Shown here piece after piece: positions 1 to 40,674 of a stretch of 40,674 nt of DNA. Below the pieces are notes generated by a model. The model saw only the letters and a list, made by a program, of their open reading frames with translations, had not been told where the DNA came from and did not search any database. A program made the translations under genes and the position numbers. This stretch comes from Bacteroidaceae bacterium (GTDB taxonomy: Bacteria > Bacteroidota > Bacteroidia > Bacteroidales > Bacteroidaceae), in NCBI GenBank assembly GCA_017552435.1, contig JAFZPZ010000020.1:1-40674 (forward strand). Direction: 5' to 3'. The first letter of the stretch is position 1, and each line of letters begins with the position of its first letter.

Positions 1-14
1 CGCTATATATCTCG

Positions 15-48
15 AAGAACCGCAAGGCATCGCCCTGCGGTTCTTTTT
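15..48 (+). terminator. Intrinsic terminator of a gene lying left of the window
   Basis: A 10-bp stem (AAGAACCGCA at 15-24, TGCGGTTCTT at 36-45) encloses a second GGC/GCC stem and is followed by a T run. It points rightwards, so it should end a plus-strand gene that stops before the window. Positions 49-250 hold no gene that I can support. Confidence 0.75.
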
Positions 49-250
49 GCTTCATTCTGCTCATTTCAGAGGGCAGTATCATTTCCAGTGCCGTGATACA
101 TCCAATTCTATTGGTTGGTGATTGTACGGCCTTATTTTTTCTTCTTGGGAAGGCCTTCCGCCACCACAACGGAACGGGCAGAAAAGTTTTGGAGAAATAA
201 ATGCCTCACCCCTGCCTGAACCGAGGAGAGGTATATCGATAATACAAGCA

Positions 251-281
251 AAGGGGAGCAAACTTGGTGTCTGCTCCCCTT
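251..281 (-). terminator. Terminator-like hairpin downstream of ppiD
   Basis: A perfect 10-bp stem (AAGGGGAGCA at 251-260, TGCTCCCCTT at 272-281) with an 11-nt loop lies 27 nt past the ppiD stop codon. The T tract on the minus side is weak (TTTGCTTGT), so it may act from both sides. Confidence 0.6.
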
Positions 282-307
282 ATTTTAAGTCGGATGTTCT
301 TTTTTCT

Positions 308-2461
308 TTAGAAGAAGATGTAGCGCTTGTCGCTGATGTTGGCTTTCTTCAAGAGCTCGTTGGAGAAGTTACCGATGTTGCGGGAAATGGTTTGCTGTAA
401 CTTCTGCTCTTCTTCCTTCTGGTCGTACTTGACGTTGTTCTTGCTCTGGTCGAGTACCTGGTAAGCATAAACGGCAGACTTGCCCTTGATGCCAGCCTTG
501 AAGTCACCCTTCTTGGCTTTGCTTACAGAACCGCTCAGCGCAGGTTCGCTGGCGCCGACCTTAGAAACGAAGGCATTGCCAGTGAAGGTGATGTGCTTGA
601 TGGTGTCGGTTACGGCACCCTCTATCTTGGCTGCGTCGGCTACGCTCTTCACGCCGTTCAGCTTCTCCATCAGAAGGGCAGCCTTCTTATCCTTCAATAC
701 CTCGTTGGTCAGGTAGGTACGAATCTGCTCGTCATCGAGGGTCAGATAGCCCTTCTTGTGGATACCGGTGAGCATGATGACGAGCAGGTGGTCGTTGTCG
801 CCGCACTCATAGAGGGGAGAAACGTCGCCGACCTTTGTGTCTTCATTGAATATCCAGCGCAGTGCTTCGCGAGTGCTGCGGACATTGACTACGTTATGCT
901 CTGTGCTGCTCACGTTGTTGCGGGTCTGTACGTTGTAGCCAGCCTGTGTAGCATTTGCTTCGATGTCCTCTACCTTGGTATTGCCTGCCAGGAAGCTGCT
1001 GAAGTCGTTGTATGCCTTGCCGTAGGTGTCCTTGCTGAAATCCATAGCACGCTTGATGACAGCGACATCGTATTTGGCAATGATGTTGCGGCGGTCGGTA
1101 ATCTGGGTGATGATGACGCCCTGACCGTCGAGCACAATCTTGTTGTTGCTACCCACGGCTGCAGTGGAGATGGTACTCAGGAACTTGCGGTTGTTTTCGT
1201 CGATAGCCTGACCCTCGTATTGGCTGCTGGTAATCCAGGTCTTTGTAGCAGGCTGGTCATACTTCTTGGCGATGGTGTCGAAATTGGCACCAGCTGCAAG
1301 GGCATTCATGATGCTGTCTGCGGTTTTTTCGATGGCAGCCATGTCGTTGCCCGGAGCGGCAATTTGGCGAATCTCGACAGAATCGGGCAGATTGACTTTG
1401 TTGATGAGACGCACGATGTTGATGGTGTTGTCGTGGTCATGCACGAAGGGACCTACCTGGGAACCCACGCTCAGAGAATCGAGCTGTTCTGCAACATCGT
1501 GTGGCAGAGCCTTGGCGCTGACGGGCAGTGGGCTGTAGGGCACCTGACTTGCTGCCTCGCGGACGGTCTTGGCGGGGTCGGCACCTTCGGCCAGAGCCTG
1601 TGCATAGCCTTCCATCTCCTTCTGGAGGTTGGCCTTGTCGGCATCGCTGGCAACGACGTTGATGTCGATGTACTTAATGTCGCGTGTCTCCTCCTCTGTG
1701 CGGAACATTTCCTTCAGCTCCTCGTACTTGGCCTTGAGCTCGCTGTCTTCCACCGTAATATCATCGTCCTTGATGCTGGTGAAGGGGAGAGCTGCCATGT
1801 AGATTTCAGACTCGTTGGTGCGGCCGTCAAAGTTAGCCTGTGCAGCAACGGGGTTGCTAACCATCAAGCCATTGAGCAGAGTCTGATACTTCTCGTTCAG
1901 CTTCTGTCTGCGGATGTTCTTCTCGATGAAGTTCCAGTAGTTGTTCATCTGCTGGTACTGCTCCTTGACTTCGCTGCTTAACTGCGGGTTAGTCATCACT
2001 TCGTTGTACTGGTTCAGGAACTGTTTGAGCGCGTTCACATCGAAGGTGCCCTGCTGCGTGCGGAAAGGAGTCTGTGCGAGCATCGGATTGCGACCGTTGT
2101 TGATGATGTCCTGCATCTCGGCGTCGGTAACGGTGATACCGAGTTTCTCGCACTCATGCTGCAGGATTTTGTCGTTGACGAGAGTCTGCCATACCTGGTC
2201 GCGCATCATGGAGAGCTGGTCATCGGACAACGTGTTGAGGCCCTGAGTGAACTTTACGACATCGGTGTATTCCTCAACCATTGCGTTAAACTCCTGTACG
2301 TTGATTTTCTCACCGTAGATTTTGCCGACGCGCTGGCGGCTCTCGGTCTGTGTATACGTAAGAGAACGCACGAACTCCTCGGCGATAAATGCAAACAGAG
2401 CAAGGCCTACCGTGGCGATGAGAATCTTGCCTCTGTTGCGGATCTTCTGTAATGTTGCCAT
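308..2461 (-). CDS. ppiD: PpiD/SurA-type periplasmic peptidylprolyl isomerase
   Basis: This encodes a 717-residue membrane-anchored folding factor for proteins that have just crossed the inner membrane. One transmembrane segment lies at about residues 13-31, with the rest predicted periplasmic. A SurA-N-like helical region follows at about 45-200 and a parvulin-type (PPIC) domain at about 358-450, recognised from VEIRQIAAP and the following helix. The long C-terminal part has further parvulin-like secondary structure. Bacteroidetes commonly carry proteins of this length and layout. The neighbouring secA on the same strand fits a secretion role. Prolyl isomerase activity itself cannot be judged from sequence, since many PpiD homologues act mainly as chaperones. 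Confidence 0.85.
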   Translation of the reverse strand: MATLQKIRNRGKILIATVGLALFAFIAEEFVRSLTYTQTESRQRVGKIYGEKINVQEFNAMVEEYTDVVKFTQGLNTLSDDQLSMMRDQVWQTLVNDKILQHECEKLGITVTDAEMQDIINNGRNPMLAQTPFRTQQGTFDVNALKQFLNQYNEVMTNPQLSSEVKEQYQQMNNYWNFIEKNIRRQKLNEKYQTLLNGLMVSNPVAAQANFDGRTNESEIYMAALPFTSIKDDDITVEDSELKAKYEELKEMFRTEEETRDIKYIDINVVASDADKANLQKEMEGYAQALAEGADPAKTVREAASQVPYSPLPVSAKALPHDVAEQLDSLSVGSQVGPFVHDHDNTINIVRLINKVNLPDSVEIRQIAAPGNDMAAIEKTADSIMNALAAGANFDTIAKKYDQPATKTWITSSQYEGQAIDENNRKFLSTISTAAVGSNNKIVLDGQGVIITQITDRRNIIAKYDVAVIKRAMDFSKDTYGKAYNDFSSFLAGNTKVEDIEANATQAGYNVQTRNNVSSTEHNVVNVRSTREALRWIFNEDTKVGDVSPLYECGDNDHLLVIMLTGIHKKGYLTLDDEQIRTYLTNEVLKDKKAALLMEKLNGVKSVADAAKIEGAVTDTIKHITFTGNAFVSKVGASEPALSGSVSKAKKGDFKAGIKGKSAVYAYQVLDQSKNNVKYDQKEEEQKLQQTISRNIGNFSNELLKKANISDKRYIFF

Positions 2462-2506
2462 TGTTTATTTTATGTTTTGTTTATTATTATAATCGTAAAA
2501 AGCGCA

Positions 2507-2514
2507 CAAAGGTA
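2507..2514 (-). promoter_or_regulatory. Candidate -7 element upstream of ppiD
   Basis: The minus strand reads TACCTTTG, matching the Bacteroidetes -7 consensus TAnnTTTG, 46 nt upstream of the ppiD start. No clear -33 TTTG is seen at the expected 19-21 nt spacing. Confidence 0.5.
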
Positions 2515-2563
2515 CGTATTTTTTTTTATATAACAGACTTTTACATGAGAAAAAGTTGTTATT

Positions 2564-2598
2564 AATTCATAATTCACAATTCATAATTCATAATTTGG
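2564..2598. repeat. Heptad-period repeat tract (intergenic)
   Basis: Four heptads AATTCAT, AATTCAC, AATTCAT, AATTCAT, then AATTTGG, run without a gap between ppiD and the acidic protein gene. This is one of a family of 7-nt-period tracts in the window. Confidence 0.8.
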
Positions 2599-2655
2599 TC
2601 ACTTGACAAATGCCAGGACGGCAGTAAAACTATAAATTATAACTTATGAATTGCT

Positions 2656-3096
2656 TCAGTCCTCCAACAATTGCTTCAGGAATGCGTCGAGGTCTTCCTC
2701 GAGTCCATCGAGCAGTGTGCTGTCAATCATTACTGTTTCTTCGCTGTCGATGATGACGAGATCCTGCAGCGTCTCATGGTCCTCGTCAATGAGTACGAAA
2801 CTGAAAGGCTGCATGATGCTCATCTGCTCAATGTTGGGGCGCAGATCTTCAATACAGCTGCGCAGGATAGGCACGATGTCCTCGTAGAAATCCTCGTCGG
2901 AGTTTTTGATCCACTCTTCGATGATGCAGCGGTCGAGCTCCTCGTCATCGTCGTTGTAGGTGCGAATCTCGCCCGTGTAGTTGCTAACCAGAAGGTGAAT
3001 GTCCGTCATGACAGGTTCTGCCTCGGCGGGGAATTTTTCGATAACCTTGCGCAGCGTGCGTTCTATCTGCTGGATTGTCTGTTTACTTGCTTCCAT
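2656..3096 (-). CDS. Small acidic protein of unknown function
   Basis: A 146-residue soluble protein with no signal peptide or membrane segment. It is strongly acidic, with clusters such as YNDDDEELD and the C-terminal FLKQLLED. The N-terminal half looks helical, and the middle is predicted alpha/beta around the segment MQPFSFVLIDEDHE. It lies between ppiD and secA on the same strand, 65 nt from secA. I do not recognise a characterised family; it resembles conserved hypothetical proteins of Bacteroidales. The coding call rests on the uninterrupted frame, clean start, normal codon use and position. A role in secretion is only a guess from the neighbours. Confidence 0.75.
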   Translation of the reverse strand: MEASKQTIQQIERTLRKVIEKFPAEAEPVMTDIHLLVSNYTGEIRTYNDDDEELDRCIIEEWIKNSDEDFYEDIVPILRSCIEDLRPNIEQMSIMQPFSFVLIDEDHETLQDLVIIDSEETVMIDSTLLDGLEEDLDAFLKQLLED

Positions 3097-3101
3097 ATTT
3101 A

Positions 3102-3129
3102 AGTAAAGAGTGAAGAGTTAAGAGTGAAG
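3102..3129. repeat. Heptad-period repeat tract (intergenic)
   Basis: Four heptads AGTAAAG, AGTGAAG, AGTTAAG, AGTGAAG sit between secA and the acidic protein gene. Confidence 0.8.
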
Positions 3130-3161
3130 GATTTGCTACGTTCTGAATAACTATGAACTGT

Positions 3162-6100
3162 TTACAGGTTTCTTCCGTGACACTGCTTGAATTTCTTTCC
3201 ACTACCGCAGGGACAGGGATCATTGCGGCCTGGCAGATTCTCCCGACGGATGGGCTGCATGGGCTGACGCTCGCGGGTGTCGCGTGCTGCAGCCTGTTGC
3301 TGTCCGGCATCGGTTAGCTCTCCGCGTGACTCCTGCAAGCGAGGATGCTCGCGACGAGGAGCTTCCTGCTGCTGTGGTGCTTCCTGAATCTGTAGTTCCG
3401 GAATCATAGCGCGCATGATAATACCTACGGTCCTGTCGTTGATTTGGTTAATCATGTCATCGAAGAGCTTGGCACTCTCCAATTTGAAAATGAGCAGGGG
3501 ATCTTTCTGCTCGTAGCTGGCGTTGTGAACACTGTGCTTCAACTCGTCGAGCAGCCTCAGGTTCTCTTTCCATGCATCATCGATGATATGCAGAATGATG
3601 GCCTTGTGGAATGCTGTCACGACACTGCGCGACTGGCTTTCGTAAGCCTCCTTGAGGTTAGATGGAATGTTGTACTGGCGGTTGCCTGCAATGACGGGAA
3701 CCAAGAGGTTCTCGTACATGGCACCCTGTGGACCTTCGTAGATGTGCGTTACCACCTTGTTGGCGTTGTGCATCATGATTTCCGTCTTCTGCTGGAAGCG
3801 CTCTAGTACCTTCTGATATGCCAGTTCTGCTATGTCGTCGAGCTTCGTGTTCTCGAATTCTTCGGCCGTGAAGGGCACTTCCATTGCCATGATTTCAAGG
3901 AAGCGCAGGCGACAGCCTTCGTAGTCATTGTTCTCCAGAATGTTGCAGACACGGTCCCAGATCATGTTGCTGATGTCCATGCCAAGACGTTCGCCAATGA
4001 GAGCGTGACGGCGCTTTTCATAGATGACTGTACGCTGTTTGTTCATTACGTCGTCGTACTCCAATAGGTTCTTACGAATGCCAAAGTGGTTCTCCTCAAC
4101 ACGTTTTTGAGCATTCTCGATGCTGCGAGTAATCATGCTATGCTCAATCATCTCGCCGTCCTTGAAACCGAGGCTGTCCATCACCCTGGCGATACGTTCG
4201 CTGGCGAAGAGACGCATCAGCTTGTCCTCGATACTAACGAAGAAGACACTGCTGCCTGGGTCGCCCTGACGTCCGGAACGTCCGCGCAACTGGCGATCCA
4301 CACGGCGACTCTCATGGCGCTCTGTGCCGACAATAGCCAAACCACCTGCGGCCTTGACTTCCGGCGAGAGCTTAATATCCGTACCACGACCTGCCATGTT
4401 GGTGGCAATAGTTACGGTACCCAGCATGCGCTCCTCGGTTGTTATCTTCGATGCTGCATCATCTGGTTCGCGCTTTTCTTTCTTGGCAATTTCGGCCTCG
4501 ATGCGCGTCTGATAGTTTACGGCAGCACCACGCTCTGTGAAGGCCCGGCCGTCGGTGGCAACGAAGACGGTGCCTAATGCGCTCTGGCCAGCAAGTGCCA
4601 CGATGTCTGCTTCCTTCTGGTGAAGTTTAGCGTTGAGCACTTGGTGAGGAATCTTGCGCATCTGAAGCATCTTGCTCAACATCTCGGAAATCTCTACACT
4701 CGTGGTGCCCACAAGTACAGGACGGCCTGTCGTGCGCATAAGTTCAACTTCCTCAATGACAGCCTTGTACTTTTCTCGCTGTGTACGATAGACACGATCA
4801 TTCATGTCCTTGCGAACCACGGGACGATTGGTCGGTACCTCCACCACATCAAGCTTATAGATGTCCCAGAATTCACCGGCTTCTGTGACAGCGGTACCTG
4901 TCATGCCTGCCAGTTTGTGATACATGCGGAAGTAGTTCTGCAGGGTGATGGTGGCGTAGGTCTGCGTGGCAGCCTGCACCTGTACATGTTCCTTGGCTTC
5001 GACAGCTTGATGCAGTCCATCGCTCCAACGTCGCCCTTCCATGATACGTCCTGTCTGTTCATCCACAATCTTCACCTCACCGTCCTGGATGACATACTCG
5101 TCGTTGAGGTTGAACATGGTGTATGCCTTCAGCAGCTGCTGTATGGTGTGTACGCGTTCGCTCTTGGTGGCGTAGTCATTGAAGATACGGTCTTTTTCTT
5201 CAATCTTTTCTTCGTCCGTCTTGTCAGACGCGTCGATTTGCGACAGGGTAGTGGCGATGTCGGGCAAGATGAAAAGCTCAGGGTCATTGACTTGCGAGGC
5301 TAACCATTCGTTGCCCTTGTCGGTCAGTTCCACGCTGTTCAGCTTTTCGTCTACCACGAAATAAAGTGGGTTCGTGGCTTCGGGCATGCGGCGGTTGTTG
5401 TTCTCCATGTAGATTTCCTCGGTGGAGAGCATGCCTGCCTTGATGCCAGGCTCGGAAAGGAACTTGATGAGTGGCTTATTCTTTGGCAAAGCCTTATGAC
5501 TGCGGAACAGGGCCAGGAAGCCTTCGGCAGTCTTTTGCTTGTCATTAGCTTCTGTGCCTTCCGTAATCTGTTTCTTGGCATCGGCCAAGTACTGCGTAGC
5601 TAGTTGGCGCTGAACGCCTACAAGACGCTCTACCAATGGCTGGTATTGCTCGAATTGTTGATCATCGCCCTTCGGCACGGGGCCAGAAATGATGAGCGGC
5701 GTGCGGGCATCATCGATGAGGACAGAGTCCACCTCGTCCACAATAGCATAGTTATGGGAGCGTTGCACGAGATCCTTGGGGTCTTGTGCCATGTTGTCGC
5801 GCAGGTAGTCGAAACCGAACTCATTATTCGTACCAAATGTGATGTCAGCCAAATATGCCTTGCGTCGTGATTCACTATTTGGCTGATGCTTGTCGATGCA
5901 GTCTACACTCAGGCCGTGGAACATGTAGATGGGGCCCATCCACTCGGAGTCACGCTTGGCCAGGTAGTCGTTGACGGTAACAACATGTACACCGTTGCCA
6001 GTAAGAGCGTTCAGAAAGACTGGGAGCGTAGCAGTGAGAGTTTTACCCTCACCCGTGAACATTTCGGCAATCTTGCCTTGATGCAACACTGTGCCGCCGA

Positions 6101-6629
6101 AAAGCTGCACGTCGAAGTGCACCATGTCCCATTTCAGGTCGTTGCCGCCAGCCACCCAATGGTTGTGGTAGATGGCTTTGTCACCTTCAATGTCAACGAA
6201 GTCATGTGATGCAGCGAGGTCACGGTCGAAATCGTTGGCAGTGACTTCTACCGTCTCGTTCTTTGCAAAACGCTCTGCGGTGCTTTTTACAATGGCGAAC
6301 ACCTCGGCACGTTCTTTGTCGAGAGCTTTCTCGAAAGTTTCAAGGACGTCCTTCTCTAACTTGTCAATCTGTGCGAAGATGGGGGCGCGGTCCTGAATCT
6401 CAGTATTGGGAATCTTGTCTTTCAAAGCTTGTATCTGCCCTCGTAAGTCTGAGACAGAGTCTTGTACACGCTGTCTGATTACTTTGGAGCGCGCGCGGAG
6501 TTCATCATTCGATAGTGCCTGAATCTCGGGATAAACCTGCAGTACCGCTTCTACCATAGGGCGATAGGCTTTCAGGTCACGGCTTTTCTTGTCGCCGAAT
6601 ATTTTTACCAAAAACTTGGAAATGTCCAT
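3162..6629 (-). CDS. secA: Preprotein translocase ATPase SecA
   Basis: This is the motor ATPase that drives unfolded preproteins through SecYEG. The Walker A motif MFTGEGKT is at about residues 190-197, and the DEAD-like motif [15 protein letters not shown] at about 298-311. The second nucleotide-binding fold shows [12 protein letters not shown] and [13 protein letters not shown]. The C-terminus carries the zinc-binding SEC-C motif ([13 protein letters not shown]), which binds SecB or ribosomes in relatives. At 1155 residues it is longer than the E. coli protein (about 900), as is usual in Bacteroidetes; the extra length includes inserts near residues 60-150 and 320-450. The start MDISKF is the expected one. 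Confidence 0.98.
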
Positions 6630-6681
6630 ATATTATATAATGTATTTAGTCGTTTGGGAAATTGGTCGTTTATCGTTTGGG

Positions 6682-6720
6682 TTCTCCCTTCTCCTCGAAG
6701 TGGAGCCAGGAGGTGAGGCT
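6682..6720. repeat. Degenerate CTCC/GGAG dispersed repeat
   Basis: TTCTCCCTTCTCC is followed by GGAGCCAGGAGGTGAG, which resembles the C-rich/G-rich palindromic repeats seen inside nearby genes (8285-8335, 8388-8410, 12417-12490). It lies just past the end of the phosphatase-like gene. Confidence 0.35.
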
Positions 6721-6722
6721 TC

Positions 6723-8372
6723 TTAGTAATTCAATGGTGCCTGTGGGCAGGCATTGGGGGCACGGATACGAAGGGTCTGTGCTATAGTGGGGGCCACCTG
6801 GTCGATACTAACGGGTATGCGCACCTTTTCCGGTACAATGCCTGCGCCAAAGAAGAAGAGCGGGAAACTCAAGTAGGATTCACGACTGAGTGACTGTTCG
6901 TGTGTGTCTTCATTGTTGAGGACCCAGCCTGGAGATACCTGTATGAGAATGTCGCCCGAGCACTTCGGATTGTAGGCATTGCGCAGTTTGCTGATGCCGG
7001 GCGTCCAGGCTCCCAGGGCAAGTCGCTGACTAGTATAGACATCCTTTACGCCACTCAGTTGGATGAGGAAGGCACTGCAACGGTCGAGCACCTCTGCCAA
7101 ATTGAGATTGCGGTTCTCTATGAGCTTGAGGTTGAGGTAGAGCTGATTGTCGATAGCTGTCTCCACATAATTCCCCTGCCCGTATACGGCAATGAGGTAC
7201 ATGTTGAGCAATAACTGTGCCTTGCTAATAGAGAAGATGCCGGTGGGAATACGGTACTTGCTCAAATCCATCATCTCTTCTGAATCGAAGTAGCCTGTGC
7301 TGGTGATAATGAACAATGTCTTTTCCATGCCTACCTTCAGGTCCACGAAATCGAGGATTTCTTCCAGTTGTCGGTCCAGCCGGGCATATGTATCCTGCAT
7401 CTCCATGCCATACTGCATGGCCGATTGGTGGTCGTAGGCACCAGCATAATAGGTCAGCGTCAGCATGTCAGTCACGGCATCTGTACCAAGCCCTGCTTTC
7501 TCGATGGCTTCTTTGGCAAAGAGATTGATTTCGTCGTTGACGCAGGCCGTGGCTTTAAACTCTCGGAACTTACGATTGCTGTTGAATTTGTGGCTGAAAG
7601 GCTTGACCCTTTTCCCACCAGAAGATACAAAATACTGGAAACTTGCCACTTGGTCGTTGAGCGGCTGCCAATGGATATCGTCAATGCGACTTTCAAGCGA
7701 AGAACGGACATCATATTCTGTGGCCCAGTCAGGATAGTCGTCGTAGTAGCAGGTTGCAGCCCATTTGCCCGTCCAGTCATCGAGCCAGAATGCTTCGTTT
7801 CCAGCATGTCCGGCACCGAGGATGGCTGCTTCGCGTGTCGGAGCGATAGAATAGACAATGCTCTTTCCCTCGGAAGAAATCTTCAGCTCGTCGCCAATAG
7901 TTGAGACGGCCAAATGCTTGGGAGATGACTTCTCGCTTGTGTGGATGCCTGGATAGGTTTCGTCATCCACGCAGAAGACAGGCAGAAGAGTTTGACGGTC
8001 GAGCCAATGGCTGCCAACAATGCCGTTGACGTAAGGATTCGTGCCCGTCATCAGACATGCCATTGCAGAGGCACGGTCTGGAGAATTGAATGGATATTCT
8101 GCCTGTGAATAGAAACGTCCCTGTTCCTTAAGCCGTTGAAAACCTCCTTGACCATAAAGCGGTGTGAAGGCATCCAAATAATCGCTTCGCAACTGGTCGA
8201 TGACGATGTTCACCACCAACGAAGGCACCTGCGGTGCATCCTGGGCCTGTGCAACAATGGACACAGCCATGAAACAGGCAAGGAGAGATCCCCCGAACCC
8301 CTTTAGGGGGAGAGTACCTCCCCAACATCCTTTAGATGAATAATTTTTATCTTTTGTTTTTTCCTTTTTCAT
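6723..8372 (-). CDS. Alkaline-phosphatase-superfamily protein, probably catalytically degenerate
   Basis: A 549-residue exported protein. The hydrophobic core LLACFMAVSIVAQA acts as signal peptide. It is preceded by an unusual N-terminal stretch, KGCWGGTLPLKGFGG, which is encoded by a C-rich/G-rich dispersed repeat. The fold is that of type I phosphodiesterase/PafA-like enzymes: VNIVIDQLRSDY holds the first metal-ligand Asp, and MTGTNPYVNGIVGSHW and the C-terminal DQVAPTIAQTL are family hallmarks. However, the segment that is normally TGPGHAS reads NSPDRAS, and the usual TADHG metal motif reads ITSTGYF, so the nucleophile and key metal ligands appear lost. It overlaps the Lnb-like gene by 26 nt and is probably co-transcribed with it. 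The substrate is unknown, and a non-enzymatic role is possible. Confidence 0.8.
   Translation of the reverse strand: MKKEKTKDKNYSSKGCWGGTLPLKGFGGSLLACFMAVSIVAQAQDAPQVPSLVVNIVIDQLRSDYLDAFTPLYGQGGFQRLKEQGRFYSQAEYPFNSPDRASAMACLMTGTNPYVNGIVGSHWLDRQTLLPVFCVDDETYPGIHTSEKSSPKHLAVSTIGDELKISSEGKSIVYSIAPTREAAILGAGHAGNEAFWLDDWTGKWAATCYYDDYPDWATEYDVRSSLESRIDDIHWQPLNDQVASFQYFVSSGGKRVKPFSHKFNSNRKFREFKATACVNDEINLFAKEAIEKAGLGTDAVTDMLTLTYYAGAYDHQSAMQYGMEMQDTYARLDRQLEEILDFVDLKVGMEKTLFIITSTGYFDSEEMMDLSKYRIPTGIFSISKAQLLLNMYLIAVYGQGNYVETAIDNQLYLNLKLIENRNLNLAEVLDRCSAFLIQLSGVKDVYTSQRLALGAWTPGISKLRNAYNPKCSGDILIQVSPGWVLNNEDTHEQSLSRESYLSFPLFFFGAGIVPEKVRIPVSIDQVAPTIAQTLRIRAPNACPQAPLNY
8285..8335. repeat. C-rich/G-rich dispersed repeat inside a signal-peptide region
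   Basis: The segment contains CCCCCGAACCCCTTTAGGGG and then GTACCTCCCC, an imperfect palindrome. It encodes the odd N-terminal segment of the phosphatase-like protein. Related copies are at 8388-8410, 10486-10517 and 12417-12490. Confidence 0.6.
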
Positions 8373-9645
8373 TTATTTTTACTTTACTCCCTCTAAGGGG
8401 GGTGGGGGCTTTCTTTCTCCTTACGAAGTAGTAGCTAACTGGCCTTGTCAGCAAACACAATGCCAAAGGTACGGTTATTTTTGCGAAAACTTGCGGAATC
8501 CATGGAGAAAATAACAAGAATAGTGCCAAAACAGCAAATTGGAAGGCATACCAGAGTGTCGGTTTGTGCTTAATGACTGATTTTATGACAAGCGGGATGC
8601 CTATCAGGGCAACGGGATTCAATACCCAAATCTGCCAATTTGAGTCGACTGCAGGATGGTCAGAGAACAGAAACATGAAGGTCAGAAGCATACCTGCCAC
8701 TCCTTGTAACAGCAGCAATAATACGTCCCAAAGCCAAAAGAAATGTTTTGTCCAGATTTCAAACAACATGATAAGAAGGCAGACGGCTCCGAATGTCAGC
8801 ATTGTCTGCCAAGGGAGGAGAGGGAATTCGGGTACAATGACTTGCGGCTGTGCTTCCAGAAGGACCTTTTTCTGTCTTACAAGTGGTCGCATATCTCCTT
8901 TTAGCGTACAGATGAAAGCATTGTCCAAGGAGCGCATCAAGTTATCTGGAATGAACATTGCAGCGTGTTCAGACATAATAGTGTCCACTTCGGCACCAAG
9001 CAGAAGGTCGTTTCCTTCCTGTGCCCAAGGGTGTTTTGCTGTATAGTGGTGCAATATCTCGCGGGCAGTCAAATGGGGTAATGTGTCGGGATACTGAATG
9101 CGGCCATTGATGGCTTGCTCCACCATATCGCGCACCATAGTTGTACAGTTCTTGTAGAGAAAGCTGTATCGGTATTCGCGATTCTCGGGAAGGCTGTTCT
9201 CAATGAGTCGGCTTGTCAGACGCCGTGCCTCTGACGGTGTCAGGTTCAACTCCTGTTCTGTGATGCTCGAACCGCGTTCTTGGTATTCCCTGACAAAATA
9301 TTTCCAAGGAATTGCCTGCACCATGTAATCGGTTTGCCCAAGTACAAAGTGCCATGCAAAGAACGGCTTACTTAAATCGAAGACACCATAGTTGAAGACG
9401 GTATCCCAAGCTCCCTCTCCGTTCCCTTCTTGGGGAAGTACTTGGCATCGGATAGCAGTGTGACCGTATAGTTCATAAATCTCCTGCCCCGGCGAGCAGG
9501 TGAGTAACGTTACCCTTATGCTGTCCTGTTGGGCCATTCTTGGATTCTCAGGTAACAAGGCGCGCTTCTCTTGTGCGGAAGACCGCCCGCCATTGACCAT
9601 CGGCCATAGCAAAAGGAGCAAGATTATGGTGATTTTCTTAAACAC
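8347..9645 (-). CDS. lnb: Lnb-like DUF4105 protein with five-helix membrane domain
   Basis: A 432-residue inner-membrane protein. A signal or anchor segment (ITIILLLLLWPMV) leads into a periplasmic domain with the DUF4105 signature LLTCSPGQEIYELYGHTAIR at about residues 47-66. From about residue 275 there are five hydrophobic helices. This two-part layout matches the family that, as I recall, was shown in Bacteroides to N-acylate lipoproteins, completing maturation in a phylum that lacks Lnt. It starts at GTG, with a -7 promoter element 5 nt upstream, so the mRNA is probably leaderless. The extreme C-terminus (KKAPTPLRG) is encoded by a dispersed repeat. The role assignment rests on family memory. 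Confidence 0.72.
   Translation of the reverse strand: MFKKITIILLLLLWPMVNGGRSSAQEKRALLPENPRMAQQDSIRVTLLTCSPGQEIYELYGHTAIRCQVLPQEGNGEGAWDTVFNYGVFDLSKPFFAWHFVLGQTDYMVQAIPWKYFVREYQERGSSITEQELNLTPSEARRLTSRLIENSLPENREYRYSFLYKNCTTMVRDMVEQAINGRIQYPDTLPHLTAREILHHYTAKHPWAQEGNDLLLGAEVDTIMSEHAAMFIPDNLMRSLDNAFICTLKGDMRPLVRQKKVLLEAQPQVIVPEFPLLPWQTMLTFGAVCLLIMLFEIWTKHFFWLWDVLLLLLQGVAGMLLTFMFLFSDHPAVDSNWQIWVLNPVALIGIPLVIKSVIKHKPTLWYAFQFAVLALFLLFSPWIPQVFAKITVPLALCLLTRPVSYYFVRRKKAPTPLRGSKVKINEKGKNKR
8388..8410. repeat. C-rich/G-rich dispersed repeat at the lnb 3' end
   Basis: CTCCCTCTAAGGGGGGTGGG is an imperfect palindrome that supplies the last residues of the Lnb-like protein. It shares the core CTCCC...AAGGGG with the copies at 8285-8335 and 12417-12490. 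Confidence 0.55.
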
Positions 9646-9650
9646 GGGCG

Positions 9651-9658
9651 CAAAGATA
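9651..9658 (-). promoter_or_regulatory. -7 promoter element for lnb (leaderless)
   Basis: The minus strand reads TATCTTTG and then GCGCCC before the GTG start codon. In Bacteroidetes transcription starts a few nt after TAnnTTTG, so the transcript should begin at or next to the start codon. No strong -33 box is visible. Confidence 0.6.
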
Positions 9659-9754
9659 CTATATTTTATTGTAAAAGGCGGTATGTTTTCCTACTTTTTT
9701 AGCTGCAAGCGTCAAATCTTTCTGTCATTGTGCCACATTCTTGATTGTTTTTTA

Positions 9755-9762
9755 TATCTTTG
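9755..9762 (+). promoter_or_regulatory. -7 promoter element for coaX (leaderless)
   Basis: TATCTTTG matches TAnnTTTG and is followed by CACCC and then the GTG start at 9768. The arrangement is the mirror image of the divergent lnb promoter. The -33 region is weak. Confidence 0.6.
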
Positions 9763-9767
9763 CACCC

Positions 9768-10526
9768 GTGAAACTAATAATAGACATAGGAAACACTGTC
9801 GTCAAGATGGTTGCTTTCCAAGGTGATGAGCCTGTCGAAGAGATACGTTCGGAAGGTGTTGTCCTCTCCCAATTGGATGCTTTTACGGGCAAATATGATT
9901 TCCGTTGTGGTATTATCGGCACAGTGCGTAATCTTACTGCCAGTGAAGCTGAAGCCTTTTCTCGTTTGCCATTTCCTGTCTTGCGTTTCTCGCCTGATAC
10001 CCCGGTGCCTATTACAAATCGTTACCGAACGCCAGAGACTTTGGGTGGTGACCGACTTGCGGCTGTCATCGGTGCCAGTTCGCTCAAGCCAGGCAAGGAT
10101 CTCCTTATCATCGATGCCGGTACTTGCATTACCTATGAAGTGATTGATGCACGTGGTAATTATTGGGGCGGCAATATTGCTCCGGGGATGCAGATGCGTC
10201 TGAGGGCTTTGCATGAGTTCACGGCCCGTCTGCCGTTGGTTGAGGCTGAGGGCGAAGTACCCGGAATGGGCTATAATACCGAAACGGCTATCCGCAGTGG
10301 TGTACTGCGTGGTATGAAGTACGAAATAGAAGGCTACATCAAGTCTATGAGGTCCAAGTTTCCGCATCTCCAGGTGTTTCTGACCGGTGGCGACCACATC
10401 AATTTTGATACAAATATCAAGAATAGTATTTTTACAGATAGGTATATTGTCCCGAGGGGACTCAACAAGATACTTGATTACAACAGCCCCCTCCTTACTC
10501 CCTCTTTGGGTGAGTGCCATGTTTAA
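9768..10526 (+). CDS. coaX: Type III pantothenate kinase
   Basis: CoaX phosphorylates pantothenate with ATP, the first step of coenzyme A synthesis. The N-terminal phosphate-binding motif DIGNT follows the start directly, and the second ATP-binding motif DAGTCITYEV lies in the middle, with GGD near the end. I place the start at GTG 9768 (KLIIDIGNT) rather than the in-frame TTG 27 nt upstream, because that region is promoter and would add residues before the first beta strand. The C-terminal tail SPLLTPSLGECHV comes from a dispersed repeat and is not typical of the family. The length of 252 residues is normal. Confidence 0.9.
   Translation: MKLIIDIGNTVVKMVAFQGDEPVEEIRSEGVVLSQLDAFTGKYDFRCGIIGTVRNLTASEAEAFSRLPFPVLRFSPDTPVPITNRYRTPETLGGDRLAAVIGASSLKPGKDLLIIDAGTCITYEVIDARGNYWGGNIAPGMQMRLRALHEFTARLPLVEAEGEVPGMGYNTETAIRSGVLRGMKYEIEGYIKSMRSKFPHLQVFLTGGDHINFDTNIKNSIFTDRYIVPRGLNKILDYNSPLLTPSLGECHV
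10486..10517. repeat. C-rich dispersed repeat in the coaX 3' end
   Basis: CCCCCTCCTTACTCCCTC is followed by TTTGGGTGAGTG, which resembles the CTCCC...GGGAG repeats elsewhere. It encodes the last dozen residues of CoaX. Confidence 0.45.
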
Positions 10527-10558
10527 GAGATAAGAATTAAAAATGAAGAATGAATTAA
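10524..10558. repeat. Heptad-period repeat tract at the coaX/barrel gene junction
   Basis: Five heptads TAAGAGA, TAAGAAT, TAAAAAT, GAAGAAT, GAATTAA. The tract supplies the coaX stop codon (10524-10526) and the start codon of the next gene (10543-10545). Confidence 0.75.
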
Positions 10559-11865
10559 AACATATTCTTGTACTTCCCTTCCTGCTTCTTGTCCCCTGCT
10601 TCCTGCCTTTTGCACGGGCACAAGTGAGTGGTACGCTCTCCTCTTATTCCCGCTTCGGCCTTGGATTGCTCAATGACCAGTCGCAAGGTTTTAATAAGTC
10701 CATGGGTGGCGTTGGCTTGGGCGTGCGTATGGGTAATCGTATCAATACAACCAATCCTGCCTCCTATTCAGCTATCGACTCTTTGAGCCTTATCCTGGAT
10801 GTTGGTATGAGCGGCTCCTTTGGACAGATGAAGCAGGGCTCCCAGAGAATGAAGGTTAAGAATGCTTCGTTCGACTATGTCCATGTCGGTATGCATATTG
10901 CCAAAAGACTTGGCCTCGCAGCTGGCTTTATGCCTTATACTAGCATTGGTTATAGTTTCTCTTCGACCGAAAAGTATATTGCTAATAATGCTAATACTAC
11001 GCAATCCATCACCACTAATAATTACTTTGAGGGTGATGGAGGACTGAATCAAGCATACATTGGTTTGGGGTGGAGGGCGTACCGCAATCTCTCTATCGGT
11101 ACCAACATCAGCTTCCTTTGGGGTGACTACGACCACTCTCTTATGCCGGCTTACATGGAAGGTGGCATAAGCAGTAGCTCTTACAACAGCCTCATCAAAT
11201 ACTATCATGCGTCGTTGAAGACCTACAAAATAGACTTAGGCGCCCAGTACCCTGTTCGTCTTACGCAGCAGGATTGGTTGACTCTTGGTGCTACAGTCGG
11301 CCTTGGGCACAAGATTGCTCAGGATGCAACGCTACTATTCTATACTACACATAGTGATACGACAACATATAAAGCTTCCTCACCTTTCGATCTGCCTTAT
11401 ACTTTTGCCTTCGGCGGAGCATGGCAGCATAAGAATACCCTCATGGTGGCGGCGGATGTACACTACGAACGTTGGGGCAACTGCAGAATGCCTGTTGAGA
11501 CAGAGAACAGCTATGTTCCTATGAAGGGGTGTTACCAAAACATGACTAAAATTGCTATGGGCGCTCAATGGACTCCCGACCCCTTTGGCAAGTATTGGAA
11601 ACGCGTCCAGTATCGCGCTGGCATCAACTACACGACCCCTTATCTAAAAGTTGACGGCCAGAATGGTCCTAATGAGCTCCGCTTGAGCATTGGTGCAGGA
11701 TTACCCATCATGAATAGAATCAACAACCGCTCTGTTGTCAACTTCGGCTTGCAATGGTTGAGGCGTTCGTCCAGTGCAGCCAATATGATTACCGAAAACT
11801 ACTTTCTTATCAACCTCGGTATTACATTCAATGAACGTTGGTTCATGAAGTATAAGATTGAGTAA
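10543..11865 (+). CDS. Outer-membrane beta-barrel protein of unknown function
   Basis: A 440-residue protein with a signal peptide (hydrophobic stretch ILVLPFLLLVPCFLPFA, cleavage after ARA). The mature part shows alternating aromatic strands typical of outer-membrane barrels, for example FGGAWQHKNTLMVAADVHYERWG and FLINLGITFNERWFMKYK at the end. The early segment SSYSRFGLGLLNDQSQGFNKSMGGVGLG and NPASYSA recall FadL/PorV-like barrels. It overlaps lptC by 1 nt (TAATG), so the two are translationally coupled, which suggests an envelope role. The start codon lies in a heptad repeat tract. I cannot name a specific function. Confidence 0.8.
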   Translation: MKNELKHILVLPFLLLVPCFLPFARAQVSGTLSSYSRFGLGLLNDQSQGFNKSMGGVGLGVRMGNRINTTNPASYSAIDSLSLILDVGMSGSFGQMKQGSQRMKVKNASFDYVHVGMHIAKRLGLAAGFMPYTSIGYSFSSTEKYIANNANTTQSITTNNYFEGDGGLNQAYIGLGWRAYRNLSIGTNISFLWGDYDHSLMPAYMEGGISSSSYNSLIKYYHASLKTYKIDLGAQYPVRLTQQDWLTLGATVGLGHKIAQDATLLFYTTHSDTTTYKASSPFDLPYTFAFGGAWQHKNTLMVAADVHYERWGNCRMPVETENSYVPMKGCYQNMTKIAMGAQWTPDPFGKYWKRVQYRAGINYTTPYLKVDGQNGPNELRLSIGAGLPIMNRINNRSVVNFGLQWLRRSSSAANMITENYFLINLGITFNERWFMKYKIE

Positions 11866-12494
11866 TGAAGCGTCTCTCTCCAATCTTCATATTGCTCCTG
11901 CTCCTCTCCTTTGGCTGTTCCAGCGAGGTGGAGCATTTGGCAGATCCCATTACAGGGAAAGATACTCTCCTGTTCATGCATTCAACAGGCATCAATACAT
12001 TTATCAGTGACAGCGGTGTGATGCGTTATCACATGGTTGTCGAGGAATGGGATATTTACAATGGCGCAGCAGGTGAACCGACCACTTGGAAGTTTATGAA
12101 AGGTATGCTCATGGAGCGCTTCGATGAAAAGTTCCACATCGACCTCTTTGTCCAGTCGGACACAGCATATCTGCATAAGCAAAAGCTATGGGAACTGCGG
12201 GGCAGAGTTTTTGTGCGTAATGTTAACGGCGATGTCTTCCGTACCGAGGAACTTTTCTGGGATCTGGACGCCCATGAAATGTGGAACCACCAGTATATGC
12301 ATATCATAACCCCAGAACGAGAGCTTGAAGGTACAGAATTCCGCAGTAATGAACAGATGACACGCTATGCCGTGCTCAATTCTATAGGCACTTTCCCCGT
12401 CTCGGAAGACAGCTCGTCTCCAAATCCTTCTCCCAAAGGAGAGGTTGCGGACAGCCTCTCCCTGCCTTCTCCTCCTAAAGGAAGGACGAGATAA
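11865..12494 (+). CDS. lptC: LPS-export lipoprotein LptC
   Basis: LptC is the inner-membrane partner that passes lipopolysaccharide from LptBFG to LptA. The protein has 209 residues. A lipobox LSFGC places the lipidated Cys at residue 18, which is usual for Bacteroidetes LptC rather than a transmembrane anchor. The jelly-roll region is seen in MRYHMVVEEWDIYN, KLWELRGRVFVRNVNGDVFRTEEL and LEGTEF. The last 35 residues (SSSPNPSPKGE and LPSPPKGRTR) are low complexity, encoded by dispersed repeats, and look like an added tail. It overlaps the preceding barrel gene by 1 nt. Confidence 0.85.
   Translation: MKRLSPIFILLLLLSFGCSSEVEHLADPITGKDTLLFMHSTGINTFISDSGVMRYHMVVEEWDIYNGAAGEPTTWKFMKGMLMERFDEKFHIDLFVQSDTAYLHKQKLWELRGRVFVRNVNGDVFRTEELFWDLDAHEMWNHQYMHIITPERELEGTEFRSNEQMTRYAVLNSIGTFPVSEDSSSPNPSPKGEVADSLSLPSPPKGRTR
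12417..12490. repeat. Two C-rich/G-rich dispersed repeats forming the lptC tail
   Basis: The first copy has CTTCTCCCAAAGGAGAGG and the second CTTCTCCTCCTAAAGGAAGG, each an imperfect palindrome around AAAGG. They encode SPNPSPKGE and LPSPPKGR. Confidence 0.6.
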
Positions 12495-12502
12495 TTATTA
12501 CA

Positions 12503-12523
12503 ATATGAACTATGAACTAATCA
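12503..12523. repeat. Short heptad-period tract at the CNNM gene start
   Basis: ATATGAA, CTATGAA, CTAATCA. The start codon of the CNNM/CorC gene (12505) lies in the first unit. Confidence 0.5.
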
Positions 12524-13803
12524 TAGCCACAATAGCTATCCTCCTGATTTCTGGTTTTTTCTCGGGAATGGAGATTGCATTCGTTTCAAGCAGTAAGTTG
12601 CGCTTCGAGATGGACAGGGAGGAGCAGGGCTTTGCAGCTCGTCTCATCGATACCTTCTATCGTCATCCCAACAGCTTCATTTCCACTCTTCTTGTCGGGA
12701 ACAATATTGCGCTGGTAATCTATGGTATCTTAATGGCCAAGATTGTGAGTGGTCTCATCCTCATTCCGCTGGGCATACATCGTCCCTATGACGATTGTCC
12801 AAATGAGGCATTGTGCCTTTTCCTGCAGACCATCCTCGCTACACTCATTGTGCTTGTTACCGGCGAGTTCCTGCCTAAGACGCTTTTCCGCATCAATCCG
12901 AACCGTATGATGCGTATCTTTGCATTGCCCGCTTATATATTTTATATTGTATTATGGCCTGTCAGTAAGTTTACCAGTTCACTTGGAAAACTTTTGTTGT
13001 GGATGTTGGGCGAAAAGGTGGCAAAGGCAAAGCCTGAGAAGACTTTTACCCGTGAAGATTTGGATTATCTCATCCAAAGCAATATCGATAAGGCTGCCGA
13101 TGAAGAAGATATCGACGACGAAGTGAAAATCTTTCAGAATGCCCTTGACTTCAGCTCGGTTAAGGTACGAGACTGCATCGTGCCACGAACCGAGATAATA
13201 GCTGTCTCGACAGAAACTTCGTTGCATGATTTACGCATGCAGTTTGTGGAGAGCGGTCACAGCAAGATAATCGTCTTTCAGGAAGATATCGACAATATTG
13301 TGGGCTATATCCACACAGTCGAGATGTTCCGCCTAGGCGAGGACGAGAACTGGATAGAACATATTAGGGAGGTTCCGATTGTGCCCGAAACAATGAATGC
13401 GCAGAAGTTGCTCGGCATCTTCATCAATCAGAAACGTTCTTTGGCGGTTATCGTGGATGAGTTTGGTGGCACAAGTGGCATAGTAACGATGGAGGACCTC
13501 GTGGAAGAGATATTCGGAGAGATAGAAGACGAGCACGATAGCAAGAACTATACAGCACGGCAAACCGCTCCTGGAGAGTACTTGCTCTCAGGTAGACTGG
13601 AAATAGCCCAAGCCAATGAACTGCTTGATCTCGATTTGCCAGAAAGTGATGAATATCTGACCGTAGGCGGACTCATTCTGCATGAGTTCCAGAACTTCCC
13701 GAAGCTCAATGAGCCCGTCCGTTTCGGCCATTGGGAATTCAAGGTCACAAAGAAGACAACCACAAAGATTGAGCTCGTACAACTGCGTGTTCATGACGAA
13801 TAA
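12505..13803 (+). CDS. CNNM/CorC-family membrane protein (hemolysin family)
   Basis: A 432-residue inner-membrane protein with a DUF21/CNNM domain at about residues 1-190. It has four hydrophobic helices and the family motif FSGMEIAFVSSS; GEFLPKTLF is also typical. A CBS pair follows at about 205-330 (ITDC-like CIVPRTEIIAV, DNIVGYIHTVEM, SLAVIVDEFGGTSGIVTMEDL) and a CorC_HlyC domain at the C-terminus. Relatives transport or sense Mg2+/Co2+; 'hemolysin' is a historical label. I chose ATG 12505 (MNYEL) because an upstream in-frame start would overlap lptC and add a non-conserved leader. It lies 10 nt after lptC. Confidence 0.88.
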   Translation: MNYELIIATIAILLISGFFSGMEIAFVSSSKLRFEMDREEQGFAARLIDTFYRHPNSFISTLLVGNNIALVIYGILMAKIVSGLILIPLGIHRPYDDCPNEALCLFLQTILATLIVLVTGEFLPKTLFRINPNRMMRIFALPAYIFYIVLWPVSKFTSSLGKLLLWMLGEKVAKAKPEKTFTREDLDYLIQSNIDKAADEEDIDDEVKIFQNALDFSSVKVRDCIVPRTEIIAVSTETSLHDLRMQFVESGHSKIIVFQEDIDNIVGYIHTVEMFRLGEDENWIEHIREVPIVPETMNAQKLLGIFINQKRSLAVIVDEFGGTSGIVTMEDLVEEIFGEIEDEHDSKNYTARQTAPGEYLLSGRLEIAQANELLDLDLPESDEYLTVGGLILHEFQNFPKLNEPVRFGHWEFKVTKKTTTKIELVQLRVHDE

Positions 13804-13833
13804 AGCAGAATATGCAGGCAAAAAGACTCTTTA

Positions 13834-13869
13834 TGCATGAAAAATGCAGTGGTTAATGCATATTATGCG
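13834..13869. promoter_or_regulatory. Candidate tandem ARG boxes upstream of argR
   Basis: There are two imperfect palindromes, TGCAT-N5-ATGCA at 13834-13848 and TGCAT-N3-ATGCG at 13857-13869. Their centres are 22 bp apart, close to the roughly 21-bp spacing of paired ARG boxes bound by an ArgR hexamer. A third half site (TGCAT at 13888-13892) lies closer to the promoter. Autoregulation of the operon is inferred. Confidence 0.55.
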
Positions 13870-13901
13870 TGAAATATTGTGTTGGTTTGCATAAATTGTT
13901 G

Positions 13902-13909
13902 TACCTTTG
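13902..13909 (+). promoter_or_regulatory. -7 promoter element of the arginine/proline run
   Basis: TACCTTTG fits TAnnTTTG, 28 nt before the argR start. A TTG at 13877-13879 gives a 22-nt spacer. The ARG-like palindromes lie just upstream, a suitable place for repression. Confidence 0.65.
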
Positions 13910-13937
13910 TCCCCGCTAAACCACATAACTCAGGATA

Positions 13938-14405
13938 ATGGAAAAACTGGACAAGAAGAAGAGACTGCAGACTATTCGTAGAATTGTTAGTTTAAATAGT
14001 CTGGAGAGTCAGGAAGAGGTGCTTTCTGCACTCAGAAAAGAAGGATTTGTCTGTACGCAGACCACACTGAGTCGTGACCTGAAGCAATTGCGCATCAGCA
14101 AAGTACGTGTCCGTAGTGGGCATAATGTTTATGCATTGCCTCGCGAAGGACAATTCGTGCCGGTGCCTACGCTCGAGGAGATTAACCAGACTAAATGGCG
14201 CCTCAACTTTTCCGGCAACCTGATGGTTGTACACACGCCTCCTGGACATGCCAGCATGGTGGCATACGATTTGGATAACATCAAGCATCCCTTTTTCCTC
14301 GGCACAGTGGCAGGTGATGATACCGTTATAGTAGTGCTGGCAGAAGACGTGGACAGAGAAACAGCAGGCAATATTGTCCGTGACATGTTCCCCAAATTAA
14401 CATAA
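13938..14405 (+). CDS. argR: Arginine repressor ArgR
   Basis: A 155-residue hexameric arginine-dependent regulator. The N-terminal winged helix contains QTTLSRDLKQLRISKV at about residues 41-56, with the conserved SRDL recognition element. The C-terminal arginine-binding and oligomerisation domain contains GTVAGDDTVIV at about 122-132, including the Asp pair that contacts arginine. As first gene of the run it probably controls its own operon through the palindromes upstream. Confidence 0.95.
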   Translation: MEKLDKKKRLQTIRRIVSLNSLESQEEVLSALRKEGFVCTQTTLSRDLKQLRISKVRVRSGHNVYALPREGQFVPVPTLEEINQTKWRLNFSGNLMVVHTPPGHASMVAYDLDNIKHPFFLGTVAGDDTVIVVLAEDVDRETAGNIVRDMFPKLT

Positions 14406-14448
14406 AAGCATCTTACATAAATAATATATATAAGGAGAATTCAGAGAA

Positions 14449-15069
14449 ATGACAGGTATTAAACTTGAAGACATACAGGTATTGGTGGCAGATGCATGCC
14501 ACGAGGTGTACGTAGATACAATTATTGAAACCATCCGCGAGGCGGCCAGGAAGCGTGGTACGGGTATCGCGGAACGTACACACGAGTATGTGGCTACCAA
14601 GATGCGCGAGGGTAAGGCTGTTTTGGCTTTGCATGGCGACAAGTTTGCAGGGTTCAGCTACATAGAGACGTGGGGCAACAAGCATTATGTTACCACCAGC
14701 GGTCTGATTGTTCACCCCGATTATCAGGGCTTGGGCGTCGCAAAACGCATCAAGGACTACACCTTTACGTTGGCTCGTCTTCGCTGGCCGCATGCCAAGA
14801 TATTCAGCCTGACCAGCGGTGATGCCGTGATGAAAATGAATACGGCTCTTGGCTATGTGCCTGTGAGCTTCAATCAGCTTACCGACGATGATGCCTTTTG
14901 GCACGGCTGTCAGGGATGCATCAACCATGACATCCTGGAAGCCAAGAACCGCAAGTTCTGCGTCTGCACGGGTATGTTATGGGATCCCGAGAAGCATCAT
15001 GGCGAACCGACCTCACTGGAGGTTATTAAAGATGTGATGCGCACATTAGTTTTAAGAGGAATAGAATAA
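14449..15069 (+). CDS. GNAT acyltransferase, probable glutamate N-succinyltransferase (ArgA role)
   Basis: A 206-residue GCN5-type acyltransferase. The acyl-CoA-binding signature is HPDYQGLGVAKRIKDYTF at about residues 87-104. The position between argR and argG, together with a succinylornithine-type transcarbamylase downstream, points to the first arginine step: transfer of succinyl from succinyl-CoA to glutamate. I recall genetic work in Bacteroides thetaiotaomicron assigning this role to a GNAT in the same context. The Cys-rich C-terminal part (HGCQGCINH, KFCVCTG) is unusual for a GNAT and could bind a metal. Translation is helped by AAGGAG 13 nt upstream of the ATG. Confidence 0.75.
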   Translation: MTGIKLEDIQVLVADACHEVYVDTIIETIREAARKRGTGIAERTHEYVATKMREGKAVLALHGDKFAGFSYIETWGNKHYVTTSGLIVHPDYQGLGVAKRIKDYTFTLARLRWPHAKIFSLTSGDAVMKMNTALGYVPVSFNQLTDDDAFWHGCQGCINHDILEAKNRKFCVCTGMLWDPEKHHGEPTSLEVIKDVMRTLVLRGIE

Positions 15070-15075
15070 ACAGAT

Positions 15076-16278
15076 ATGGAAAAGAAAAAAGTTGTTGTCG
15101 CCTTTAGTGGCGGACTTGATACCAGCTACACGGTGATGTATCTGGCAAAGGAGAAAGGTTATGAAGTGTATGCTGCCTGCGCCAACACGGGCGGTTTTAG
15201 CGCTGAACAGTTGAAGGCTAACGAAGAGAATGCCTATAAGCTGGGCGCAAAGCAGTACGTCACCCTCGATGTGACGCAGGAATATTACGAGAAGTCGCTC
15301 AAATATATGGTATTCGGTAATGTGCTGCGCAACAATTGCTATCCCATCTCGGTGAGCAGCGAGCGCATTTTCCAGGCCCTTGCCATTGCCCGCTATGCCA
15401 AGGAGATTGGCGCTACGGCCATTGCTCACGGCTCTACCGGTGCAGGCAACGACCAGATTCGCTTCGACATGACCTTCCTTGTGATGTGCCCGGGTGTGGA
15501 GATTATCACCTTGACCCGCGACGGAAACCTCTCTCGTCAGGAGGAAGTGGATTACCTCAATGCCAACGGCTACTTTGCCGACTTCACCAAGCTGAAGTAC
15601 AGCTACAACGTGGGTCTTTGGGGCACCAGCATCTGTGGTGGAGAAATTCTCGACTCCAAGCAGGGGCTGCCTGAAAGTGCCTACCTAAAGCATCCTACAA
15701 AGGAAGGCCCCGAACTGCTCAAGATTGGTTTTGAGAAGGGAGAGATTTGCTCTGTCAATGGTGAGCACTTCGATGATAAGATAAAGGCCATTCAGAAGGT
15801 CGAGGAGATAGGCGCTGCTTACGGCATTGGACGCGACTGTCATGTGGGTGATACCATTATCGGCATCAAGGGTCGTGTAGGTTTTGAGGCAGCGGCTCCC
15901 ATGCTCATCATTGGTGCCCACCGCTATTTGGAGAAGTTCACCCTTTCCAAGTGGCAGCAGTACTGGAAGGAGCAGGTAGCCAACTGGTATGGCATGTTCC
16001 TGCACGAGAGCCAGTACTTGGAGCCTGTCATGCCCGACATAGAGGCCATGCTCTTGAGCAGTCAGAGGAATGTGACGGGCGAGGTGACACTTGAACTGCG
16101 TCCGCTCTGCTTCCAGACCGTCGGCGTCGATAGCCCCAACGACCTGGTAAAGAACAAGCTTGGTGAGTATGGCGAGACAGCCAAGGCTTGGACCAGCGAA
16201 GATGCCAAAGGCTTCATCAAAGTGACATCCACCGCACTCCGTGCATATTATCTGGCACACCCCGATGAAGAGCGTTAA
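15076..16278 (+). CDS. argG: Argininosuccinate synthase
   Basis: ArgG joins citrulline and aspartate with ATP, giving argininosuccinate. The PP-loop FSGGLDTS is at residues 10-17, and STGAGNDQIRFDM, which binds the substrates, lies in the middle. The protein has 400 residues, the usual length. The gene begins 6 nt after the GNAT stop, and its 3' end overlaps argC by 14 nt. Confidence 0.95.
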   Translation: MEKKKVVVAFSGGLDTSYTVMYLAKEKGYEVYAACANTGGFSAEQLKANEENAYKLGAKQYVTLDVTQEYYEKSLKYMVFGNVLRNNCYPISVSSERIFQALAIARYAKEIGATAIAHGSTGAGNDQIRFDMTFLVMCPGVEIITLTRDGNLSRQEEVDYLNANGYFADFTKLKYSYNVGLWGTSICGGEILDSKQGLPESAYLKHPTKEGPELLKIGFEKGEICSVNGEHFDDKIKAIQKVEEIGAAYGIGRDCHVGDTIIGIKGRVGFEAAAPMLIIGAHRYLEKFTLSKWQQYWKEQVANWYGMFLHESQYLEPVMPDIEAMLLSSQRNVTGEVTLELRPLCFQTVGVDSPNDLVKNKLGEYGETAKAWTSEDAKGFIKVTSTALRAYYLAHPDEER

Positions 16279-17236
16279 AGTTGGAATACTTGGTGCCGCA
16301 GGCTACACAGGCGGTGAACTCATCCGTGTGCTGCTTGGACATCCACAGGTGGAGATTGTTTTCGCCAATAGCGAGAGCAATGCAGGGAATCCTGTCAGCG
16401 AAGTACATGAAGGGCTTATCGGTGAAACAGATTTAAAGTTTACTGATGAAATGCCTTTCGACAAGGTGGATGTTCTCTTCTTCTGCTTCGGTCATGGTAA
16501 GAGTGAACAGTTCCTCAGGGAGCACGAGATACCTGCACGTGTGAAGATTATCGACCTTGCCCAGGACTTCCGCATCGCAGGCGACCATGATTATATCTAT
16601 GGATTGCCAGAGACACATCGTTCAGCCATAAAAGACTGTCAGCACCTCGCTAATCCCGGTTGCTTTGCCACTTGCATACAGCTTGCCATGCTACCGGCTT
16701 TGAAGGCTGGGATTATCAGCGGCGACATCCATGTGAACGGTATTACGGGCAGTACGGGGGCAGGTCAGAAGCCTGGCGCAACCACCCATTTCTCGTGGCG
16801 CAACGACAACATCTCCGTCTATAAGACCTTCACCCATCAGCATCTCTTGGAGATAAACCAGACGGTACAGGAACTTTGTCCTGGCTATGAAGGTCGGGTG
16901 CTCTTCATCCCACAGCGGGGCTGCTTCACGCGCGGTATCTTCGTCACAGCATACGTCAAATGCGATCTGCCTCTGGAGGAAGTTCAGCGCATCTATGCCG
17001 ACTACTACAAGGATGCAGCCTTCACGCATTTTGTGCTGAAAAGTCCAGACATGAAGCAGGTGGTGAACACCAACAAAGCCCTCGTGTATGTAGAGAAATA
17101 CGAAGACCAGCTCCTGATGGTTTCATGTATCGACAATCTCCTGAAAGGAGCCGTCGGCCAGGCAGTTCAGAACCTAAATCTCATGTTTGGCCTTGACGAG
17201 AAGACTGGCCTCCAGCTGAAGGCAAGTGCTTTCTAA
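16265..17236 (+). CDS. argC: N-acyl-gamma-glutamyl-phosphate reductase
   Basis: ArgC reduces the N-acylated (here probably N-succinylated) glutamyl phosphate to the semialdehyde with NADPH. The Rossmann motif GAAGYTGGEL is at residues 10-19, and the catalytic Cys is in NPGCFAT (Cys133). The start is ATG 16265 (MKSVKVGIL), inside the end of argG. An upstream in-frame start would add eight residues before the first beta strand and is less likely. The length of 323 residues is normal. Confidence 0.93.
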   Translation: MKSVKVGILGAAGYTGGELIRVLLGHPQVEIVFANSESNAGNPVSEVHEGLIGETDLKFTDEMPFDKVDVLFFCFGHGKSEQFLREHEIPARVKIIDLAQDFRIAGDHDYIYGLPETHRSAIKDCQHLANPGCFATCIQLAMLPALKAGIISGDIHVNGITGSTGAGQKPGATTHFSWRNDNISVYKTFTHQHLLEINQTVQELCPGYEGRVLFIPQRGCFTRGIFVTAYVKCDLPLEEVQRIYADYYKDAAFTHFVLKSPDMKQVVNTNKALVYVEKYEDQLLMVSCIDNLLKGAVGQAVQNLNLMFGLDEKTGLQLKASAF

Positions 17237-17242
17237 ACAAAA

Positions 17243-17275
17243 ATAACGATATACCGTTATAACATAATAACGATA
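17243..17275. promoter_or_regulatory. Palindrome and direct repeat in front of argD
   Basis: ATAACGATATACCGTTAT (17243-17260) is an 18-bp palindrome with one mismatched pair. The 9-mer ATAACGATA at its start recurs at 17267-17275, 24 nt on. It lies in the 47-nt gap before argD and could be an operator. It does not resemble the ARG boxes upstream. Confidence 0.45.
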
Positions 17276-17283
17276 AAAAATAA

Positions 17284-18414
17284 ATGAATCTCTTTGACGT
17301 TTATCCTCTGTTTGATATAGCCATCGATCACGGCAAGGGTTGCCGTGTATGGGACACGGATGGCAATGAATATCTCGACCTCTATGGCGGACATGCTGTG
17401 ATTAGCGTGGGACATGCTCATCCGCATTATGTGAAAGCCATCGCGGGGCAAGTGGCAAAGTTGGGTTTCTATAGCAACTCCGTGCAGAATCCTTTGCAGA
17501 AGGAGTTTGCCCGGCGTCTGGGTAAGGTCTGCGGCTACGAGGACTACAGCCTGTTCCTCATCAACAGCGGTGCCGAGGCCAACGAGAACGCCCTGAAGCT
17601 GTCATCTTTCTATAATGGCCGCACTCGTATCCTGTCTTTGGAGAAAGCTTTTCACGGACGCACCTCGCTGGCTGTTGAGGCTACGAACAATCCCAAGATT
17701 ATAGCTCCCATCAATGCCAACGGGCATGTCACCTATTTGCCTCTGAATGATATAGAGGCGTGGAAGAAGGAGTTGGAGAAGGGCGATGTGTGTGCCTGCA
17801 TCCTGGAGTGCATCCAGGGCGTGGGAGGTATCCGTATGGTCAGCGCAGAGTTCCTGCAGGCGCTTCGCCAGCTCTGCGACGACCACAATACTGTGCTCAT
17901 TTGTGACGAGATACAATGCGGCTATGGCAGAAGCGGCAAGTTCTTTGCCCACCAGTACTTAGGCGTAAAGCCCGACATGATAACCGTCGCGAAGGGAATA
18001 TGCAACGGCCTTCCGATGAGCGGCCTGCTCATAGCTCCCAAGTTTACCCCCGTCTATGGCCAGCTTGGTACGACCTTTGGCGGCAACCATCTGGCTTGTG
18101 CAGGAGCGCTTGCCGTCCTCGACATCATCGAAGAGGAGAAACTCGTGGAGAATGCCGCGGAGGTGGGCGAGTACTTGATGCAGGCCATTCGCGATGCAAA
18201 GCTGCCGCATGTCGTGGAGGTGCGTGGACGGGGCCTCATGATTGGCATCGAGCTGGACATCCCCTACAAGGAGCCACGCAACCGCCTGATATACGAGCAG
18301 CATTGCTTCACGGGTTGCTCTGGTACCAACGTGATACGACTGTTGCCGCCTCTGTGCCTGACAAAGGCAGAGGCAGACAGTTTCGTGGAAAGACTTAAAG
18401 CAGTATTGTCATGA
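17284..18414 (+). CDS. argD: Acylornithine aminotransferase (acetyl/succinylornithine)
   Basis: A PLP-dependent class III aminotransferase converting the N-acyl glutamate semialdehyde to N-acylornithine with glutamate as amino donor. It has 376 residues. The Schiff-base lysine is Lys237 in ITVAKGICNG, and Asp208 in LICDEIQCGYG pairs with the PLP ring nitrogen. NSGAEANENALK and FHGRTSLA are also conserved. Its stop overlaps the proC start (ATGA). N-succinyl preference is inferred from the transcarbamylase in the same run. Confidence 0.92.
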   Translation: MNLFDVYPLFDIAIDHGKGCRVWDTDGNEYLDLYGGHAVISVGHAHPHYVKAIAGQVAKLGFYSNSVQNPLQKEFARRLGKVCGYEDYSLFLINSGAEANENALKLSSFYNGRTRILSLEKAFHGRTSLAVEATNNPKIIAPINANGHVTYLPLNDIEAWKKELEKGDVCACILECIQGVGGIRMVSAEFLQALRQLCDDHNTVLICDEIQCGYGRSGKFFAHQYLGVKPDMITVAKGICNGLPMSGLLIAPKFTPVYGQLGTTFGGNHLACAGALAVLDIIEEEKLVENAAEVGEYLMQAIRDAKLPHVVEVRGRGLMIGIELDIPYKEPRNRLIYEQHCFTGCSGTNVIRLLPPLCLTKAEADSFVERLKAVLS

Positions 18415-19178
18415 AGATAACTATCATAGGCGGTGGCAACATGGGCGGTGCCCTGGTCAAGGGTTGGTCTAAGGCTGGTTTGGCAGCAGACATCGTTGTC
18501 ACAGCCCATACGCAGCAGACGCTCGACCGCCTCAAGGAAGTCTGTCCGGGTATTACGGCAACGCTCGACAACAGCAAAGCCGTTGAGGGCGCTGACATCG
18601 TGGTGCTGGCCGTTAAGCCCTGGCTTGTGGAAGGCGTCATCGCGGAGATAAAAGCCTCCTTGAAGGACAAGCTCCTCGTCTCCGTTGCAGCAGGCATCCG
18701 TCATGAACGCATCGATGTCTATGCTATGCCCAACATCGCCGCTGAGTTCGGCGAGAGCATGACTTTCATAGAGGAAGCACCAAAGGCAGTAGTGGTGGCC
18801 GAACTTTTCAGTAAGGTAGGACAATGCAAGATTGTTCCCCAGCGACTGATGAATGCTGGCATGATGATGGCCGGCTGTGGTATTGCCTACGTCATGCGTT
18901 TCCTGCGTGCCATGATGGAGGGCGGCGTCGAGATGGGGTTCTATCCTGATGAGGCCAAGGAGATTGCCATGCAAGCGATGCAGGGTGCCGTCTCTTTGCT
19001 CCGTGAGACAGGACTTCACCCGGAAGCAGCTATCGACAAAGTGACAACGCCTGGCGGCATCACCATCAAAGGACTGAACGAACTGGATCATGCTGCTTTC
19101 AACTCGGCAGTAATACGTTGCCTCAACATAATGAAGAATGAAGAATTTGCTACCGCTCTTGAACCCTTAAACTCTTGA
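18411..19178 (+). CDS. proC: Pyrroline-5-carboxylate reductase
   Basis: ProC performs the last proline step, reduction of pyrroline-5-carboxylate with NAD(P)H. The protein has 255 residues. The dinucleotide-binding motif IIGGGNMGGALVKGW starts at residue 4, and the conserved TPGGITIKGLNEL lies near residues 205-217. It overlaps argD by 4 nt. The last residues (MKNEEFATALEPLNS) are encoded by repeat-like DNA containing ATGAAGA twice, so the tail may be a later addition. Confidence 0.93.
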   Translation: MKITIIGGGNMGGALVKGWSKAGLAADIVVTAHTQQTLDRLKEVCPGITATLDNSKAVEGADIVVLAVKPWLVEGVIAEIKASLKDKLLVSVAAGIRHERIDVYAMPNIAAEFGESMTFIEEAPKAVVVAELFSKVGQCKIVPQRLMNAGMMMAGCGIAYVMRFLRAMMEGGVEMGFYPDEAKEIAMQAMQGAVSLLRETGLHPEAAIDKVTTPGGITIKGLNELDHAAFNSAVIRCLNIMKNEEFATALEPLNS

Positions 19179-19181
19179 ACT

Positions 19182-19952
19182 TTGAAAAGGAGAATCTTAG
19201 TGAAGGTGGGCAGCAACGTGCTCACAACAGACAAAGGCAAACTCGACATCACCCGCATGTCGGCGCTTGTTGACCAGATAGCCTGGCTGCGCTGGCATAA
19301 CTACGAGGTGATACTGGTGTCGAGCGGTGCCGTAGCCTGCGGACGCAAGGAGTTACAGGTGGATCACATGCTGGATTCGGTCGAACAGCGACAGCTTTTC
19401 TCTGCCATGGGTCAGGTAAAGCTCATCAACCTCTACTACGACCTCTTCCGAGAGTACAACATCCATATAGGACAAGTGCTGACAACAAAGGAAAACTTCC
19501 AGAGCGAACGCCAGTATCAGAATCAGCGGGCGTGTATGCAGGTGATGCTGGAGAACGGCGTACTGCCCATCGTGAACGAGAATGATACGGTTAGCATCGA
19601 GGAGCTGATGTTTACGGACAACGACGAACTGTCCGGTCTCATTGCACAGATGATGAATGCGCAGACGCTGGTGTTGCTGAGCAACGTGGACGGTATCTAT
19701 AATGGAGATCCTGCTAATCCCGGGAGCGAGGTGATACGCGCCATCAAGCCGGGCGAGGACCTCTCATGTTACATCCAGTCGGAAAAGAGTTCTGCGGGCA
19801 GGGGCGGAATGGCTTCAAAGTACAAGACCGCCAGCAGCGTGGCACAGGCAGGAATAAAGGTGATTATCGCCAACGGTAATCGCGAGAATATATTGAGAGA
19901 TTTGGCCGAAAGGCCCAGGGAAACGATACATACAGAGTTCTCTGAGAAGTGA
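19182..19952 (+). CDS. proB: Glutamate 5-kinase without PUA domain
   Basis: ProB phosphorylates glutamate, the first committed proline step and usually the target of proline feedback. The amino-acid-kinase fold is clear: LVKVGSNVLT at the start, then VSSGAVACG, NENDTVSIEEL and LLSNVDGIYNGDP. The C-terminal PUA domain of the E. coli enzyme (367 residues) is absent, and the protein ends after 256 residues. The start is uncertain. TTG 19182, 3 nt after proC, keeps the first strand RRILVKVGS. A GTG at 19200 has a good AAGGAG 8 nt upstream but would cut that strand. Confidence 0.9.
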   Translation: MKRRILVKVGSNVLTTDKGKLDITRMSALVDQIAWLRWHNYEVILVSSGAVACGRKELQVDHMLDSVEQRQLFSAMGQVKLINLYYDLFREYNIHIGQVLTTKENFQSERQYQNQRACMQVMLENGVLPIVNENDTVSIEELMFTDNDELSGLIAQMMNAQTLVLLSNVDGIYNGDPANPGSEVIRAIKPGEDLSCYIQSEKSSAGRGGMASKYKTASSVAQAGIKVIIANGNRENILRDLAERPRETIHTEFSEK

Positions 19953-19985
19953 AGAGTGAGGAATGTTGAATTCTAAATTCCATAA
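19944..19985. repeat. Heptad-period repeat tract at the proB/proA junction
   Basis: GAGAAGT, GAAGAGT, GAGGAAT, GTTGAAT, TCTAAAT, TCCATAA: six units in register. The tract holds the proB stop (19950-19952) and proA start (19963-19965) and encodes the first residues of ProA. Confidence 0.6.
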
Positions 19986-21144
19986 AATAAAGGAAGCCAG
20001 CAGGGTGTTAGCGCTTGTGGATGACAAGCAGCGCAATCTTGTCTTAGAGCACTTGGCAGATGCAATACTTGCTAATCAGCAGATGCTTTTGGATGCCAAC
20101 AAGCGCGACCTTGAACAGATGGAGAGCCAAGACCCGCTGTACGACCGATTGTTGCTGACGCCAGACAGGTTGCAGGGCATTGCTTCCGATATGCGTCATG
20201 TAGCCTCGCTGCCTTCTCCACTAGGCATTGTTACTAAGGAGAGGACATTGGAGAACGGCTTGTATCTGCGTAGGGTGAGTGTGCCTTTTGGCGTGATAGG
20301 TGTGATCTACGAAGCCCGTCCCAACGTCAGTTTCGATGTCTTCTCACTCTGCTTCAAGAGCGGTAATGCCTGCATCCTGAAGGGTAGTCATAACGCTCAG
20401 CACAGCAACGAGGCCATCGTAGCCCTTATTCACCAGATACTCGAGGCAGAAGGCCTGCCCACCGATGTGGTGATGCTGATGCCGCCTACACACGGGGCTA
20501 CGGCAGAGCTGCTGAATGCTATCGGATATGTTGACCTCTGCATCCCGCGAGGCGGCAGGAAACTCATTGACTTTGTGCGAGATAATGCCCGAGTGCCGGT
20601 CATCGAGACGGGTGCAGGTGTGGTTCATGCCTATTTCGACAAGGACGGCGATCTGGAGAAAGGCCGTCGCATCATCAATAATGCCAAGACACGCAGGGTG
20701 AGCGTCTGCAATGCGCTTGACTGCCTGCTTGTCCATCGGGACAGAGCAGAAGATATTCCTGCCTTACTTGCTCCGATGGAAGGTCGAGTGGAGATTATTA
20801 CAGACGAGGCGGCAATGGGTACGGAATGGATGGACTATAAGCTGTCGCTCAAGGTGGTTGATAGCCTGGATGAGGCTTTGGCACATATTGCCTGCTATGG
20901 TTCTGGTCACAGCGAATGTATCATTACAGAAAACAAGGAGGCTGCTGTTCGTTTCCAGCGTGAGGTGGATGCTGCTTGCGTCTATGTCAATGCTCCTACC
21001 AGTTTTACCGATGGCGCACAGTTCGGAATGGGTGCAGAGATAGGTATCTCTACCCAAAAGCTTGGCCCTCGCGGACCTATGGCCCTGGAGGAAATGACCA
21101 CCTACAAATGGCTTATTAACGGTAATGGACAAGTAAGAAAATAG
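19963..21144 (+). CDS. proA: Gamma-glutamyl phosphate reductase
   Basis: ProA reduces glutamyl phosphate to the semialdehyde with NADPH. The protein has 393 residues. An aldehyde-dehydrogenase-like fold is seen in GVIGVIYEARPN and KSGNACILKGSHNAQHSN, and the catalytic Cys249 in RRVSVCNALDCLL. With proB and proC next to it, the window holds the whole glutamate-to-proline route. The N-terminus is encoded by a heptad repeat tract, so the first few residues may vary among relatives. Confidence 0.95.
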   Translation: MLNSKFHKIKEASRVLALVDDKQRNLVLEHLADAILANQQMLLDANKRDLEQMESQDPLYDRLLLTPDRLQGIASDMRHVASLPSPLGIVTKERTLENGLYLRRVSVPFGVIGVIYEARPNVSFDVFSLCFKSGNACILKGSHNAQHSNEAIVALIHQILEAEGLPTDVVMLMPPTHGATAELLNAIGYVDLCIPRGGRKLIDFVRDNARVPVIETGAGVVHAYFDKDGDLEKGRRIINNAKTRRVSVCNALDCLLVHRDRAEDIPALLAPMEGRVEIITDEAAMGTEWMDYKLSLKVVDSLDEALAHIACYGSGHSECIITENKEAAVRFQREVDAACVYVNAPTSFTDGAQFGMGAEIGISTQKLGPRGPMALEEMTTYKWLINGNGQVRK

Positions 21145-21150
21145 AAATAT

Positions 21151-21702
21151 ATGAATGACATCAAACAAATATCGCAGCGATTGAAAGGACTGCGCGAAAT
21201 ATTCGACATTCCTGTTGAGAAAATGGCAGAGGTGTGCGAAACGACCGTCGAGCATTATCGTCGTATCGAAAGCGGCGAGTGTGACCCGGGCGTCTATCGT
21301 CTTACCCGCATTTCCAAGGAGTACGGCATCGCCCTCGATGTGCTCCTCTATGGCGAGGAACCCCGTATGAACGGCTACTTCGTCACGCGTCGTGGCAAGG
21401 GCTTGGAAGTGGATCGTCACAATGATTATAAGTACAAATCCCTGGCCAGCGGTTTCAAGGGACGTGCGATGGAGCCTTTCTTCACCGAAATTGAGCCGTT
21501 GCCCGAAGGTAAGAACCATGCCAAGAATGTTCACGACGGACAGGAGTTCATTATTGTTTTCAGTGGCGTTTTGGAGATAACGATTGATGACAAGGTTATC
21601 ATCCTGAAGCAAGGCGACAGCATCTATTTCGACACGACGCGTCCCCACTGCATGCGCGCCCTGGAGAACAGGGTCGTTAAATTCCTGACTGTAATAATTT
21701 GA
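21151..21702 (+). CDS. XRE-family regulator with cupin domain
   Basis: A 183-residue regulator with an N-terminal helix-turn-helix (about residues 5-62, GLREIFDIPVEKMAEVCETT and YRRIESGECDPG) and a C-terminal cupin (about 112-178, NVHDGQEFIIVFSGVLEIT and LKQGDSIYFDTTRPHCMRA). In relatives the cupin senses a small ligand. It begins 6 nt after proA and precedes an acyl-CoA synthetase gene; in related genomes such regulators often adjoin AMP-forming ligases. The ligand is unknown. Confidence 0.88.
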   Translation: MNDIKQISQRLKGLREIFDIPVEKMAEVCETTVEHYRRIESGECDPGVYRLTRISKEYGIALDVLLYGEEPRMNGYFVTRRGKGLEVDRHNDYKYKSLASGFKGRAMEPFFTEIEPLPEGKNHAKNVHDGQEFIIVFSGVLEITIDDKVIILKQGDSIYFDTTRPHCMRALENRVVKFLTVII

Positions 21703-21727
21703 TCAGGAATAATGTTCAATGTTTTTT

Positions 21728-21763
21728 GATGCTTTAGCACAAAAGCGCGCTGTTAAGGCGCGG
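21728..21763. repeat. Palindromic repeat unit with a GATGCTTTAGCAC core
   Basis: TGCTTTAGCA forms a small hairpin with TTTA loop, followed by CGCGC-N7-GCGCG. A second copy with the same layout and different stem bases lies at 35977-36012. It fills most of the 86-nt gap before the acyl-CoA synthetase gene. Confidence 0.55.
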
Positions 21764-21770
21764 AGCTATG

Positions 21771-21791
21771 TTTAATATTTAATGTTCAATG
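21771..21791. repeat. Heptad-period tract at the acyl-CoA synthetase start
   Basis: TTTAATA, TTTAATG, TTCAATG. The start codon of the ligase gene is the last ATG of the tract (21789-21791). Confidence 0.6.
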
Positions 21792-23468
21792 GATAATAAT
21801 CCGATATTGAGTCGTTTCTTGAGGCAGACAACTTTTGTCTCGGAAGAAGACTATGCAAAGAACCTGGAATTCATCATTCCCAACAACTTCAACTTTGCCT
21901 ACGATGTTGTGGATGCATGGGCAGAGGTGGCGCCCGACAAGATTGCCCTCCTTTGGACAAACGATGAGGGAGAAGAGCGCAGGTTGTCCTTTGCCGACCT
22001 CAAGCAGCAGAGCAATCAGGCAGCATCCTATCTCAAGAGCCTGGGCATCGGTCGTGGCGACATGGTGATGCTCATCGAGAAGCGCCGACTAGAATGGTGG
22101 ATCACGATGCTTGCCCTTCACAAACTGGGGGCAGTGCCCATTCCCGCTACACACATGCTCACCAGTCACGACATTGTCTATCGCAACAATGCCGCTTCCG
22201 TGAAAGCCATCATCTGCGTGGGAGAACCATACGTCCTGGGCGAGGTGCAAAAGGCTCTGCCTGAGAGTCCTACTGTGGATCTGCTCATTTCCATCGGGCC
22301 CGATGTTCCTGAAGGTTTCCATGACTGGCATGCAGAGATAGACAAAGCACCGGCTTTCCGTCGTCCTCGGTTTGTCAATGCCAACGGCGACACGATGATT
22401 CTGTACTTCACCTCCGGCACTTCAGGTGAACCGAAGATGGTGGCACACGACTTCCTCTATGCCCTGGGTCATCTCACAACTGGCGTCTTCTGGCACAACC
22501 TCACGCCCGACAGCATCCACCTGACCGTAGCCGACACTGGTTGGGGCAAGGCTGTCTGGGGCAAGTTCTACGGGCAATGGTTTGCCGGGGCCTGTGTCTT
22601 TGTCTTCGATCACGAGAAGTTCACGGCAGAGAAGATTCTCCGCCAGATGGAGAAGTATCGCATCACCAGTTTCTGTGCACCTCCTACTGTCTATCGTTTC
22701 CTCATTCGTGAGGATTTCAGCCACTATGACCTCTCTGCCCTGCGCTATTGCACCACTGCCGGCGAGGCTCTGAATGCTGCGGTCTATGAACGGTTCCTTG
22801 AATTGACAGGCATCCGTCTCATGGAGGGCTTCGGTCAGACAGAGACAACGATGACACTTGGTACCTTCCCCTGGATGCAGCCCAAACCTGGCAGCATGGG
22901 TAAGCCAAATGCACAATATGAGATAGCTTTGCTACGCCCAGACCTCACGCCCTGCGAGGACGGAGAAAAGGGCGAGATTGCCGTCCGCCTGAACGAGGGA
23001 CACAAGGCCATCGGTCTCTTCAAGGAGTACTATCGCGACAGCAACACCACCTACGAAGCCTGCCACGATGGCTATTACTTCACGGGCGATATGGCTTGGC
23101 GCGACAAGGACGGCTATTATTGGTTCGAGGGACGTGCCGACGATGTCATCAAGAGCAGTGGCTACCGCATCGGTCCCTTCGAGGTGGAGAGTGCCCTGAT
23201 GACACATCCCGCTGTCGTGGAGTGTGCCATTACCGGTGTGCCCGATGAAACGCGAGGCATGGTGGTGAAGGCCACAGTCGTACTGGGTAAAGAGTGGAAG
23301 GAGAAGGCCTGCGAGGCACTCGTCGCAGAACTGCAGGCACACGTCAAGCGTGTAACGGCTCCCTATAAATATCCTCGCATCATCGAGTTCGTAGATGAAT
23401 TACCCAAAACCATCAGCGGCAAGATACGCCGTGTGGAAATCAGGGAAAAGGACATAAAGAGTTCATAG
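21789..23468 (+). CDS. AMP-forming acyl-CoA synthetase
   Basis: A 559-residue ANL-superfamily ligase that activates a carboxylic acid as acyl-AMP and then transfers it to CoA. The P-loop YFTSGTSGEPKMVAHD is at about residues 206-221, with TAGEAL and GFGQTETT in the core. EGRADDVIKSSGYRIGPFEVES marks the hinge, and the catalytic Lys is in PKTISGKIRR (about residue 545). Sequence features favour the acetyl/medium-chain (ACS/ACSM-like) branch, but the substrate cannot be read off. It is likely controlled by the XRE-cupin gene upstream. Its stop codon lies in a heptad repeat tract. Confidence 0.88.
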   Translation: MDNNPILSRFLRQTTFVSEEDYAKNLEFIIPNNFNFAYDVVDAWAEVAPDKIALLWTNDEGEERRLSFADLKQQSNQAASYLKSLGIGRGDMVMLIEKRRLEWWITMLALHKLGAVPIPATHMLTSHDIVYRNNAASVKAIICVGEPYVLGEVQKALPESPTVDLLISIGPDVPEGFHDWHAEIDKAPAFRRPRFVNANGDTMILYFTSGTSGEPKMVAHDFLYALGHLTTGVFWHNLTPDSIHLTVADTGWGKAVWGKFYGQWFAGACVFVFDHEKFTAEKILRQMEKYRITSFCAPPTVYRFLIREDFSHYDLSALRYCTTAGEALNAAVYERFLELTGIRLMEGFGQTETTMTLGTFPWMQPKPGSMGKPNAQYEIALLRPDLTPCEDGEKGEIAVRLNEGHKAIGLFKEYYRDSNTTYEACHDGYYFTGDMAWRDKDGYYWFEGRADDVIKSSGYRIGPFEVESALMTHPAVVECAITGVPDETRGMVVKATVVLGKEWKEKACEALVAELQAHVKRVTAPYKYPRIIEFVDELPKTISGKIRRVEIREKDIKSS

Positions 23469-23482
23469 TTTATAATTCATAG
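23462..23482. repeat. Heptad-period tract at the ligase/argF' junction
   Basis: TTCATAG, TTTATAA, TTCATAG. It supplies the ligase stop codon (23466-23468) and fills the 19-nt gap before the transcarbamylase gene. Confidence 0.7.
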
Positions 23483-23487
23483 TTTGG

Positions 23488-24459
23488 ATGAAAAGTTTTC
23501 TTAACGTACAGGATATAGGTGACCTCAGACAGGCATTGGCTGAGGCTCAAGAGATAAAAGCTAATCGCTATAAGTATGAGACTTTGGGCAAGAACAAGAC
23601 GCTGCTCATGGTATTTTTCAACAATAGTCTTCGTACTCGTCTCAGCACCCAGAAGGCAGCCCTTAACCTCGGCATGAATGTCATCGTGCTCGATGTCAAC
23701 GCCGGTGCCTGGAAGCTGGAGACCGAGCGAGGTGTCATCATGGATGGCGACAAAAGCGAGCACCTCTTGGAGGCTATCCCCGTCATGGGCAGCTACTGCG
23801 ATGTCATCGGCATCCGTTCCTTCGCAGGACTCACAAACCGCGAGTATGACTATGCAGAGACCGTCTATAACCAGTTCGTGCAGTATAGCGGCAAACCTGT
23901 CTTTGCGATGGAGACTGCAACAGTGCATCCTTTGCAGGCTTTCGCCGATTTGATTACAATAGAGGAGAACAGGAAGACGGCGCTTCCCAAGGTCGTGCTG
24001 ACTTGGGCTCCTCATCCCCGCTCTCTGCCGCAAGCTGTTCCCAACAGCTTTGCCCAATGGATGCTGGCTGCCGATGTCGATTTCGTCATCACACATCCCG
24101 AGGGCTACGAGCTTGACCCTGCCTTCACCGCTGGTGCCACCATCGAGTACGACCAGAAGAAGGCCTTTGAAGGTGCTGACTTCATCTATGCCAAGAACTG
24201 GAGCTGTCCCGGAGTGACGAATCCTGCCGACTACGGCAAGATCCTGCACGATTATCATCAGATGATGCACTGGACCGTCGATTCGGAGCACATGAGCTGG
24301 ACAAACAATGCCCATTTCATGCATTGCCTGCCCGTCCGCCGCAATATGATTGTCACCGACGATGTCATCGAGGATCCGACCTCCCTCGTCATCCCCGAGG
24401 CCGCCAACCGCGAAATCTCTGCAACCGTTGTCCTGAAACGCATCCTCCAAAGCCTGTGA
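23488..24459 (+). CDS. argF': N-succinylornithine carbamoyltransferase
   Basis: This enzyme transfers carbamoyl phosphate to N-succinylornithine in the succinylated arginine route of Bacteroidetes. It has 323 residues and aligns closely from memory with the Bacteroides fragilis enzyme: NSLRTRLSTQKAALNLGMN binds carbamoyl phosphate and FMHCLPVRRN is conserved. The specificity residue is at position 90. As I recall, Glu there gives N-acetylornithine preference and Pro gives succinyl preference in B. fragilis, while Glu-to-Ser also yields succinyl preference. Here it is Ser (MDGDKSEHLLEA), consistent with a succinyl substrate. Confidence 0.92.
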   Translation: MKSFLNVQDIGDLRQALAEAQEIKANRYKYETLGKNKTLLMVFFNNSLRTRLSTQKAALNLGMNVIVLDVNAGAWKLETERGVIMDGDKSEHLLEAIPVMGSYCDVIGIRSFAGLTNREYDYAETVYNQFVQYSGKPVFAMETATVHPLQAFADLITIEENRKTALPKVVLTWAPHPRSLPQAVPNSFAQWMLAADVDFVITHPEGYELDPAFTAGATIEYDQKKAFEGADFIYAKNWSCPGVTNPADYGKILHDYHQMMHWTVDSEHMSWTNNAHFMHCLPVRRNMIVTDDVIEDPTSLVIPEAANREISATVVLKRILQSL

Positions 24460-24477
24460 ATTATGAATTGTAAATTA
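24457..24477. repeat. Heptad-period tract at the argF'/nitroreductase junction
   Basis: TGAATTA, TGAATTG, TAAATTA. The first unit opens with the argF' stop codon, and the nitroreductase ATG (24463-24465) spans units one and two. Confidence 0.7.
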
Positions 24478-24975
24478 TTAGATCTGGCGCGTAGCCGCTA
24501 CAGCTGTCGCGCTTACCTCGACAAACCTGTCGAAGAAGAGAAACTGGAGTATATCAAGGAATGTATGCGTCTGGCACCCTCGGCTGTGAACCGTCAGCCC
24601 TGGAAGTTCCGTATTGTCCGCAGTCAGGAGGGTAGGGAGAAGCTTCAGTCCTGCTATGAACGTCCTTGGTTCAACGATGCACCGCTGTATATCCTGGCCT
24701 CTCTGCTTCACGAGCAGGAGTGGGTTCGTGCCGACGGCAAGCCTCACGGCAATATCGATGTTGCCATCGCTGTGGAGCATCTTTGCCTGGCTGCTACAGA
24801 GCAGGGGCTCGGCACATGTTGGGTTTGTAATTTCGATGCCCAGCGCTGCCATGAACTCTTCCAGATGCCGGACACGGAGGAACCCGTCGTCATCATCCCC
24901 ATCGGCTATTCTGCCGTCGCAGAGACTCCCGCCAAAACCCGTAAGGCACAGGAAGAACTGTTCTCCGAAGCGTAA
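24463..24975 (+). CDS. Nitroreductase-family flavoprotein
   Basis: A 170-residue FMN-dependent oxidoreductase of the short nitroreductase type. The FMN-phosphate motif SRYSCRAYLDKPVEEEKL is at about residues 10-27, followed by APSAVNRQPWKFRIV. AVEHLCLAATEQGLGTCWV is the conserved dimer and FMN-binding helix. The physiological substrate is unknown. It is the last gene of the run, 3 nt after argF', and may be carried along with it rather than belong to arginine synthesis. Confidence 0.85.
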   Translation: MNCKLLDLARSRYSCRAYLDKPVEEEKLEYIKECMRLAPSAVNRQPWKFRIVRSQEGREKLQSCYERPWFNDAPLYILASLLHEQEWVRADGKPHGNIDVAIAVEHLCLAATEQGLGTCWVCNFDAQRCHELFQMPDTEEPVVIIPIGYSAVAETPAKTRKAQEELFSEA

Positions 24976-25000
24976 AGTGTTGACTTCGTCTCTAACACTT
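24975..25000 (+). terminator. Possible terminator hairpin after the nitroreductase gene
   Basis: AAGTGTT (24975-24981) pairs with AACACTT (24994-25000) over a 12-nt loop. No T run follows, so this is weak. Confidence 0.35.
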
Positions 25001-25076
25001 CCAGCCAATCATTAATCTAGATTGCCCTAAATCAGGCGGCCGCCAAAGGGATAGAATGCAGTTTTATGCCGAAATG

Positions 25077-25108
25077 TTTGGCAGTTTGCAGGAAAAAGGT
25101 TATATTTG
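25077..25108 (+). promoter_or_regulatory. Bacteroidetes promoter for the sugar-kinase operon
   Basis: A -33 TTTG at 25077-25080, a 20-nt spacer and a -7 TATATTTG at 25101-25108 give a near-consensus promoter. Transcription should start near 25112, leaving a leader of about 35 nt. Confidence 0.75.
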
Positions 25109-25147
25109 CACCATAAATTTTAAATTCACAATAATTACATCGCAACT

Positions 25148-26734
25148 ATGACCGCAAAGCAAACAATCGAGGCTGGAAAAGCCATCTTGGGAATCGAATT
25201 CGGTTCTACACGCATCAAAGCCGTCCTCATCGACCAGGACAACAAACCTATTGCCCAAGGCAGTCACGAATGGGAGAACCAGCTCGTGGACGGCCTGTGG
25301 ACCTATAGCATCGAGGAAATCTGGTATGGCCTGCAGGCCTGCTATTCTCACCTTCGCAAGGATGTCCAACAGCAGTACGACTGCGAGATTGAGAACCTGG
25401 CCGCCATCGGCTTCTCTGCCATGATGCACGGCTATATGGCTTTCAACAAGAAGCAGGAGATCCTCGTGCCCTTCCGCACGTGGCGCAACACCAATACCGG
25501 CAAGGCCGCTGCTGAGCTCTCCAAGCTCTTCAACTACAACATCCCCCTGCGCTGGAGCATCAGCCACCTCTATGAGTGCATCCTGGAGGGTAACGAGCAC
25601 GTGAAGGACATCAAGTACCTCACCACCCTGGCAGGCTATGTTCACTGGCAGGTGACGGGCGAGTTCGTCCTGGGCGTAGGCGACGCTTCGGGCATGATTC
25701 CTGTTGACCCAGCTACGAAGACCTACGATGCCACGATGGTTGAGAAGTTCAATAAGCTCATCGCACCGAAGGGTTATTCCTGGAAGTTGCTCGATATCCT
25801 GCCCAAGAGCCTGAATGCCGGCGAGAGCGCTGGCTTCCTCACTCCCGAGGGTGCCAAGAAGCTCGATGTCTCTGGCCATTTGAAGCCCGGCTGTCCCGTT
25901 TGTCCTCCCGAGGGTGACGCTGGCACGGGTATGGTGGCTACCAACGCTGTGAAGCAACGCACGGGTAACGTCAGCGCCGGTACTTCTTCCTTCTCGATGA
26001 TCGTGCTGGAGAAGCCGCTGAGCAAACCCTACGAGATGATCGACATGGTGACTACGCCAGACGGCTCGCTTGTGGCTATGGTTCACTGTAACAACTGCAC
26101 CAGCGACATCAACGCCTGGGTGGGCCTGTTCAAGGAGTACCAGCAGCTGCTGGGCGTGCCTGTGGATATGGGCGAGATATACAATAAGCTCTTCAGCAAG
26201 GCCCTGGATGGCGACACCGACTGCGGCGGCCTGATGACCTACAACTACGTCAGCGGTGAACCTGTCACAGGTCTCAGCGACGGCCGTCCCCTCTTCGTCC
26301 GCTCGGCTGGTGACAAGTTCAACCTGGCCAACTTCATGCGTGCTCAGCTCTATGGTGCCATCGGCGTGCTGAAGATTGGTAACGATATCCTGTTCAAGGA
26401 CGAGATGATCCGCGTGGATCGCATCACGGGTCACGGTGGATACTTCAAGACACCTGGTGTCGGACAGCGCATGCTCGCTGCCGCCCTGAACTCGCCCATC
26501 TCGGTGATGGAGACTGCAGGCGAAGGTGGCGCATGGGGTATCGCCCTCCTGGCTGGTTACTTGATCAACAAGAACGGCAAGAACCTGGCCGACTATCTGG
26601 AAGAGGTTGTCTTCGCAGGCAACACGGGCACCAGCATCGCTCCCACAGCCGAGGACGTTGCCGGTTTCGAGAAATATATCGAGAACTACAAGAAGTGCCT
26701 TCCCATCGAGCAGAAAGCTACAGAGTGCAAGTAA
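25148..26734 (+). CDS. FGGY-family carbohydrate kinase (pentulokinase-like)
   Basis: A 528-residue two-domain sugar kinase. The N-terminal phosphate-binding motif ILGIEFGSTRIKAVLID is at about residues 13-29. The catalytic-base Asp is Asp257 in PEGDAGTGMVA. TGNVSAGTSS (about 272-281) and ETAGEGGAWGIALLAGY near the C-terminus form the ATP site. The protein resembles the Bacteroides enzymes annotated as xylulokinase or L-ribulokinase, and I cannot choose between these sugars. The next gene starts 30 nt on, and a GH31 glycosidase lies in the same direction, so use of a pentose released by that enzyme is possible. Confidence 0.85.
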   Translation: MTAKQTIEAGKAILGIEFGSTRIKAVLIDQDNKPIAQGSHEWENQLVDGLWTYSIEEIWYGLQACYSHLRKDVQQQYDCEIENLAAIGFSAMMHGYMAFNKKQEILVPFRTWRNTNTGKAAAELSKLFNYNIPLRWSISHLYECILEGNEHVKDIKYLTTLAGYVHWQVTGEFVLGVGDASGMIPVDPATKTYDATMVEKFNKLIAPKGYSWKLLDILPKSLNAGESAGFLTPEGAKKLDVSGHLKPGCPVCPPEGDAGTGMVATNAVKQRTGNVSAGTSSFSMIVLEKPLSKPYEMIDMVTTPDGSLVAMVHCNNCTSDINAWVGLFKEYQQLLGVPVDMGEIYNKLFSKALDGDTDCGGLMTYNYVSGEPVTGLSDGRPLFVRSAGDKFNLANFMRAQLYGAIGVLKIGNDILFKDEMIRVDRITGHGGYFKTPGVGQRMLAAALNSPISVMETAGEGGAWGIALLAGYLINKNGKNLADYLEEVVFAGNTGTSIAPTAEDVAGFEKYIENYKKCLPIEQKATECK

Positions 26735-26764
26735 GATATTAAGATATTAAAAGAAATAAAAAAA

Positions 26765-28603
26765 ATGAAAGGCATCTCCTATTATCTCCTCTTGTTAAGC
26801 CTGGTGTTTTCAGGTAGTTTGCAGAGCGTGGCACAAAACACCTCCGGAAAAGTGTATTTGGGCTATGCCAAGTATGATGACCAGATATGGGAGTATGACG
26901 GTTTGTCTCTCCAGTTCGATGCAAAGGTGGGCTGTGCCATACGGCTCACCAAAGACATGCTTGCACCCTACGCAGGCGGTACCATCACCGGCATGCGCGT
27001 GGGTTGGGACACCTCGACACGGACGGGCACCTACGAGGGCTTTGTGCGCGAAGACTTCAACAGCGAGAACCTGACGACAGGCAAAGCCACGGTGAAATAC
27101 AGCTATAGTGACACCAATCCCGGTTGGAACGAGATGAAACTGGCATCCTACGTGATTCCCGAGGACTTGGACCAGCTCGTAGTGGGCTTCACCACAAATC
27201 TGAAGAAGAATGTTTGCGCTATCCCCACGCTCTATCCCCACAACACGCCCAACAGCTGCTTCCTGTGGGTAGAGGGCGACAACGACGAGGACGGCAATCC
27301 ACGCTGGGTAGATATGAACGACAGGGGCATACTGCCCATCCTGCTCATCATCAGGGACACCAAGGGTACGTTCAACTATGTGCCCGTCATCAACCTGCTC
27401 ACCGACAACGGCATTCAGAAAACGGACGAAGCAAGCGACGTAATCATGCGCATCAAGAACATGGGCTCGCAGAAGATCAATAACATTGAGCTTACTTCGC
27501 GCCAGGGCGAACAGACATGGAGCAAAACCATCTCATGTAGCGTGGCAGTGGGACAGACCAGCAAGGTATTCCTGGCTCCTCTCTATTGCTTCCATTCGGG
27601 CGACGTGGAGCTGAGTATTACCAAGGTAAATAATAAGGAACTGGCCAATCCCGAAACGCGCACGCTGAACATCATCGGCGTTCCCAGCGACGTGGCCAGC
27701 CAGTACACCCGCCGTCCGCTGGTGGAATACTACGAGTCGGAGAATAACTATCGCTCTGCACGTTACTTTGACGAGTATGTCCAGACCCCTGTGTCGCGGA
27801 TGGGGGACGCTGTCACATTCGTTTGCCAGCACCTCGACGACCAGTTCATGACGGGCGAAGACGACGCCACCACTCTTGCCGTACAGCTGTGTAGCGGCGA
27901 CTCGTCCAAGGTAAGCATTCCCGCCATGAGCGTGGACCGCGCTATGGCTACGGAGAATATCAGCTACCAGATGAACACCTCGCAGACCCCGATGTTCGAT
28001 GTGCTGATTAATCCCAACGATGCCCAGAGTGTGTTCGGCTCGGCAGCCAACCGACCCACGTTCGTCAGCTTGTCCGTTGAGGGATTACTGGCTTCAGACA
28101 AAGAGACCCTGACGGTGGGAGTGGGTGGCGATGTGGCTCCTGGCATCATGCCCGAAGGCGAAAAACTGCGGCTGACCGTCTATCTGATGGAACGCGACGT
28201 GGAGAGCGACAGTCAGCTCTTCTGGAACGAGGATGAAAAAGCGGAATATGCCGGCATGTTCACTCACCCAAATGTCATCCGCGAAATAATGACGCCAGTC
28301 GAGGGTATCGCCATCGAAGCAGATGGCACTATCAAAGAAACCGTAGAGACCACGCTGGACCCCACTTGGAATCTGGAGAACCTGTATCTGGTTGCTCTGG
28401 TTCACCGAGACGGCAAGCTGGGCGGCAAGCGGATGCACGTCTTCAATACCGCCGAGGGCACCATTACAGAGGCGACAGGGATCGTTTCTCCCCTCGGGGA
28501 GACAGAAGAGGGGGCCATCTATGACCTCAGCGGGCGCAAGGTCAATGGTCAATTACTAAAGGGCGTATATATTCTGGCCGGAAAGAAATTCGTACAGAAA
28601 TGA
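26765..28603 (+). CDS. Secreted Omp28-like paralogue lacking the CxxC
   Basis: A 612-residue exported protein with signal peptide (YYLLLLSLVFSGSL, cleavage near VAQ). It aligns throughout with the next gene. Shared landmarks are GWN followed by an acidic stretch near residue 120, RRPLVEYYESENNYRS at about 316-331 against RTPLIEEFTSQRCVNC, IPAMSVDRAM against NPAIMYNRAI, and LYLVALVHRDG against LVAFVHKVN. The thioredoxin-like CxxC of the partner is replaced by NNYRS, so any redox function is lost. The C-terminal motif YDLSGRKV with KGVYILAGKKF recalls the tail of type IX sorting domains. It overlaps the next gene by 4 nt. Function unknown; surface binding is a guess. Confidence 0.8.
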   Translation: MKGISYYLLLLSLVFSGSLQSVAQNTSGKVYLGYAKYDDQIWEYDGLSLQFDAKVGCAIRLTKDMLAPYAGGTITGMRVGWDTSTRTGTYEGFVREDFNSENLTTGKATVKYSYSDTNPGWNEMKLASYVIPEDLDQLVVGFTTNLKKNVCAIPTLYPHNTPNSCFLWVEGDNDEDGNPRWVDMNDRGILPILLIIRDTKGTFNYVPVINLLTDNGIQKTDEASDVIMRIKNMGSQKINNIELTSRQGEQTWSKTISCSVAVGQTSKVFLAPLYCFHSGDVELSITKVNNKELANPETRTLNIIGVPSDVASQYTRRPLVEYYESENNYRSARYFDEYVQTPVSRMGDAVTFVCQHLDDQFMTGEDDATTLAVQLCSGDSSKVSIPAMSVDRAMATENISYQMNTSQTPMFDVLINPNDAQSVFGSAANRPTFVSLSVEGLLASDKETLTVGVGGDVAPGIMPEGEKLRLTVYLMERDVESDSQLFWNEDEKAEYAGMFTHPNVIREIMTPVEGIAIEADGTIKETVETTLDPTWNLENLYLVALVHRDGKLGGKRMHVFNTAEGTITEATGIVSPLGETEEGAIYDLSGRKVNGQLLKGVYILAGKKFVQK

Positions 28604-30426
28604 AACGAATAATACTCACTCTCCTTCTCGGCGTAGCCCAATTGTCAATTGTCAATTATCAATTATCAATTGGAGGTTATGCTTTGGCACAACAGCCCTA
28701 CGGCTATGCGCCGGGAAGTGTGACCAGTGAGGAAATATCGGGGTTGGGAGGCGGTATCAACGAATTCGTTCAGTGCATGACTTGTTTCGACCCTTCCGGC
28801 GACCCAGCCCTTGCCCGCATGAAGGGCAAGAAGGTATTGGGCGTGCGCTGCTACCTGCGTGCCGCCTACAGTCAGGCTCGACAGAAACGGTCTGCCATCC
28901 TGGCCAGCCAGGGTTCTGTCGCTGGTCTCATTCGCACCCAGTATGTTAACTTCGAAGAGGGTTGGAACGATGTGCTGTTCGACGAACCCGTCATCATCGA
29001 CGAGCAGCCTCTGTTTCTCGGTTTCCAAGTCTATGAAACCATAGGCACCCCATACCCCATCGTGGCTTATCAGGCAGCCACTGTGGCACAGTCATGCTAT
29101 GTGAATCTGGCCAAAAAGACGTGGGAGGAATACACGGATCGTGGCACGCCCCTGATTCTGGCCCTGGTGGAGGACGGTGCTGCTGCCTGCTTCGAACGCA
29201 CAGCATACGCCCAGAACACGACGCATCCGCAGACGGTAGCTCCGGATCGCGATTTCGAGGGCGGCCTCTATGTGCATAATTTTACGAACGAGTCCATCCA
29301 GAGTGTGGAGATAGCCATGCAGGGCGAGGGAGCCGAATTCCCCACCATGCGCACCATCAACCTGCCTGCACCGTTGCCCGCATACGGCAGTACAATCATC
29401 AGCACACAGCTGCGTGCAGGAACTACGGAGAGCACCACCGCCACGTGGACTGCCACCGTTACCAAAGTGAACGGGCAGGAGGCACAGCCGGGACGTCCAG
29501 GTACCACCAGGCTTTATGTCACTTACGACAACTTCATCCGCACGCCCCTCATTGAGGAATTCACCAGCCAGCGCTGCGTCAATTGCCCCCAGATGGCCTA
29601 TTTCCTGGAGAAGGCTTTGCAAGAATACGAGGGCGACTATGTCTATGTAGCTCACCACTCGGGTTTTGTGGAGGATGTGTTCACCACTCAGCCAGACCGC
29701 GAGATTCTATATGTCTTTGGCGGATACCAAAACGAATACAACCCCGCCATCATGTACAACCGTGCCATCCTGGAGGGCGAGAACCAAATTATTCAGGGCA
29801 TTCGCGACATGTCACCGGAGCCTTATAAAGAGGCGTTGGCTCTGGCTGCCGATATGGCAGCTATGGCAGAGGTGAACATAGAATGTGATGGAAACGATGT
29901 GACGGTTAGCGGACGCGTCGCCCGCGACTTGGTGGGGAAGCCGATATATTTGTCGTGTTACCTGGTGGAAGACGGAATCACCACGGACAAGTATCCCCAG
30001 ATGGGTATGGACGATGCAGATGCTCCCAGTGACTTGAAGGATGTGTTCCGCCACAACGGCGTCATCCTGCACTACTTCACGACGGAGGCCATTGGCGACC
30101 TGCTCAGCACGGAGGCGAACGGTTCGTATAGTGTCACCTATCCCATGGTTGAGGCGACCGGATTCGGTGGAACAGCCCGCCGTCTGGTAGCATTCGTGCA
30201 TAAGGTGAACAGGGACGACCCCTATGACACTTATGTCCTGAATGCCGCAGAAATGCACCTCGATGACGAGGATGGCATTCCATCAATTGACAATGGACAA
30301 TTGACAATTGACAATGAGGGGGCTGCCATCTTTGACCTCAGCGGTCGCTGCGTAAGTAATGCACATTTACCGAAGGGTATTTATATCGTCGGCGGGAACA
30401 AAAAAGTCATAATTCGTAATAATTAG
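28600..30426 (+). CDS. Secreted Omp28-related protein with thioredoxin-like CxxC
   Basis: A 608-residue exported protein. The signal peptide is interrupted by a heptad repeat tract that encodes QLSIVNYQLSI between LLLGVA and GGYALAQQ. The central Omp28-type region is thioredoxin-like (TPLIEEFTSQRCVNCPQMAYF) with Cys326 and Cys329, followed by VYVAHHSGFVEDVF. A second repeat tract (PSIDNGQLTIDNEG) sits just before the C-terminal motif FDLSGRCV with KGIYIVGGNKK. The start overlaps the stop of the paralogous gene upstream (ATGA). Omp28 is known as a surface protein of Porphyromonas gingivalis; the biochemical role here is not known. Confidence 0.82.
   Translation: MKRIILTLLLGVAQLSIVNYQLSIGGYALAQQPYGYAPGSVTSEEISGLGGGINEFVQCMTCFDPSGDPALARMKGKKVLGVRCYLRAAYSQARQKRSAILASQGSVAGLIRTQYVNFEEGWNDVLFDEPVIIDEQPLFLGFQVYETIGTPYPIVAYQAATVAQSCYVNLAKKTWEEYTDRGTPLILALVEDGAAACFERTAYAQNTTHPQTVAPDRDFEGGLYVHNFTNESIQSVEIAMQGEGAEFPTMRTINLPAPLPAYGSTIISTQLRAGTTESTTATWTATVTKVNGQEAQPGRPGTTRLYVTYDNFIRTPLIEEFTSQRCVNCPQMAYFLEKALQEYEGDYVYVAHHSGFVEDVFTTQPDREILYVFGGYQNEYNPAIMYNRAILEGENQIIQGIRDMSPEPYKEALALAADMAAMAEVNIECDGNDVTVSGRVARDLVGKPIYLSCYLVEDGITTDKYPQMGMDDADAPSDLKDVFRHNGVILHYFTTEAIGDLLSTEANGSYSVTYPMVEATGFGGTARRLVAFVHKVNRDDPYDTYVLNAAEMHLDDEDGIPSIDNGQLTIDNEGAAIFDLSGRCVSNAHLPKGIYIVGGNKKVIIRNN
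28638..28672. repeat. Heptad-period tract inside a signal peptide
   Basis: CCAATTG, TCAATTG, TCAATTA, TCAATTA, TCAATTG: five units in frame with the Omp28-related gene. Confidence 0.9.
30284..30318. repeat. Heptad-period tract near the 3' end of the Omp28-related gene
   Basis: CAATTGA, CAATGGA, CAATTGA, CAATTGA, CAATGAG: five units encoding a linker (SIDNGQLTIDNE) before the C-terminal motif. Confidence 0.9.
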
Positions 30427-30429
30427 AAT

Positions 30430-32805
30430 ATGAAGAGAATTACAAGAAGTGCGACCATAGCTGCCCTGTTTCTGGGGGCTTTGTCTACCCTGTTGGCTCA
30501 GGACGTGAAGATAGAGTTCATCACGCCAAGTATTGTACATGTTGTTAAAGGCGAACCTACCAAGAGCCTTGTAATAACAGCAAAAGCCAATGGTCAATTT
30601 TCAATGGTCAATGGTCAATGGAAGAGCCAGGAGCTGACGGTGAAACAGGATGCCCAGGGCAATCTGACGTTCCTCACATCCAAAGGCAAAGTGCTGCTGT
30701 GTGAGAAAGGCTGGAGCCTGATTAGGAAGACGGCGGATGAGTGGCAGGTGAACCAAACGTTTAAGCTCGACCCAGACGAGGCCATATACGGTCTGGGAAC
30801 CATCCAGAACGGCAAGATGAACCGCCGAGGCGAACACAAGCGCATGGAACAGTCGAACCTCGAGGACTTCCAGAACGTGCTGCAGAGCATCAAGGGCTGG
30901 GGCATCTATTGGGAGAACTACTCGCCCACGCAGTTCGACGACGGGCCGCAAGGTATGTCGTTTACCTCCGAGGCCGGCAAGGGCATCGACTACTACTTCA
31001 TGTATGGCGGCTCGGCCGATGGCGTGATAGCACAGATGCGTTACCTCAGCGGCGACGTCCCCATGTTCCCCCTGTGGACCTACGGCTATTGGCAGTCGAA
31101 GGAACGCTATAAGACCGCCCGCGAGACGGAGGGCATTGTCGATAAATACCGCGAACTGCAGGTGCCCCTCGACGGCATCATCCAGGACTGGCAGTACTGG
31201 GGCTCGAACTACCTGTGGAACGCGATGGACTTCCTGGCCGAGGAGTTCTCCAACGGCAAGCAGATGATTGAGAATGTCCACCGCAAGCACGCCCACTTCA
31301 TGATATCTATCTGGGCCAGCTTCGGACCGATGACAAAGCAGTTCCGAGAACTGGACGAAAAGGGGCTGCTCCTGCCCATCGAGACCTGGCCGCAAAGTGG
31401 CATCTCGCACATCTGGCCGCCTCGGATGGACTACCCCTCCGGCGTAAAGGTCTATGATGCCTTCCATCCCGAGGCCCGCGCCATCTACTGGAAGTACCTG
31501 AAGACCCTCTATGACTACGGTACCGATGCCTGGTGGATGGACTCCACCGATCCCGACTTCTTCAATCCAAAGGAGAGCGACTACAACCACAAGGTATATG
31601 GCGGTACGTGGCGCTCGCAAAGAAATGCCTTCCCGCTGGAGACAGTTCGCGGCATCTATCAGGCCCAGCGCAATTATCAATTGTCAATTGTCAATTCTCA
31701 ATTGGAAAAGCGCGTCTTCATCATGACCCGCTCCAGCTACGCCGGACAGCAGCACTACGGCTCGAATATGTGGAGCGGCGACGTGAACTCGTCGTGGGAC
31801 ATGCTCCGCAAACAGATACCGGCCGGCCTCAGCTTCTCGCTGACGGGCAATCCCAACTTCAACACCGACATCGGTGGCTTCTTCTGCGGCGCGTACAACA
31901 CCCGTGGCCCCGGTTCGGCTCCCAAGAATCCGCAGTTCCAGGAGCTCTATGTGCGCTGGATGCAGTACGGCCTGTTCTGCCCCGTGTTCCGCAGCCACGG
32001 AGCCGATGCACCCCGCGAGATATGGCAGTTCGGTCAGAAGGGCGAACCCGTCTATGATGCCATCGAGAAACAGATATGTCTGCGCTACCGCCTCCTACCT
32101 TATATATATAGTACCGCTTGGCAGGTGACCAGCAACAATGACAGTTATATGCGTCCGCTGTTCAGCGACTTCGCCAGCGACAAGAATGTATGGGACATGA
32201 CCGACGAGTTCCTCTTCGGGCGCAGCATCCTGGCCTGTCCCATCGTTGATCCCCAATACACCGAGGAGAAGATCATCCGCACCGACGCTATGACGGGCTG
32301 GAACCGGAATGAATTGACAATTGACAATGGACAATTGACAGTTAATTGGTCTGAGACCAAGACTGCCGTGAAGTACCTGCCCAAGGGTGCGAAGTGGTAT
32401 GACTTCTGGACCAACAAGCAATACAAGGGCGGTCAGAATGTAACTATTGAAACGACCCTCGACCGCGTGCCGATGTTCGTTCGTGCCGGCAGCATCCTGC
32501 CCCTCGGCCCCGAGATGCAGTATGTCGGCGAGAAGAAGTGGGACAACCTCGAGCTGCGCGTCTATCCCGGTGCCGACGGCACCTTCACCCTCTATGAGGA
32601 CGAGGGTGACAACTACAACTACGAGAAGGGTCAGTATGCCACCATTGTCTTCCAGTGGAACGATAGCAAGAAGACGCTCACCATCGGAGCGCGTCAAGGC
32701 AGTTATCCAGGCATGCTGCAGCAGCGCCTGTTCACTATCGTCCTGCCCACAGGCCAATCCAAACAGATTGACTACGACGGTACCGAGCAGAAAGTAATGT
32801 TATAA
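30430..32805 (+). CDS. GH31 glycoside hydrolase (alpha-xylosidase/alpha-glucosidase type)
   Basis: A 791-residue exported glycosidase. A signal peptide (about residues 1-23) is followed by an N-terminal beta domain to about 205 and the catalytic (beta/alpha)8 barrel from about 215. The nucleophile is Asp371 in DAWWMDSTDPDF and the acid/base Asp451 in WSGDVNSSWD; RSHGADAPREIW is also conserved. PLWTYGYWQSKERY is typical of alpha-xylosidase-like members, though glucosidase activity is possible. C-terminal beta domains follow. Three heptad repeat tracts are read in frame, giving GQFSMVNGQW (about 55-64), YQLSIVNSQLE (416-426) and ELTIDNGQLTVN (628-639). The second lies between the two catalytic residues. 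It starts 3 nt after the Omp28-related gene. Confidence 0.93.
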   Translation: MKRITRSATIAALFLGALSTLLAQDVKIEFITPSIVHVVKGEPTKSLVITAKANGQFSMVNGQWKSQELTVKQDAQGNLTFLTSKGKVLLCEKGWSLIRKTADEWQVNQTFKLDPDEAIYGLGTIQNGKMNRRGEHKRMEQSNLEDFQNVLQSIKGWGIYWENYSPTQFDDGPQGMSFTSEAGKGIDYYFMYGGSADGVIAQMRYLSGDVPMFPLWTYGYWQSKERYKTARETEGIVDKYRELQVPLDGIIQDWQYWGSNYLWNAMDFLAEEFSNGKQMIENVHRKHAHFMISIWASFGPMTKQFRELDEKGLLLPIETWPQSGISHIWPPRMDYPSGVKVYDAFHPEARAIYWKYLKTLYDYGTDAWWMDSTDPDFFNPKESDYNHKVYGGTWRSQRNAFPLETVRGIYQAQRNYQLSIVNSQLEKRVFIMTRSSYAGQQHYGSNMWSGDVNSSWDMLRKQIPAGLSFSLTGNPNFNTDIGGFFCGAYNTRGPGSAPKNPQFQELYVRWMQYGLFCPVFRSHGADAPREIWQFGQKGEPVYDAIEKQICLRYRLLPYIYSTAWQVTSNNDSYMRPLFSDFASDKNVWDMTDEFLFGRSILACPIVDPQYTEEKIIRTDAMTGWNRNELTIDNGQLTVNWSETKTAVKYLPKGAKWYDFWTNKQYKGGQNVTIETTLDRVPMFVRAGSILPLGPEMQYVGEKKWDNLELRVYPGADGTFTLYEDEGDNYNYEKGQYATIVFQWNDSKKTLTIGARQGSYPGMLQQRLFTIVLPTGQSKQIDYDGTEQKVML
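30588..30622. repeat. Heptad-period tract 1 in the GH31 gene
   Basis: CAATGGT, CAATTTT, CAATGGT, CAATGGT, CAATGGA: five units, in frame, in the N-terminal beta domain. Confidence 0.9.
31671..31705. repeat. Heptad-period tract 2 in the GH31 gene
   Basis: CAATTAT, CAATTGT, CAATTGT, CAATTCT, CAATTGG: five units, in frame, inside the catalytic barrel just before the strand RVFIMTRSSYAG. Confidence 0.9.
32311..32345. repeat. Heptad-period tract 3 in the GH31 gene
   Basis: GAATTGA, CAATTGA, CAATGGA, CAATTGA, CAGTTAA: five units, in frame, in the C-terminal beta domain. Confidence 0.88.
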
Positions 32806-32864
32806 AAACGTTAATTAACCAGGTTACGGAATTAAGGAGTACAGAGAATTGACAGTAGATAGAA

Positions 32865-34376
32865 ATGAAAAAGATACTGCTGATACTTATCGCATGTCAC
32901 TTGTCGCTCATCGCTTCCGCCCAGGAGGAGGCGCTGACGATACGCTACGGTGACTGCACACCGGTTGATGAAGCGGCTACCACGACCCGTGGGACAGCCC
33001 GCCGGCTGCCGCCCATCAAAAAAGACTGGGATGGCGAAAGGGTTTACAAACAGATGGTGATTCTGCTGGAATTCAGGGACTCTACCTTCACGACTGAGAA
33101 CCCACACGACTACTATGACGCCTTGCTCAACCAACCAGGCTTCAGCCAGCTAAACAGTAAGGGCTGTCTGGCCGACTACTTCCGCGACCAGTCGGGCGGC
33201 TTGTTCAACCTGAAGTTCGATGTGTACGGACCCGTGAAGGTCAGCCAAAAGGCTAAGCCTTACGCAAAGCCTACGGCAAGCACAAGGAATTTCGGCCGCG
33301 ATGCCTTGGCTGAAGCCACGAAAGCCGTGTTGGCACAAAACCCCGACGTTGACTACTCACAGTACGATTGGGACGGTGACGGTAGCATCGAACAGGTCAT
33401 CTATATCTATGCCAGTCTGCCAGGCAATTCCGGTGAACCGGGCTATGGTTTCATCTGGCCCAACACCAACACCCTCACAAGTATCATCACGACGCCCGAC
33501 GGCAAGATGATCAGCAACTACTCATGCAGCGGTGAGCACTGGCCCACCAAAAACAAGACCCTCTGCGGATTCGGCACTATCGCACATGAGTTCAGTCACT
33601 GTCTGGGACTTCCCGACATCTACATGACAGATGGTACAACAGACAATATTGTCGTGGACACCTGGGATCTGATGGACGGCGGAAATGTCATCAACTATGG
33701 TTTCTGTCCGCCCCACTATACCGCCCTGGAGAAGATGCTCCTGGGATGGCTGCAGCCTCAAGAGCTCACAGAGGCCATGACGGAAGACGGGCTGAAATAC
33801 GGCACGGTCTATCAGATTAAAAACACGGACGAGGACTACTACCTGCTGGAGAACCGCCAACAGAAGGGCTGGGACGAGGGGGTTCCTGGAGAGGGCCTTG
33901 TCATCTATCATGTGAGATACAATGAATTGTTGTGGATGAACAATGCGGTGAACCAGAACGCCTTCAAGCGCTTCGACATCATTCATGCAGACGGTCTGGA
34001 CTACTATGACTGGCAGAAGAAGATAGCTGATGAGAAGCTTGGTGTTTACTCGCCAAACAGGAAAGGCAGCGCTATGAATTTCAACGCGCTGAGCACCTCT
34101 CCCTTCCCCTATCTACCCAAAGAAGGCGATGCCGTTGCCTCATTTGAAGCGGTGGAGGGCAAGGCCGTGACTAACATACAACGGAAGGGCAACGGCGAAG
34201 TGACCTTCGATTTTATGGGTGGTGCGACAGCCGTCAGAGAGGTGAGAAACCACATAACGGCGCAAGCGCAGACCGTCTATGACATCATGGGACGCAAGGT
34301 AACGACACAGCGTCGTGGACAGCTCTATATCGTACGTGGCAGCGACGGCAGCCTGCGCAAATCTTTGGCAAAATAA
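32865..34376 (+). CDS. Secreted M6-family zinc metalloprotease
   Basis: A 503-residue exported protease of the immune-inhibitor-A-like M6 family. The zinc site is HEFSHCLGLPD (His241, Glu242, His245 and downstream Asp251). VDTWDLMDGGN, after the zinc site, holds the Met-turn of metzincin-like enzymes. DWDGDGSIEQVIYIYA at about 168-183 looks like a calcium-binding loop. The signal peptide (LLILIACHLSLIASAQ) is partly encoded by a heptad repeat. The C-terminus has the motif YDIMGRKV with QLYIVRGSDG, related to the sorting-like tails of its neighbours. It lies 59 nt after the GH31 gene and is the last gene of this block. The substrate is unknown. Confidence 0.88.
   Translation: MKKILLILIACHLSLIASAQEEALTIRYGDCTPVDEAATTTRGTARRLPPIKKDWDGERVYKQMVILLEFRDSTFTTENPHDYYDALLNQPGFSQLNSKGCLADYFRDQSGGLFNLKFDVYGPVKVSQKAKPYAKPTASTRNFGRDALAEATKAVLAQNPDVDYSQYDWDGDGSIEQVIYIYASLPGNSGEPGYGFIWPNTNTLTSIITTPDGKMISNYSCSGEHWPTKNKTLCGFGTIAHEFSHCLGLPDIYMTDGTTDNIVVDTWDLMDGGNVINYGFCPPHYTALEKMLLGWLQPQELTEAMTEDGLKYGTVYQIKNTDEDYYLLENRQQKGWDEGVPGEGLVIYHVRYNELLWMNNAVNQNAFKRFDIIHADGLDYYDWQKKIADEKLGVYSPNRKGSAMNFNALSTSPFPYLPKEGDAVASFEAVEGKAVTNIQRKGNGEVTFDFMGGATAVREVRNHITAQAQTVYDIMGRKVTTQRRGQLYIVRGSDGSLRKSLAK
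32889..32916. repeat. Heptad-period tract inside the protease signal peptide
   Basis: ATCGCAT, GTCACTT, GTCGCTC, ATCGCTT: four degenerate units encoding the hydrophobic core of the signal peptide. Confidence 0.55.
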
Positions 34377-34378
34377 AT

Positions 34379-34404
34379 GCACACGGGGAAATCCCCGCAT
34401 GTGC
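34379..34404. terminator. Hairpin between convergent genes
   Basis: CGGGGA/TCCCCG with a 2-nt loop is extended by GCACA/TGTGC with a small bulge. It lies between the ends of the protease and PqqD-like genes and may end transcription from both sides; no long T tract is present. Confidence 0.55.
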
Positions 34405-34415
34405 TAGCTATTCCC

Positions 34416-34688
34416 TCAGTCTTCCAACAGTCCGATCTCCTGCCAGCTCTTCAGCAGCTTGCTGACACCTTTAAGCGCACGGTCGTAGTCCACCTCGTAC
34501 GTTTCACAGAGGGCATTTGCCAGTTGTTCTGGCGTGAAGTCGCCCAGTTCTTTTGCTTTCTTCCAGATTGTGGTGGCGGTTTCGTTCAGAGTAATCATTT
34601 TGCTGAAGTCAACCACTTCGATACCTTCTGCTACTATCACATTCTCGTCGAACACATCACGCAGCACAAATCCTTGTTTTTGTCTCAT
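34416..34688 (-). CDS. PqqD-family protein (peptide-recognition domain)
   Basis: A 90-residue protein that is one PqqD-like domain, a winged-helix fold that in RiPP pathways binds the leader of a precursor peptide and presents it to modifying enzymes. Family features are FDENVIVAEGIEVVDFSKMITLNETATTIWKK, then a Glu-rich helix, LANALCETYEVDYDRALKGVSKLLKSW and the ending IGLLED. It is divergent from an HprK-like kinase gene, with nearly identical mirrored promoters, so the two should be expressed together. No radical-SAM or cyclase gene lies in the window. Binding of a peptide substrate is an inference from the family. Confidence 0.85.
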   Translation of the reverse strand: MRQKQGFVLRDVFDENVIVAEGIEVVDFSKMITLNETATTIWKKAKELGDFTPEQLANALCETYEVDYDRALKGVSKLLKSWQEIGLLED

Positions 34689-34714
34689 GTCTTATTATTA
34701 CCATTTATTGAGGG

Positions 34715-34797
34715 TGCAAAGTTACGAAGATAAATCCAATTGGCAAAATATATTAAAAACAACTTTGGCTGTTTGGAATTATCTTCGTAACTTTGCA
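34715..34797. promoter_or_regulatory. Mirror-image divergent promoter palindrome
   Basis: Positions 34715-34739 and 34773-34797 form an inverted repeat with 24 of 25 bp paired. Each arm carries the -7 element TAACTTTG. Leftward: -33 TTTG at 34744-34747, 19-nt spacer, -7 at 34717-34724, driving the PqqD-like gene. Rightward: -33 TTTG at 34764-34767, 20-nt spacer, -7 at 34788-34795, driving the kinase gene. Leaders are about 15-25 nt. The symmetry suggests shared control. Confidence 0.85.
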
Positions 34798-34815
34798 ACC
34801 TAAAATTGAAGTGCA

Positions 34816-35682
34816 ATGAAAGAATTATATTATAAGGTGGCAGGCCATGTGTTCGTATTCGACACCAACGGTTATGAAGGTGCCGCCGAGCAGCTGCAGC
34901 AATACGATGACTTTAAGACTGTCCCCACAGATGATACGATTTTCCGCTTACAACTCGTAGAGACATCGCTGGCTTCGGAAGAGTTCCATGAAGAAATTCG
35001 TCAGCAGGACGAAGGCCAGGAAATCGTCGTCGGTCATCTCCCTTCCGGAGACCCGTACTTTGAATTCTGGCTGGGCAGCAGACGCTCCTCGGTACTGGTG
35101 ACCACACCCGACTACCGTTCCGCTAAAATCAGTGTGGAGTCATCCTGGAAGTTCGGTGTGAACAATGCCATCATGATTCTGTATGCCCTGACCACAGCCA
35201 ACCTGCGTACGGCACTGTTCCACTCGTCGGTGGTCAGCTATCAGGGGCGTGGCTATATGTTCCTGGGAAAAAGCGGAACGGGCAAAAGCACACACTCCAG
35301 ACTTTGGCTGAAATATATCGAGGGCACGGAGCTGGTAAACGATGACAATCCTGTGGTTCGTATCTGCGATAACAACGAGGCTCGCGTCTATGGCTCGCCT
35401 TGGAGTGGCAAGACTCCCTGTTATCGAAACGTTGACTATCCCATTGGTGCCATTGTCAACCTGGAGCAGGCGCCCTATAACAACATCCGTCGCATGAAAG
35501 GTGTGAGAGCCTATGCTGCAATCGTGGCCTCCATCTCCGGCAAGCGATGGGACAGCCAGCTTGCCGACGGACTTCACAGGACGGAGAAACTCATTGTCGG
35601 ACTGGTGCCTGTCTGGCATCTGGAATGTTTGCCCGACGAAGCTGCTGCCCGTCTGTGTTGCACGACAACAGCTAACGGCTGA
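34816..35682 (+). CDS. HprK-like serine kinase-related protein
   Basis: A 288-residue protein with the C-terminal kinase fold of HPr kinase/PEP carboxykinase-like proteins. The Walker A loop is FLGKSGTGKSTHSRLW (about residues 149-164). The acidic pair in LVNDDNPVV (177-178) and GSPWSGKT (193-200) match the family; the His in FHSSVV (136) is also typical. It lacks the classical HprK N-terminal domain. Related proteins occur in lasso-peptide and other RiPP clusters, where one has been shown to phosphorylate the peptide. With the divergent PqqD-like gene this suggests a peptide-tailoring pair. The true substrate is unknown, and a metabolic kinase role cannot be excluded. Confidence 0.82.
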   Translation: MKELYYKVAGHVFVFDTNGYEGAAEQLQQYDDFKTVPTDDTIFRLQLVETSLASEEFHEEIRQQDEGQEIVVGHLPSGDPYFEFWLGSRRSSVLVTTPDYRSAKISVESSWKFGVNNAIMILYALTTANLRTALFHSSVVSYQGRGYMFLGKSGTGKSTHSRLWLKYIEGTELVNDDNPVVRICDNNEARVYGSPWSGKTPCYRNVDYPIGAIVNLEQAPYNNIRRMKGVRAYAAIVASISGKRWDSQLADGLHRTEKLIVGLVPVWHLECLPDEAAARLCCTTTANG

Positions 35683-35710
35683 ACATCGCAAAATTATCAG
35701 AGGACAATTA

Positions 35711-35884
35711 GGGGTCACCTGCAAATTCCTGTGTGTAGGCTTATACAAAAACCACAAAAACCCTTTTCGTCTGGTCGAGACTACGTCTCTGATGCTATAA
35801 TAACAGACTATAACTCATGAGTAAACTCACAGTTATAGTCTGTTCTTATATCATCATCCTTACAGGAAATGACCAGACCAAAAG
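35711..35884 (+). ncRNA. Structured element E1: conserved head and four-way junction
   Basis: The head (35711-35768) contains TCA, TGCAAA, TGTGT, ACAAAAACC and AAAACCCTTTT in order, as in E2 and E3. The folded part is concentric on 35823. The outer stem pairs 35763-35776 with 35871-35884 (13 of 14). Arm 1 is GAGAC-TAC-GTCTC (35777-35789). The long arm (35790-35856) has 28 bp with two single mismatches and one small internal loop, and a TAAA loop at 35822-35825. Arm 3 is TCCT-TAC-AGGA (35857-35867). It starts 28 nt after the kinase stop. It could be a 3' RNA element or a DNA mobile or recombination element. Transcription is not shown. Confidence 0.65.
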
Positions 35885-35906
35885 AAAAACCGAAAAAACA
35901 TTTTCA

Positions 35907-35938
35907 TTTACTATTTACGATTTATCTCTCATTTATCA
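35907..35938. repeat. Heptad-period tract between E1 and E2
   Basis: ATTTACT, ATTTACG, ATTTATC, a 4-nt interruption TCTC, then ATTTATC. Confidence 0.65.
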
Positions 35939-35976
35939 TTTAGAGCTTCACCTGCAAGGTGGTTTTTAATGTTCGC

Positions 35977-36012
35977 GGATGCTTTAGCACCACGGCGCGA
36001 TTGTAGTCGCGG
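35977..36012. repeat. Palindromic repeat unit with a GATGCTTTAGCAC core
   Basis: TGCTTTAGCA is followed by CGCGA-TTGTAG-TCGCG and then a T-rich stretch (TTTTTCTTTTT), so the unit could end transcription. It is related to 21728-21763 by the same core and layout with changed but still pairing stem bases. Confidence 0.55.
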
Positions 36013-36017
36013 TTTTT

Positions 36018-36198
36018 CTTTTTCTGGTGTTTTAGCCGTAAGGCTGTTTTCGATATGTCTGGCAGAGAAGGGAAGTTTACTTGGATTCTCTGACAGACAG
36101 ATTGAAAAACGTGTGAGTGTAACTCATAAACACCAGAAAAAGGGTTTTCTTTGGTTTTTGTTTAAATCAGACACAGAGTTTTGCAAGTGAGCCATTTT
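36018..36198 (-). ncRNA. Structured element E2: conserved head and four-way junction
   Basis: In minus orientation the head is 36198-36137, directly following the GNAT stop codon. The outer stem pairs 36018-36032 with 36128-36142 (15 of 15). The arms, in plus coordinates, are AGCC-GTAA-GGCT (36034-36045), a long arm (36047-36108) of 24 bp with two single mismatches and an AAG-TTTA-CTT tip, and TGAGT-GTA-ACTCA (36114-36126). Read on the minus strand the loops are TAC, TAAA and TTAC in the same order as E1, while the stem sequences differ. E1 and E2 face each other, with 133 nt between them. Confidence 0.65.
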
Positions 36199-36832
36199 AT
36201 TTCATTACCTTTTTTGCTATTCTTCCCACCAGTGTGAGACGGCCGTCCTGATGTTTTACTACATGAGTGACCAGATAGGATAGGAGATAGTGGAGTTTGC
36301 ACACAATGGGAGCAATGAGGGGGGAACTGTAGAGCAGCGATGGGGCGATCTGCTTGCGGAACATATAAACGGGGTGGTTGTTATCCATCTGCCTCTTGTA
36401 GCCTATGATGCGGTAGCCGTTCTTCAAGTGCCAGCGCACCGACCAGGTGGCGGCAGCAGAGGTGTGGCCAATGATGTGGTCGAAACCTGCCTTCCTGATG
36501 CGTTCCACTTCCACCTGCAGCATTCTTGAGGCAATCCCTTGCCGTTTGTGTTTGGGCGACACGGCCAAATCGAACTCTTTAACGCAATTACGCTTCCTGT
36601 CCACCCAGAAGGCATGGGTACCCAGCAATTCACCCGTTTCCCTGTCCAGGGCGACGAACACGTTGGCGCGCTGCAGGGAGCGCTCAAACTCCTCGGGCGT
36701 ACATTTCTCCAGAAATGGCACACGGAGCCCTTTCTCCCACCATTGGCGGCTCGACGCCATCAACAGATCATACAAAGACCGGTACGGGATGCCTGCCTCC
36801 CTGCGAGTGGTGACAATGATATCTCTCTTCAT
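36197..36832 (-). CDS. GNAT-family acetyltransferase with C-terminal extension
   Basis: A 211-residue acyltransferase. The acyl-CoA motif is LAVSPKHKRQGIASRMLQVEV with Q/R-x-x-G-x-A spacing, and GHTSAAATWSVRWHLKNGYRIIGY is the typical end of the fold. The last 60 residues form a hydrophobic and basic tail (LIAPIVCKLHYLLSYLVTH) not part of the core. I prefer ATG 36832 (MKRDIIV), preceded by GAGGGAG, over an in-frame TTG three codons earlier. It lies downstream of the small peptide gene on the same strand, but a terminator separates them. The substrate is unknown; acylation of a peptide or small molecule is equally open. Confidence 0.82.
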   Translation of the reverse strand: MKRDIIVTTRREAGIPYRSLYDLLMASSRQWWEKGLRVPFLEKCTPEEFERSLQRANVFVALDRETGELLGTHAFWVDRKRNCVKEFDLAVSPKHKRQGIASRMLQVEVERIRKAGFDHIIGHTSAAATWSVRWHLKNGYRIIGYKRQMDNNHPVYMFRKQIAPSLLYSSPLIAPIVCKLHYLLSYLVTHVVKHQDGRLTLVGRIAKKVMK

Positions 36833-36871
36833 CTCCCTCAATTCCCATTTTGATTAGTGATAAAAAACCAG

Positions 36872-36907
36872 CAGGGTGCGCAACACTTTCCGTGACTGCG
36901 CACCCTG
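36872..36907 (-). terminator. Intrinsic terminator of the small peptide gene
   Basis: CAGGGTGCGC (36872-36881) pairs perfectly with GCGCACCCTG (36898-36907) over a 16-nt loop. On the minus strand it is followed by CTGGTTTTTTATC. It lies 26 nt past the peptide stop codon. Confidence 0.8.
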
Positions 36908-36933
36908 ACGGATGTATAAATGTGATATTCTTT

Positions 36934-37107
36934 TTACCAGCCGTAGTCTGTGTTGGGGTCGCCAGTTGCGCCACCTTCACTACCAGTGTTGACCTCGCCA
37001 TCGTCGGCAATGCCACCACCTGTCATATCTGATACAGATAAAATTGGTGACTCAATATCAATCTCCAGAACTTCCATTTCTGGATCAAAATACAGTTTCT
37101 TTTCCAT
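36934..37107 (-). CDS. 57-residue peptide, candidate precursor peptide
   Basis: A short gene read directly from the sequence. The N-terminal half begins MEKKLYFDPEMEVLEIDIES, similar in style to Bacteroidetes small peptides with an MKK-Y-P-E-V start. The C-terminal half is rich in Gly, Asp, Asn and Thr (GGGIADDGEVNTGSEGGATGD) and ends in DYGW. It has an A-rich start context (AACAAAAAAATG), a strong terminator of its own, and sits between the BspA-like gene and the GNAT. The two-part layout resembles a leader plus core, and a PqqD-like gene lies 2.3 kb away, but no modification enzyme that would prove a RiPP is visible. It could also be a small secreted or surface-associated peptide. Confidence 0.65.
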   Translation of the reverse strand: MEKKLYFDPEMEVLEIDIESPILSVSDMTGGGIADDGEVNTGSEGGATGDPNTDYGW

Positions 37108-37144
37108 TTTTTTGTTTATTATTGATTGAATTGTTTTTTTGAAA

Positions 37145-37177
37145 GTGTGCAGGGGATCCTTGTGTCCCCTGCAACAC
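37145..37177. terminator. Terminator hairpin after the BspA-like gene
   Basis: TGCAGGGGA (37148-37156) pairs with TCCCCTGCA (37165-37173) over an 8-nt loop, extended by GTG/CAC with one bulged A. It separates the BspA-like gene from the peptide gene. Confidence 0.75.
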
Positions 37178-37210
37178 TTTTGTTTAGTATGAAATCTCTT
37201 CTACAGAGGA

Positions 37211-40054
37211 TTACTTCTGGGAGATCTTCTTGCCGTTCATGATGACGATGCCCTTGTATGAGCCGTCAACCTCGATGCCCTGCAGGTTGTAGATCTTGCC
37301 ATTGCCAGCCTTGCTGTCGCGAGACTCGATGGTGTTGATGATAGCAGTTGCATCTTCTGCATCGTCAAGCCAGATAACGTCCAGACGAGAAGGAGCAGCT
37401 TCATCAGTCTCTACGAATACGGCACCCATAGGCAGATAAGAAGTCTTAGCAACTGGATCGAACTGCAGTCCGCCAACTACAGCAGGATTAGCCATAGCGT
37501 AGAGGGTCTTGCCAATATAGTTCGTGCCGATGTAGTCACTTGAGAAGATCTTATCAGTCATCTTCAGGTCGTTGAGTATAGTAGCTGCGGCGGTATAACG
37601 CATTGTAGGAGCAAGGGCAATATCCTCTACGATAACTACCTTAGCTGTAAAGGCACCATCAACACTAGCATGGGCAGTCGTCACTGTTGGATTCTTCACA
37701 CGAACAACAACCACCTGCTCTGGTGCGACTACATACAGACCGTTGCTCGTTGCCAGACGGTCCATATAAATCTTCTGATCCAATTCGTCAACAAATGCAG
37801 AATATACATCTACCTGGTCACCATCGTCGTTGGTCTTCTTAATAACTATATTCTTTCCAACTGGTGCCTGCAACTTGCCATAGAAGAAACCTGTAGCGAC
37901 AGCATTATAAACATCAATTGTAGTAGGATCAATAATAGCAGCTGTTGCATCGAAAATAACAGCAATCAGATTTGCCTCATCCAGGGCGTACACACCATCA
38001 CCCACTGCAGTTGTTGTGTGGAATGTTACATATGCGCCAGCTCCAAGAGGAGTAGCACTTGAATTAAAGGCGTTCAAGTTGAAAGCAGCTGTTGCGTCGC
38101 CATCAGCAGGCTTCCAAGTCACGTCTTTCAAATTAGGAGTTACGCTCTCGTCGAATACTGTGGCTCCAACAATACCAGCAGCCATCTTAACTGCACCAAA
38201 GTCAAGAGTTGTCAAGTTGGCGTTGGCAGGAGACTGATCAAGGTTTGCTGTGATGTCGCCAGTGAACTTAATTTGAACAGCCTGGCCGATAGCTGTCAGG
38301 ACAGATTTCTGCTTAACAGCACCTACAGTAGCAGCGCTGATTTTGCCGTCAACAATTTCAGCGCCAAAATCTGCAGATGGACTAAATTCACCGATAGTCA
38401 GAGCGGTAGTGTTCGTGCCCAAAGGACCAGCGATGGTTTCAACAGAAGCTGCGCCGGTGATGTCACCGAATGTTACGGTAGCGTCTGCATCTGCATTCAG
38501 AGCGAATGTCTTGATAGTACCAACGAATTTACCACCCTTAGCGACATTCAGAGTTGTGATGCCAGTGCAGCCTGCCAAAGCGCCAGTAGCGATAGTTACG
38601 TTAGCAGTCTTATCGCTTGGGGTATTGATATTCACCGTTGTCAGGGCATCCAGCGTTGCACCGTAGATGTTGCCACCAGTACCGATAGTGAGCGCAGGCG
38701 AAACACCATCCTCCTTCTGGTTGTTAAAAGTCAGGGTAGCCAAATTCTCACATCCAACGAAAGGAGAACCAGCAACCGTTGCCAAGGTAAGGGGGAATTC
38801 GAGAGATGTCAGTGACTTGTCATTTGCAAATGCTCCATCGGGAACTGTGGTAACCTTGCTCAGGTTGAAAGACTCGATGGTTGTCAGCACTTCACAATCT
38901 GCAAATGTAGTACCGATAACATTCACAGGACTCCATGCAAGACCCTTAGGCAACTTCACGGTTTTCAAGTTCTTGTTGGTAGTAGTGATTGTGTTAACAA
39001 ACGGGTTCACACCAACTTGGAAATTGAGGAATGTAGAATAATTTTTTCCATCAGTTGTTAAAGTATAGCACTTCGAGAAGTCATAGGTGGGAACGACTGT
39101 GTTACTCAGTGCGCCAACACCAATGGTTTCCAGTACTGTGCTTTGGCTGAAGTCAACCTCACCGAGCTGGATGCAGTCTGCGAGAGCCATTTCGTTCAAC
39201 TGCTGCACATACTTAGACATGATGACCTTCTTCAGGGTTACATTGTTGTACTCAAACAGACGGTTGAGGCCTTCACCAGCACCCTTACCAGAGATACGTG
39301 CCTCAGTCAGGTCAAGCGTCTTGATAGGAGTCTCCTGGAATGCACCAGCACCGATAGTCAGCCCAACATAAGGCTTTGACTGTGCTTTAAACTCAACAGT
39401 CTCCAACTTTGTGAAGCCGGCAAAAGCATCAGCAACGATAGTAATAACCTTAGCGGGGAACTTAATGGTTTGCAGATAAGTATTAACTTTCTTACCAGGA
39501 GCGAATGCGGTGTTGTCCCACCACTTGTTCACAGCAGCAAGTGTACCAGTGAGAGTAGTAAGGTCAAGCGAAGTCACCTTAGTGCCCTTGAATGCTTCAG
39601 CAGCAATCGTCATATCGTTGCTGTTAGCATCAAATGTGATGGTTGTTACATTTGTACAGCCGTCGAAAGCGTTGGCACCAATAGTCTTAACGTTTGAACC
39701 AATCTGGATAGAGGTAGCCTTGGTCACATTCTTGAAACCCTCTGCTTCAACCTCAACAATGTTAAATGTACATACTTTGTCGATAGCAGTACCATCAGTG
39801 TCGTCACCTTTCACATAAATATCTACCGTAGCTCCAATTACCATTGCAGCAGCACCTTGAGAAGCGTAAACATTTTGTGAAACAGATACCGTGTTCACTT
39901 TTGCACCACCAGGAGTCTTGTACACTGATAGAATCTTGTACTTAAAGCCATTGTCCAAATACTGTGTAGTACCGATCAACGTGGCAGCCTGGACACCATT
40001 AAAACCTAATAAGGCAAACAGTGCAACAAGCATTAACTTAAAATTCTTTTTCAT
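37211..40054 (-). CDS. BspA-like leucine-rich-repeat surface protein
   Basis: A 947-residue exported protein. The signal peptide LMLVALFALLGFNGVQA is followed by BspA-type (LRR_5) repeats over about residues 110-560, with recurring units such as GANAFDGCTNVTTITFD, EAFKGTKVTSLDL, GAGAFQETPIKTLDL and VPDGAFANDKSLTSLEFP. The C-terminal half is beta-rich without obvious repeats and ends in YNLQGIEV with KGIVIMNGKKI, the short tail motif also seen in the secreted proteins at 26.8-34.4 kb. BspA of Tannerella binds host matrix proteins; adhesion is a family-based inference. The gene has a promoter about 330 nt upstream and a long structured leader. Confidence 0.9.
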   Translation of the reverse strand: MKKNFKLMLVALFALLGFNGVQAATLIGTTQYLDNGFKYKILSVYKTPGGAKVNTVSVSQNVYASQGAAAMVIGATVDIYVKGDDTDGTAIDKVCTFNIVEVEAEGFKNVTKATSIQIGSNVKTIGANAFDGCTNVTTITFDANSNDMTIAAEAFKGTKVTSLDLTTLTGTLAAVNKWWDNTAFAPGKKVNTYLQTIKFPAKVITIVADAFAGFTKLETVEFKAQSKPYVGLTIGAGAFQETPIKTLDLTEARISGKGAGEGLNRLFEYNNVTLKKVIMSKYVQQLNEMALADCIQLGEVDFSQSTVLETIGVGALSNTVVPTYDFSKCYTLTTDGKNYSTFLNFQVGVNPFVNTITTTNKNLKTVKLPKGLAWSPVNVIGTTFADCEVLTTIESFNLSKVTTVPDGAFANDKSLTSLEFPLTLATVAGSPFVGCENLATLTFNNQKEDGVSPALTIGTGGNIYGATLDALTTVNINTPSDKTANVTIATGALAGCTGITTLNVAKGGKFVGTIKTFALNADADATVTFGDITGAASVETIAGPLGTNTTALTIGEFSPSADFGAEIVDGKISAATVGAVKQKSVLTAIGQAVQIKFTGDITANLDQSPANANLTTLDFGAVKMAAGIVGATVFDESVTPNLKDVTWKPADGDATAAFNLNAFNSSATPLGAGAYVTFHTTTAVGDGVYALDEANLIAVIFDATAAIIDPTTIDVYNAVATGFFYGKLQAPVGKNIVIKKTNDDGDQVDVYSAFVDELDQKIYMDRLATSNGLYVVAPEQVVVVRVKNPTVTTAHASVDGAFTAKVVIVEDIALAPTMRYTAAATILNDLKMTDKIFSSDYIGTNYIGKTLYAMANPAVVGGLQFDPVAKTSYLPMGAVFVETDEAAPSRLDVIWLDDAEDATAIINTIESRDSKAGNGKIYNLQGIEVDGSYKGIVIMNGKKISQK

Positions 40055-40130
40055 TTTGTTTTAAATTTGGTTTGTTAATAATAAGTTTAGATAAAATTTT
40101 TTCTTTGTTCTTTTTTTTGTTTATTTTGAA

Positions 40131-40202
40131 GTGCCGGCTTCCTCTTAGGACGAGCCCGACCTTCACAACTTGAATTAGTAGTAACTGTCAGGCTCCGGGC
40201 AC
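40131..40202 (-). promoter_or_regulatory. Three-way-junction structure in the BspA-like gene leader
   Basis: Three stems are read directly. The closing stem is GTGCCGG (40131-40137) with CCGG-G-CAC (40195-40202, one bulge). A second is AGCCCGAC (40153-40160) with GTCAGGCT (40187-40194), 8 bp with one G-T pair on the RNA strand. A small hairpin is TCCT-CTT-AGGA (40140-40150). It lies about 75 nt before the start codon and does not match a riboswitch class that I recognise. Confidence 0.6.
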
Positions 40203-40247
40203 CTCCTTTCTCCTAGCCACATGGGCGGGTTTTCTTGTTGTTTGCAT
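40188..40247 (-). CDS. Possible 19-residue leader peptide
   Basis: The minus strand encodes MQTTRKPAHVARRKEVPGA and stops inside the 5' half of the second leader stem. It covers the 5' strand of the closing stem, so a translating ribosome would open the structure, as in leader-peptide control. It is basic and short, and there is no independent proof of translation. An alternative 23-codon frame starting further upstream (MFKKFINSKKK) overlaps it. Confidence 0.3.
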   Translation of the reverse strand: MQTTRKPAHVARRKEVPGA

Positions 40248-40383
40248 AATCCTTTTTTTTTGAGTTAATAAATTTTTTAAACATATTTTCTATCTCTCTC
40301 TTCACCCCGCCACCCAGAAAATAGTGCGCACTATGTTTCGTGGATGTGCGAGATGGGACTATGCTTTACTCCAAAGTCCGCTG

Positions 40384-40414
40384 CAAAATTATGGCTTTTT
40401 CGTGAATGCTACAA
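40384..40414 (-). promoter_or_regulatory. Promoter of the BspA-like gene
   Basis: On the minus strand a -33 TTG (40414-40412), a 20-nt spacer and a -7 TAATTTTG (40391-40384) match the Bacteroidetes consensus. The predicted transcript start near 40380 gives a leader of about 325 nt. Apart from the leader structure, 40055-40510 holds no gene that I can support. Confidence 0.7.
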
Positions 40415-40510
40415 GTTTTTTTAGCATTTTTTTTAGATTTTTACGTTAAAAATGCTGTTTTTTCTGTGTCTTGCCCCTAAAATAGGGCAAAAACGGGCAA
40501 TAATCTGTAA

Positions 40511-40674
40511 AAAACGGCTCATTTGCAAAACTTTGTGTCTGATTTAAACAAAAACCTGAGAAAACCCTTTTTGAAAGCTTTGTCACTACGTGCCTCTGTT
40601 CTGTCATCGTCATGAATCTGGTCGTAATCAAGCTTCCGCCATCTTCCTGCCGATAACAGAACATATTCTAACGA
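40511..40674 (+). ncRNA. Structured element E3, partial at the window end
   Basis: The head (40511-40572) matches the E2 head over 62 nt with about five differences, in inverted orientation. It is followed by a small CAC-TAC-GTG hairpin (40584-40592) and the base of a long arm, TGTTCTGTCATCG (40597-40609) with CGATAACAGAACA (40651-40663), 12 of 13 paired. A TAAA tip is not evident here. The closing half would lie beyond the window. Confidence 0.55.

Follow-up and report, generated by a model that had tools for sequence, protein, structure and literature searches.

The window analysed here, a stretch of 40,674 nucleotides from a Bacteroidaceae genome, holds two folded elements, E1 (35711-35884, plus strand) and E2 (36018-36198, minus strand), and raises the question of what they are and whether they belong together. 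A first-pass annotation, made from the letters alone, described them as two separate elements with a common ordered head, and the two heads indeed aligned as a common sequence. Its coordinates and folds were borne out on recomputation: minimum free energy was -61.4 for E1 (z -8.9) and -50.1 for E2 (z -6.4), and none of 200 shuffled versions of either element folded equally well. The outer stems again showed 13 of 14 paired positions in E1 and 15 of 15 in E2. The long arm of E1 had the 28 pairs reported, and that of E2 had 23, not 24. The hairpin loops follow the order TAC/TAAA/TAC in E1 and TAC/TAAA/TTAC in E2, so that loop conservation holds for this pair; across the family only the general loop type is kept, with loci L005 and L006 and other sequence types differing. 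Both elements lie directly after stop codons here, a position that is no rule for the family, whose units are found between genes in all orientations. In agreement with the earlier remark that no Rfam family has this layout, no match in the whole window reached its gathering score, and the 12 matches obtained at E up to 10 between 35600 and 36300 were all far under the gathering score of their own family. A third module with the same head, E3 (40516-40674, plus strand), had been overlooked.

Coordinates of the features of the window, and loci of one motif found outside it.
Feature	Position	Strand	Basis
Left head, outer inverted repeat of the unit, diverged copy of GGCTCACTTGCAAAACTCTGTGTCTGATTTAA	35711..35744	+	alignment with E2 head
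DR1 of module E1, ACAAAAACCACAAAAACCC	35745..35763	+	conserved direct-repeat motif
Folded body of E1, outer stem closing three arms	35763..35884	-	better-folding strand is window minus
DR2 of module E1, AAGAAAAACCGAAAAAAC	35882..35899	+	direct-repeat motif
Spacer separating modules E1 and E2	35900..36010		comparison with C105 copy
Repeat of ~42 bp common in the genus, inserted at E2-side DR2/spacer	35971..36012		copies 86-98% identical in many genomes
Folded body of E2	36018..36142	+	better-folding strand for E2 is window plus
DR1 of module E2	36142..36162	-	direct-repeat motif
Right head, outer inverted repeat	36163..36193	-	head alignment and head-motif search
Head of third module, E3	40516..40547	+	head-motif search
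DR1 and start of body of E3, cut by contig end	40548..40674	+	model R1, 36.5 bits, cut off 3'
Motif ACAATAAT	L214, L215, L217, L160, L115, L082, L096		read by eye

Each module consists of a folded body of ~115-125 nt bracketed by two direct repeats, DR1 (AACAAAAACCnnnAAAACCC; also given as AACAAAAACCnnnAAAAC) and DR2 (AAGAAAAACCnnGAAAAC). A unit reads head, DR1, four-way-junction body, DR2 and spacer, and continues with an inverted series of the same parts, in which the body has another sequence. The pairing of modules was counted over 100 modules, namely locus L005 and the 99 kept from 127 matches after removal of same-locus duplicates, antisense matches, short weak matches and the truncated E3. 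Adjacent modules no more than 300 bp apart were convergent in 33 of 37 cases, divergent in three and oriented the same way in one, counts that are partly non-independent because the same locus recurs in two related genomes (L091/L094, L090/L093). Different sequence types were joined in 33/35 of all convergent pairs. A later search added 25 modules, giving 125, and 70 were left once those at least 85% alike had been removed.

DR1 stands inverted at both ends of the unit and forms its terminal inverted repeats. Outside DR1, an inverted head is present in several lineages; its sequence is lineage-specific and it is not visible in all pairs. Over the outer 30 bp of 40 pairs, mean likeness was 0.32 against 0.30 after shuffling (reached in 51 of 500 shuffles), and there was thus no excess on average. 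The head of the window elements occurs with at most three mismatches at E2, at E3 and on contigs C105 and C113. On C105, in the same genome, a copy is 83% identical to window positions 35877-36193, which comprise DR2, spacer, E2 and head; E1/E2 is therefore a dispersed unit rather than two local elements. Together with the excess of convergent pairs, this overturns the description of E1 and E2 as separate: they are the two inverted ends of one unit. Locus L191 in genome G139 bears a further unit, to which copies at four loci in two related genomes are 92-99% identical wherever they cover it. These copies start at L191 positions 1827-1831, at or within 5 bp of the head start at 1832.

Three observations on arrangement may be added. 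A GC-rich repeat of ~42 bp (GCGGATGCTTTAGCACCACGGCGCGATTGTAGTCGCGG and variants), which belongs to a separate repeat family, interrupts the E1/E2 spacer at 35971-36012 and is missing from the C105 copy as read by eye. Locus L087 (contig C20 of genome G017) is an array of modules of ~13 kb, in which one module type has different partners at different places. At L097 (contig C64 of genome G151, 7480-8210), an inverted repeat of ~90-100 bp lies on the outer sides of a module pair.

The first-pass annotation had read selection on structure from the compensated stems of E1 and E2. This was examined in 52 diverse modules with a mean column identity of 49%, folded on the strand used in that annotation (hereafter the reader's strand). 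All 52 had an outer stem of at least eight pairs, and the median z was -5.5, with two modules above -3. Branches within the outer stem, counted and not matched arm by arm, numbered exactly three in 41 modules, one in nine, two in one and four in one. At the ten aligned outer-stem pairs, 85.2% of cells were paired against 57.3% after shuffling, double changes affected 152 cells against 50.1, and the covariation score was 0.665 against 0.180, none of these values being reached in 500 shuffles. All ten pairs showed some double change, against 8.0 in the shuffled sets (9/500). Controls with slid partners paired in 41-52% of cells, a comparison that favours the unslid version, as the stem pairs were picked by RNAalifold on the same alignment. 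These results show strong compensatory change in the outer stem and back the earlier claim of selection on structure.

The complement of the reader's strand folded better in 67 of the 70 non-redundant modules (mean -55.3 against -44.7 kcal/mol), and likewise in 67/70 with DNA folding parameters. The complement is therefore probably the selected strand, and the orientation first given to E1 and E2 as functional is not supported. In folds restricted to Watson-Crick pairs, single mismatches on the complement strand were mostly A.G (85), G.T (61), G.G (32) and A.A (26); A.C (16), C.T (3), C.C (1) and T.T (1) were rarer. The strand bias was modest in the outer stem taken alone, where the 520 cells on the reader's strand were Watson-Crick in 426 cases, pyrimidine-pyrimidine in 38, A.C in 25, G.T in 17 and purine-purine in 14. 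RNase P RNA of the same genus (n=30, each cut out around a sequence motif) served as control: the RNA strand folded better in 29 of 30 sequences and showed a like mismatch bias. The share of G-U pairs was 10.2% on the better strand of the modules against 2.7% on its complement, and 13.2% against 10.4% for RNase P. Thus, one strand of the module is probably read as a folded single strand. Among modules with exactly three hairpins, to which the loop tables were limited (44/70 and 42/70), the better strand mostly carries G-N-A triloops on the two short arms and loops of the C-T-T-G or T-T-T-A type on the long arm. The triloops and purine mismatches might suggest single-stranded DNA as the acting strand, but since RNase P shows the same mismatches and a similar G-U share, they do not favour DNA over RNA.

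Further copies were sought with a covariance model, as the first-pass annotation had proposed, here built from six copies. In the window's own genome the head pattern is present at six places, and the model gave at least 12 matches there. At least 50 of the 139 genomes surveyed from the genus carried modules, and the richest genome had at least 22 (best 22 candidates per genome scored, with stricter filters). In a wider survey, the best seven candidates per genome were taken at E up to 1e-4, and the window's genome gave seven matches instead of the earlier 12. Because a limited number of candidates was scored per genome, module and genome counts are lower bounds and absences are soft. Outside the genus, modules were found among the best seven candidates in at least two of 392 other genomes sampled from the order, belonging to two other families; one of the two also has a convergent pair (L203). 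The family thus looks rare outside the genus. In a public genome collection, the head pattern was present in 42 stretches, and in 24 of them a module scored 40 bits or more. These 24 all lie in records named as Bacteroidales groups, several of them from animal rumen, stomach or faeces. Among viral contigs the pattern occurs once. Contigs C35, C65, C103 and C105 of the window's genome end in modules or within ~350 bp of them, as expected if repeats break the assembly. The modules give an identity to repeats that terminate a number of contigs in these assemblies.

In complete copies of the unit, the convergent module pair flanks one GxxExxY gene lying in the spacer, which encodes a small enzyme predicted to cut DNA or RNA (~150 aa, with D...ExK residues intact). 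The strength of this linkage was assessed by a protein search of the 139 genomes that was blind to modules, in which proteins at least 50% identical to the GxxExxY protein of L033 were called gx-type. Twelve gx-type genes were found in 10 genomes, and a module lies within 150 bp of 11 of them. Six (L212, L226, L213, L214, L215 and L217) have convergent modules on their two sides; at L214 the contig end truncates the right-hand one. One module was seen at L216, where 81 bp of contig precede the matched gene, and one at L227, where it is cut by the contig start and the gene reads in two frames. The genes at L219, L220 and L221 also lie between modules, in orientations other than convergent, owing to additional pairs at these loci. 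At L218, the gene is interrupted by a stop and has no module. All 10 genomes with a gx-type gene carry modules, against 50/139 overall (P 2e-5). Among the 11 genomes with at least 10 modules, six, including that of the window, have no gx-type gene assembled, these assemblies being incomplete; in the window's genome, only fragments of one were seen, within the opening 500 bp of contigs C103 and C105.

Other GxxExxY genes of the genus were considered as carriers of the same module and rejected, since only 2/70 lie within 150 bp and 4/70 within 300 bp of one; these 70 genes (L100-L169) comprise the 30 best matches and 40 picked by hand, at least one of them (L160) for a known nearby module. The GxxExxY family itself is widespread, TIGR04256 being present in 87 of the 139 genomes. 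Four GxxExxY proteins, three of gx-type and one other, matched TIGR04256 and PF13366 with 96-116 bits against cut-offs of 35 and 22, and residues D90, E100 and K102 were invariant across 21 aligned proteins. A structure model of the gx protein built from four sequences was of middling confidence (pLDDT 62, pTM 0.58). Compared with the PDB, it matched one chain at better than E 0.001, SSO0001, which we take to be a Cas4; other nucleases of the superfamily were among the weak matches. A sequence search of the PDB gave two matches at E 0.02, neither credible. No promoter of the Bacteroidetes type TAnnTTTG preceded the gx gene in any of the seven units whose 5' spacers were read. The GxxExxY name appears in PMC8934634 and PMC12085832. 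Literature searches found no role assigned to the GxxExxY family, no paper naming PDDEXK_3 and no report of the folded-module family.

Several matching sites differ in their bodies. L091 and L188, from two related genomes, are 92.7% identical over 110 bp to the left of the module and 98.3% over 300 bp to the right of the unit; their bodies are 72.0% identical against a shuffled mean of 71.7% by the same gapped measure. L212 and L226, two copies in genome G006, have a module before the unit with an identical DR2-side flank (29 bp) and an outer flank at 100% (59 aligned bases), and bodies that are unrelated (72.3% against 72.8% shuffled). A single direct repeat without body is found at L084 (1497) and L088 (3907, 4027 and 4241). 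Some sites that otherwise match thus lack the body or carry an unrelated one in its place. Body loss could be plain slippage between direct repeats.

The flanking duplications and strain differences that the first-pass annotation had proposed for inspection were examined as well. At DR1, the mean best match for a target-site duplication was 1.9 against 2.2 after shuffling, with no excess over 40 pairs; six others, of 46 in all, had been excluded for a short flank or because DR1 was recognised at fewer than two ends. No duplication was seen by eye outside the heads. Comparison of L183/L182, L196/L198 and L091/L188, and of L191 and L194 in genomes G084 and G074, gave no clean pair of filled and empty sites, the intergenic DNA being rearranged or unalignable in the cases tried. 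A difference in presence was seen between L198, which has a unit, and L196, which has none. The L198 unit lies at the very end of a gene and, as read by eye, appears to supply new C-terminal codons and a stop.

Dispersal, inverted pairing, a strand-biased conserved fold, linkage to one gene subfamily and loss or exchange of bodies at direct repeats were all observed directly. Their best reading is a small mobile-like element with folded ends that exists both as complete copies with the gene and as copies without it. E1 and E2 are, on balance, probably the inverted folded ends of one gene-less copy of it. This agrees with one of the options first listed, a recombination or transposition substrate. 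The explanation is weakened because no target-site duplication and no clean empty site were found and 6/11 of the richest genomes have no assembled gx gene; the three gx genes amid modules of other orientation, the interrupted L218 gene without module and the pLDDT of the fold model also count against it.

A mechanism may be proposed on this basis. The predicted GxxExxY nuclease would recognise the folded module on one strand, which may be either single-stranded DNA or an RNA forming the 3' end of the gene's transcript. Cutting would take place at the direct repeats that border the base of the fold, whether in cis or in trans, and could lead to excision, exchange or copying of bodies and whole units. 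Gene-less units such as E1/E2 would then be passengers moved in trans. Unlike modules might be paired because two like ones would form a long perfect palindrome, which is unstable. In its most specific form, the proposal is a minimal mobile element with exchangeable end bodies, whose 150-aa PD-(D/E)XK GxxExxY nuclease acts on the four-way-junction strand of its own ends, either as a nuclease specific for junctions in single-stranded DNA or together with a structured RNA of its own, supplied by the 3' part of its transcript. We put this form forward tentatively, as a possibility less probable than not. If true, it would be the first mechanism for the GxxExxY family and a possible route to mobility without a known transposase. 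The link of one GxxExxY subfamily to a conserved fold already provides a candidate substrate for the enzyme, and this little-understood gene family may here be part of an unrecognised mobile system.

Other explanations account for part of these data. The modules could be inert repeats shaped by recombination, with bodies spread by gene conversion and segmental duplication and the GxxExxY gene as cargo; body exchange inside matching flanks, the duplicated segments in G006 and the shared flanks in G139 are consistent with this. However, drift would not maintain compensated stems across types at 49% mean column identity, nor does it explain why one GxxExxY subfamily lies between modules, and we regard this explanation as unlikely. 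A host 3'-UTR RNA or bidirectional terminator, with modules at host gene ends and convergent pairs serving convergent genes, appears quite unlikely, in spite of the stop codons of convergent genes that precede E1 and E2, the T-rich DR1 in which the complement of each module ends and the RNA-like G-U share of the better strand. With a simple ORF caller, 40 paired units lay in 18 plus-strand tandem, six minus-strand tandem, eight convergent, four divergent and four undetermined contexts, and intergenic gaps of 200-900 bp at the same loci in 25, 20, 19 and 10 of the first four kinds; there is thus no convergent excess. Moreover, the better-folding strand runs away from the unit centre, antisense to the gene ending there, and occurrence is patchy (50/139 genomes). 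Gene orientation thus gives no backing to a 3'-UTR regulator or terminator as a rule, and the option of a 3' regulatory RNA tied to stop codons was set aside.

Inverted pairs of folded repeats without detectable target-site duplication would also suit a REPIN-like element moved on single-stranded DNA by a Y1 (HUH) transposase of the RAYT or IS200-IS605 type. Y1_Tnp matches, however, were found in 21/50 module-bearing against 41/89 other genomes (Fisher P 0.72), none was found in the incomplete genome of the window, and among the 11 richest genomes three gave a match, which in two fell short of the curated cut-off. These absences are not final because the assemblies are incomplete; Y1/HUH mobilisation was rejected for want of co-occurrence with modules, and we consider it very unlikely. 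Sites like integron attC, or another tyrosine-recombinase cassette system, would likewise combine folded sites, in which shape and strand preference persist while stems change, with bodies swapped between direct repeats. The modules form inverted pairs instead of tandem cassettes, and judged by this layout such a system seems highly improbable.

The preferred reading, a small mobile-like element with folded ends, may be compared with known systems. REPINs (RAYT, TnpA-REP) are built of palindromes of 20-40 nt tagged GTAG or CGTC with a linked Y1 transposase. In its working, the element resembles this type most: both have inverted pairs of folded repeats, gene-less copies with a separate enzyme gene, and no target-site duplication found. 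In contrast, the module here is ~150 nt long with a four-way junction, an outer stem and usually three branches, not a hairpin of 20-40 nt; paired modules mostly differ in sequence; and the linked gene is GxxExxY (PD-(D/E)XK), not a Y1 transposase. We did not class the element as a REPIN, because no link to Y1 was found and the repeat is of another size and shape. IS200/IS605 elements with TnpB and omega-RNA, and their gene-less derivatives, offer a possible parallel, in that a structured single strand following a small nuclease gene overlaps the end of the element; here, however, there is no association with TnpA (Y1), the nuclease is from another superfamily, modules stand at both ends and no guide sequence was seen. 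Like MITEs, the units are short, gene-less, dispersed, bounded by inverted termini and kin to longer gene-bearing copies, but they differ in their long folded ends and in that no target-site duplication was found. The intervening sequences of 23S rRNA also combine a small ORF with folded flanks and a scattered distribution, whereas the window unit lies between protein genes and no rRNA was found in the window; a literature search found no paper linking Bacteroidetes 23S rRNA intervening sequences with mobile elements. Integron attC sites share the kept shape with changing stems and the strand asymmetry, and lack the inverted pairs and three-armed fold seen here.

Some minor features of the surrounding genes were also recorded. 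Ordinary GxxExxY genes at L103, L110, L112, L125, L126, L131, L139 and L167 lie in degenerate word-repeat DNA (e.g. CTCTGCGCTCTTCGCGTAATCTGCGTG), which often recurs inverted on both sides and folds strongly; judging from these loci, GxxExxY genes may be associated with inverted folded flanks in general. Upstream of the GxxExxY gene of another subfamily at L160 (1700-2000) is a long fold with an outer stem of 18 bp and several arms, without the usual direct-repeat motifs, which is possibly a divergent module. The motif ACAATAAT was seen by eye upstream of several GxxExxY genes and also in some spacers without an intact gene, which suggests that gene-less units may be internal deletions. In the window itself, a PqqD-like ORF (34416-34688, minus strand) neighbours a plus-strand ORF (34816-35682) whose match to HPr-kinase-C is sub-threshold; together they could represent a peptide-modification context.
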